Below are positions 1 to 64,000 of a DNA stretch of 64,000 bases, piece by piece. The notes beneath the pieces are model-generated. The model was not told the DNA's origin and ran no database searches. It was given only the letters and a program-made list of their open reading frames with translations. Both the position numbers and the translations under genes were made by a program. Location: positions 8,184,001 through 8,248,000 of the forward strand of contig NC_003281.10 in the NCBI RefSeq assembly GCF_000002985.6, given 5' to 3'. Position 1 is the stretch's first letter; the number at the start of each line of letters is the position of its first letter. Source of the stretch: Caenorhabditis elegans. Lineage: Eukaryota; Nematoda; Chromadorea; Rhabditida; Rhabditidae.

Positions 1-3000
1 TTGAAATGGAAGTCGGTAGACAGGCAAGCCAGAAAGAAGCTAGAAAGGCAGCTGACAGAACAGAAGCCTTCGTTGGAAGAGTACAAAATTGGATTGATAA
101 CAATCAGGTATTTATATCTTATGAAAGACTAATGAAAATGTATTCTTTTTTTCAGATTCAGGATGATACCGATATCGTTTCTGAAACTGTGAATCTCCGA
201 CGTACTACCACTCATTATCAACATCTGTTGTCAATCTGTGCTTCGTATAAGAAATCAATTGATTCAAAACTAGAAGAGTTGGCCAACGTTTATACTGATA
301 ATGATCCAAGATGCCTTCTCGAAGGAATTCAGAATTCTGTTGAAAACTTTGAAGTGAAGATTCACCAAAAAGTAGATGATACAAAGAAACTTTTGCACAT
401 CACTGAAAACATGAACGAACTGAATTCACAAAACGAATGGATCAGGGCTAAAATCAAGTCGCTAAGTGCGGAACCTCTCTGGGATTCACTGTTAATTGCC
501 CAGAAAATGAGAAGACGCCACGATAACGATTTCGAAGAAATTGCAAATCGTCGAAAACAAATTACTGAGGTCCTAATAATTGTTTGTTTAGTTATAATAA
601 GATTTTTTCAGGTAATCCAGAAGAGTGCGACAACGAAAGATCAACCGATACTTCTTGAGATTGAACAAAATTGGGATCGAATGAAGGATTTGTTTGACGA
701 ACGAGGAGGTGTTCTTGAAAGAATTATCAAATTGTACGAATATGATGAAGAGTCATCGACAACATCAGAATGGCTTCGTGAAAAAATGATATGTGCCGAT
801 ACAATCGAACCTAAAGAAGACGAATCATTCAATGAAGTTATGGTCAAAAAGTTGGAAGCCTTGACTGAGGAAGTTGAGAATTACAAACCTAGAATCGTTG
901 AAACACATGCTCTTCTTGGTACGTTCCCATTTTTGCACAGATGTCTAAGATTATAGTTTTTTCAGAAGACGCACTGGTCACTCCAAACACAAAAGATTCT
1001 ACCTCTCAGCAAACAATGAAATTGAAAGCTGTACTGGCTCGAAAGCAGGGAGAAATTGAATCTGATTACAAAGCATTGAAGAAACTTGTGGAGAGAAAGC
1101 TGAAAACACTCAAAGCAATTCTACAGGATGCAGACATTTCTCATCAAATTGCTGATATAGAGCAGTGGATTGAGGTTGAGCAGAATCAGTTGAACAGATA
1201 TTTGGCATCCGATTCCGATGAGCTGCCCACAAAGTTAGATGATGTAATGACGAATATTCAAAGAAGACGTTCCAATCTCACCGATATCAAGTGCAATGTA
1301 GTTGGACAAGTACAAATGCAAAAGATTGACGACGCATTCGGTATGCTTGATGTTTTCTCGTTTGAAGTCCACCGTATTCGCCAAAAAGCATGCCGTCTCG
1401 AGATATTCAAGAAGTTGGAGAGCCAGACTGAAGATGTGATTGACGCCATCCAAATGAAACTTGAAGAAATTAATGTTTCTCAAAGCACTAGTAGAAAGCG
1501 ACAAGTTGCTGGTGATGATCTGTCGAACCTCGCCGGTGATCTGGAAACACTCAGAAGACGCGTCGTTGAAGCTCTTGACAGATCAAAGGAAGTGAGAGCA
1601 GCCAATGCTGATTTGGCTCCACAAGTGTATGACACCGAAGAAAGACTTGAAAAGCAGTGGACGGATGTTAGTAAGGCCTATGAAAATCATAAAAAACGAA
1701 TGGAGCGCTGTAAAATTCTTTCCGAATTAGACAATGAGATGATCAATATGGAGCAATGGATTGATACGTTCAACGAGGAGGTTACTGTAGTTATTGGAAG
1801 TATCCATGATGGTCTTGGAGTACAAGTTGGTTTAGAATCCATTGATACGTGGAGGTAAGATTGATCAGACTTTTTAAAGCATTTCAATTTCAAATTATTT
1901 CAGAGAAGAACTATCTCATCGTGTGGATCAACTTGGAGGTGTCAAAAACTCTCTTTCCTCTGTTGGCAATGCAATCACAGAACAAGATAAAATGGATCCT
2001 TGGCTCGAGAGAGTGTCTAATATTGAGAATAATCTAGTGAAAGCTCGTGAAACAATCGACACGAAACAGGACGACCTCTGCAGATTCGCGGATATTCTAG
2101 GCGCTGAGCGGGATTGTGAACGACTCTATTCGTGGGCTTCTGGCAAAAGACATCAGTTGGAGACAGAAGCAACAATGTGTGATGCAAAGACATTGGTTCG
2201 GAGAATGAATGAAGTGGAAAAGATGATGATGAGTAGAATAGGTGAAGTTGATCAATTGCGAGATTTTTTGGATAATCTGAAAGCATCAAAAACGTCCGAC
2301 ACTTTCCAAACAACTGAGCTGGAAAATAAATTCGAACTGTTGGATGTGGAATGGAACCATTTGGAAGAAGAATTGAGAAGGAGAGAAGTAGATTTGAATG
2401 ATTCCATGTCACAGATTCTAATCGATGAGCAATTTGACACAATTCGACAATGGATTAAGGAACGCACCGAAGCACTAGAAGCTGATGTGGAAGTCTCGAA
2501 CAAGACAAAGCCTGATGATATTGAAAGAATGCAAAAGAGACACGATGAGCTAGCTTCCGATATCAACGATTATCACACAATCTATGAAGATTTTCTCAAC
2601 AATGGCCAGGTTGAAGAGGAAAAAGTTCAAGTAATTCGTCACCTATGGAGCAGCCTCATTGAATCGTCAACAACACGCCAGAAATCGCTTGCACAAGAAT
2701 GTCAAAAAAGCCGCCTTTTTGAACTTCTAGATGGCATGAGCATTTGGCTGATTGATGCTGAAACAGATGTTCACTCCACTACAAACTTCATTGGCTTGTA
2801 TAACTCTGTAGATGCTGAAAAAGCTTCACGTCTTTTGGTATCTCTAGGAGAGCAAGCTGGAGAAAAGGATGATATCTTGATACGTATTCAATGTGATGAA
2901 TCTGTGGATGTTATTGTGGAGAAGTTGCGTAACGGAATCTCACAGTTGCAAATGCTAATTAAAGCAAATAATGAAGATTTGGATGTCTGGAAAAGCATGC

Positions 3001-5313
3001 AAAAAGTTGTCACAGCAATTGATGATGAGATATGTTGGTTCAAGTTAGTTATTATTGTTTTGATCCTCATACTTTATATAACAATTTCAGAGAGATCAAT
3101 GTAATCTTCTCAAGTACAAACGTTGGTAATGATGTTTCTTCAAATGATGTACTTAAGCGGAAGCATCAACGTCTTCAACTGGAAACGCAGCGTCGAGAAC
3201 AAAAAGTGGCAAAAGTCGTCTATCTCACAACTGAGCTAGTGTCAAGTCATCGACGTCCATCCCTTGAATATAAATTTGTCGAAATCGATGAGAAAGTGGC
3301 TGAATTGACAGAACTACTGGAGAGCAATCGTCAAATTGCGGAGATTCGTACGAACCGGCTCGAAAAGTGGACGGAGTACTTTGTGGTGATTTTAAAAACA
3401 CTTAATTATTTTTAAACTATATTTTCTTCAGACAATGAATGAAATCCGTGAGAAAGAGCAACTTCTCGATCAAATTCTCGATCTCAAAACAGGCCTACCA
3501 GAAACAGTGCTAGCTGATGTTGAACGAAAGCTTCAAGTTTTGGAAACAGTTGGAGATCATATGGACACATTGACGATCAAAGCTGAACAGATGTCAGATG
3601 ATGAAGTGATTCGAACGAAGGTTGCTGTAACAGCAATCGATCAATTGCGAAAGAAATGGTTGAAAATGAATGAAGAACTGAAGAAAATGCATCAGAAGAT
3701 CAAGGAGTCAATTGAATTCACAAAGTTTGTTTCTACATGCGACACTGGTATTCAATGCATTCGTGAGCAGGAAGAGAAGATCGGAAATCTGGTCAGGCAT
3801 CAGAAACCTGCCAGCAATTTTGAAAACACCGCATATCATTCTACCATGACTTTCGTTGAAACCTACACCAAAGATACATTTGAGAAGCTCAAAGTTGTAT
3901 GCCGTAAGCTTCAAAATTCTACCGATGCCGAAAAGAAGCTGTCACTTGTTTCGGAAAGATTGAATGCACTCAAGAAGCAACTCGATTTACTTGCTGAAAA
4001 GATTGCAGTGGATGACAAGTTTAAACTGAAAGTTCAGAACATTCAGGTTTGTAGGAAGTTGGTATTTAGGTAAAACAATAATTTTTACAGGATGAATATT
4101 CTAGAACAGCATGTGAACTCGGAAACTGGCTGGAACAGGCTGAAGAGGATGTCTCTGATGTTGTTTGGTTCCAGACAAAAGATTCTTCGGAAGATTGCCG
4201 AGAAACACTTCTCGAGATCCTGGGAACACTTCGAAACGAAAAATCGGATCTACTAGGAGAGCTGGAATTACTCGAAGTTGAACTTGCCGAACTGAAAGAA
4301 GACGTGAAAACGTTCACTTGGCATTCCTTCAAAACTTTGGCAACCCGAATGGAGCGACTTGATCAAACGATTTCCGACCGTATTAGAATTGCTGATGGAG
4401 AGATCAGTCGACACTCCGATAATGAAAAAATCTGCGAACAAGCCGCTTGTACCCTCAAAACGTACCATAATGTCATCGTGGATGTGAAGAAGGAGCTGGA
4501 GATTCTTTATAGTTTGAAATTAGAAGATCAGAAGAAGAGCCTTATTAATCTGATTGATAAGGTACAGAAACGTGGAATGATTCAAGATCTGGAAAAGTGG
4601 AGAAGTCTTATGGAATCTCGTTACATCTTCAATAACAAATTCTCTTCTGCCACACCACATGGAGTTCTTGTCGAAATGTGTCAATGTCTTGAGCTGATGA
4701 GTTCAATGCTGCGATCTGTGGAGCAATCAATTGCAGATAGAAATCACAACGGAGTCACTGAGAAACAGCTTCACGAGTTTGAATTAGCCTTTGATTATTT
4801 CGATCGAGTAAGTATTTTGCTAACTTTTTTGATTATATTTTATCCACATCACTATTTCAGGAAAGGAATGGATGGTTGGATTATAAACATTTCGAGTTGT
4901 GCCTTAAATCTCAAGGATATAACTTTTCTGCTGAAAATACTCTCAAAGAGACGATGACCCTCTTGGATCCATCCACGTATGAAGTTATGATTTTAATTAA
5001 AAACAATTTTACCTATTTTTCAGAACTGGTCATATTCAGAAGCATGACTACGTGCGTTATATGGTGAAGCATGAGACAACAAACATTCTTGACGATCATT
5101 CAGCCATTGAAGATGCTTTGAAGAACCTGGATGCTAGGAAGATTTCTGATGTAATTTTATATTTTCATATATATAGTTATAATACATTATGATTTTCAGA
5201 GTATGCCTCGAAAAGAAGCTGAATTCTTCATGAGCAAGATTGCAAAGCACGCCGAGACCAGCTCAGACCAAGTTTACCTGGAATATAAGGATTTCGTTAA
5301 CAGTTTTTATTAA
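1..5313 (+). CDS. Spectrin-repeat / alpha-actinin-like protein, 3' part (5' end outside window)
   Basis: The gene enters from the left edge in mid-exon. The visible exons are about 1-107, 156-569, 612-918, 966-1854, 1904-3043, 3091-3382, 3432-4046, 4091-4807, 4861-4976, 5024-5150 and 5200-5313. Most of the protein is long, charged helix with repeated W-x-x-E/D patterns (for example IEQWIEVEQ and IRQWIKER), as in spectrin-type three-helix repeats. The last three exons resemble the C-terminal calmodulin-like domain of alpha-actinin/spectrin. They contain FDRERNGWLDYKHFELCLKS followed by DYVRYMVKHET and PRKEAEFFMSKIAKH. The first EF-hand-like loop has H rather than E at position 12, so calcium binding there is doubtful. 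Family knowledge suggests an actin-linked scaffold. No actin-binding domain is visible, but the N-terminus is missing. By position this is probably C50C3.2 (memory, unchecked). Confidence 0.88.
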
Positions 5314-5487
5314 ATTATTATATGATCAAATAAAATATATTTTAATGGTCAATTATCAATATTTTTTGTAATAAAGTATGTATTGTTTGTTTTTACAACA
5401 TTGTTTCAGTGTATCTACTGAAAACGTGTACTCCGAACGCTTCCATACTTGATTAATCTTATCATAAAACTTCATCATCAAAATCAC

Positions 5488-7275
5488 ATGAAAAAGGGCG
5501 TGAAAAACGTGAAAGCATTTTATTTCCATTTTTTAGAAATCATTATTATTCTTATTGTTCCACGACTACAATGCCATTCGGAGAGACGCCTTTGGAATAT
5601 CAGGATTGAAGCCAGTAGCAGAAACGAAAGCCACGAGAAAACGGTGCACGGCATTAGCAAACAAAGCTTCAGTAGAGGCTGCAAAAAAAGTAAGTGTTTT
5701 TATTTGAAAAAAATACCGGGAATTCAAATTTCAATTAAAAATTTTAAATCAGTTTTTTTAAAGCGAATGTTTTGTTTTTTGAACAAATTTCTCCGTTTTT
5801 TAAACAAATTTTCAGCTTTTCGTATATACCGTATTTCCTCTATTAGTTTTGCACCCCTATGCTCAACTTTGACAGCATCTCAGTAGTGGTTCGTACTATA
5901 GAAAAGTTGTCAACTGACAAAATTTTTGTAAGATGTTTTTCTATAGTTTGTAGTTTGTTAATTATTTATATGTTCAAAACAAAATAAGATATGAGCTGTC
6001 AAAGTTGAGCAAAGGGGTGCAAAACTAATAGAGGAAATACGGTATTTCTAATTTTTCGAGCAAATTTCTCAGTTTTTAAATAACAAATGCTTATTTCTTC
6101 AAGCAAGGTTTCAGATTGATTTAACGGCTGGTGCATTATAATGTATATCATCAAAATTACAGAGGAAAGTTGCTCGTCAGCAGACTCCACGTGCAGATCC
6201 AGCTCCAGTAGCTGCACAAGGGATGCAATTCGCCGTCATTGGCATTTGCGACACTTATGAACGTGAGTATCAGATATTAATACCGCATTTCCTCTATTAG
6301 TATTGCAGTCTCTAATAGTCTTGCACCCTAACGGACCAATTGAAAATTAGTCTTGAAAATTAGGCATGCAAGACTAATAGAGGAAATACAGTAACTTATT
6401 TTGTATCTACCCAAAACCTTGCGTGCGTATTTTATCGCCATATTCGATGCGCAAATATCACATGAATACTAGAAATAGTAACCCGGTCGAATCAGTCATA
6501 TCAAAAAATGGTATTTCCTCGTCGAATATGCCGTCGTTTTTCAAATTTTTGGTGTTTTTTTGAGAAAAAAAAACCGAGAACGAGAATTGGAATGAAAAAT
6601 AACATTAAAAAGGCGAATTTTAAAAAAAGCGAATGAAAATGCGAATAATTTAGAGAAGTTTCCTTAATTTTTATTTAAATAGAGGAACTAAATTTTTCGA
6701 AAATATATTAATCTAAATTTGTTAATTTTGAAAAAAAAACAGTTCAATATAAATTTCAGGACTTGGCTGTAGAGTGTAAGAACAACGCCAAGGTTCCCCA
6801 TCCCATGCAGTACAAGAGCCACGTTGTTTGCAGTGTTTGCAGTGAGCCGAAGCCGTCGAAATTGCCATTTTTTCATGTGAAATTGGCAAAAGGAAAGTCG
6901 TTCACCGACATGGTGCTCCAGAAGCCATGGCAATGTATGGACCACTTGGGAAAATCGGCTATGATCGAGAAGAAGATCATAGCCGACAAGTTCAACTCGA
7001 ACTTCATATGGTTCCATGTTGACTCTGATGAGGGACGTTGCAAACAAATGAGAATGAAGGACAACCAGGAATTCATCATCTTTGGAGAACATTGTCGGCT
7101 GGTCGGCTTTCTGGACGTTAAGATAGTACCCGGAGGCAATCACGTGATTGCTTGGATACAGAATGGCGGAGTCTGGAGCCGGGTTTCGGATCATCACAAG
7201 AAGAAATTTTGGAGCACGTCATTCGACATGGACTCATTATACACGATGCCTCTGTTCCTATTCGAGCGCAAATGA
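5488..7275 (+). CDS. Unrecognised protein; 5' exons uncertain
   Basis: The large 3' exon is solid: an open frame to 7275 with codon use like its neighbours, ending in FLFERK and followed by an AATAAA-type signal. It encodes a compact domain rich in Trp, Cys and His, including a CSVC and a CMDHLG segment, possibly a metal site. Two upstream pieces look coding: 5537-5689, then 6163-6262. One model (5488-5499, 5537-5689, 6163-6262, 6743-7275) keeps frame and gives 265 residues. It needs a 37-nt first intron and a poor acceptor after an A-run at 6742. The much better acceptor at 6759 would be out of frame with the 6262 donor. The N-terminal part is Lys/Arg- and Ala-rich (ATRKR, AAKKRKVARQQ) and could be a nuclear localisation signal. 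I do not recognise the family. Confidence 0.5.
5827..6044. repeat. Inverted-repeat element (family A), about 218 bp
   Basis: It starts TACCGTATTTCCTCTATTAG and ends with the reverse complement, flush with TA on both sides. The arms are about 48 bp (matching 'tttgcacccc...caactttgacagc' against its complement) around a 120-bp unrelated core. This looks like a non-autonomous TA-inserting element (MITE type) in an intron of the unknown gene. A shorter relative lies at 6281-6393. Confidence 0.8.
6281..6393. repeat. Short relative of family A inverted repeat
   Basis: It begins TACCGCATTTCCTCTATTAG and ends CTAATAGAGGAAATACAGTA, the same termini as the element at 5827-6044 but with a much shorter interior and several mismatches. 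It lies in the next intron of the same gene. Confidence 0.7.
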
Positions 7276-7997
7276 GAACTTTTTTTAAAAATTAAATAAA
7301 TTTTTTTCAATACTGTTTTTTTAGCCGGACAACGTTTTCTTGCCTTGAGGATGGCCCACGAGTGATTTTATTGTTTTAATAAAATATAATCAAAACAAGA
7401 CAAGGCCAGGACCCTCACGAGTCCGACAAAGAAGGAGAGAAAATAATAGTGAGACCGTGACAAGCGGGGAAAAAAATGAAATAGAGATTACCGAAAAAAA
7501 AAAAATATATATATTGTATACATATATATATAAATATATACATTATAGAGTGCGCACTTTTGAGGGGTACTGTAGTTTTTACAAAATCTCGACGCTTTTT
7601 CGATTCTCATCCAGACAAAACACTATTCTTTCTGAAATATCATATTTTGAAGCTAAAAATATTTTTAATTTTTTGACATATTTTTCAACTCGTTATTTTA
7701 ATGTCTTCCATGTCTCTGACAAGTCTGAAATTTTAGAAGAAAAATAATGCAAGTGAGCTCCACCGCTACGCTTTACAGCCGTGTAGTCCTCTCGGAGAAA
7801 AACGAAATTTTTTTTTACGCGCAAAGTTAATTTTTATCAAAACTTTCCGTTTCAAACGCAGTTTTATTTATATTTGCAATAATAATTTATGCTATAGCAT
7901 GCTATCCTGGTTTTAGCGTGACCGTATATTTTTGTTGCTGGATTTGTGTTTTTTAAGAAAGCGTTTCGATCAGTTCAACTTTTGAATTTTTTAGAAA
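7276..7997. other. Intergenic stretch, AT-rich
   Basis: It holds an AT dinucleotide-like tract at about 7503-7550 and a polyadenylation-like AATAAA just after the upstream stop. A short segment near 7551-7580 (GTGCGCACTTTTGAGG followed by GTACTGTAG) faintly resembles the interior of repeat family B found at 47479. No coding potential was seen. Confidence 0.5.
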
Positions 7998-9612
7998 ATG
8001 TTCAAAATTCGAAAACGTTCGGTTCCGAAAGAAACATTGAAAGGGGTAAGTGTAAAATAATGTTTGCATTCTTAAATCAAAGTATTTTTTGCAGATATTA
8101 CGGAAATCCCCATCGAAAACATCAAAAGTATCGCAAAAAGTTGGATTTGTTGATGATCACGGAAAACCAATTGCCGAGTACAGAGATTTTCCAGCGGATG
8201 AGGGTGATGGTAATTCGAATTCTGTGAATTTGTGAACAATTCAATTTTTTCAGAAGCATCCAGCTCCGATTCCCACTACGAGAAAAAGGCTCCACTTGTG
8301 ATAAATAGAAGTGGAGATTATCAAATAAATCGAATGAAGTGGGTTGTTTATTCAGTGAAGAACGTGAAGAAACAAAATGATGAGCCGTCCGAAATGAGAA
8401 TAATGGAAGAAAATCGGCTGACGGAAAATAATATATCGAGAGCACCACTGTTTGGGTAAGAGAATATACTCAAAATTATGAGGTCTGAATTCAAATAATT
8501 TTTTTCAGTACCTTTGACGCTCTGGACTCTCCCAATCTAACCACCGACGCAATTATCCGGGCTCGTACGCCTGTTCCGATCATCACTTCTGGATCATCGC
8601 CGGACATTCCTCAATGCGTCTCGCCTGTTCAGAATACATATCAGCAGATCTTTGAAAATAACACCGATACTTCGGATGAAGTTCAAGACTTTTCAATTCC
8701 ACCGCCGCCTTATCCATCCTCATTCCCGGCTCCTACGACACCTCTGTTAGCCTTGATGAGCCAATTGAAACAACGTGGAATAATCTCTGGAGAACAGAAT
8801 AATCAACCTTTGGATAATGTTAATCCAATGGTACTGAACAATTTTGATTATTTGATAAATAAACTGTCATTTGGAATCGAAATTGGGACGGAAACCCAAT
8901 TTACAGGATACATTTTCGTAATTTCTGTTATATTTATGACGATCCATTGTTGGTTTGAGTGTAACAGGTTATAGTGTTCCAAAGAACAACAAATTAACAT
9001 ATGTCATAATAGTTTCGATTTATTTATAATCATTATTCTCCAAACGATTAGTTCTGCACTTCAGAGCGTCACTTTGTTTTAAGAACTTATATAATACTTC
9101 GGTGATACTTCAGTCATCGACTAAATGATTGGAATCTTGCAACATCTCTATTTCAGCCGCAACAATTCGATCGTCGCCCATCTCGTTGGACCCAAGGCAG
9201 TTGGAAAGTCGACAGAATCTGTACATACTACATAAATCGCCCGGATAAATGTACTCGAGGAGATAATTGCCGATTTAAGCACGATGATGTCGAGGTTTTT
9301 AAACTGTAGTTTTCATTCTGTGATCTAGTTCAAAATACCCTAGACAACAACAGTAACATTCACTTTTTTGAAGAAGATTACTGTATTTCAACTGTAGAAA
9401 TCATTTTTGGATTTCTTTCTCAAAATGTTTTTCTAATATTATAACTTCAATAGTTAAAATATTTTCAGAGAGAACACCGTCAAAAAGAAATTCAATCCTC
9501 AAGAAATCAAAGCTGGCATCATCGTACTTCTTCACACAAATATTCATCTGAAAATTCCGATCATCGCGGTTATCGACGACATCGTTCCAGAAGCCCACAT
9601 GCCAGACAATAA
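7998..9612 (+). CDS. CCCH zinc-finger protein with PP1-docking motif (PNUTS-like)
   Basis: Exons 7998-8045, 8095-8209, 8254-8455, 8509-8830, 9157-9294 and 9469-9612 sum to 969 nt, 322 residues. An acceptor (TTTTTTAG) sits three bases before the ATG, so the message is probably trans-spliced. Residues 31-34 are KVGF, an RVxF-type PP1-binding motif, followed by an acidic stretch (PADEGDE). The middle is Pro/Ser-rich and disordered (IPPPPYPSSFPAP). Exon 5 encodes one C-x8-C-x5-C-x3-H zinc finger (CTYYINRPDK, CTRGDN, CRFKH). The last exon is an Arg/Ser/His tail ending RRHRSRSPHARQ. RVxF early and a single CCCH finger near the C-terminus recall the second half of vertebrate PNUTS (PPP1R10), a nuclear PP1 targeting subunit; the TFIIS N-domain is absent. 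The assignment is inference. It converges on unc-36, with 427 bp between stops. Confidence 0.8.
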
Positions 9613-10039
9613 ATCGTTCATTTTTTCTAATTTTCATCCATCTCGTCTGTTTAATTTCTATTAGTTTCCCCCGCCTCTAGCATGTAATCCGAATTTCTGT
9701 ATATGTCGTTGCAAAAAAGCCCACTTTTTCAAAAAAAAACGGCCAAATTTACAGATTATAGAAATTAGAGATTCCCTCCCCACTCGAATTTTTAATACAT
9801 ATATAGAGTTTAACTGGTTCAAGTGATAATAAATCCATTTTATGAGGTCATGAAAGCTTTATTAGTGTGTTTCATTATTACTGTGAACAAATTCAAATAA
9901 TAACCCGTGACAGCCGAAAATTGTGCAAAAAACTGAGATACACTGGAATAAGAAAACAAGAAAATAAGGAAACAAACCGATGAAATATCAAAAATCTATA
10001 AAAATCTGGGAATCACTTTTTGAAGAGGACGAAGGGCAC

Positions 10040-13000
10040 TTAAAATATGCAAAAATGAAGGAAAACACCGAAAAGAATTTGGAAAATTGACACGATTGTG
10101 GGGCTCGTTGAGCAAGGACGGCGCTCGTTCTGAAACAATTATGATTATAAACATGTTCACTTTATAAAAAATTTACCTCAGAATCATCGTCATCAATTGA
10201 ATAACAAACATCATTCGCTTTAGATTTTCTTTTTTCATTTTCTTCGCATGTTTCTTCATTTTTAACCTCTTCAAACCCGAATGGTACTTGATTTGAAATC
10301 TCCATTGAACATTCTGATTCATCGTAACAATTCTCACTGGCTTTATCCTGTGTAATCCATACCATTACAAGATTTGTTCCATCAACAAATGAGGCTTCCA
10401 TTTTGCTGAAATTCATTTAATATTTTTTCATCAACTTTAAATAATTGAAACAGTGAGATAACATGTCAGTCCTCACTATTATGGAGATGCAGAAAAAATG
10501 CCGTCTGAAATCGAGATGCGGTCCCGCTCCACGGGCAAATGAAAACGCCCCGTCCATAAATGTCGGGTTTCGTTAGGTATTGTCGGCAAAGCCTAACGAG
10601 ACCCAACATTTGGGGGCGGAGCGTTTTCATTTGGAGTTGGAGTACGATCGCACGTCGATTTCAAAACGTTCATATCATTTTTCCGAAGAGTATTCGCGAG
10701 TATTCTAGAAACTATGAAACGGCCCCCGAAAATTATTCAAAAACTTACACAGAACACTTAGCATTCATTTTGCACGGCCTCTCAGAACGATTACCATTAA
10801 CAAGATGTGTCGTTCCAGGCCGATTCTTTCCGTCTTTATTCGAAAAATAAAATGACGATTGTTTTGGACACGGATAAACATCTGTTCCCTCATGAAAAGA
10901 CGCGGTGTAGGCTGAAAATGAAAAGAATTATAAAGAAATTATAATTTTGAAATGGTCACCTTCCGTGAATTGAATATTTGGAAGCCATATTAAAAATCCG
11001 CCTGATATCTGACTTGCTAATCGAACCATAAAGTTGAAAGTTTGCATCAAGAATCGGAAAATCGGATAGAAAGGCTGAAAATGTTTTTATTTGATATTTC
11101 GCCAAATATTACTTTAAAACTTACCCTTAATCTGTTTCCAGATGTAGTGACAACCTTTTCCGCTTTACAAACCGCTTGGTTATCAGTATACGTAAGTTTT
11201 GTGTAAAACTTATTTTCAACTAACAACGCCATTGCTCGCTGAGCAATTCGATTGAGTCCTCCAAAATATTGACTAATATGTTTTCCTTTTCCAACAAGAT
11301 AATCTTCATAGGAAATATCATTTTGATTACTGAAGAAGACGTAGGCATGTTCATCAAGTAGTACACACCATTTCCGATCATCAGAAGCTGGGCATCCATG
11401 TTCTGCCATTGTATCAACAACATGATCATATGCAAATTCAAATCCAGATACTCCTAACACTGCTTTATCAAGATAAATCGCTTTGAATGCTTGTCCCAAC
11501 ATTGTCAAATTCTCATTTAATCCATATCCAGTTAATTGAGTTTCTGATTTATACCAAATCTTTGAGTTATTTGAAACATCAAACATAATTGTATCTTTCA
11601 TACGAACAGCTCGTCTATAGTACCTATCGTCTGTTGATTTACGATTTAAATCTGTGATAAAGTGATTGTATGATTCTTGAGCATGTTCAATTGAAAGTAA
11701 ATGTCCAATGTGCTCAAAAATGCTCCAATATGGATCAATATAATCGTAGTCTTGAAGTGTCAAATTATAATATCGAATCATTCCAGATGGAGTAGCAAAG
11801 AATGCAAGATGAATCAAATTACTGAAATATTTGGTTTTTATAAATAATAGATCTCTCTCTCTAAACAAACTAGATAGCTACAAAAACTCACTTTTTCATG
11901 AAATTAAATTGCGTATCCCAACTATCAATCAAATTACTCGTTGCTTCCATATCTAGCAATAGCTTTTCAACTAAATTTCGACGATATTCACATAAAAGTG
12001 GAGCTTTTCCTGAATCTGACATTTGTTGAGCGTAGATTTCAAAAGCTTCTTCTTTTGACATATGGGTGTCCGTATCGTTCAGGAAACAGTAACGCCTAGA
12101 AAATTATAATACTTTCCAGATGTAAATCGTTTTATATTTGTTGCCAAAGGTTTGGTGATTTTGCAGGACTTTGAGTTTATTTAGAGAATCTCAAAACAAA
12201 ATACCCACTAGTGGTAATTTTACTTTTATATATTTCCAATCAAAATTTTTGAAAAATTCGAAAAGAAAGACATGCCAGTGAGGATGTAATCTCCATCGTT
12301 TATCACCCATCCAATCCATTTTAACTCTTCCAAAATCATATTTCTTTTGCTTTTTCACAACTCGATAATCATCTCCTTTAGCAACAGCCAATCCTAATAC
12401 AAAATTCGCATGATTGATACATTCTGCATAATAAGTATTTGTTTGAGGATATACTCGATCCAAAAGTTCAGTTGCATAAAGAACATCCAATTGTTGAACA
12501 TCACTGTTATCACAATCAATTATCATTTTTCGAACTGCTTTTCTCAAATCATCCACACATTCTGCATAATTCGCCCCGGATTCGCAGACTAAATCCGACA
12601 CGGCTTGTGATTTTTGACTCGATCGAACATTTTGATTTTGTCCAACTTCAAGTTCTAATAAATCCATATTATTGTAATTTTGTTTATGATATTTTGTAAA
12701 TGGGTCAATTGGTCGAAGCTGAGGATGTGTCATTACAAAACCATTTTGATCAAGCATGAAGAAATAACTTTTTGATCCGATCTGGAAATTATATTGTACT
12801 GTGGATAACAGATATTTTTTTGAAAAAGGAAATAAAATCAATGCTTAAAACTGACGTTTAAATTTTCTAATAAAATGTTTATTCCATCTGATGTTAATAT
12901 TGTGATTTTTTCAAGTACATATATCCAAACATATGACAAAAACTCACATTGGCTGGATGTGATTTCTGTGCAACTTCTGTCAATGGAATATTGACTGCAG

Positions 13001-16000
13001 CAACACCCATGAATGTTTCGTTAACAATAACTGGATATGAAACTGTTGTCACAAACATTCGACTTCTTGCTTCTGATTTTTGAAGACGAATTTTTCGACG
13101 AGACGCCATTTTATTCATAACTGCGAACGATTGGTTGGTGATTGGAACAGGTTCAGCAAAGATTTCTGGACGTGGCAGATACTGAAATGTGCAATTTAAG
13201 ATTACAACGTAGTAGCGCCAGGAAACAGATGAACATAATAGTTTTCTAGAACTTCTAATTTTGTTCAAACGTTTCTAATTTAATATTGCAGGGACAATTC
13301 GATTTTTTGAATAGAACCTAATTTTTTCCGAAATTTGGCAGTTCACCAAAACGATGACATAAATTATTTTAAGTCATGAAAATTTTTTGGAATTGTGTTA
13401 TTAGGATGTTTTTCAAATAACAATTAATTCAGATAATAAGTTAAAAATAAGACATGGCATTCATTTTTTTTTGATTAAAAACTCACCAATCTTTCTCTGT
13501 AAACTCCAGTCCACCAAGATAATTGTCCAGATTCTTTATAATGCCTTCCAACAACTCGTGACATTCTCCGAATATAATGATGAATCTTTTCATCAACATC
13601 AGCCATATTTGCAACATGAACCATATAACCTCGATTATTACATGCCATCTCTCGTACTTCATTAAAATCGATTGCTTCATCTCCAACAAGAAATGTGAAA
13701 ACTCGAACTTTCTTATCAGCGTTATACATATCAAAAATCTTCTTGTAAGCATTTGGAGCTCCATCCGTAATCAACATGATTACATTTTCACACGCTCCTC
13801 GATTGTTATCACCGCCACCGTTATTGATCTGGAATTTTGTAGTTTCAAAAGGGATGGAGACTAATTTCTTTCGGGTGACTTTCAAGCAACTTCCAGATTT
13901 TGAAAATTCAAAATGAAAAACTTCCGAGGTGAATGTTTGAGTTTGAAAATCTTAGAAATTGCTTAATAGTTCACCCAGATCAACCTGATAGTCATGCTGA
14001 AAATATTTAGCTGAAAAAGGACATCACATGTACAATTTCAAATCACAAACGATACAATGCAACAAAGAAAGCGTTTACATGCAAAGCTTACAGAATCAAT
14101 ATATTGCTTTGTGGCAGCTAATACGTGCTCAGGAAGTTCCAAATGAAATTGATATTCGTTCGTTGCATTCGCTGACATCATTGACATTTCTTCTTTTGTG
14201 TATAGAGCATATGATCCTTTTAACTGAACAAAGAAAGCCGTGCAAAAGCAAATTATTATCACATTTAACATTGATTGGTTTGAAGACAAAAAGGAAAATG
14301 AAAACTCACTTTTCTCGGACACTTAGATTTTTAGATTTTTATATAGAAACGGTGTAAAGTTTCATTAAGAACAGCGGACAAATGTTAATTAAACAATTTT
14401 ATGAACTTTCCCACTAAAGTTTTTTTACAGTTCAATTTTCAGGTGTCACGGGGTGCCTCTTTTCGCCTTATTCCGCCTCTTCACACACCTTAGCGGCGGT
14501 TTTCAACTGACAAAGATGAATAAATTCATTAGAATCTATGTAGTTTAAATACACTTATTATATAAATCTATAGAATTACATATTCAAATATCACGATAAA
14601 ACCCTTCAAAAATGTGGAATTTTTGAGTAAAGTCGAGCGTTCGAACCCACAAAAATGCATATGAAACGCAATTTAAATTTTAAAAAAGTGTTTTTAAAAA
14701 AACTTTTATTATGACCACTTTCAAAATTATGAAAACTTACTTTTTCACTGTAATAAATTTTTTTAAATTTTATTGAAAATTAAAAAAAAAAGATGTTTGG
14801 TTATTCAATTAGATTAACGGTTTTCTTAAATTATTTTCTATCCAAGATTGAGTTTCAACATTTTTCATTTTGAATCAAGTTTTCAAAACAAACTCCGATT
14901 CCTTTTTCCCTTTTTCCCCAACTCTCCTGCCCACAAATAAGAACAAAAAGGATGGGACTTGTAAGACAATTAAAGCATCAAATTAGTAAGCACAGCCCGT
15001 TTTCTCTGCCGTCCCTAAAGCACACGAAGCACATTAAAAGCCAATTTGAATATGTTTTCTTGAAGAGAGAAAGAATGTTTCCTGTTTGTATTTTCTTCTA
15101 ATGACATCTAAATTGATCGAAAAGAAGAATTGACAACTCACGTCAAGAAGAACACTGAAGGCTAACGGAAGTGCTTTCTCGTATTCAGCTTTTCCTTCAC
15201 TTTGATATGTGTCCATTTTTCGGCGAAGTGCTTTTTTATTACGCATTGTTGCTTGTAAAAGACCATTTGTACCATTACAACCATCCAAAAGAAACGTGTT
15301 TTTTGAAAACTGAAAGAAAACAAATTAGATTCTAAAATTCGGAGTCAATCCTACTAAAACTACTTAAATTTGAAAAGTTAGAAAAACAAAATTTTGAATC
15401 ATTATGTTTTTTGAATAAAGAAACGTAAGACCTTACAGTCATAATATTGAAGTAGTCATTATGAGATAATGTTTCCAAAATTGCTTCAGTTGTTTGTTTT
15501 GCTACTTCGTAACGCTGGCCGAGCATGGAACCTGAACAAGAAATATTTATATAAATGAAACAACTGAGTTTCTCAATTAGCACTAATTGGAAAAAATAAT
15601 TCAAATTGAGTAAGTCAATTAGATATTCAGGTTGGTAATTAACTTACCAGACATATCCAACATAATCAAAACATTTTTTGAATTAGTCGCAGAATTGATA
15701 TACCATTCGGTATTTCTACAATCAAAAAGATCCAAATGTTCATCTTGATTGTCCCAAAACCATGAAGCAGCTGGGTAATATCGCATATATCCAGCTTCAG
15801 AACAAAATAATTGAAATGCAAGATCTTTTGTTTCTTCACGATTTGTTCGATAAACTGCGTCGATGTCGGACCAATCAATTTTTCGAAGAAGATCCTCATC
15901 TGGAAAAGACAAAAATAATTATTTGAACAAAAAAAACAATTGTTTCTAAATCCAAAAAAAAAGTATATAACAAGTTTGTTTTGTATGTTTTTTTCCAGAT

Positions 16001-17105
16001 TGAAAATTTTAGATCATGACTCTTATAATTTTTTTTTGTCTTTTTTCTAAAGTGTATTATTAGAATTGTTTGGAACTAAATTATTAGAATTAAAAATAAA
16101 AATAGAGGCTCACTTCTATCATAAAGTGGTGTTGGAATATGAACAGCCGAAGACACTGATGACGTAGGAAGAGTGTAGAAATTTGCATTTTGAGTCAAAT
16201 TAAAACTTTTTGTTTCATTAACTTTCAGCCTTTTTCCCAGATGATTTGACTCATAAATAGTTGTTCCATCGTTTCCTTGTTTTGCAGACATGAATCGAAT
16301 AAATGATTTTGATTGTGGATCATTTACAGTTGAATCATTTCGAACCGATCGAGCTTCCAATGAGATTTTTGCTTTCTGAAAATGTAGATTTCCTTATGTT
16401 CTTTTATTGCCAGTAGTTTCAGTGTAAATATATAATATATTTATAATGGTAAAAAAGTTTTTTTTTTGGAAAATTTCAGACAAAACTCTGTCTAACAAGC
16501 CTAGAATTCGAGATTTGCAAAAAAAAAACGGCAGTTTTGAAAAACTCAGAGCATAGTCGCATGGTTTAAAAAAAACTTATTAAAAAAAATAAATAGAATA
16601 TGAAAATCTTAAATTAGAAAATAGCCATTTTTGGTTGAATTTCCATAATATAAGTGGCAAAAACTGAGTAACCTATATTTTAAAATTAATACTTTCAGAG
16701 AGTTGTCAGCTATTGAAATTCCTATATCTGACAATTTTCCAATGTCATATTTGGAATCAAGTTTTTGTTTCAAAAATTATTTAAAAAGAAACGTACATAT
16801 GCGAATTGTGACCGAACTTTGAGATAATCCTCAATTCGATGTTTGCTCTTCTTCAACTCGGCTCTTGGATCAAATTGCTCTTCTTCTACCAATTTCTCAT
16901 AATTTTGTTTTAATATCGTCTCATGTGATATTTTTGAAAACGTCTCTTTCATATGCTCACTTAACACTTTTGCACATTCTTTTATGCTGAAATTAAGCTT
17001 TTTGTAAATGTGAGACAAATGTGTTTTATCTTACCTCTCCTTATTAAAACTGCTTGTTGTGGAGACATAAGTGGCGAGCACGACGAGCAGATGAACCACT
17101 CGCAT
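10040..17105 (-). CDS. unc-36: UNC-36, voltage-gated calcium channel alpha2/delta subunit
   Basis: Sixteen exons: 17035-17105, 16797-16986, 16114-16375, 15648-15899, 15437-15531, 15142-15309, 14092-14223, 13487-13828, 12948-13181, 12276-12781, 11892-12095, 11125-11821, 10960-11074, 10749-10911, 10177-10405 and 10040-10129. They total 3750 nt, 1249 residues, the size I recall for UNC-36. A signal peptide ([15 protein letters not shown]) starts the protein. A von Willebrand A domain carries an intact MIDAS (DMSGS, about residue 255), split by an intron. A Cache-type extracellular region follows from about residue 500. The C-terminus is hydrophobic ([15 protein letters not shown]), fitting GPI or membrane anchoring. 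Family knowledge: it traffics and modulates UNC-2 and EGL-19 channels at synapses and in muscle. The intron after 12276 needs a GC donor to keep frame. The 5' end faces the synaptobrevin gene across about 2 kb. Confidence 0.96.
10506..10662. repeat. Large imperfect hairpin in unc-36 intron
   Basis: The left side (TGAAATCGAGATGCGG, then AAATGAAAACGCC, then TGTCGGGTTTCGTTAGG) pairs with the right side (CCTAACGAGACCCAACA, GGCGGAGCGTTTTCATTT, CGCACGTCGATTTCA). The arms are about 70 bp around a short loop near 10584. It is probably a MITE-like insertion. Confidence 0.75.
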
Positions 17106-19090
17106 TCTCGTTTTACTCTTTGAAATCCGTTTTTAGACATTCATTTCTCCGTTATTATAATTCGATTATTTGGTCCAGATTTCTATACTATACTCAAAAA
17201 AGAGATCTGAAAATTAAGATTTTTTTGGTGGATTTTTTTAAAAAGAGACGAAGTTGTTTTTAATTAAAAAAAAACGATTCGAGAACGGGCCAGTTTCACC
17301 CCTCACTAACAACTACTTTGCAATTTGTGGTGATAAAACAGTGAAGATTTAGGATTCTTTCAGTTTAATTAATTTTCTATTGGGCTACCGTTTAGGCAGG
17401 TATAAGCTGCCTTACAGACAGGAAAGTTTGAATTTGTATGGTCACTTTCAGAGTTTTTTGGTAAGGAGGAATTAAAAAATCTAGAGTAAGTACGTGTATC
17501 TTCAAAAGAAACAGAGATCTCAAAATGTTTGAAAATTTAATTTTGTCTATGAATGAAAAAAGCTTTTTGCAAAACTGAATGGAAAAACATTTTGTTGATC
17601 GAAAAAATGGAACCAGATGGTGATGGAAGCCAGAAGTATATTTTAAAAAAGAACCCGAGAAAAAGAATGGGAAAAAAGTCAGAATATATACACGGTGGTC
17701 ATGGATTTCTAAAACAAAATAGTCTGAAGAGAGAAAGAAAAGCACGGAAAACTACCCAACTGCAAACGGGATTCGTTACGAGAGAAAGAAGGAAGAAAAG
17801 CTTCACGTTCTCTGCGTCTTCTTCTCTCATCATACTATTTCTTCCAACCCCTGGCGCCAAATCGATGTGACGAAGGGGGGGGGGGGCTAGGAGAGAGAAG
17901 AGAAAGGGAGAAGCTGTGCGACCAGCGGAGCAAAGAAGTAATGAGCATGTACACTTTAAGCTGTATAGTGTAAGAAGTCACGAGACGCAGGAATACGGAT
18001 ATCTGGGATGGATTAGAGGTGAAAGATGAGCATTATGAGACAAAGACACATAGAATTAGAGATAACGAACAGGTGTACTTTCGAGAGAACATTAAGCTTA
18101 TAAACGGGATGTGTGGCTAAATAGATTTGACACCAATTGAATTAGGTTCAGAAGATTCCGTTTAACAGTCATGGTTACGGTAGTTTTAATGTAATTCATC
18201 AAGGGAGTGTAAACTGGCTAAATCTGAGTGAGGTAGATATAATTTTGTGACAATTAAATCATTCTTCAGCGGAAACTTTTCTTCAGCGGAAAGTTTTGGC
18301 AACCATTCCAAGCATGTTGACTGTATAAGTAATTTCGAGAACGTCTGAAGGTTCCAACTGCTAGAATGTTGAATACGACCAATTTAAGAGCAATTGGAAT
18401 GGTTTGAAAATACGCAAGTTTGTGAGTTTAGGAAGTAATTTGGTCTGATGAGCGTGATGTACACCTAGAGTCGGTAGGCAAGAGGTAAGATAGTCAATGA
18501 TTTTGGAGGTAACGAAAATTAAATTGACCTGTCATAAACAAAAATCAAGGAACCGTTTCAATGCCTAGACAGATGCAAAAAGATATAAAAGGTGAAATAT
18601 CAAGTATCAAAAAGTCAGCAAGCTTTTGACAGAGCCGATAGAAATAAATGAGTATGGTTTAAAAGTTGGAGAGAGCGAGAGATAAGTCGTCACTATCTTT
18701 GTTGATGAGCCACTTAAAAATGCAGTAAAGAGCACAGTTCCCGCCACATTTACTGTCATCCACGTACCGGCGCGCAACAAACAAATCGGCACTTAACAAA
18801 AAAGATTATTTGGCAAAAATATTGTAGTAGGAACAGCTCTTTGTCCAATTTTTCAAATTTCAAGATGGAGCGGGTGTTATTAGTAAATAAAATGACACAA
18901 CAATTTCCAGTAAAATATTGAAGATCTAACAAAAAATTTTAACCGAAAATTTAAGTTTCAAATGCTTTAAACTTTAGCCGTGAAACTAGTGTGATTCCGA
19001 ATTCTATGTACGTGGATTTTGTATTTAGCAATTCAAAAAATCCAGTTTCAAATTTAAAGCAGTTCTGGAATAACGGACACTAATTACTGC
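17106..19090. promoter_or_regulatory. Shared upstream region of unc-36 (-) and synaptobrevin (+)
   Basis: The two genes are head to head, so promoters and 5' leaders of both should lie here. I see a purine-rich zone at 17680-17930 containing a run of 12 G (17875-17886), flanked by GAGAGAGAAGAG-type sequence. No TATA box or conserved motif can be assigned by eye, and no gene was seen. Confidence 0.5.
17875..17886 (+). repeat. Mononucleotide run of 12 G
   Basis: Twelve consecutive G residues lie within a purine-rich stretch upstream of unc-36. Long G tracts are known in C. elegans to need the DOG-1 helicase for stable replication; this one is at the short end. Confidence 0.9.
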
Positions 19091-21114
19091 ATGAATCATC
19101 AACCACCACCAGTGAGCCGTATCGGTTGGGACGATCAAAAGATTATGAGAACAAGAAGAGAACTGGATTCGGTTGGTTAATTTTTTGAAAACTGGGACAA
19201 ATCATGAACATTTTCAGGTGAAGGCCATTATGAAGGAGAATGTGCAAAAAATCATGGAGAGACAGGGAAAACTTGATGATCTTGTTGAAAGAGCTCGTTA
19301 GTGTTTTTGAATTATTCGCCAGCTAGAAGTTACAGTATATTCATCCGATTGATTAGGACAAATTAATTGCGACGGAAATTATGTGTGCATTTTCTGATCA
19401 GCTTCACTACTCCTTTACGGATACGCGAATTAAAATAGGACGGCGAATAAAGAGCCTGAGACCGGGCGTCCCCGTACGCCTCGGTCAAGTGAAATGAGTA
19501 CGCCACAATTGTCTAAAGCAACTATTAGGTTGGTCGAAAAGTCTTTGCAAAATTTTGATTTTTTTTTGGAAGTAGTATTTTTTCAAAGCGAACAAGATTC
19601 AATGGGTAATATATTTACCATTAATGCCTATGACTTCTTGCCAACACAACGGAAGTTGAACAGTACCCTCCGCCTAGAACTCCTGCGATTAGGAGGCAAA
19701 GAAGTCGTCCAACCCCGTTTCGACGACCTTTCGATCATGAAACTTCTGCCCGGCAAGGTGATTCTGGAGTGAGCGGAACAGATGGTAGTCAGTAGGAGCC
19801 AAGCCCGGCGAATACGATGGGTAAGATAAAATTTGGATTCCGACTGTCTGGAGCTTCTGGCGGGTCTTAAAAGTTGTATGCGGTCTTGCGTTGTCATGGA
19901 GCAGCAACAACTTTGATCCTCTAGGGCGATGTAATCGATGAGCATGGACCATCTTTTCCAATTAAATGCAGTATAGGCCAGCGTTGATTGTAGCAAAGTC
20001 TGGAAGAAGCTCTCTGGAAATGACACCCTTACTGTCCCGCCCAATTGAGAGAAGCACTTTTTTCCGTGAAGTTCTAATTTGAGGTCAGGTGTCGCGGTTT
20101 CCTCGACCGGGACCCACTCTTTTTTCCTGGTATGGCTAACATACAATACCCATTTATCATTTCCAGTAATGATATCCTTAACCCAGTCCGTTGTTCGTTT
20201 CCTAGTGAGCAGCGAAAGAGAGAGGTCACAAAACAATTTTTCTGAGAATCGGGCAAATTGTGAGGAACGAGTTGACCGAACTTTTCTACCCTTCCGGTTT
20301 CGTGGAGATGGTTGATGATGGTTTTTTGGGGATGCTTGAGAGTCGCAGAAAGTTCGCGGTTCGTTGCTCTTGGATCATCTTCCAGGGCTCTCGAAATATC
20401 CTCGTCGATATTCAAACGAGAGCGATCTTATCTTGGTTTATCATCGAGATCGTAGTTCTTTTTCGTGAACTTTTCGAACCAAAACTTCATGGTATTGTAG
20501 GTGACAGAGTTCTTGCCTAACACTGCACACATGTTACGACGAGCTTCGTTGCAATTGCAGATTTGGGGGAACTCGTACAGAAAAACCCATCGGAGGGCGT
20601 GACGTTCGGCGAGCAAATTCTCGGTCATTTTGAACAGCACCCAAAAGTTTTTTTAAATATATTAAACATGCACATTACGTACTATGCAAATAAAAAAACA
20701 GAATCAGAAAAAAATGAATTAACGCTGAGAAATGAAGAAAAGTACAAATTTTGCAAAGACTTTTCGACCAACCTAATATATCATTAGTACGACCAGGAAA
20801 ACAGCTTTCCAAAGATTTTTGTCATTTCCCCCCAATTGCATATATATTTCAGTTGATTGGATTTGAAATTTAAAAAAAATTTGTTAACAATTCTTCATAA
20901 TCAGAAACTAATTTTCAGAGAGGCTCGAGGAGGCATCGGATGTGTACGTCAAATGCGCCGTCAAGGTATTCAAGACTCTAAATTAATTTAGTTTTAATTT
21001 GAAAATTTTCAGATAAAACGAGAGATGAGCTGGAAGGCCAATTCTCTTCGCTACGGGATCATTGCTGTGTCAAGTGTCTCCGCATTTGCAGGACTTGCCT
21101 ATTCGTTCCTATAA
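19091..21114 (+). CDS. snb-5: Synaptobrevin/VAMP-type R-SNARE
   Basis: Exons 19091-19171, 19218-19296, 20919-20965 and 21013-21114 sum to 309 nt, 102 residues. The N-terminal half is an R-SNARE helix with heptad hydrophobics and the central Arg (NVQKIMERQGKLDDLVERA). It is followed by EEASDVYVKCAVK, a short basic linker (IKREMSWKANSLRYG) and a C-terminal membrane anchor (IIAVSSVSAFAGLAYSFL). This is the standard tail-anchored synaptobrevin layout; it should act in vesicle fusion. The linker lacks the WWKN signature of neuronal VAMP2. The symbol is from memory of the locus order (C30A5.5) and is less sure than the family. The second intron is 1.6 kb, because a mariner element is inserted in it. 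It converges on the receptor gene, with 141 bp between stops and a canonical AATAAA at about 21164. Confidence 0.87.
19525..20776 (-). mobile_element. Mariner-family DNA transposon, degenerate, inside synaptobrevin intron 2
   Basis: Terminal inverted repeats of about 30 bp start TTAGGTTGGTCGAAAAGTCT and match their complement at the right end. The element is flanked by TA on both sides, the expected target duplication. Length is about 1252 bp, full size for mariner. The transposase lies on the minus strand, antisense to the host gene. The flanking introns and exons are intact, so splicing out should neutralise it. Confidence 0.95.
19628..20640 (-). pseudogene. Mariner transposase remnant, frameshifted
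   Basis: The coding trace runs from about 20640 down to 19640 and switches frame several times. First comes an N-terminal piece with a helix-turn-helix-like TYNTMKFWFEKF. It is followed by a stretch containing DDPRATNRELSATLKHPQKT, then a GNDKWVLYV segment (first catalytic Asp region). The last piece holds HDNARPH and SPGLAPTDYHLF, with 34 residues between the two Asp, the mariner D34D pattern. All three catalytic regions are recognisable, but no single open frame joins them, so it is not expected to be active. Confidence 0.9.
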
Positions 21115-21255
21115 ATCATTTCTCTATCAAAACAATTTATTGGCATTACGCTTTGTGTGTACAATAAATAATGGAATGTATGATTTAAAAAATAATTATT
21201 GGTTGGGTCGCGGAGGAAGTTGAAAGTTCATCTAGAAGTAGTTACTGCAGAGTTC

Positions 21256-24200
21256 TCAAGGAGTTGGAAGTTCTGAAAATATTTTGGGATCATTTAATTT
21301 TAATTATTGGTGTTTCGCATGAAAAATAAATATAAACTAACCATAGCCTTCAGTTCCATAAAGTGATGTATTTCTTCTCAAAGTATCTTCTGATCTCTTT
21401 TCAAATTGCATTGTTGACTGAGCATGAGTTGATGCTGTATGATAATTCTTCACTAATGTCATCTGATCTTGTGGGGACTGAACAACATGTTGAAGCCAAT
21501 TTTCATTAGTTTTCTGAAAAGTGAAATGATCGACTGAAATCAGGGAAAAAATAGAGCATTACCTGCAATGTCCCACCACATTCCGATTCTTTTTTAGCTG
21601 AAGATTTTCCAGTATGACTCAGTAGTAGAGCCACAAAAGCAAATATAAGAATAGCTGAAAATATATTTTTTTAATGAAATTTGAAAATTCATATTTTTCT
21701 GTCTAGGCGCGCTTAGCTCGGCTTTCCTAAATTGCTTACTTGTTGCCATGACAGTATCACGGGTTTTGTAGGGGATCAATGGGAGAGATACATAGAGAGC
21801 AGTTTCAAATAAAATAGCAAGAATCTGAAATTACAAAGTTATCCAAAAATTTAGAAAACTTCAAATCCAACCGAGATCATGAGATGCTGAAGACTCTGGG
21901 AATGTTTCAGCGTTGCCAGAGCAAAAATGAAAGATAGAAGAGATAGAAGAGCAATGAGAGAACACGAGAGAAGGATCATTTCTTCAGATGAATCGCCTGG
22001 AGAACATCTCCACATGGTTCCATGAAGTGTTGATACGAACTCGGTGGCCGAATCAGAAGCAAGTAAAAGCCATTCTGTTGAAATCACTGAAACTTCAAAA
22101 ATGTTAAATATCAAAAATATTCACTAAATGTTTTGTTTCTGTACTAAAGGTTCAACAATAAAAAAACAGAATATGAATAAAACTTGCCAGTTTGAATCAA
22201 AACAATGCAGAATGCGATGAGAACTGAACTACTTGATGATCCGATTGACTTCCAGATAAGGACAGTTTTCACAAATACCGGTGCAATTGTAATACTGATA
22301 GCAATTGGGAATAAAAGTTTTCGTAGTGAGCACGAAATACTGTTGGGAGGAATAATGAATGCAGGAGCACTGATTGATAAAAATGCGAGTCCAAGAAATG
22401 TTACAGCTGTCAGATTTCTATATTCACTGACTGATATCACTTTCAAATACATACACATGAGGCATGTTAATGCAGAAAGTACAGAGAATATAGTGAATAT
22501 CATGATTTCCAAGTCGGTAAGAGCCTTCACAATGGACGGTAACTGTTGCTTAATTGTGCTTTTTGCGAGCTCCTTTGCACATGTTGACTTCGGGCAAGTG
22601 GATGACATAAGAAGATAGCTTCCACGTGCAGATGGTGTTGCAGTATCACTACTATCTTGATATGTAAATTGAATTGGATCAACTATTCCAAGTTCTGAGA
22701 ATTGAAGACGATCTTCCACAAATTGAACTCTGTTGATTCGTAGAGAAATGTCACGAAAACCGGTGCTGTAGTTGAATGAAACAGCTGTAAATGAACGTGG
22801 TATTTTTTGATTAATGATTTTTGCACTGAAAATTAGGATTGGTCTTGATTCCGTCCGACAAAAGCGTTCTCATTACAGCTTGCCTCTAATAGCTGCCTTC
22901 TCGCTAGCTTCTCACCCAAGTTTGGTTCAAAAAACTTTGGCAAGGTTAGGCTGGGCATAAGTTAAACGCACATTCTATCCAACTCTTGCCAAAGTTTTAC
23001 ACAAGTTTTGCCTAATTTTTGGGCCAAGTTAACATTTTCCAGGTCAAACTTGGATAAGAAGATAGCTTTTTTAAAAAGTTTTTAAAAATTCCTTTCGGTT
23101 TTAGATCCGTTTTCTGGGAAAAGGCGTTTGGCGCGCTCTCCTGAAATGTCTAAGTTGTATATCAAAAACTTACGGATGTCACTGAGATGATGTACAAAAT
23201 CAGAATCTAAAATTGACTGATGAAATCCCACAAACGGGTCATTAACACAATCAGATAAAGAAATTACAAGTGCTCCTGGACAGACACGATCTACAAATGA
23301 ACGGAATGCAATTCCGATTGCATGAGCTGAAAATTTGATCTTCAATTTTTCAAGAAAAAACATTAGAACAGTACTTGCTAGTGAAATGGAGGCAACATCA
23401 ACATCTGGAGCAACTTGCGAGATGTTCAATGATTGAGTTGTAGCACATTCTCTGAAATTTAGTAACAGTGGTACTGGAATTCACAAATTCTGGTGATATA
23501 CCTTGAAAAACTATTCGAACCGCCCATATCTTCATTATCCACGTGGCATTTGAAAGCAGACGACCAGAATTGCTTCAACCAGAGATTCGGAAGCGATAGT
23601 TTTGGTATGTTTTCGGTTAGTTTTTTGATTTCCTCTTCATGATTAATTGGTGTTTTTGGAGTTATCTAAAACTTTTTAACTTTTATTGTATCGATTTTAT
23701 TGTATCGATAAGTATCGATAATTTTTTAAACCGAAATCAAATGTTGCTCAAAAGTCGGCCAACTTTCAATGAACTTCCTTGATGTAGTCCATCGTTGATC
23801 TTGCATTGAAATAAATACAAAACGGCCGGCGATAACCTTTAAGTTTTTAGAAATAACATGTTGTGTTCAATTGGAAATCTTTTTACCATCTCCGAGCGTA
23901 GCGCTTTAGTCATCTGAATCCACGTGTCTTCTGATAAAAGAGCCACTACAATTCTAGCTTCTGATAGTAGTAATCTTAAAAAACAGGATATGAAGAGGGA
24001 TGGTAAACTACGCCTTGAACAAGTCAAGAAAAAGAATCATTAAACTTTATTTTAAAACATTCAGTTTGAGTCCCATTATGGCCATAGTTTTTTCACGATT
24101 AGAAATTAATTTTCATACCTTCTAACCACCATTTCTGAAACCGTACTGCTTGCATTCTTCACATGAATCGCGACTTCTACGCATATTCCTTCTGTTAGAG

Positions 24201-25846
24201 CAACTTGCTGGAACTCACTTACGGATCTGAAACGCAGATAACTTTTTTCAAAAGTATGTACAAAGTAACAAACTTACTCTGAATATTTTTCATCAAAAAT
24301 AATGTTAACACAAGTACTCTGGTAATGACGAAGTGCTGATATAATTGATTGAATTGGGAGAAACATTGATGGCAAAGTTCCAGATGTTTGCACCTAGAAA
24401 CAACTTTTTGATAGAAATAATTGTTCTTTTCGAACGTTCTCAGTACAACTTCCTCTTTAAAAGAATAACCCACCGCCGATCTCGTTGTGAAAAATGTGTT
24501 GACAACTGGTAAATTGAGCTGTCTTATAATCTGTTCAGTATTTGGCATAAATGTTGAATCATCTCGAATAATTGCAATAAGATCACTTTTTTGAATATTT
24601 GTCCCCGATAAAAGTTCATAAAGATCAGCAACTGAACGAAGATCCGTTGAACATGAATCAACAATAATTGCTCCAATATCTACACCAATTTCTTTAAGAA
24701 GATTTGATTCGTTTATCTGTAAGTTTTTCGTGTTTTTATAAACTCATAATTTCGGTTGTTTACAGTTTTTTGTGCTTCCAAAAATGCAGCCATTCTGACA
24801 ATTGCGTTCACATCGATTTCTCCGCATTCAAAGTTCTGAACTCGTTTATTAATTATTAAAGTGTAAAGAAATTCAAAATTTTAATATCTACAGAAAAGGA
24901 GGTTTCAATAAAACGTTTTGAAATTAATACTTTTATCAAACACAAATTCTGTGAAAATTGGAATTTTTGGTATCACATGTGTAAATTTATCTGCATATTT
25001 TGTGATAATTCTGAATATTGTAAAAATTTTTAGAGTGATTTAAAATGCAAACTCAAACTACCAAGATTACCAAGATTTAACCAAGATTTTAATTAAAAAA
25101 GGGAAAAACCTGTTGCCCAGAAGATTGATGAATTGGAATAATTGCAAGAATATAAAGTCGTCGAGAAGATGGAATAATCAAAACATCATTTAAAAGTCGA
25201 TGAGATAACACTGATAACTGGGCGGAGTCAAAAGAAGTTGCTGATGACTTTGAGGATCTGAAAGTACTATGTATTAGAAAAATATTCAATGAGAAAACGT
25301 GTTCTAAAATATTACTTAAAATTTAACTAACTTTTGATTCAATTTCGATGGTTTTGGATTCTTCGACAACTTCATTGGAGACTTCGATGTTGTCCATAAT
25401 GTTTCTGTGTTCTTTTTGACAGATTTTGTTGTAGTTTGATAAGTTGGTGGCATAGTTGTAGTTGAGGTAGTTGTTGAAGCAGTAGTAGTTGATGGAAATG
25501 TACTTGGATTCTGATAACTTTGAAATGATATTGTGCTCGCTGCTGGACTTGATGATGGATTTGTAGAAACTGGTGGATTCCATGCTACTTGAGATACTGT
25601 AGATTGTGGTTGCTGCCAAAATGCACCTGATGACGCAATGTTAGCCATTGGAAAGTCGACAAAACTATTTGGGGGATTCACAAAAATGTCAGTGTAAGGA
25701 TTAATTGCAGCTTGAGCTTGACTAATCATTTGTGGATCAATTGTTGGAAGAGCATTATTGATAATTTGACGATAGTTATTTGAACGAAAATCCAATAATT
25801 CCACAGATAACACAACTAGTAGAAATAAGAATACCAATCTGATCAT
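21256..25846 (-). CDS. Divergent family C (class C) GPCR-like receptor
   Basis: Seventeen exons sum to 3018 nt, 1005 residues: 25332-25846, 25110-25257, 24765-24835, 24474-24716, 24278-24393, 24119-24236, 23887-23974, 23732-23836, 23502-23665, 23375-23451, 23174-23326, 22188-22825, 21872-22086, 21740-21824, 21563-21655, 21342-21513 and 21256-21272. A signal peptide ([15 protein letters not shown]) is followed by about 110 residues rich in Ser/Thr/Pro. Next comes an extracellular periplasmic-binding-protein-like ligand domain ([34 protein letters not shown]). Seven hydrophobic segments then begin near [19 protein letters not shown], as in metabotropic glutamate/GABA-B receptors. The tail is short. 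The cysteine-rich linker of mGluRs is not evident, which favours a GABA-B-like type. Ligand unknown. The intron after 22188 requires a GC donor. By position it may be C30A5.10 (memory). Confidence 0.82.
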
Positions 25847-28800
25847 CCTGTTCAGGACAACAGACAAAACTTTAAGAATCAAGAAAAGAAGTGCACAACG
25901 AAATTGGAGACTATTCGGGAAAAAAGGGGATGAATTCAAAACAATGCTTAGCGGGGGAACGGAAAGGAGGAGTCGCCTGTTTGGTCACTTTTGTGTTTGC
26001 GAGGAGTCGCTGCTTCTCGTCAGATTAGGCGGGTTAACAAGCAGGTCGCCACCGGCAAAACCTTCTCAAAATTCAAAACAATGCACATGGCGACAGAGAC
26101 AAGAAAAAGGTTAAAAACATAAAGAAGACAAAAAATGCTGGGAACTTGATTTAAAAAATTATAGGAGTGCTAAAATGACTAAATATCATTGTAAATCATT
26201 TCACAAAATTTTTTATTTTTTTCAAATTTTCCGTTAAAATTGGGAGCTTTTCAGTTGCACCACATAACTTTGGAAGTCGGTCAAAAAAGTAGTTTTTCAA
26301 ATATTTTAATTATGCTTGAGTTTATTGTATTTAATACTTCACACAATTACAGAAAAAATTCGTATTTGACTTGTTAAAAAATGTTCTCTTCTTTTTTTTG
26401 AAAAGATAAACAATTTCTTGAATATACCGCAATACAACTACACAGAACGTCATAAAATCGAGATTAATTTTATGTTTTTTGAATTTTCTACTTCAAGGGG
26501 TCTACTCTAGTGATTCTGGAATTTTAAGGATATTTATTCAAACAAAGAAAATAGAAAATCCCAATAAAGTTTTCATATTATAAATTATCTAAATAGTTAG
26601 ACTAAATGTTTCTTTTCCTGTCTGAATACAGTTTTGGACAGACGTAGGCAAATATTCAACAGTATTATTTTGTTTAAAGCTTCCAACCCACCTGGAACAC
26701 CAGGGAAAATACTTTTATTCACATTTAAACTTTAATATTTTTCCGTCTAATGCGTTTATTTGTGAGAACAAATATATAAATAATACGCCTGAATCAATTA
26801 ATCGACCTCCGCTCATCGACTTCATTGTTTTATTTTTTTACGGGATTGCTCTCGGAGCACCTACAACTTTTTTCTCCGCTTCATTGTTTGTTTTTTCTTC
26901 TTTTCACACAAAAGTTGTTTCTTTTTTCGGGAGCTTGCAATCTTTTTGGATTATCCTGGAACATATGTACATTTTTGAATTTTTCTATTTTTCAAATACT
27001 ATGAATTCCGGTTATTATTTGTGTTGTAAAGATGAAAAGGGTGAAAGATCGGCATATTTATCACGCAATTTAAAATTTTAAAACATTTAAATTTTCAAAT
27101 AAATTTGATTTTGTGCATTTCGTTGAACTAGCAAAGAAATATAATTTTAAAAAAAGTAATGCGTAACTCTACACTATGCAAGCATCAATCGCCGACTTTT
27201 GTGCCAGAACCCACAAGTAGGCGGCAGGCAGGCAGACAGGTAACTAATTTATGTTAGAAGTATAACTTAAAATTATAAAATCAACACACTTGAAACTTAT
27301 AACTTTTGAAAAACAAGTAATTTATTCACATTTTTGTTCCAAAAGAACACTCTATTCGTTTCTTCTTCAATTATTAATTGGCCTATGAAAATTTCATATA
27401 ATTTTTGACTCGGCCCGCTATTTTTCTCCTTTTTTCTCCCTTCTTGAATAATTCCAATTGAATGTTCAGTACTTATTTCTAAAAATTTCATTTTGAATCG
27501 TCGGAAAAAATCATTAAACCTTTTGATGAATAAAATCCTTTCGACAATTTGCTTTAACAATCCAAATCCCCCGGTAGGTAGCCGAGAGCCGAGCCCTGAA
27601 GCTTCAAATATCCGATGTATTTTGCACACCATCCTGTCTTCCTCTCTTCCTGGACCATCAAAATAGTATGTAAATTAAAGAGAGTTTAGACATACGACAG
27701 AAGGCCGAAGCACTGAAATATTCATCAACCTGTGTGAGGATGGATGCGTGTGTAGGACGAAAAAGAAGAAGAGGCTGTGTGTGTGTGAGAGCAGAAACGA
27801 CGAAACGATTACGGTAGTTTGTGTTTGAACATCGTTAACTGGTGTTGGGCTTGATGTGAATGAAGAAAACGTCGTCGAAGAAGAGGAAAGAAGAGGAGAA
27901 GGACAAGAATTACAAATGAAGAGATACACCATACGATGATGGGTTCACAATGGGACAGATTGAGGTTTCCTGTTTTGATTCTAGGCTTTTATTGGTTTGG
28001 ATTTGCTGAGTCGTTTTGGTAGTCATTAGAAGAAAAGAACACGTTATCACATTATCATTATTAGGTTGGAGAACAATTTTGGCCCAGAAATTTTGGCACT
28101 GAAACAATTTTGGCACTTGTCTTTGAAAAAATCATAGCAGTATGTTATGAGTTGAAAAATTTATATCCGTTTCCGTCCGATAATTATCCTGAATGGAATG
28201 GGAAAAGTGCCGAATTAAACGAAGATGCTTTGGTGTTAGTTAATACTAGACAATCTTTAACAGCTACAGTCTGTTCCCGGAGGCGCTTCTCCATCGCCTC
28301 TTTACTCGCCCTCTTCGTGCTTCGTCTTCTTTGTTGTCACAGTACTTACACGATATTAAACATTTTTATGTACATAGTTTTGTGTATTTTTCTCGTCTTT
28401 CATTCGCACTTCTCACTTTTCCGAAGCAATTTCAGTGGAAGAGGCCGCGAGGTGATGGGAGGTCTCCGAAAAGGGAGGCGGAGAATACATGAATCGCGCA
28501 TCTGTAGAATGCCACTGATGACTTTCATTTAGGATTAAGCTATAAAAATTGCTAGTTTGAAAATGAAAATAATAAACCCAAAATTTTCTATTTTAAAACT
28601 AATAAATTTACTAATTTCATCGATAAAAATAATCTCATAGACGTAGACAATTGGCATCAGCTGAAAATTTGTATTTATAGAAAAGCAATTTTTCAAAGCG
28701 AATTGCTAAACCCTTATTTATGAGACCGAAAAACAAATATCTTAGTTTTTTAGAAATGAATTATATTTATTTTACGAGGCATTTCATTGATCTGGAATGA

Positions 28801-29083
28801 TTCGATGTTTGAGAAAAAGTCATGAAAGAATGGAAAACAATACTTCAAAAATAGAGATCTTGTCGCTAAAAATGTTGAGGAACATCGAAAAGGGGAAGAG
28901 AGACATCAGAAAGCTCAAATAAAACAATTAAAAAAATAAGAAAAGCTCACTGAATATTTTCAGTGGTCGATCCTCATCATCAGAGAAGGAGAGATTATAA
29001 ATTCAAAAAAAAAAAGAAATATACCCATTGTGATTAAAACTGAAACTCTAAAAATCGGGGAAAATGTGTTCACGAAAACGAAA
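25847..29083. other. Intergenic region downstream of unc-86 and upstream of the receptor gene
   Basis: The receptor's 5' end and the 3' end of unc-86 border this 3.2 kb. A GC-richer patch at 25940-26060 lies just upstream of the receptor start and may be its promoter. There are GGCAGGCAGGCAGACAGG-like repeats at about 27221-27241 and a GTGTGTGTGTGAG tract at about 27776-27790. Short open frames occur on both strands but lack splice structure or recognisable protein. I see no gene. Confidence 0.45.
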
Positions 29084-32000
29084 CTAATCAAAGAATCCAG
29101 GTAGCCCATTGTATGTTGTCTGACCCTGTTTCAGATTATTATTTGAATTATTTCCATTTAAAACTGGCATCACACGTGGACCCATTACTGCTGCTGCACT
29201 TCTTGCACGGAATTGGGAACGGAAATCTCTGAAATTTTATTTGATAAGTCTTGCTAAAAAATTAAATATTACCTTTTCTGTTTCTGCCGTTGATTGCAAA
29301 ACCAGACGCGAACAACATTTTTCTTCAAATCCAATCGATCGGCAATTGAGGCAATTCGTTCTCCAGATGGTCTTGGTTGTTGTCTGGAAATATTTGTTTT
29401 GATTCGTTGATCTCTAAAGTATTGAGTGAAAAGCAAATTTGTTTAATTTTAACATAATTTTAGCATGTATGATTTTGAATTTATACTCTCCCCTACTCAA
29501 ACTCACTTGAAAAACTGTTCTAGTTCTCTTTTCTCAGGAGCAGCAATACTAGTTCTCTTCCGTTTCTTATCAGTATTTGGCAAAATTCCATTGATATCTC
29601 CAATTGTATCTTTTTGTTTCATAGCCTCTTCAGCTTTCTCCAGCCAGGAATGTAGAATTGGTTTCAGTGCGACCATGTTGTTATGGGAAAGGGTGAGAGA
29701 TTCGAAGCGGCAGATCGTGGACTGGGATAATGATCCGACACCAGGCATTTTCAGATGAGCAAGTGCTTTTCCAACGTCCGCCTGAAGTATTAAAATTAAC
29801 TTTTGGACTATTTCTGGATTGCAATCACTTTTATTGGAATATATGTATAACATTCTGAAACTAAAGTTGAACTAACTTACTTTTGTTGTATTTAAAAACA
29901 TAATTAAAAATGTACATACGTAGCCCTACTTGGCAATTAGTTGTTATTTCTCATCTAATTCTACCTACTTTTCAACAAACTAGCCATTTCTCCGGTGGCT
30001 TTTACTGAAATATGTAGATAAATTTAGCAGAATATAAGTTGGTGATAATTGTTTGTAAGGTGGCAGAAGCCTAAGTAGATTGAGAAGTGGCTACGTACTC
30101 CCGAACGTTTTTGTTTTTCAAAAAACCTAAAGTTTACTCATAATTAAGATAGATAGATAATTAAGATAATTAAGATAATATAAGAGTTAACACCCAGTTG
30201 TCAACCCTTTTATACTAACCTGTGTGACTCCTAATTTTATTCTTCTCTGCTTGAAATGCTCTGCAAACGTCTCCAATTGTCTCGGATCAGTGTCCATATC
30301 TGAAGTTGGCGGGGCAATTGGGTAACGAGCAAGATTATTAGAACTGGCAATGGATGTTGTTGAAAATGGATGAGTCATATTGTATTGAAATGGTGGAGGT
30401 GCTCCATATGATTGTTGCATTGCCATTACTTGTTGTAAGGGTGTCATTTGATCATCTGAGGATGTTGGCACAACTACAGATGCATCGAATGGTTCTGAAG
30501 AGCTTGGGAGTCCTTGGTAGATGTTTGTGGCGGCGGATGTGTCGTGGATTCCCGAAAAGTAGTTGCTATAGCTGAAAATAAATAGAATGAAGTCCTGAAA
30601 GATGGTCAGAGTGAAAAAAAAGAAAATTACCTGAACATATCATGTGGTCTCATAAGTGGATTTGTCAACTGCGGCACATTTTTAACATCAATATCAGCGA
30701 GGGCAACTTGTGCAGCTCTTGCATTGAGAATTGGGTCATCGAATGATCCAAATAAACTGTTGTTGAACTGAAATTCAAGAATCTTCATGAATTAGGAATA
30801 GGGGAGGTGTATCGAAGAGTGTTTTAAACATTTAACCTAAAGTGGGGGAGGAGACAATTTTAAACTCTTTTCGTACGTCAATACTTCATTCTATTTTTAA
30901 TTTTCACCTGTTATCCTGAACTGAAACACAATGAATATAACACGTAACGACCTAAATGTGTAGTCAATAACTAGGGTGAAATCATTGAGAAATATTCAAA
31001 TCTCGTTTCTATTTATCTTTAGTGTTTTAAATACGTTTAAAAAATCTTTTATGAATATACTGTTATTGATACTTAGTGTTTTAAATGAACGGCAAAAAAT
31101 TTCTGATAGAACAATCCATGTGACTATTTCCGTGGTAGAAGCCCTCCTCTTTGAAAAATTAATGGAGGACGGAGTTAATTATTAAACAGGGGGTATTTAG
31201 AGTTCAGTCATTTAAAATGAGATTAGATAGTCAAAAAAAACTACTAGCAAACTCTAACAATTAAATAAAGTGCCTCAATATTAATTAGACTAATTAAAAA
31301 ATATGATTACCATGAAATAGGGCTGCTAGAATTTTTATTTGGAAACTACTCAGAACCAGGTAAACCAGTAATGTTATGACCTACTACTATGCTAACAACT
31401 GATAATAAATTACATACAAAGTTGATATATTTTCTGGAGATTTTAAGAAAATCATCGCAAAGCTTAATTTAAAAGTGAAAATATCTTTGAAAATCAATAT
31501 TCAAAATTGTAGAAATCCATTGAAACTTGACATAAAAATCAGCAAGCAGTGTTGTTCATCAGTAGTAGAAATGACATTTTCTGATTGTTTTAAAAAATCA
31601 GCGAAGTTCGAGTGTATCCCTCTTAATGTGGCTGTTTTAGAATATTTATTCATTATTGTACTGTACAAATTAAAATATGTACTTTTATAGAGGAAATAAA
31701 CGTTTTCGTAAATCTAGGCCAATGAAAAAATGGTTCAGAATTTCCTTTCCAGCAAAACCATAATTTTTTTTTAAAATAATGTGATTGACGTAACGTTATC
31801 ATATGATTGGATCATTCTAAAGAAAAAGCCTGGTGAAATGTAATTTGAATCAGTGAAACTGACAGTCTACATATGTCGACAATTTACAGTTAAACTAACA
31901 AAAAATGAAAAACAGAAAGACGGTTCAAAACAGTGTGAGGAGTAAGTAGATACGTGTGTGGCTCACTGTGAACGAGATGAAGGGAAAGAGAGAGTGACCT

Positions 32001-32626
32001 ACCTAAAAATTCACTTAACTTAATATTCAATAAGGCTTGGCGGGGGACCCCTGCAAGTAGACACACATACAAAGAATGAATATTTGATAAAAACGAGCCG
32101 AGTCTCTAATCAACAATTCAATGAATAAATCCGTAACGTATGGAAAGTCAACTGGGAGACTTACTTATTCTAGAGCTCACACTAAACAGTCTAATGGGTT
32201 TAGCCATACTTATCAAATCGAACAATGAGATTTATGACTTACAGGTTGCATTTTTGAAGCGGTTGTCGTCGTCGGTACGGGTGCGGTGTTCTGCATGTCC
32301 GTGGAAAAGAGGGGGACCTTGAAGCTGGGAGGAGACAGATGTATACGGAAGGGTCGGGGGTCCCCTATGTCTTGGTCTCCACCCCTTTTAGGCAGCTCCC
32401 ATTGGATGATTTTTCTGGTCCGTTGGAGGGTACTGTGGCTAGTGCACGCCCCATTTTCAGAACCTCTACTGATTTTGGAAGGGCGGAGAAGGGGGTTGAA
32501 GAGGGGGGAAGGAAAAAAGAGTTGAATTAAAAATGGAGCGGAGTGATGAAATATTAAAACCGACACAAGGAGAGGGACGGGAAAGAAGGAGCAAAAAGGC
32601 AAACGGAATCGATGTGCCTTCTCCAT
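29084..32626 (-). CDS. unc-86: UNC-86, POU class IV homeodomain transcription factor
   Basis: Exons are 32243-32626, 30631-30767, 30220-30571, 29507-29781, 29273-29383 and 29084-29228. From the first ATG at 32626 the frame gives 467 residues, the size I recall for the published protein; from the internal ATG at 32296 it gives 357. Features in order (357 numbering): the POU-IV box region ([11 protein letters not shown]); a POU-specific domain from about 158 ([20 protein letters not shown], then [16 protein letters not shown]); and a homeodomain from about 252 ([20 protein letters not shown]), with recognition helix [15 protein letters not shown]. Known role: it specifies many neuron types, including touch cells together with MEC-3. 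Intron 1 is 1.47 kb and, like the long upstream DNA, is a likely enhancer carrier. The segment between 32626 and 32296 is hydrophobic and basic, unlike a transcription factor, so the downstream start may be the main one. Confidence 0.96.
30141..30184. repeat. Short tandem repeat in unc-86 intron
   Basis: Repeats of TAATTAAGATA with an inner GATAGATA run. It lies in the intron between the exons ending the POU-specific N-part and the one starting at 29781. Confidence 0.7.
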
Positions 32627-33742
32627 TCATTCAATTTCACTTTTTCATTCGTTTTCAACTTTTCGTTTTAGAAAAAAAAAAAATAATTTTAATGCATTTT
32701 CCACAGCTGGAATTCTGAATTCTGCTACTATATTTACCATCAAAACTGAAGTGGTCCATTTTGGAAATAACCAACTTCGATTACTTTTCAAGCTGGCAAC
32801 TTAAAATTTAAAGTTTTCTTTTTCGTAAATTTTCAGTTTCGTAAATGTCAAACTACAGTGATTCTTTAAAAAATCGTACTGTTATTCTTAAGAAAACATT
32901 GAAAACTTAAAACATCATGTTGATAACTTGGATCCTCAACCTTGAAGTTCCTGTAAAATTTGAAATTGACTTTACAAAAATTCGCTGAATTTTCCCCTAT
33001 TCTTGGCAGTTATTTTTCGAGCTGTTTTCAATACGGTTTGAAATCAGAAAGCTTGAGACTCCCCTGTTGTTAAAATCGTTTATGAGCTTCTATCTGGAGC
33101 GGCCAGCTCCACCGTGTCGCATAGCTTCATCTGAAACATAAGTAGGAAGACAAGTAGGCAAGCAGGCACGAGGCAGGCTACGATTGTTCGCTTTTTTTAT
33201 CATCAAAAAACATCGTTCATGTAATGACGTTAGACGTTAGATTGTAATGACGTCACAAGTTTTACCTACAGTAATCCTTCCAATCGACATTTTATTCTAT
33301 TCAGTTTTTTTTTTCCAGTAACCCACATCGAGGTTTTTGTTCTTTTTCCCTTTTATTCCATCTTTTTCTTTTTCTTTTTCTTTTTTCTTCCCATACTACC
33401 GTATCAAACAAACGAAGGAGGTTAAACGAAAAAGGAAAAGGATGGATGTGAAGAGACACATGAGCTTCGTCGTTGTCGCCCCGCCGATGCCCGAGCAGAA
33501 GAGTCATACATTAATAATAAGGTGTGGGAAGAAGAAGAAAGAAAAGAGACTACGATCGGAGACAGAAATTGTCGGATTTTTAAGAAAAATAATGAAAAAT
33601 AGAAGGGATTGAGAATGTATTTTATTCATGATTGGTCAAAAAAGTTGAGAATGAGATGGGTCCCGTGTTTTCTTATTTCTTGTGTAATAATGGGGTAGTT
33701 TATTTTGTATTTATTCGGGGTAGCTTTTCTATTTAGAAAAAA

Positions 33743-33901
33743 ATCAGATTTTAACTGCCGTAATGGGGTTATTCAAGTAGTGTCGGAAAATTAAAAAGTG
33801 TAGAAGAATTATTTCACAACTGTATTCAAGTATATAAAAACATGTATTTAAATACATGTTTTTATATACTTGAATAACCCCATAACAGTTAAAATCTTGA
33901 T
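33743..33901. repeat. Inverted-repeat element containing a perfect 54-bp palindrome
   Basis: The outer arms 33743-33779 and 33867-33901 are near-perfect inverted copies (ATCAGATTTTAACTG..., ending ...CAGTTAAAATCTTGAT). Inside, 33823-33849 and 33850-33876 are exact reverse complements with no spacer. The right half of the inner palindrome overlaps the right outer arm, so the same TACTTGAATA motif occurs three times. Confidence 0.9.
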
Positions 33902-36900
33902 AACTGATTGCAAGGTGATTCTACTTCTAAAAATTATAGATACTGACTCGTTAAAGTTCAGAAATTTTGAATGAACTTGTTTTCAAATTCAAATTTTAAA
34001 TTTAATCATAAGTTTTAGCAGATATGTTTTTTTTGCTCATATTGTTCATTCATTTCAATATTAAATCCATGTGTGCTCTTTTGACACTTTAGTCAATTAG
34101 TATCTTTCTTCCTCTTTCCCTTTCTATTGTTCTCACTCAAGTACTGCAAGCTGCACCTTTTCATACGTGTCTCACTCTCTATTCCACTTCTATTCAACTC
34201 TATAATCTCTCACGCTTCAGATGAACACTACAATACTGTGCGGGAAAATGAGTGAATGAGCTCATAGTGTCAGGAGCCACGCGCACAACACCAGATGGGT
34301 ACATTCCGGCTGAGGTATTTCAGTTGGTGAGCAACTGACATTGCACACGACATGACAGCTTCTTCTTCCTCGTTTTCTGGAGTTATTAGTGGTATGATGG
34401 TCAAAATGAGAAATATCGTGTGATTTTGCGGAGAATTAGAGAATTAATTTGGAAGATGAGGAATGAGAGAGAGAGACGAGCAACATGTTGCACTCAGTCT
34501 TTCTTCATTTCGTGACTGACTCGAATCATAACTTCTGCTTCTTATTCTCCATAAGACATCCTACCAATTTCGGTAGTTCATATGGAAAATATTAAGAAGG
34601 ATGAGAAAATTGTAGGGAACAAGTATCATCATCTGGTGTTTGAATAAGGAATTAGGAAGAGCAGATTATCGCGGATATACTTAACCGAGCAGATGATACT
34701 TCCTAATTTTACTACATGGTCTGAGCAAATACAGTAATACAATAAGCATGACTAAAAGCTAGACTATGGCTTAAACTGTGTTACTAGAAACTAGGGAAAT
34801 ATTATAGGTTGATTTTTTTTACTCAAGGTTCACGTTCTTTGGAATAACTTTCTGCCAACTTTTGGTAACTTCTTGATTTGTAATTTTCTGAAAGCCTTTT
34901 GATGCTTAAAAACTGACCTAGCTACTTTAATAGTCTGCCAACAATTTGCCAATTAATTTGAGAAGCTTTAAAAAGATGGATATTGTCAGAGAGTAACCGA
35001 GTACCAAAATAATAAAATTGCAGATTTCAAAAGATCTGAGTTACCGTAGTTCTTCCAATAGAAATTTTAATCTTTGGATCACAAACTCTCGTAATTGAAA
35101 AAAAGCTTTCTTAGTTTCTTTACAGTTTAACTTAAAATTTAAAAAAAATCAATACAGATTTGACTTGATCTTTACAAGTTTGCTTCAGGTTTTCCATTCA
35201 GAACGCAATGATTCCTTTACATCTTTGCACCGACATACTTATCCATTCGCGGCTCCCATCAAACTGTCATTATTCCTTTTCTATCCTTTCCCCCTCCCCA
35301 TTTCAATTGCAATTGAGTAATAATATTTCATGCGATAGCAATAAACCGTTTGTGGCAACATGTGTTCTCGGTGAATCGTGACATGTGCACGTTTTGGAGT
35401 CATTTGTCAGTTTATGAGGTACGAGGCAGGAGAAAAGAGCAAAAGCCGACAATACGGTCAGAGCGGTTGTTCGGAAGGTGTACAAAAGCCTTTTAGAGCA
35501 ATTAGGAAATGCACAAACAGGGATTTTACAATGAAAACAAGATTATCATTGTTTATTTGTTATTTTCAGTTGGAACACTGTAGGAGTTTTTGCTGAACAA
35601 AAAATTGGAAATCCTGAATTATAAGTCGAAAAATGCTAACCCGAAAAAAACATAACCCTAGTGTTTTGTCTTTCCGGAAACTTGCGGATGATCTGAAAAG
35701 GAATTTTTACTATTCTTTGGGGCATGTTTTTAAGAGAATTAATAATTTTCATTTGGGGAAATTATACAAGTTTGTTATTATATTATTGATTTTTAAGTTT
35801 TAATAGATTTTACTAATTTTTGGTTACCAAAAACTCACTGCTCTACTTTGATAGCTCATATTTTGGCAGTGTTTTGGTTTGCCAAAGCATTTTTAACAGG
35901 TAATCTATAAAATAATTTTTTTCCAGATATCAAATATTTGAATATCACAAAAATAACCAATACAAACTGTCAATGTGGAGTTAATAGTAATAAAGAATAT
36001 CATCAAATTTTAGAACGCCTTTTGATATTTTTTCTAGAATTTTTGAAGATAACTGTTATGTAATCCTCAAACTTGAAATACTATATCTTGAAAACTTCAT
36101 ATATTATATTTTTATGTTGATCTTACCTGTTAATTCCTATACAAACATTTACCTGACAGCTGGAGAAACTGTACCCGATACACACAAGTCGTTACACATA
36201 CTAACTTGTAATCCAGTTATGAACATCTGTCATTACATGACCTGCATAGCTAATTGATAACAGTATTCTCTAAAGAGGAATCTATGAAGTGCCATGCCGA
36301 CACCAGACGCTTGACGAGTGCCATGACACGAGTCGGGAGATGCTGCAGAAACAATGATGACAGCCGTCTTTTGATGTCTTCGTGTCTTACGCAACATTAC
36401 ATGCATTCGTTCGGGATATTGAGGTATAATTGACTCAGTTGTGCAGAAACGTTATAGATACGGTTTTTGGGGAGGGGAATTAAAAAATGGATTTACCGAG
36501 TTATATTAAAATAAAAGTTAACGCCTGTTAACTTTTACTTGGCCTTTTATTAAGTTTTTTTGAAGTTCGAATCCCGACAACTTTATCAATTTTGAAATTG
36601 AAATTTTCTTATTTTTAATACAGAAAGATGGTACTTTTTTGCACTGTTCCTGTGACTTTATTTTGGTCTGAAAATAAAAAATCTTGCACCCACGAAAAAC
36701 TGCTCGAATTTAATTTGAATTTTCTGAGGTTTCTTTTCATGAGCTGTATTTTTTCTTAAGTCACTTTGAATCGTTATATCTCTGCTTGTTTTGAAGTTAT
36801 CTATAAACAAATAACTACAAAATTATAGAAAAAAAATATGTTGTCAATTGATAATTTTTCAATAGAACAGACGACTGAGATATAATCTGCCAAAGTTGAA

Positions 36901-37750
36901 CGTTTTTATGTTAATCTAATAATGTTTCTCAATTTCAAAAGTTGGCAGCTATAATCACTTTTTTATCAATGAGCTCGTACATGTTCACTTATCTTTATGC
37001 TAATTTAAAATCATTACTAAACCGATTATATACAATAATCCGTAAATTAATTAACCGGCAGTCTAAGAGGGGGTAATCGTTTTCATTCCCATCTTCTTCC
37101 GCCTATTAATGCAGTACGGTATGTTTTCGTTTTTCGGTGGAAAAAAGATGGTAGTTATCGACAGGTGTCTTGACTCGCGCATTTGCGGTTCTTTGGAGTA
37201 ACCTTCCCATTGATGGAGCAACTGAAAGCGCGGAGCATCCGACCGAAAGAAAGCAGGTGACAGCGTGGTAGGAAGCATACACAAAAGGATGAAGGTACGA
37301 AGACAATTATGGAAAAGGATGGGAGGATCACGCTTGTCAACATTTCAGGTTTGAAATTCCGAATTTGGAAGTTGGGGATTTATTCACTAGAAACTAGTTG
37401 ATATGGGAACTCTTCTGAATATATTTATTCAACTTCCAAGATGTTAATTGTATATCCACTGCAAAATTCATTAAAAATGCAGTGACAGTTTACTAGGAGA
37501 CAAACGTCTTTTGATGGCTTCCGTATAACCAATGATTTTTAAAAGTTTTCTGAAGACATTGAATTGCCGGAGAGAATCTAAAATTGTTGGCTGAAAATTC
37601 ACGCAAAATTTACAAAATGTTCGGTACGTTGCAACTAGAGAGTGTGCTCTATTTTAATGACTTATATCTCGGCTCTCTATAGAGAAATATTTTGCACTTA
37701 TCTTGTTAGTTGACAGTTTTTGAATACAACAAAAAAGAACGAATATATTC

Positions 37751-37802
37751 GCTTTCAAAGTAGAGCAAGGGTGGTGCAAGTCTATTAGGGGAAACACAGT
37801 AA
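37751..37802. repeat. Half copy of repeat family A
   Basis: GCTTTCAAAGTAGAGCAAGG followed by GTGGTGCAAGTCTATTAGGGG matches the right arm of the element at 5827-6044 with a few changes. No clear left arm was found. Confidence 0.55.
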
Positions 37803-38111
37803 ATTAATTGTCCCGTTCATTGATGAATTACAATTTTCAGGTGGAATAATATATTTGATTTTCTCGATCTTCCAAGTATCCAAATGTATTCAACAAAATT
37901 CCAGAAATCAAGGATAAAACTGAATGAAAATGTGTTAATGGAATCGATTTGATAGGTGTTTCTGCTTTAAGCTTGAAAAAATTAACTTAAAAAATAAAGT
38001 TTTAAACGTATTTTTCTACTATTTTTCCGTGGTACCACGAAGAACCATGATAATCTTGTTTTTTTAAACTACTCTCAAAAATAATTTATTTCACATTATT
38101 GTCGCAACAAA

Positions 38112-39792
38112 ATGGCGGAGAAATCGCAAGCTCCCGTCTCGAATTGAAAAATTTCAAATGGAGAGGAAACTGCTCACGAAGCTCGATCCAAAGCAAGATC
38201 AGGGAAGAAGGATCGGGTCGTGGCAATGTCTCCAATGAATCGACAACGCAAAAATAAGTCGAATGTTTTAAATGAAAAGGATGAGCGTCCAGGTTGTATT
38301 ATTAAAGAGTTAGTTTAATCTTGTAATAATTCTGAAATTAATGAACATTTTATAGAAAATCAAGCGTTCGTTCGATGGCAAAAACTCAACCAACATCAGG
38401 TCGAACTATTTCTCTTAGTGAGATTAATAAGCCTATTGCTTTGTCGAAAAAGAATACTGAAATCAAAGCAGCAGTTGAGATTCAGAATCGATTGACGAAG
38501 AAAATGGCGAAAAACTCTGAGAGAAGAAAAAAAATGGCACATGGACCGGAGATGACTGCACAAAACCGAACACAGGAGAGAATTGATTTTGTTGAGTTCC
38601 TCGATCGTCATTATCAAGTGATGCAAGCCGGTGTAAGTACGGTAAAAGTGGGATTTCACCTTGAAATTTGAATGTTCTTGCGCTTAGCACCGCCCATTTT
38701 AAAATCAATCAGCGAACTTTTGGAGGGAATTTAAATAAACTGAGGAGTTTTTAGGTTTTAGGTTTTTGACTGATCTTTTTCTTTTTCACGAATTCTTTTT
38801 CCAGGTTCACAAAATGCACTACACAAAGGAGGAATTTGAGAATGTGATCTACGAGGCTCAAACCATCTTCTCATCGGAAAAAGCTCTTGTTGACATCGAT
38901 CCACCATGTGTCGTAGTTGGAAATCTTCACGGACAATTCAACGATCTTATCAACATGTTCATTCTATTGGGACGTCCTCCTGAGACAGTTTATGTTTTCA
39001 CTGGTGATTATGTTGATCGAGGAATGATGAGTCTGTATAATGCTCTTATTCACCTATAAGATCTGCTATCCCGAGAATATTGTGCTGCTCCGTGGAAATC
39101 ATGAAATTGCAAGAGTCAATAAAAAATATGGATTCTATGAAGAATGCGTGACTTCGATTCCAAAGTGTGGAGAGGAGATTTGGGCTTTGTTCCAGGTATG
39201 TGTTCTCATTCTAGACTTTCTATATTTAAAAATATTTCAGCGTTGTTTTAACAATCTTCCAATCTCCGCTTTGATCGCTACAAAGATTCTATGCATGCAT
39301 GGTGGATTGTCTCCTGCTCTGACATGTCTTGATGTTAGTTAACAGAAGTCGTTTTTCCTAAAAATTCCATTTCAGGAACTTCGCAATCACCCGAAACCAA
39401 TTCGTAACCCATTTCGTGGAATTGTGAATGACATGCTCTGGGCTGATCCGGATCCATCTGTTTTTGAATGGAAGACAAGTTCACGTGGATCTGGCTTCAC
39501 CTTCGGAACAAATGTGATTGATGACGTTTGTAAACGTCTTGGTGTCGAGCTTATCATCCGTGCTCACCAAATGTGTTTCGATGGTTATTGGGTATTGAGT
39601 GGACGGAAGCTTATCACCATCTTCTCTGCTCCCATGTACTGCAACTTCTACAAGAACACTGGATGTGTGTTGAAAGTAGACGAGACGTTGGGGATTCAGA
39701 CGGTCGCATTTGTTCCAGAATCGGAGAATATCGAGAAGATCATTGAAGAGATGAATCGTGTCTGGGATATTTCTATTGATTGTATTGAGTAA
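38112..39792 (+). pseudogene. PP1-type Ser/Thr phosphatase, apparently disabled
   Basis: Exons 38375-38632, 38805-39195, 39241-39333 and 39376-39792 encode a recognisable PPP-family catalytic domain: GDYVDRG, LLRGNHE, MHGGLSP, LIIRAHQ and SAPMYC are all present. Several lesions argue against function. The frame shifts by one base near 39040-39059, just after [13 protein letters not shown]: the upstream frame stops at 39057 while KICYPEN continues in another frame, and exon lengths sum to 1159 nt. The first metal-binding motif GDxHG reads GNLHG. A candidate upstream exon (ATG at 38112) has an in-frame TGA at 38145, and its likely donor does not match the phase of the next exon. Splice signals and most codons are intact, so decay looks recent. 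It could be a sperm-type PP1 paralogue, a class much expanded in C. elegans. A functional short form is not excluded. Confidence 0.75.
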
Positions 39793-39971
39793 TACTTGGA
39801 ATAAAGTTATGGAATGATTTCAATAAGTTACAATTTTTTTAAACAATTCTCAAGAAAAATAGTCACACATCCTAGAACACGAGCAAAGCGTTAAAACAAG
39901 GTGACACACATGATAAATAGTTTATTCAGAAAAGAATTGTGAGGATCGTTTCCATTGGCATTTTGGTCGTT

Positions 39972-40283
39972 CAAAGGGCTAGAGAATGATTGGAAACTGA
40001 AAAACCATATTTTTGAAATTGTGTAGTTGGCCTGTTGTGTAGAGGCCAACTACACAAGAAATGTTTTATTTATTCTATTGACGTGACCGATGACCTTTGA
40101 AGAACTATGAAAATGACATCGACACGTGGCCAAATATTGAACTCGAACTTTCTCTGTATGATGATTTATTCTGGTTTTAAGTTTTACCAATAAACCCTGC
40201 TAATATTCAACTCTTCGTGTCTTTGAGACATAACACAAAGGGCTGAGAATGATTGGAAACTGAAAAACCATATTTTTGAAATT
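39972..40283. repeat. Direct repeat pair flanking a hairpin
   Basis: CAAAGGGCT-AGAGAATGATTGG and the following ACTGAAAAACCATATTTTTG occur at 39972-40020 and again at 40236-40283 with a 1-2 base difference. The inverted repeat GTGTAGTTGGCCT...AGGCCAACTACAC follows the first copy. Confidence 0.8.
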
Positions 40284-40882
40284 TTCAGAATTGTCTACTA
40301 ATATACTGTTTGATGGAAAATCCAGGTCTTCGCTGTACAGTTTATAATTTGGAATTTTATTCTCTTTTTAGCGGCCACTGTAGCTGAGATCGTGGAGAGA
40401 CCCATGCAGAGAAACTGCTTGTGCCTTTAAATTAGAGTATCAATTTTTCACGGAATAGCGATAATCGGTTACAGTCCGTTCTATCTAGAGGTCTTTAAAC
40501 TTTTAGTCAAATTAAGTCTGTGCTCAGGCACAATAAATCTGAAAAGAATTATAACTCGAACCGATTTTATGATAATTTGAAATTATTAAAATTACATCCA
40601 ATTACAGTACCCTCGTGACAACGAAAAGCGTCTCTTTAAATGACTACACTGATTCTCCGAGTGGTTCTTGCAACGATATCAGTAATAGTGGTCGCTACAA
40701 GTGCCAAAATATAATATGTTTAGATTATTTAATAGTATAAATTGAAGTTTTGTATTTCAAATTGCATTTCAAAAAAGGCAAAATTATTGTGTTTCTTATC
40801 GTATAAATTTCCTTTTTAAGTTGATTATTGCAACGAAATGAACAGTTTTTTGTTTTTTTTTTCGTACACTCCTGCCACGAAT

Positions 40883-40926
40883 CATTCTATTCTGTAATTT
40901 ATGAAAGGAAATTACAGAATAGAATG
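40883..40926. repeat. Hairpin with 18-bp arms
   Basis: CATTCTATTCTGTAATTT and its exact complement are separated by 8 bases. It lies about 180 bp upstream of the MOB4 start codon. Confidence 0.85.
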
Positions 40927-41104
40927 AGTATCTGCCAAAGCCTCGTAATGCTAAACAACGCGCGCTACGACACTCCGTTCCACAAAACAAATTTCAATTT
41001 GCCTCTTTCATTTTTCTTGCGCTCGTTTTTCAAACATTTTCAGCTCAAAACACGTGTTATTTTTATAATTTCAAACAATTAATTTTATGTTTTCAGTTTT
41101 AAAC

Positions 41105-42022
41105 ATGACGGCCGCTACAGAAAATCGAACTGTTCGGCGTAATGGTCCGGGAACAAAACGAGCAGTGAGTTAAACGTTTTGAATTGAAACCAAAAACATT
41201 TCGTGTTGCAGGATTGGAATAACTGGTCGCCGCTGGCTTTTGAGGAAATGGATAGTGCTCTGAACATTCAACAGTACATCCAACAGACGATTAAAGCGAA
41301 TCCAGCTGATGTTGCCACAATTTTAACTCCTCCATTGGGTAAGAAAGCTGAAACTTTATTCAAGAATTAGAAGAATGTTCTTTAAAAATAAGAAGAATTC
41401 AGTTTCATCCTGAGTCCACGAATTATTTTCTAAACATCTTTACTTCAGATCAAGATGAAGGAGTGTGGAAGTACGAACATCTTCGTCAATTTTGCATCGA
41501 GCTCAATGGCTTAGCTCTTCTCCTCCAAGTTTGTGTTCAATTTTATTACATCTTCAAGTATTGGGTTTTCAGAGAGAATGTATCCCAGAAACCTGCCAAC
41601 AAATGACCGCCACCGAACAATGGATTTTCCTGTGTGCCGCTCATAAGAACCCAAATGAGGTATTTTTCTAACGAGAAAATGTTTATAAACTTCTTTAATT
41701 ACAGTGTCCAGCGATCGATTACACACGTCATACACTAGACGGAGCCGCCACCTTGCTCAACTCGAATAAGTATTTTCCAAGCCGAGTCAACATCAAAGAA
41801 ATTTCAATTTCAAAGCTGGGATCTGTAGCTCGTCGCGTCTATCGCATATTTTCGCACGCATTCTTCCATCATCGTAAGCTGTTCGACGAGTTTGAAAATG
41901 AAACTCATCTCTGCAAGCGATTCACCACATACGTGTCGAAGTACAATCTGATGCAACAAGAGCATCTTATTGTTCCCATTCTTCCAAATCAGCAGCAACA
42001 ACAACAAACAACGGTTCAATAA
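41105..42022 (+). CDS. MOB4/phocein-family protein
   Basis: Exons 41105-41164, 41212-41338, 41449-41528, 41573-41659 and 41705-42022 sum to 672 nt, 223 residues, the usual size for MOB4. The Mob fold is clear. The predicted zinc ligands are present ([10 protein letters not shown] and [14 protein letters not shown]), as are the conserved [10 protein letters not shown] and [15 protein letters not shown] segments. The C-terminus is Gln-rich (QQQQQQTT). Family knowledge: MOB4/phocein is a core subunit of the STRIPAK PP2A complex, acting in vesicle traffic, synapse growth and Hippo control. The match to vertebrate phocein is stronger than to MOB1. By position it is C30A5.3 (memory). The next gene, rfs-1, starts 480 bp downstream on the same strand, close enough for an operon but on the long side. 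Confidence 0.93.
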
Positions 42023-42501
42023 TATACTTGGCTTCTCCAAATTTTCTTGCACAAATCGCTAATCCATGATAATTTAAAAATATTTCTATTCTACCCTACA
42101 TCTCATTCCTACCGTCATTTTTTTCTCCATTCTCTTTTTTTCCAACACAGCTCCGTTTTCTAACTTTTTCTTCTACATCCAGCTTTCGTTTAGTCACAAT
42201 CTCTCCGATGGGAAAATGCACATTCTTTCTTCCCTTGTACCATTTCCATCCATGAACTTCCTACTCGATACATTTCTCTCATTCGCTAATGATCCCTATT
42301 CGAATCTATCTCAAGTAATACTTGTACGTACCAGATGAGCTACAAAGTAGAAAACTTGCGAATAAATTAATAAATGAGAAGTCACATAATATGATTTTCT
42401 GTTGTAAACAGTTGCTTGCTCCTTTATTTATTTATTTTTCATTTTCAGTTTCTCAAATTCTCTGTGCTTTCACACAGGGAACACTAAATTGTTAAACTCC
42501 C

Positions 42502-43429
42502 ATGGATCCTTCTGAGAATGTATTCAAATACGAAACTGCCTACGATCTTCTGGTACGTCTTGGAGCAGAAAGACTGTTTTTGAGAACATGCCTTTCAATT
42601 CTGGATCCGGTTCTAGAACTTCATCCAGGAAAATGCTACGAAATTGATGGCGATTTAGGAGTTGGTAAAACACAGGTATGAATTCATATATTTTATTTAG
42701 AGAATTTTCCATAACATTACTAAAAGTTTTTAAAGACTCCAAATTTTTAATTTATCTTTTTCTCTTCAGATATGCTACTCATTTGCGGCGAAATTTCTTC
42801 AAACCAAAAAAACTGCAAAAATGGGCTGGATCGGTGCGACTCCTCTACGAACGGATCACCTTCTTTTACATATTGAACATTTTGGAAATCAAACAAACGA
42901 AGATATTCTCGACAGAATCGTGTGCAAAAGAGTAGAGAAAATTGCGGAGCTTCAGGATTCTTTAACTCGATTTTTGGATACAATAAATCTACAATTGGTG
43001 ATTGTTGAAAACATTGACGCTATTCTCCATGATACTGTTTATCATAAGGAAATGGGAAGATCAATGCAATCTGATGTTGTCGAGAGAATCAGAAAATTGA
43101 CGAAATTAGAGATTACTGTGATTTTGACAAATCACATTGTAAGAAATATAAGCATTTCTAAATACCTACTCAAACAATTTATTTTCAGACACACTGGCGT
43201 GGGTACCCGGCACCGGCTCTCGGAGCATTCTGGTCATCACAAATCAACAATCGATTTTTCATAGAGAAGCGAAACGACGACTCAGATATCAGAATTGTTT
43301 CTGCAATGGTTATTGAAAAATTTCGAGTATCGAATTTCAAAGTTTAATTTTCAGAAGGGTGAACAAGATGACGGAATGAATCGAATCGAGTTCAAGATAG
43401 GTGATCGAGGACTCAAAGCAGTGGAATGA
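42502..43429 (+). CDS. rfs-1: RFS-1, RAD51 paralogue
   Basis: Exons 42502-42675, 42770-43138, 43189-43308 and 43355-43429 total 738 nt, 245 residues. The ATPase core of the RecA/RAD51 family is visible: Walker A GDLGVGKT and a hydrophobic Walker B strand (LQLVIVENIDAI), then an ILTNHI segment typical of RAD51 paralogues (LTNQ in many). The N-terminal helical domain of full RAD51 is missing, as in XRCC2/RAD51D-type paralogues. Known role of RFS-1: with RIP-1 it remodels RAD-51 filaments at stalled forks. Identification rests on family plus locus memory (C30A5.2). A spliced-leader acceptor candidate (TTTTCATTTTCAG) lies about 55 bp before the ATG. Confidence 0.92.
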
Positions 43430-45872
43430 CGGGTACCACTATTGTTGCTCTTTTAATAGTTGTGCTCAATTAAAGTGGAATTTCTATCCATAGTGTTCAG
43501 AGTTCCTTCACTCAAACCAATACATCAACACTCACTCACTCACGCAGTTCGCTCACTGCTCTGAGCGTCTTCTCGTCGTTTTGTGCGCGAGCGCCCGAGA
43601 CAGACACGAGAGAAGCGTCCACTGGCCATCTCCGCAAAACAGGGACGACGAAATAATATGAAGCGTTGTGGAGAAGCTGTAGAAACGCAGAGACGAAACG
43701 CCTCGTGATTCGGGTCAGCCCCACCGGTCGAGCCTGCGTCTCAACGGCGTTCGCCGTTTCTCGTAAAGAATGAGTGCCCGCGTCCAGACCGGCGTGTTAT
43801 ATGTCAGCTGATTTTCGTTCAAATCGTCGTTGCCCATTTCGCCGTGTGGAAGAAGAAGATCACACGACGAATCGTTTGATAGGATTCTTCATTTCCTATT
43901 CCAATTCTATTTTATGGAATGTGAAGTCTGAATATCTCATCTTATATCCATAGGCTTACTGGGATTACTTACATCCTCGTTAATAGAATTAGAAGCCATC
44001 TAAATCTAGACGGAGTACGGTAGTCAGGATGATGTGTTGAAAAATGATTTTTAGAAATGTGCTCTCTTTATACAGATGCTCAAATTATTCATCGTATTTG
44101 AATCTGGAAAAATGGTTTAGAATAATATTAAGCTATTCTAAGTCTATTCTAAGTACGAAGTAGGTAAATTGCAAAGTTATAGTTTCTTCTGGGTTACTGT
44201 ATAATGTTGTTTATCGAGTGCACTCGAGTGCTCTTATTCTTGTTTTTTGCTTGAGCCCACTACAAGACTCCCACTACAACTTTTACTGCTCATTCGACAA
44301 CCAGATTATGCTTATTTTTGTTTTCTCACTCTCCCGTTCTGTTTTTTTTCACGGGCAGTTACACCACAACAACCAGCAGAGAATGGGCAAAATATACATT
44401 TATTTGTCCACAAATAAACAGAACACTCTTCTTTTCGTCGTCTTCAGACACCCGTTTCATTCTTCTGAATATCCTTGAAAAAAAGTAATATGTGACTTTT
44501 TGGCCTCTTCCCCCCACTCGCATGATGCTTTATTGGTCTCGCAGCATCTATATATTTCGTAGAGAATGTGAGGTTTTAGGAGTAGACAAGACGAATGTTT
44601 TTTATAGTCATGTACTTTGCTCCGGCTGGTACCGACATTTGAGAGAGTCCCCGGAGGCGCCGAACACATTAGACATGCGTGTAGACGAACAATGAATAAA
44701 AAGGAATTTATGATGAAGAGCCTCTATACTCGTATATAGAAAATTGAACTAAAAGAAAGTTATTTTTAAAATTTTGCTTCAGCTTTTTCTTTCGTTTCCT
44801 TTTATGACGTTAATTTTAAAAGACGAGCCTATAGTCTAGTATCAAGAGTTCGCTCGAAATAGAAACGTTCGTCGTGAGAAAGTTTTGAATCTTCTGAATC
44901 CTCTCTTTCCAGTAATCCTAATAGCTAATTTCATTTCATCTTTTTCATGAAGAACCACTAAACTATTTTGTGATTCGAATCTATAACCTATCCTAATTCG
45001 TCCTTGGCGTCAAGTTAAACCACCTGGCCAGTTAGGTCTTCCATTATTATCTTTTCTCAACAAATATCTTAATCTATAAACTTCTTTCATTTTTTTCCTC
45101 CAAATAAGGAGCGTGCGCCCATCATCACTTAATTCTGAATGTTATATCCGCCATCTGCATTTTATTCAATGCCAAAGTACAAGCCAAGGACTACTGATAC
45201 TGAAAAAGACAGATGTCGGGGTGGATGACAAAGAAGAGGCGGGTAGAACTATGAAGACGAAGGTCGTTTCAATGGATGTGGTGGTGGCCAGGTGTTCTGT
45301 TTAGTGTCAGATTCATTCTCAACCTTTATCGATGTCTTTATTGGTTACGCTTCTGGTTTCTGGGTAACCACCGCTCTCACTGAAGTTCGTTCTGTTTTGC
45401 TCGCAGATATTTCAAAACTTCACTGCCAATGACGGAAAAAATATTTTAATGAAATTTTATAATATGTCCCATTTTGACACTGTTGTAAATAGAAAATTTC
45501 TGAAAATATTCAAATTTTCTTCGTTTTCGTGGCAAATCTTAAATATTTATCATCTCCTAAATATGTGAGCTAATTGGATTTTTTGAATAAGAGACTAATG
45601 AATGATTATATCTGTGCATCCTATTTTTCATCGAATTTCCGCTCTGACGTCAGTAACTGCAGTAAACACGCTCACTTTTCCAGCAACTAGTCGGTGTGCA
45701 CTCTCTTGCTTTTCCTACTTTTTTCAATTCTTCAGAAAGACATGCGCTTCGTTTATTCATTCTTTTTCCCAGAATATCTTTTATTTCAGATCCATTTTAT
45801 CCACGAGCAACGAATGTTTTTCTTCTAATTTTCTCCGTCCATCATCTATAGTCTCGTATTGTGTTTGAATCC
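43430..45872. promoter_or_regulatory. Upstream region of fbxl-1 with a GC-rich island
   Basis: 2.4 kb without a supported gene. The segment 43530-43850 is clearly richer in G+C and CpG than its surroundings and contains TCACTCACTCACGC and the hairpin AACGGCG-TT-CGCCGTT (about 43743-43758). This fits a promoter or first non-coding exon of fbxl-1. The rest is ordinary AT-rich DNA. Confidence 0.5.
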
Positions 45873-48140
45873 ATGGAGACGGCTGAACGAATAAGTGCTG
45901 CGGCATCTGCAGCAAGCTCGAGACGTGCCAAAAGATTGGCTCAACAAGCTCATAAGACTCATCCTGTCATTCAAGCCAAACAAAATCAGGTAAAATTTTA
46001 GTGATTTTTATTTTAAACTATAATACATAGTTTTTTTAGATGTACTTGATTACGACGCTTTCACCAGCTCAAGTCGATAATTCTCTAATCAATCGTGTTC
46101 TACCAAAGGAAGTTCTGCTCAAGTGAGACATTGATTTATAAAGCTGTTATAATCTTCATCACATTTCAGAGTTTTCTCATTTCTTGACACCAAAGCCCTC
46201 TGTCGATCGGCTCAGGTCTGCCGCTCATGGAGCATACTTGCGTTGGATGGATCTAACTGGCAGCGCGTCGACTTATTCACATTTCAAAGAGATGTCAAAA
46301 CTGCAGTTGTCGAGAACTTGGCACGTCGTTGTGGAGGATTCTTGAAGGAACTTTCATTGAAAGGATGTGAGAATGTGCATGATTCAGCTCTCCGAACATT
46401 CACATCGAGATGTCCAAATTTGGAACATTTGAGTCTTTATCGTTGTAAACGGGTTACCGATGCGTCATGCGAAAACCTAGGTCGATACTGTCACAAGTTG
46501 AATTACCTCAATTTGGAGAATTGCTCATCAATTACTGATAGAGCAATGAAATATATTGGGTAACTAAACGAAGTTTTTATGCCTTTAAAGTAAATTTAAA
46601 TTTCAGCGATGGATGTCCAAATTTATCATATCTCAACATTTCATGGTGTGATGCTATTCAGGATCGTGGTGTTCAGATTATTCTCTCAAATTGCAAGTCA
46701 CTCGATACTCTGATCCTTCGTGGTTGTGAAGGACTTACTGAGAATGTGTTCGGATCTGTCGAAGCTCACATGGGAGCTATCAAGAAACTGAATCTTCTGC
46801 AATGCTTCGTAAGCAAACATTTTAAATGAAACAATTTTCGATAATTACTGTTTTCAGCAGCTCACCGATATTACAGTTCAAAATATTGCAAATGGAGCTA
46901 CCGCTTTGGAATATCTGTGCATGTCAAATTGCAATCAAATATCTGATAGATCATTGGTATCTCTTGGACAACATTCTCATAATTTGAAAGTACTGGAATT
47001 ATCTGGATGCACACTTCTCGGAGATAATGGATTTATTCCACTTGCCAGAGGATGTCGTCAATTGGAACGACTTGATATGGAAGATTGTTCCCTAATTTCT
47101 GATCACACTATCAACTCACTTGCAAACAACTGTACGGCTCTTCGTGAGCTCAGTCTTTCACATTGCGAACTTATTACGGACGAGTCGATTCAGAATTTAG
47201 CCTCGAAACACCGTGAAACGTTGAATGTTCTGGAACTTGACAATTGCCCGCAGTTAACTGATTCCACGTTATCTCATCTGAGACATTGCAAAGCTCTCAA
47301 GAGAATTGATTTGTATGATTGCCAAAATGTTTCAAAAGAAGCAATCGTTCGATTTCAGGTATGTTATATTTCATATTACAAACTTAAATACGATTTTATT
47401 AAAAAATCAAAAACATCTCTGAAATCTATTTTTTTTTTAATATTACCCAGAAAAAATTTGCAATTTTCGGGCAAAAAATACAGTACCCGGTCTCGACACG
47501 ACAATTTTTTGTTAAATGCAAAGAGGTGTGCGCCTTTAAAGAGTACTGTAATTTCAAACGTTCGTTTCTGCGGAATTTTCGTGGTTTTTCATAGTTTCTC
47601 GACGAAAATAAAATAATTTATTTTTAAAACTTAAATATAACAAAAAAAATTAAACGACAGTACAAAGGCGCACACTTTTTGCACATAGCAAAAAATTGTC
47701 GTGCCGAGACCGGTTACCGTATTTATTACATGTTCTCCTATTTCAGCATCATCGCCCAAACATCGAAATTCATGCCTATTTTGCACCGGTCACTCCACCA
47801 ACGGATCAGGTCGTAAACCGCGGTGGTATGTTGTTTTAAAAAAGAGCCCGCGAATATATATATAATATTCGCATGGTAATTATCCATTTTTCTCTCTTCA
47901 CACAAACACTTTCAACTTGCACACATCTCTTTCAATTTATCGAATACAATCAGGCACACCCGGTCTCAAAAGGTATGTAAAAAGAAACAAACTGAAGGCA
48001 TGGTGTGGCTGGTTGACACACGAATCTAACAAAATTGCGTGAATCTCTAGACTTAATACTACTTATTAGATTTCAATTCATTCATCTATTGCTCAATTAT
48101 TTATTTTTCAGGTATATGTAGATGCTGTGTTATCTTATGA
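45873..48140 (+). CDS. fbxl-1: FBXL-1, F-box and leucine-rich repeat protein (FBXL2/FBXL20 type)
   Basis: Exons 45873-45989, 46040-46122, 46170-46559, 46607-46808, 46858-47358, 47747-47825 and 48112-48140 give 1401 nt, 466 residues. An F-box (LPKEVLLKVFSFLDTKALCR, then VCRSWSILALDGSNWQ) spans about residues 57-100. It is followed by around a dozen cysteine-containing LRRs (for example LSLYRCKRVTDASC). The tail HAYFAPVTPP matches vertebrate FBXL2/FBXL20. Role by family: substrate adaptor of an SCF ubiquitin ligase. Joining 47825 to 48112 ends the protein in CRCCVIL, a CAAX-type prenylation motif as in FBXL2. Including a 19-nt exon at 47954-47972 changes frame and ends it in TPGLKRYM at 48121, without the motif; both forms are 466 residues. 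The intron before 47747 carries repeat family B. Confidence 0.95.
47479..47722. repeat. Inverted-repeat element (family B) in fbxl-1 intron
   Basis: The left arm (ACCCGGTCTCGACACGACAA, then GTGCGCCTTTAAAGAG) is mirrored by the right arm (AAAGGCGCACAC..., TTGTCGTGCCGAGACCGG). Relatives occur at 51054-51340 and at the right edge of the window. Confidence 0.85.
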
Positions 48141-48657
48141 CTGCATCTATGTGCCCTGTTCTACGCGATCTACAGAAAACTGGTACAAACTGACGAAATT
48201 GACGAAGTCTGACATCAACAGGGCACCGTGCGCTCACCGGGTTGAGGCACAACTTTGGTATTCAATTAAAAATGTTCTGAAATTTTGAAGCTTAACTATT
48301 CAGTAGATTTATATTGTTTCTTGGAAATTCTTCATCTATTGCCCGCTATTTTTTGTATTCCTTCGTTTCTATCCTGATCCTACTGTAGCTACTGGTAAAT
48401 TTGTTGAAATTGTTTCCAAAGGGAAATCGGTGTAAACACGCTCCATAGAATTTTATGAATACGTTTTGTTTTTCTTCGGCGTCTGCTTTTCTCATGACTG
48501 TACATTTTTTTTCAATTCGAAATTATTTTCTTTTTCTGTCAAGAATAAAATACTTGCCCTCTTTACAAATTCATCAACGCGTCAGTTCTTGTTATTTTCT
48601 ACACTTTTTATTTCTTCAAATCTGGATTATTCATTGAAATAATATTCCAGATTAGAA

Positions 48658-50471
48658 ATGGCGCACACCAGCGATGGATGGGGAGCTCCATATGATAATG
48701 TACGTCAATTGATAGAAGAAAAAGTAAAAAGTTAAACATGATTTGCAAATATTTCGTCACAGAAAAACATATTCGGACCAGAAATTTTTTGTTTTAAGTT
48801 TGAAAAAAAAGCATAAGTTTAGATTTTACCAAAAAAAATCCCAATACATTATTCCAATATTACCGACGTAGTTTCCAAATTTTAAGCAAACCTACGTCGA
48901 AGCTTACGAACAACTGGAAATTGCACTTTTGGAGCCACTTGATCGTATTCTTGAAACGGCAAATGTTGAAGAGTTTCGTCCAAAGTTCAAAAACCATCAG
49001 GATCCAAATGATAGAAAAAATAAGAAAAATAACGATGAAGAATGGAGAGATTCCATTTATAATATCGCAACGGATGAATCGGATACTGATGATCATGAGC
49101 AGAGAAAGAACTTTTTTCAACCACCACTTCAAGTTCAAAGAAACTCATTCGTTAAGAATACTCTGATGGAATTCAAAAGATCTTCTCAAATTGATATCAG
49201 CCGACTTGCTGTGATGGGATGTGGAGAAATGTCGTTGGAGAAAGGAATATGTGAATATCTTGGATCTTTTGGAACTATCAATGTTCTTTCTGTCGATATT
49301 GATGAGCCTTCGTTGTCTATTGGACAACAGTTGCTGGGGTGAGTTGAGCTACATCTCATTTTAGATTTCCCATAAATATATTACTTTTGAAGTAAAGCTG
49401 AATCTATTTTTTTAAGAAAACATTTGGAACGTAATGCAGAGATCTTAGCTGTGGAAACAGGACTTCCAGTGCTGATGCGATCATATGTCGGAGATATTCT
49501 TGAACCAGATCATCGCTTTGCCGATGTTGATGCGATCGTCTCAATGGAAGTGTGAGAATTTAAAAATTTTCCACCAATCGATAATACGTAAATTATTTCA
49601 GCGTTGAACACATCCCTCTTCCAAATGCGAAAAAATTTGTCGAAAATGTTCTGGGGACTTTGATGCCACGCATTTTCATTTTTTCTACGCCAAATCATGA
49701 ATATAATGCAGTATTTGGAATGGAGCCTGGCGAGTTTCGACATGGCGATCATAAATTTGAGATGAATAGGAAAGAGTTCTCGAATTGGCTGGAAGAGCTT
49801 TCAATTCGTTTTCCGCATTATCAAATCGATCCACCACATTACATCGGAATGACACGTGGCTACGAGAATCTCAGTGGTGCTTCTCAGGCTGCAGTATGTC
49901 GCCTCCAAGTAGATCTCAACACAACTCTTCCGCAAGAAGTTACACCATACGAAATGGTTCCTAAATTATTAAATATTGTTTAATTAGATTTTTATTTTCT
50001 CAGGTTGGGCACTTGCCGTGCAGATTGGGATCCCGATTGATTGCTTATAATCTTGTGAAAGAAGCTTTTTTGGATTGGTTGGAAAAGATTGAGCTTCAAG
50101 AGCACGAACCGAGAACGGTAGGTAACAAATTATTCAGATAACTGTAGATATACTATTTTTAAACATTTCACAATATTAGCATAATTTCAGGACGGCTACT
50201 CTCCTTATTGGATTTTTAATGTCCAAAACATTCTTCATCATCTGAAAGCGCCGGTCAGCTTTGCTCTCACTATTGATGAAAAAGTAGCAATGCAAGTTTC
50301 TTCAGTAATCGGAACAGTTGAATTTTAAATCTTATTTTCAGAAAATACATTCAAGGAATGACCAGTCGCAAAGTTCATGCCGAATATTCACACGGTTTTA
50401 ATGGTATTGTCATTTTACAAATGCATTCAAAGGAAGAGCTCATCAAAACGGTTCAAGATAATACACTTTAA
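48658..50471 (+). CDS. henn-1: HENN-1, small-RNA 2'-O-methyltransferase (HEN1 family)
   Basis: Exons 48658-48699, 48887-49338, 49417-49551, 49602-49956, 50004-50117, 50191-50291 and 50342-50471 sum to 1329 nt, 442 residues. The SAM-binding motif is seen as VMGCGEMSLEKG. The HEN1 metal site is intact: EVVEH (about residue 210) and the later STPNHEYN. The downstream FRHGDHKFEMNRKEF matches the family. It adds a 2'-O-methyl group to the 3' end of Piwi-class small RNAs (21U RNAs and ERGO-1 26G RNAs), protecting them. An acceptor 7 bp before the ATG suggests trans-splicing. To read through to the stop at 50471 the last intron must begin with GC at 50292. Using the GT four bases later gives a short unrelated tail. 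fbxl-1 lies about 520 bp upstream on the same strand. Confidence 0.94.
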
Positions 50472-50616
50472 AATTGCATATTTATTTTCTCCTCATTCAT
50501 TGATGTTTAACCGCGTATTTTTCATCAGCTTTATGTTTTTTATTATTCACTTCCGAATGCGATGTTCTACATGGATAATACAATTTTAAGTTCATAAATG
50601 GGTTATTTAAAATGTG

Positions 50617-51566
50617 TCACTTCTTATCAGTATCATCATCTCCAAAAAACAAACGGGACGGTAAAAATCGTTCAGCTTTGTTTTCCTTTGCATACGCTTC
50701 TCTGAAAATAACCACTGGAATATTTTTTATTGCTCCAAACACTTTTCCAGAATACGACCTACTTCAGAGCTGCAAAATCAATATGGGTTGGAATAATTTT
50801 CGTATCCTCTTCAGTCAAGTTTCGTGGAATTTCAGCTCCATTTGCATGATCGATATTTGAAAGATCCAAAATAATAACATCTCCATCTCCTCTTACTTTT
50901 GGTACAAATGTGTCACTAATATCATCTTCGAACATATGCTCCAAAGTACAAGATGTTAAGAGAAATGAAGACAGAAGTATGGATGCAGTGATATACTGAA
51001 TGAATGCTATTATTTACCAAAACGCGAAATTCTACGATTATTCCCTCAAAAGTACGGTATCCGGTCTCGTTACTACTTAATTTTGTTGAAATGCAAGAAA
51101 GTACGCGTCTTTGAAGAGTACTGTAATTGTAACTTCCGTTGCAGCGGAAACACATTAATTAGGTCAGAGACTCAAATATGACAATAAAAAGCACACCAAT
51201 TTTGTAAAAATTGTGCGAAAAGCCATGGAACCCCCATTCAAATTCTGCAGCAGCGAGAGTTTGAGATTACAGTAATCTTATAAGGAACACACTTTTTCGC
51301 AATAAACAAAAATTAGTCGTGTCGAGACCCTCCACCGTGTTTTGAGGGCCAAAACTAAAAATTTCTCAAACTCATCGAAATTTAATAATAATAGGTCTAA
51401 AACAATCTCTTTGCAACATCTCAATTCTCAATCGAAACAAATTAAAACATACCTTCATTTCTCGGAGATATAAAATACTGGATCGAAACCAATCAAACCG
51501 AGACGAAAATTTCTCGTATTTGATATCAGAAATTGTTCGGTTTGCGACGCTTTTTAACAAGGCCAA
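50617..51566 (-). CDS. Small acidic protein of unknown function
   Basis: Exons 51453-51566, 50763-50938 and 50617-50701 sum to 375 nt, 124 residues. The N-terminal part is basic and aromatic (YEKFSSRFDWFRSS). The rest is acidic (FEDDISDTFVPKVRGDGDVI, LTEEDTKIIP) and ends in FFGDDDTDKK. No signal peptide or membrane segment is seen. The acceptor of exon 2 (TTTGGAG at 50939) is atypical, so that border is the weak point; an extra exon inside the 0.5-kb intron is possible. That intron holds repeat family B. It is convergent with henn-1, with 145 bp between stops. I do not recognise the family; it may be C02F5.5 by position. Confidence 0.65.
51054..51340. repeat. Inverted-repeat element (family B), diverged copy
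   Basis: It begins TACGGTATCCGGTCTCG and carries GTACGCGTCTTTGAAGAG and TACTGTAATTG. It ends with TTAGTCGTGTCGAGACC and CACCGTG, a diverged mirror. Same layout as 47479-47722. Confidence 0.75.
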
Positions 51567-52211
51567 ACAAGTGAAAGTAGGCGGAGTTTATGGTCAAATC
51601 ACCGGATTTTTGGAAGATTGTTTTCTCTCGGTTTCATCCGACATTTCTCTGCCAAAGATACTGTAGTGATCGAAGTTTTTGAAAACATTTATTTAAATAA
51701 ATACTTTTTGGCATTTGGTTTTTCTGAACACAGCACATAATCCCGGACGCCTTCTTTTCTTTTCAAGGTCAACGCGTAAACACATAATTCAGAGGACAGG
51801 TTCTCAGTTTTTCAAATTTCAGTTTATGTGGCAAACATTTCACGAACCAAGGGTTTTTGGTAAATCACATTTCAAAGACTATAGTCTAGAGACTATTCTG
51901 AAAAGTTGAATTTTCTTTCACTTATGACAACACAAATATACAAACAAGTGTTAGAGAAAGTTGGGATTTTTGATTAATAAGAAACCAAAGAAACAAACAC
52001 TTTTCGAGTTCATATTTTTTAAATTCCAAATTAATACAAATATCAAAAGGATGAACTTTTATTTACAATTTAAAATACACTTGACCTTTTCCTTTTTCAC
52101 CGTGGCACAAAAAACCTTAGGGTCATTTGTAAGCGTATTTAACCATAGGATTCAAATTGTTTTATTATTCGTAAATCGATCCTCCATTAGCATCTCAAAT
52201 TCTCTCCATCA
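51567..52211. other. Divergent intergenic region
   Basis: 645 bp between the start of the small acidic protein (-) and the four-span protein (+). It must hold both 5' regions. AT-rich, with no recognisable gene. Confidence 0.5.
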
Positions 52212-52857
52212 ATGTCGTATATGGAACAAATCCCACCTTACGAGTACTACAAGTACGTGTTTGGAACCAGATGTGCCGTTCTTGCATGCTCATCTTTTGA
52301 GGTTTGTGGTTTACTTATATTTAATTCCAAAGAAAACATTTTCAGCTTATGATGGTGCTCTTAGGTTCACTTGGAGATAGTAATGTTCTTGCAAAACTCT
52401 TCTATCTCGTGTTCCTTGGTGCTTCTGCTGCAGTTTCTGGTTTCAATCTTCAACAGAACATCGATGGTCGTGATGAAATTAAAAAGATCACCGGATCCGG
52501 AGACAATGAGACTCGTGGAAAAGCAGCTGCTCTTGTCGGGATTCCAGCTCTTGCTGCAGTTTTTGTGTTCCTGTGCGTATCAGGTCATGCATTCTTCTCG
52601 TTGTTCGTGTTGGTTCATGTTCTCGCTTCAATCGGACAACTCGGTATTGAAGCTTACGAGGTAATGATTCTAGTTATTTAGATTTCAGGATAACAGCAAG
52701 ATAATCTACAGGACTGCTCATATCTTGATTATTTTTCCAGGTGAGAAATGGATTCTGTATCAAAGCTCCAGAAAACAAGAAAGCTGTAGCTGATTCGTAC
52801 GATCAAAATTATCAAATTTTGAATATGGTTCAAGACAGTGTTTTTGACAAGAAGTGA
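52212..52857 (+). CDS. Four-transmembrane protein of unknown function
   Basis: Exons 52212-52301, 52346-52660 and 52741-52857 sum to 522 nt, 173 residues. Four hydrophobic segments are visible: around [58 protein letters not shown] and [16 protein letters not shown] short charged loop ([20 protein letters not shown]) lies between the second and third. Both ends look cytosolic, with a C-terminal tail ending in DSVFDKK. No tetraspanin CCG motif. The layout recalls MARVEL/claudin-like four-span proteins, but I cannot assign a family. A canonical polyadenylation signal (AATAAA, about 52888) follows the stop. It converges on the first tetraspanin, with 126 bp between stops. Confidence 0.85.
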
Positions 52858-52983
52858 TCTCTTTTGTTCCCATGGACTATCTGCATTGAATAAACGTGAA
52901 AGTTGCTGATTTTTGTGTATTATCTGTTTTTATCCAAAACATTTTTTAATACTGCTACGTACAGGGCCATTAATGAGAATTTT

Positions 52984-53873
52984 TTATTCCGAAGATTCCC
53001 ATGCAGGATTCTCATGTTGTGCTTCTATCTTCCTCAGCACATTTCTGGGTTCAAATACTAAAACCAAGACGGCAGCACCAATGATGACAATTTGAAGTAA
53101 CAGTACGGGAATCAAGATAATTCCAGAAATCATCATTGTATTATCAACACTATTGAATAGAGCAATATCACATGAAGGAGCATTTGGACATTTCCATTGC
53201 CCATCTTGAACTCCACAGCAATTATACTGAAAATGTTTTCGATTTCAGTGGATAATGAGTTATCTACTGGCCTACCGTGTTTTGAATTATGGAAATATCA
53301 AAAACAGAGTTTGTCAAATAAATATCATTTGCAAAACGATAAAGAAGACTCCGAAGACTTCCACGCTTCGACCAAAGAGCAATACTTCCACCGAGCTCCA
53401 TTATAAAGAATATGACTATTAGAACTAGACATGTGGCTAGTACAGGCTTCTTTTGGCTAATTGCTCCAATTAATCCAATTATGGACAGGGGACCGGCTAT
53501 AATGCAAAGCCCGTAAATGCTCCAGTAGACTGAATAAATCTGAAAAGCTGGCTTTGTTTGTAAATGTTTTATCTGTGATAACTGACCCAAGATCTCATGT
53601 CGAATTTATCATCTGCCAAAGGTTGAGATGAATTGTAATTGAAAACTACATCTTTGAGATCACGTTCATACGATTTATCCTCCATCAGAGAACCCCAGAT
53701 ATCTAGTCCGATTGAGCAAAACTGAAAATTAAATAGAGCTCTAGTCGTCACATAGAAACAAATTAAAATCAGAAAGACTTTCAAAAAAGTGAGAAAGTAC
53801 AGTAACCCACCAGCATTGCAAGACTCAAACAGAATATTGTGATCCTTGAAATAAAGGCAATCCTTGACGTCAT
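52984..53873 (-). CDS. Tetraspanin (tsp-1/tsp-2 pair), downstream copy
   Basis: Exons 53811-53873, 53587-53721, 53276-53539 and 52984-53226 sum to 705 nt, 234 residues. Four membrane segments are present: near the N-terminus (ITIFCLSLAML), IYGLCIIAGPLSIIGLIGAI, VLATCLVLIVIFFIMELGG, and a last one from MMISGIILIPVLLLQIVIIG. The large extracellular loop carries the tetraspanin hallmark NCCG plus two more Cys (WKCPNAPSCD). Tetraspanins organise membrane microdomains and partner with integrins, proteases and receptors. The locus encodes the tsp-1/tsp-2 pair by memory; I cannot say which copy is which. It is adjacent to and same-strand with the copy at 54139-55397, with shared exon layout and a shared VDNTMMISGIIL segment, so a tandem duplication. 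Confidence 0.9.
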
Positions 53874-54138
53874 TCCGATCTAAATTCTTCCGAGATGTTT
53901 TAATATTATCAAAAGGTATACAAAACTCGTCAGTTATATCATTTTGACCGTAAAATACGGGGTGGAGTTATAAAAAAATGATGTTACGAAATAAGATAAG
54001 AAATGTTTACTCAATGATTAACCCGTAGATAACAACAAGACTATAATTACAGTAATGAAATTGACATGTAATCAGGACACATTACAACGTGTGGAATGAT
54101 TCAGAACAAATGAATGACAAGGGTACTGTAGTTCGTCT

Positions 54139-55397
54139 TTAAAAACGAGTGTCTTCGGTGATGTCCGCAAGTTGGGTTACTCTTGGCTCGTAACTGTACT
54201 TGTAGGTTTTCTTCCTTGAAATCAATATGGGAACTGGAAGAATGATAGCAATAGTTTGAAGGATCAGAATAACAAGAAGTATGATTCCAGATATCATCAT
54301 AGTGTTATCCACACTATCAAACACTGCCACATCACAATGAGGCTGAAAAAATTGAAATATTAAGTTTATGAAAATTCAATACCTTTTGGGACATTGGACC
54401 GCAATACATAACGTTGAATAGTGAGTTCTCGATACCGCAACAGTTGTACTGAAAATTAATGCATTATTAAAAATTCCTAATTTTTCAGAGCCCACCTTAT
54501 CCTGAATAATCTTCAAATCATTGACTGAGTTTGTAGTATACATAGCATCAATCAAACTGTTTGTATTATCATGCAATGAATTTCTTCTTACAAGAACAGC
54601 CACTCCACATCCAATTTCTAGTGAAACTAGAACTATGATCAGTACGAGATAAGTTATCATAAATCCCTTTCGTTTTGGCCAAACACTTGAAATCATTCCC
54701 AAAACAGCTGTGACAACGGCTCCCAAAGAAAGGCCGATAATGCTCCAGAATACAACGATGAGCTGAGGTTGGTTTAGATATTGACTTATTTATGCTGTTA
54801 ATTTTTATTCAAACTTTAAAACAAAACTAACTCTACAAAATTGGCTTCCACACGGGACCAAGTTCTTTGCCGGAAAACTATAACCAGACCTAGGTGATAA
54901 CTTACCCAAACACGAATATTAAATTTAGCATCAGCAAGGCTTTTTGGATCATCATACTTGTATATGACATTCTTTAAATCGGTGTCAAATGAACTGTCAT
55001 AACCCATCCAAAATCCAACGGCAATCAAAGCAAGTGCTGCTAGCTGAAATAGGGATCCAATTTTGAGTTATACTTATGAGAGAAATTTATTTTCGTTAAT
55101 GCTAACACTTTTGATTTGAAAACTGTCAATTGTTACATTTAGTAGTTCAAGCTGGCGTAGTCCTTAAAGAAGTAGCTTCTGCCTTATGGGATACACATGC
55201 TGGTATTTTTGGACATGTGTGGAATTATATTTTGAGTATTTCCTATTTTGCCATTGTAAATCTAAAAACGCTAATTGTTTCTCTATTTTCCAGTGCGCTT
55301 TTCTGAAATTCGCTTCCTGTAAAATAAGTAAACTCACAAGCATTGCTAGATCGAGAAAAAACAAGACGGATCGTATGATAAATTTCCAAGTTGCCAT
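54139..55397 (-). CDS. Tetraspanin (tsp-1/tsp-2 pair), upstream copy
   Basis: Exons 55338-55397, 54906-55043, 54496-54762, 54383-54448 and 54139-54342 sum to 735 nt, 244 residues. Four membrane segments: FIIRSVLFFLDLAMLLAALA (spans the first splice), IIGLSLGAVVTAVLGMI, ITYLVLIIVLVSLEIGCGVA and the last from MMISGIILLVILILQTIAII. The loop contains NCCG, CGP and HCD cysteines. The C-tail ends QLADITEDTRF. Compared with its neighbour it has one extra intron in the loop and a longer loop. I chose the ATG at 55397; the frame stays open upstream, but only with a TTG. Same strand as the neighbour, with 265 bp between them, so the two could be co-transcribed. Confidence 0.9.
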
Positions 55398-56943
55398 TTT
55401 TGATCTTCTGCCGAGATTATTGCCTGAACGAAGTGCCAAAAGTAGAACTGACTCTACCTGTCGTTTTTTTCGAATAAATAAATGTTAAAAAAGGTGTGAG
55501 TCAGAGAGTGATATCAGGGACAGATGAGCAAACAAACAAATGAACTTGTGATAAGGAAAGAATGTAATGAAGGTGGAAGAGGTGGAGGAAATCTGTAATT
55601 TTCTTTGGTTCTGATGACTTACAAGTTAAATATACAAAAACATTGAAAACAAGTGTTTCGAAATGTTTGCTTGTAGGTTCGTTTCTGCATCCTGTCCTCT
55701 ATTTACAGTGATGGATCGAAACGGGGAGGACAGGATATGTGCAGCAGTAAACTGATGAAACTTAATTAATTAGCTTAAAAGCCACAAGCCGGGAATCTGC
55801 CTCGTACTATTGTACCTTAACAAGACTATAGCCTTGTTTTCTCTTTTTATATACTGTACTTTTCAGTTTGCACATTTTTTAGCGATTGGAAGCAAACAGG
55901 CAAGCGCTTTATTTAAATGAAATAAGTGTAGTAAAACTGTATTCAATATTTCGAAATCTCTTTCTGAAAGTAAATTTAAACTCTGTTCTATGGAAAATCA
56001 GCATGTAACAAGAAAAGAATACGAGAGAGTAGACGATGAACGCTCAAAGTTAATATTTACTCACAAGTTTATCATATTCAATAAATAGAACCACGCAGAG
56101 AAATAGTTGCGAAATGTGCATATTTTGGAGTTAGGTATACGGATTTTGATGTATCAGTGTGACTCTTTCTGGCAACGTGTGGTAATATGAATAATGTGGA
56201 GCAGTGAATTTGGTACAGTTATTTTTGTTATTTTTGTCAATTCAAATTCAATTCAATTCAAGATGAAACTTGTTTAAAAACACTATATGTAGTAATCGAA
56301 CCCGGAAATTCTTTTAATTGTTCAATGTATGTACGTATCAGTTATGCCACAAATATCCTGAAAAATTAATGACCAATTGAGTCACCTCTAACATCATATA
56401 ATTATCTTTTTAAATATATCATAGACCTTTTGGTCAATTTCTCACGAAACGTTTATGTTGATAAGACAATTGTTGAGCAAACAACTATAGTCAAGTTAGA
56501 CTTCGATTTTGTGACTTTTTGCTCTCGTTTACTATTTTGATGATATCAAGATTGTGGCAGGCATAAAGCTGACTAATAGTGATGTTTAAAAAACATTTAT
56601 GCGTACAAATAGAGTGTCTCTAAAAATTTGAAAACCTCTAAAATTTCTAAGGGGCTAGAAGTGGATATAAGCAATGGAGAACCACACATTCCAATTTACT
56701 GCGGGTGCGGAATTAGCTGTTCCTAGAAACCAATAGAGTGAGTAATTATATTTTTAAATTTCAGTCATCATCTGAATGATATTTGACAAGTACAGGAAGG
56801 TTCTTAGGCGGATTGATGATATGTTGGTTTGAGTATTGAGTAAATTATAAATCTGAATTACTTCTATGCAACTTAAAACTATTTGATGTTTATTCATAGA
56901 TGCATTTGAAAATTTTACAGATGAATTTATTAATCCCAAAAAA
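55398..56943. other. Intergenic region
   Basis: 1.5 kb between the tetraspanin pair (5' side) and the 3' end of the C2H2 gene. The first few hundred bases should hold the tetraspanin promoter. AT-rich; no gene, hairpin or tandem repeat stands out. Confidence 0.5.
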
Positions 56944-58869
56944 TTAAAACATGAAATTCATAGAATTCATTGCCTCTCTGTCCAATTTCCTTCTTTTCGT
57001 CATTCTTCTGTACTTCTCCCCCTCCACAAATCCACTAGCTTGCCCAACTAAATGAATACTTTCCGAAAAACAATTGTTCCACAATTCCTTAAGTTCATCA
57101 TCACTGACTTGTTGGTCAATATCTCCATCGACTCCATCTCCAATTCGACTTGAATCTCCACTCACCAACGCCTTCATACCGTAACCTTCGACACGTTCAT
57201 TTGGATGAGCTTTTGCATAATGAGAACGCATTCTACGGACATTTGTGCACTCGAAACCACACAGCTTGCAAGGAATTTTTCGATTTGAATGAGTCAGAGC
57301 ATGATCTAGAAGTCGAAGTTTTCCATATTTTACACGCCAGTTGTATTTGAGACCACATCCCTGAAATTATATTTTTATTATTGAGAGGGATGTGAATCGA
57401 GCAGAGACCTTGGGCATTTTCATAGGTGCCTTAATCATGCCTGTCTACATAATGCCTAACTCATGCCTTTTTGTAATTCTTTGGAAGTATACCTAAACAT
57501 GACTCATGTTTGCTTCAAGCCTGCCTACCTAATACATACCACCAACCTCCATTCTTTTTTGTTCCTACCTACACATGCATCATTCCTGCTTGTATGCCTA
57601 CCTCAAACCTTCCTGTCTCATACCTGTCTACTCCATGCCTACCTACATGTTCTAGAAGCTCAAGCCAACTCACCGGAAAGTTGCAAGTAATTACATAGTT
57701 CGCATGTGAACTTTCCAATTCTTCTCCTAATCCCTTTTTTAGACCTTTTAGCAAACTTGCTTCTTCATTCTTTATCTTGCTTTCAGTAAACATTTGTTGA
57801 CGAAGAAGATCTTCAATTATATTTCTTTCTTGTTCATTTGCCTGTTCAGAATCATTTAATGAGAAACTTGATGATCCTGAAGTTTGATCTAGTATCTCTT
57901 CAGACTCATCTAAAACTTCTTTCTTTGGAACTTTCAACGCGCTTGATGGATCCGATGGAATGTCTGATGATGTTCCGGGAATATCTAAATTTGCAGTGGG
58001 ATCCCAGTCATCAAATAATCCTTTTAGAACCTGAATTAGTTTTTAATAAACCAATAAATTCCCAATTTTTCCAACTTACAGATGCTGGTCTCTTTCCTCT
58101 GCTCATCGCATCTGAATCTCGTGGCTTCAAACCCAGAGTATCGACTAAATTCAATGGTTGAGCAAATCCAAGTTCAGCGGAAATGCTTTTAAATGGTTTT
58201 TTGAGAACATTTTGTGATTGTGCAGATATAGATTCTAGACATTTTGGAGATGAAACTAGTTGTGGGGCACATGAGGTTGGTGGAGTTGCCGGTTTTTGAA
58301 TTTTCTGTGCAGGAGGATGAATTGGAACTTCTGTCACCCACGAATCCGGACAACCAATCGTTTTCTTTAAATATATTTTATTTGGAGGTTTCATTAAATG
58401 CAATTTACCAAAAAGTTGACTCAAAATTTATAAACAATTTGAAATTTTAACGTGTTTTCGCTTTTCTAGGCAATTGTAGTGCCTTGGTGCTTTGATTAGT
58501 TCAGTTTGTGGAACATCAAAGTGAGTAAGTAGTTTGAGCCACTGGGGATTTTGTAAACACATTAGCTTAAAAGTACTATTCCTAATTTAGAGTTGTTTCC
58601 TACAGTAATATCATTCCAAAATTACAATTTTATAAAATACAGTATTTATGATTTTTGATCGACCATTACATAAAGAATAACCTGTCATATTATTTTTATT
58701 GCCAAAATAATTATTACTCAAGTTTTTCTAATCTCGGGAATATTTATATAATTAGAAGCTAAATGTTGCCAAAAGCTTGACCTACCAAAATAGATTGCAA
58801 ATCGAGTCCTCGCATTTTGAGAACTTCCAAAGTTTGATTGTAGATGTTAACTTGAATATAAGTTGACAT
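56944..58869 (-). CDS. C2H2 zinc-finger protein
   Basis: Exons 58786-58869, 58452-58565, 58080-58364, 57674-58030 and 56944-57360 sum to 1257 nt, 418 residues. The N-terminal two thirds are low-complexity with Pro/Ser and acidic stretches. Two zinc fingers follow. The first is unusual (CNFPGC...LLDHALTH) and split by an intron; the second is canonical (CKLCGFECTNVRRMRSHYAKAH, C-x2-C-x12-H-x4-H). The tail has an acidic patch (QQVSDDELKELW) and a basic segment (RRMTKRRKLDREA) resembling a nuclear signal. Probably a nuclear DNA- or RNA-binding protein; target unknown. The 312-bp intron between 57674 and 57360 is full of degenerate TGCCTACC repeats. By position it may be C02F5.12 (memory). Confidence 0.82.
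57418..57650. repeat. Degenerate tandem TGCCTACC-type repeats
   Basis: About a dozen imperfect units (ATGCCTGTCTAC, ATGCCTAACTC, GCCTGCCTACCTAA, TGCCTACCTC, ATGCCTACCTAC) lie in one intron of the C2H2 gene. The reverse complement (GTAGGCAGGC) resembles small patches at about 27215-27241 and 33150-33180. Confidence 0.75.
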
Positions 58870-59222
58870 TTTTCAGTAAATACCAACTTGTCGAGTTGCA
58901 AAGCAGGAATGAATCAATGACACAGCTGGGCAGACCACAAAGTAAGAGACTCGAAACGCAGACGGTTCTAAGCAGCGCCGACTCACTCCTTCTTTTGCAT
59001 TATATCTTGTGTCTCACTCGTGCGTTCTTGCCCTGTGTGTTTTCGCTCTCTGCATTTTTCTCTCTATTTTGTAGTTTGCGTTGGACGCCGAAATGTAGTC
59101 ATGTTGTAGACTACAACATATAAGTGGAGGAATATTTATCAGATTACCGGGATGGTAAAACAATTTCAGAGGGGAAGAGGATACGAATAAGTTAAAATAA
59201 AATGAGATAGATACTGCAATAA
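58870..59222. promoter_or_regulatory. Upstream region of the C2H2 gene / downstream of pbs-6
   Basis: 353 bp. It contains a C/T-rich, promoter-like patch at 58975-59075 (TCACTCCTTCTTTTGCATTA, CTCTCTGCATTTTTCTCTC) close to the C2H2 start, and AATAAAATGAGATA before the pbs-6 stop. Confidence 0.45.
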
Positions 59223-60092
59223 TTAATCCTCACGAAGTGGCAGGAACTTTACGACGACTGGCTTTCCGGCTTCAGCGATGACCAAGTGAATTTTGTCTCC
59301 AGTAGAGATTTCACGCTCAGCAGCACCACGGAACGAATCCTAGAAAAAATAAATGAATTAGGTTAAAATTACGAAATTCAATTATACCTTCATCAATGAG
59401 ATGGCTCTGTCCAATGTGAGTTCCGGACGCTCATATCCTTCAGAGAGCGTAACGTGCCCGATTTGACAATCCAAGAATGGAATGATCATTGGTTCAGCGG
59501 CTCCACTGGCTGAGTATCCAAGACGCTCGATACATCCGATTGGGTCGTAACTGAACACGGCCCCTTTTCCGTGCTCGTCAATTCCGGCAAGAATAGCTCC
59601 AGTGTAGTATGGGAAGAACCGACGGTAATAGAGGTTGCGGGAGAGAAGTTCTGCGCAAAGATCCACAGACATGTCAGAGCGATAATCGAAGCGGTACTTG
59701 TGGAGACGAGATTGGAGAACTTTCTTCAATTGGAGGACATCTCCATAGAATCCAGAGGTGGTGAGGATGATGTTATCATTCCTGAATTAAGAATTATTAT
59801 TAAAACAAAGACAAATACTGGCTTACAAAATTTGAATCTTCTCTGCGTCACGTGTAAGAATGTTGATGTCGTTTTGGGTCATTCTAGTATCACTTGCCAC
59901 GATGGCAAAGTTCTCCCCAGAAATGGCACAGGTTGATCCTCCCTCCATTGAATACGGGTTCCAGCGTTGACGCTCAATTTGTCTGGAACTCATCCACTCT
60001 GGATGAGCTGCAACTTCCTTCATTGCCTGCTTGAACATTGCCATTTCATTGGTGGCGTTGGCGACAGCCGTGATTCCAGTGAAGCTTGTCAT
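59223..60092 (-). CDS. pbs-6: PBS-6, 20S proteasome beta6 subunit
   Basis: Exons 59827-60092, 59388-59781 and 59223-59339 sum to 777 nt, 258 residues. The sequence follows human PSMB1 closely: WNPYSMEGGSTCAISGENFA, IVASDTRM, LYYRRFFPYYTGAILAGID and GKGAVFSYDPIGCIERLGYS. The N-terminal stretch of about 50 residues is the expected propeptide region. Beta6 is a non-catalytic beta ring subunit; the residue after the Gly-Gly is Ser rather than the catalytic Thr, in keeping with that. It acts in the core particle in cytosol and nucleus. It is head to head with cids-1, the two ATGs being about 350 bp apart. Confidence 0.96.
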
Positions 60093-60444
60093 CTGAAAAA
60101 GGCGTATACTTATTTAGTTGAAACAATATAAATATTCAATATGACAAAATTCAATTAATACAGAAAACAAATGCTCGAAATTTGAGAATTCAACATAACA
60201 GGAAATGCTGACAATGAGAGACATCGTCATTTACAATGTTTAGTCCGCAGTTTTCTGCGCGTTCAAATGCACATCGCACATCGAACTATACGACACTTTG
60301 CTGAAATTTATTGAAACGCGTTTTCCTCTCTTTTTTGAATGAAAATTCATTTTTCCAAGGTATTTTTGAGGACAATTCATCGCTTTATCTACATTTCTGA
60401 TTAAAATTTTTGTGATTTCTTTTTTTCAATAATTGATATTTCAG
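60093..60444. promoter_or_regulatory. Bidirectional promoter region, pbs-6 / cids-1 operon
   Basis: 352 bp separate the two divergent start codons. A GC-richer core (GCACATCGCACATCGAAC, about 60268-60286) sits in the middle. The sequence ends with TTGATATTTCAG directly before the cids-1 ATG, a good spliced-leader acceptor. Confidence 0.6.
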
Positions 60445-61624
60445 ATGGCAGATTTCACAGAGCAAACTTTGCGACAGAAGTTAACAAATTTATCAAACCA
60501 CCCTTCCTCAATTCAGACGACTTCTGCCTGGCTTTTGCAAAATCATAGCAATCGGGAATTGATCATTCGAGTTTGGCTAAAGGTATTTTATTCATATTGT
60601 ATCATTTTTTAGTGTTGTATTTCAGACAGTAAAGAAAGAAACACACGGCTCAAAAATTGTAAATCTTCTTTATGTGGCGAATGATGTAAGCCAAAATGCG
60701 AGAAAGACTTGCCCACAATTCAAGGACGAATTTTTTCCCGCAATAGAAAGTTCTTTCAGGTATTGGCATTTTCAAACGTCTAATCTCAAAATTAATTTCA
60801 GGCATGCAATCGAGTTGAAAAATGCAAAAGAAGTGGAACATGCAATTGGTAAACTGATCAATGTATGGAAAGATCGTCAGATATTCACTCCATCACAATG
60901 CAAACGGCTTCATGAAGTTCATCAACAAGTTAAGCTATCTGGAAGCTTCCCAACACCCGCAGTTGCGAACAAGGAACATGGAAAGGTGTGTGAATTTAAT
61001 AAATTCCAAAAGAATGCCAAAATGAGCTTAAGGTCGCTCAACCTAGTCAGTTCGTCGTTGAAGAAGCGAAAAAGAATGCACAAGATGTTTTGCTCAGTTT
61101 GAAGCGCCTTCAAAACCCGCCGAGCACGGAAAGAGAAATTCGCACAGAACTTTCAAAATATCCGGATAATATTTCGTGCCCAGAAAAGTTGCAGTCAGTT
61201 CGAAGTTCGCAAGAAGCACAGTCTCTGTTGGTCCAAAATGAAGAAGCTCTTCCGATGCTGGAGGAATATGTTAAAAGGTTTGATTGAAACTTTTGTGAAT
61301 TGATTTTGTACATTAACTTATGCTTTCAGGCTGAAAAACGAGACAAATGAACGCGAAACTCTCGAATCGAACTTGAATATGCTTATAGAAAATGTTAGAA
61401 TGAGCATTGAACATCACGAGAAATTGTGCAGAGAAGTTAAGCGTAGAGAAGATCGAATCAAGGCAGATTTGTTAGAGGTTTGAAAACTAGAAAATCAGTT
61501 TTTGCAGACTTGAATTGAATTTCAGGTTGAAAAAACATTCGAATCGTTGCCAGATTTGGCTGCTGAGATGCCAAATGCACCATTGCCAACACTTGAAGCT
61601 TTGTTCGAGAAGAGGAAAAAATAA
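60445..61624 (+). CDS. cids-1: CIDS-1, CID-domain protein (RPRD1 family)
   Basis: Exons 60445-60582, 60626-60759, 60802-60985, 61033-61277, 61330-61477 and 61526-61624 sum to 948 nt, 315 residues. Residues 1-130 form a CTD-interacting domain of the RPRD1/Rtt103 type (LWLIHHRK-like SAWLLQNHSN, LLYVANDVSQNARK, IGKLINVWKDRQIF). The C-terminal half is coiled coil (ETNERETLESNLNMLIENVR), as in RPRD1A/B. Family knowledge: it binds the phosphorylated RNA polymerase II tail and links elongation with termination. The message probably receives a spliced leader at the ATG. DRG2 follows 266 bp downstream on the same strand. Confidence 0.93.
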
Positions 61625-61890
61625 GTATCATACTACGTCATAATTATAACTTTACGATCTCAGTAGCTTTTACTGTACCCCCATTGTTGTATAATTTTTG
61701 TTCACTTTGATCTTTTACAATCGTGATCACCATTACCACATAAGTGCTTTATACGTTTTTCTTCTGAACCACCTTAAATGAATTTATTTTTTCTAAAATT
61801 CAAGTTAGTTCTATTATCTGAAAACGGTTCTTAACCAGTGTTTATCTCTGAAAGTTTGAAATTAATTGTTTAAAAGCTGATATTTTACAG

Positions 61891-63137
61891 ATGGGTATTC
61901 TGGAGAAAATTGCAGAAATCGAACATGAAATTTCAAGAACCCAAAAGAATAAAGCCACTGAATACCATTTGGGTCTTCTAAAAGCAAAGTTGGCAAAATA
62001 TCGTCAACAATTGTTAGAACCAACAGGCAAAGGAGGTGCCAAAGGAGAAGGATTCGATGTAATGAAAAGTGGAGATGCGAGAGTTGCAATGGTTGGATTT
62101 CCTTCCGTCGGAAAATCGACTCTATTGTCCTCAATGACTTCCACTCACTCAGAAGCTGCTGGATATGAATTCACAACTCTTACGTGCATTCCTGGTGTCA
62201 TCTCTTACAACGGAGCCAATATTCAATTGCTCGATCTTCCTGGAATCATTGAAGGAGCTTCTCAGGGAAAAGGAAGAGGAAGACAGGTTATCTCAGTTGC
62301 AAAAACTGCAGATTTAATTCTTATGATGCTTGATGCAGGAAAGAGTGACCAACAGAAGATGCTTTTGGAGCGAGAATTAGAAGCTGTTGGTATTCGATTA
62401 AACAAAAAGCCACCAAATATCTATGTCAAACAAAAGAAAGTTGGAGGCGTGAAATTCACAAATACTGTTCCGTTAACTCATTGTAATGAGAAATTGATTA
62501 TGACAGTATTGCACGAGTACAAGATTTTCAATGCTGACGTTATTTTCCGCGAGGATTGCACGTATGTTTTTTTTTAATTATCACTGAGCAGAAGTCCCAA
62601 ATTGATATATTTATTAATTACAGAGTCGATGAGTTTATTGATGTAATTCAAGGAAATCGTGTATACATGACGTGCCTCTATGTCTACAATAAAGTCGATC
62701 AAATTTCGATTGAAGAAATTGATCGATTAGCTAGAATGCCTCATCACGTCGTTATTTCATGTGAAATGAACCTCAATATGGACTACCTTTTAGAGAAAAT
62801 GTGGGAATATTTGGCATTAGTGAGAGTCTACACGAAGAAACCTGGAAACGCACCAGATCTTGGTAATTTTTAACGCTTAAAATTTGTATTTAAAATTCAC
62901 ATTAGGGTTAATCAATTTTCTCTCAATTCAAAAATGAAAATTTCAGGACCCGAAGACGGTATCATTCTCCGTGGTGGAGCCACTATCGAACATTGTTGCC
63001 ACGCCCTTCATCGTTCAATTGCTGCTCAACTCCGGTATGCCATCGTCTGGGGAACATCGACGAAATTCTCTCCGCAACGTGTCGGTCTTCATCATAAACT
63101 CGACCATGAAGATGTGATTCAGATTGTGAAGAAATAA
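61891..63137 (+). CDS. DRG2-type developmentally regulated GTPase
   Basis: Exons 61891-62561, 62624-62862 and 62947-63137 sum to 1101 nt, 366 residues, near identical in length to human DRG2. OBG/DRG GTPase motifs: G1 GFPSVGKS, G3 [10 protein letters not shown]4 NKVD, and a C-terminal TGS domain with [13 protein letters not shown] and [10 protein letters not shown]. The N-terminal helix-turn-helix starts [17 protein letters not shown]. The DRG2 rather than DRG1 assignment follows the [11 protein letters not shown]-like [16 protein letters not shown] segment. Family knowledge: it binds a DFRP2/RWDD1 partner and associates with ribosomes. ATTTTACAG sits immediately before the ATG; with the 266-bp gap to cids-1 and 213 bp to the next gene this fits an operon with SL2 trans-splicing. 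By position C02F5.3 (memory). Confidence 0.95.
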
Positions 63138-63350
63138 TTTTGTTACTACTGTTTAGTTTTTTAATTATTGTCTTCATAATTATTGCAAATTTCCGTTCTT
63201 TTTTTCTTGTTGATTTTTCCCAGCTGGCACCATGCGGTGATAAATTTTTATGTGTTTCATTCAACAGTTCATTCGTAATTTTCGGTTTTTTCCTTAAAAA
63301 ATATTTGTTTTAAAGATATTATCCGAATTAAACTTTACAAAAATATCCAG

Positions 63351-64000
63351 ATGAGAAGATTACCCTGGCTGATCCCATTCTTTCTCGTAAATATTTCAAA
63401 CGGAAACAACGAATTTCGAATAGAATTTGAAGTAAGCTGAGCAGTTTAATTTTGATTGTGATTTCCCAATTGCAGTATCCAAATAATGAAAAGTCGGAAA
63501 AATGCTTTGATTCATCAAAGGAAAATGACTTATTAGATCTTTTCTATGTATCAACAAATCCACTTGGACCTGTCGTCGAATGTCGTTTTCTTGAGAATTC
63601 CTTCATTTTATGTGAGGATCCAGTTCCACTCTACGGCCCTGGACAAACGGGACAGCAACCAGCAAATGAGAGTTTTCGAAATGAAGGAAAATGTCTGAAA
63701 ATGGGTGGATACAGAGCAGAGGACGTTGAGTTCACGAATGTCAAGTGCCGAGTTCTTCCGTGTATTGAATGTCATGGACCAAGAACGTTTACAAAGTCAA
63801 CACCTTGTATAATGTAAGCTTTTTTTGAAGCGAAACTCAACATTTTATTTTGATTGAAATATAAATAGCTATTAAAACCTGAGTTTCAAAAAAATTCTGG
63901 TCACACTGGTCTCGGCACGACAATTTTAGTTAAATGCAAAACGGCGTGCGCCTTTAAAAAGTACTGTAATTTCAAACTATATTTACTGCCGCAAATTTCG
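63351..64000 (+). CDS. TM2D2-like TM2-domain protein, 5' part (runs off right edge)
   Basis: Two exons are visible, 63351-63431 and 63476-63813; the coding sequence must continue beyond 64000. A signal peptide (MRRLPWLIPFFLVNIS) begins the protein. The ectodomain carries the spaced cysteines of the TM2D2 group: VECRFLENSFILCEDPV, GKCLKMGGYRAEDVEF, VKCRVLPCIECHGPRTF and TPCIM. In TM2D2 the next segment is the two-helix TM2 domain with a DRF motif, expected in the missing exons. Family knowledge: the fly TM2D proteins (almondex and relatives) influence Notch signalling. The ATG directly follows an ATATCCAG acceptor, 213 bp after the DRG2 stop. The last 100 bp of the window are repeat family B in the next intron. 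By position C02F5.13 (memory). Confidence 0.88.
63905..64000. repeat. Family B repeat, left arm, cut by window end
   Basis: GGTCTCGGCACGACAATTTT, then GTGCGCCTTTAAAAAG and TACTGTAATTTCAAAC repeat the left half of the element at 47479-47722. Confidence 0.8.

Follow-up and report, generated by a model that had tools for sequence, protein, structure and literature searches.

The window analysed here, a 64,000-nt stretch of C. elegans chromosome III (positions 8184001-8248000 of a 13.78-Mb contig), carries the gene fbxl-1 (C02F5.7; name as in papers) at window positions 45873-48140 on the plus strand, and genome searches covered seven contigs of 100.3 Mb. The translation of the joined exons fits the published deletion p.Phe105_Lys308del, with residues F105 and K308 in agreement with the description in PMC9462489. 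Pfam placed an F-box-like domain at residues 60-102, and several LRR models scored over their cut-offs. By sequence, fbxl-1 is an FBXL2/FBXL20-type gene, predicted to encode a substrate adaptor of an SCF ubiquitin ligase. A deletion of fbxl-1 serves as an FBXL4 disease model in a 2022 paper (PMC9462489), although the sequence is of the FBXL2/FBXL20 type. The features of the gene are collected in Table 1.

Table 1. Features of fbxl-1 in window coordinates
Feature	Position	Strand	Evidence
Exons common to all forms (F-box and LRR repeats)	45873-45989, 46040-46122, 46170-46559, 46607-46808, 46858-47358, 47747-47825	+	Joined translation; FBXL2 alignment from residue 52; Pfam F-box-like and LRR
Last exon common to all forms, encoding HAYFAPVTPP	47747-47825	+	10/10 identical to FBXL2
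5' splice site of the CVIL-forming junction, GTG/GTATGT	47826-47831	+	Outscores 135/144 training donors
TAA stop reached when the last shared exon is extended (by 5' splice site 47972 or by retention)	47837-47839	+	461 residues, end RGGMLF
Candidate 19-nt microexon, GCACACCCGGTCTCAAAAG	47954-47972	+	Acceptor outscored by every one of the 144 in training; pair score no higher than chance gives
Strong 5' splice site AAG/GTATGT: the microexon's end, or an alternative 5' site that lengthens the last shared exon	47973-47978	+	Outscores 140/144 training donors; equalled in 20/5000 shuffles
Final coding segment of the CVIL form (GICRCCVIL), with stop TGA at 48138-48140	48112-48140	+	Acceptor outscores 139/144
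Stop in the microexon frame, TAG	48119-48121	+	Translation

Intron 5 contains an inverted-repeat element (47473-47727) whose arms, 47473-47525 and 47675-47727, are 85% complementary; it belongs to a dispersed family with at least 111 matches, a count that includes the element itself and each of its arms (40 of 1466 candidates scored). A HEN1-like gene, presumably henn-1, lies at 48544-49983 (PDB Hen1, E 1.2e-11; ATG at 48658), with a CAG acceptor about 107 nt past the fbxl-1 AATAAA, an operon-like spacing. The last intron also has an AT-rich hairpin formed by a 23-nt palindrome (47850-47872), to which we gave no weight. A repeat origin of the candidate exon was rejected, as 47747-48140 matched only itself in the genome; a structured RNA known to Rfam was also rejected, since nothing in 44000-50000 reached the gathering score. 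No relative turned up among viral or prokaryote sequences, where pattern searches gave 1 and 2 hits, respectively, none of them confirmed. The three other HAYFAP-encoding places in the genome (4 matches in total) showed no F-box/LRR frame by eye, and a 21-residue tail query gave no match.

Predicted ends of FBXL-1

The initial annotation proposed that a 19-nt microexon decides whether FBXL-1 ends in a prenylation motif. Translation confirmed that the donor after 47825, the acceptor before 48112, the exon at 47954-47972, the frames and the tails were all exact. Joining 47825 to 48112 gave a product of 466 residues ending in RGGICRCCVIL, and inclusion of the microexon gave a product of the same length, as had been claimed, ending in RGGTPGLKRYM. 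In translation only, one splice form ends in a CaaX box and another does not. The equal lengths carry no weight, because in the shifted frame a TAG falls by chance seven bases into the last exon. With 19 nt, CAG before it and GTATGT after it, the candidate lies within the size and border limits of C. elegans microexons (at most 27 nt, AG before, GT after). An in-frame acceptor at 48070 (480 residues, also ending in GICRCCVIL) was rejected as a very poor site of 0.7 bits; an exon that starts at 47954 and is not spliced again (486 residues, end SNKIA) was also rejected, as nothing favours it.

Conservation of the CVIL tail

We compared the CVIL form of FBXL-1 with PDB sequences. The best match was FBXL2 (PDB chain 6o60_C) with 449.2 bits over query residues 52-466, reaching the last residue of both proteins and identical at 204 of the 415 aligned positions, while the second-best among the 26 PDB sequences matched, FBXL17, reached 126.6 bits. 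No FBXL4 chain was among these 26 sequences, matched at E 0.001. Identity differed by segment: HAYFAPVTPP was fully conserved, the linker after it kept 1 of 8 residues, and the last nine residues kept 7. The last seven residues, CRCCVIL, were identical in FBXL-1 and 6o60_C and occurred only in the 47825-48112 product, so that the proposed match of RGGICRCCVIL to the CVIL tail of FBXL2 was borne out. The microexon form gave 439.6 bits, with an alignment that ended at residue 451.

Judged by this alignment, the match of the CVIL tail to FBXL2 is far beyond chance. An identical tail after a freely changing linker argues for selection on CRCCVIL, and hence for use of the 47825/48112 junction. The CVIL form is very likely real, which is our firmest result and is independent of RNA data.

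Splice-site strengths in the last intron

Splice-site matrices were trained on 144 short introns flanked by open frames in the window and 200 kb around it; the set is not an annotated one, having been picked within these 264 kb for open flanking frames, and its members are self-selected for score. Measured against them, the donor after 47972, the acceptor before 48112 (TTATTTTTCAG/G, as read from the sequence) and the donor after 47825 each outscored most training sites (Table 1), whereas acceptor 47954 (ACAATCAG) scored under every acceptor of this main set. It carries A at both -6 and -5, while T stands at -5 in 140 of the 144 training acceptors and none of the 144 lacks T at both positions. 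The acceptors of fbxl-1 introns 1-5 and of 48112 have T at both, those of introns 2-5 lying within the FBXL2-aligned part. Over twelve retraining variants, acceptor 47954 was at or near the bottom in 10, its rank ranging from 0/144; in the two loosest and least pure training sets it stood above 104/390 and 71/301. The rank of donor 47972 over the twelve variants ran from about 70% to 97%.

We then compared the candidate with chance. Of 5000 dinucleotide shuffles of the intron, 2384 reached its summed splice score, as did 3322 of 5000 genomic windows taken at random; a donor matching 47972 in strength arose in only 20 of the shuffles and 71 of the windows. The description of the microexon as a good one was thus not borne out, its acceptor ranking under 144/144 and its pair score being reached in nearly half of the shuffles. 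The unusual element in the last intron is donor 47972, not the microexon. With only the donor standing out, simple use of 47972 as an alternative 5' splice site accounts for the sequence no less well than a microexon. The microexon reading depends on a poor acceptor, of a kind that may occur in regulated exons. The UUUUCAG-like 3' splice site of a functional C. elegans microexon is not present at 47954. According to PMC4889670, only the AG is more conserved in the 3' splice site than U at -5, and a daf-12 intron in which this U was changed to G was no longer spliced; at 47954 the base is A, not G.

The proposal that a splice choice decides the prenylation motif held in part: every product that uses donor 47972 or retains the intron would lack CRCCVIL, but the strength attributed to the microexon did not hold, its acceptor being very poor.

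Motifs around the candidate exon

Motif counts in the intron were made post hoc with eight patterns and are uncorrected. The intron contains nine CAC motifs, a count that 56 of 5000 windows reach. Seven of these lie in a 76-nt stretch around the candidate exon, a density reached by 26 of 20000 windows, and there are two copies of GCATG (69 of 5000). No enrichment in the intron was seen for GCAC, TGTTGT-like, GTGTG or CTAAC/T patterns (reached in 495, 1133, 779 and 1572 of 5000 windows), and TGCATG and T6 were absent from it. Such motifs are linked to MEC-8/RBPMS and FOX-1/ASD-1. In a PRP-40 study, exc-7 and asd-1 motifs are reported as weakly enriched downstream of microexons (PMC8378409).

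Prenylation enzymes

In the published account, GGTase-III geranylgeranylates FBXL2, its alpha subunit PTAR1 holding on to the LRR domain through contacts that include A398, Y399, F400, R86, W165 and R190; in vitro, FBXL2 was also modified by GGTase-I (PMC9141697). The FBXL2 pathway is itself disputed, since another group names Ykt6 as the only protein that GGTase-III modifies (PMC12001115). PTAR1 has been reported absent from C. elegans (PMC3904817, PMC12001115). Our genome search revealed two alpha-type (PF01239) and three beta-type prenyltransferase genes, which fits FTase, GGTase-I and GGTase-II without GGTase-III. No PTAR1 gene was found by PF01239 in a six-frame exon search of the genome, which could miss divergent copies. 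Three weak PPTA matches were rejected as not prenyltransferases by eye, one of them resembling phosphatidylserine decarboxylase.

Given the reported absence of PTAR1, GGTase-I is the likely enzyme for worm FBXL-1. The initial annotation had extended the modification of vertebrate FBXL2 to the worm tail; the CVIL tail is present, but in an animal reported to lack PTAR1 of GGTase-III (PMC3904817, PMC12001115). FBXL-1 keeps 5 of the 6 PTAR1-contact residues of FBXL2, with R86 replaced by K. With PTAR1 reported absent, these contacts and the HAYFAPVTPP loop (47771-47800) are probably kept for another purpose, such as the fold or substrate binding.

Discussion

Beyond the gene identity, frames, tail conservation and splice-site strengths observed here, the best overall explanation, to which we give an even chance, is a main CVIL product together with a minor soluble form that arises via donor 47972 or retention. 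The conserved main product would join 47825 to 48112 and end in CRCCVIL as a CaaX box, which GGTase-I would geranylgeranylate, keeping the SCF ligase on membranes. Donor 47972 would most simply act as an alternative 5' splice site, giving the 461-residue product, and less simply through the 19-nt exon. Either use, or intron retention, would remove the acceptor cysteine and leave the F-box, LRR domain and docking loop intact. The resulting non-CVIL product, if made at all, would be a soluble adaptor and probably a minor form. Against such a form, donor 47972 could be unused, its rank being only about 70% of training donors in some variants. Overall, some non-CVIL form of FBXL-1 is plausible, and the predicted switch between membrane and soluble pools is possible.

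We also considered that no junction but 47825 to 48112 forms in vivo. Donor 47972 and the 19-nt exon would then be products of chance or at most splicing noise. Chance often yields a microexon of such a score, this one has a very poor acceptor, and 47825 and 48112 form a strong pair that gives a conserved product; yet a donor as strong as 47972 is improbable by chance in this intron, both in shuffles and in real windows, and we consider this account rather unlikely. Isoform names bear on the question as well: a letter suffix, as in C02F5.7a, suggests more than one annotated isoform. C02F5.7a is cited in PMC4232591, which hints at more than one isoform and counts against a single junction, without showing where the forms differ.

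A regulated non-triplet microexon at 47954-47972, switching FBXL-1 from a membrane CVIL form to a soluble TPGLKRYM form and probably dependent on PRP-40, is possible but not favoured by the sequence, and we regard it as unlikely. Its borders are exact, its flanking introns both exceed 100 nt and its donor is strong; CAC is dense around it and GCATG occurs twice, both noted post hoc, and the C02F5.7a name in print means that more than one isoform is probably annotated. However, T is missing from both -5 and -6 of its acceptor, ACAATCAG, which falls under the whole main set, and its pair score is readily equalled in shuffles. Annotated fbxl-1 forms, which we take to have 461 and 466 residues, would fit extension or retention rather than the microexon. 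The worm gene tnt-3 does have a non-triplet microexon, of 28 nt, which depends on PRP-40 (PMC13247117), but worm microexons are described as mostly frame-keeping (PMC8378409), whereas 19 nt shifts the frame, and the loss of daf-12 intron splicing on change of the -5 U to G (PMC4889670) also speaks against this acceptor. A more elaborate account combines these elements: a soluble SCF adaptor that keeps its LRR domain whole, made through donor 47972 by microexon or extended exon and controlled by PRP-40 together with RNA-binding proteins bound to the CAC and GCATG motifs, would compete with the membrane pool in chosen tissues, splicing having taken over the control of lipidation after the loss of GGTase-III. 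We consider this combination very unlikely.

Like FBXL2 and FBXL20, FBXL-1 has an F-box and LRR architecture, with HAYFAPVTPP and the CRCCVIL tail matched in the comparison with FBXL2. Unlike them, its tail lies behind a possible splice choice, in a worm reportedly without the PTAR1 of GGTase-III. Splice-gated CaaX tails are already known, and fbxl-1, if confirmed, would join them. In Drosophila complexin 7A/7B, alternative splicing likewise decides the CaaX end, but through an alternative exon 7, with both isoforms proven and in a protein that is no ubiquitin-ligase adaptor (PMC10312600), where fbxl-1 would use a 19-nt exon or an alternative 5' site. Of the OAS1 p46/p42 splice forms, the one with CaaX goes to membranes and the one without remains in the cytosol, much as predicted for the locations of FBXL-1, though the choice in OAS1 is set by a human SNP and not by a microexon (PMC6950736). 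In tnt-3, a tiny frame-shifting exon also recodes the C-terminus; it changes 83 residues, is conserved and was tested in animals (PMC13247117), whereas the candidate fbxl-1 microexon would recode the last nine. Work on worm Rab proteins likewise deals with splice variants that have or lack a prenylation motif (PMC3504004).

In the passages on C02F5.7 covered here, tail isoforms of fbxl-1 are not described, though they may already have been detected or annotated, and 'fbxl' is absent from the main texts of the worm splicing papers PMC13247117, PMC12287369, PMC8378409 and PMC12084633. In the excerpts found on CaaX, prenylation or splicing, no such splice switch is described for FBXL2 or FBXL20.

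The FBXL2-type identity of fbxl-1 bears on the use of the fbxl-1 mutant as a model of FBXL4 disease as presented in PMC9462489. If a non-CVIL isoform is made, RNA splicing would determine whether this ubiquitin-ligase adaptor is anchored to membranes, and C. elegans allows each tail to be tested by single edits. Even without a switch, CVIL persists where GGTase-III is reported absent, which would make fbxl-1 a natural test of whether GGTase-I suffices for such a ligase.
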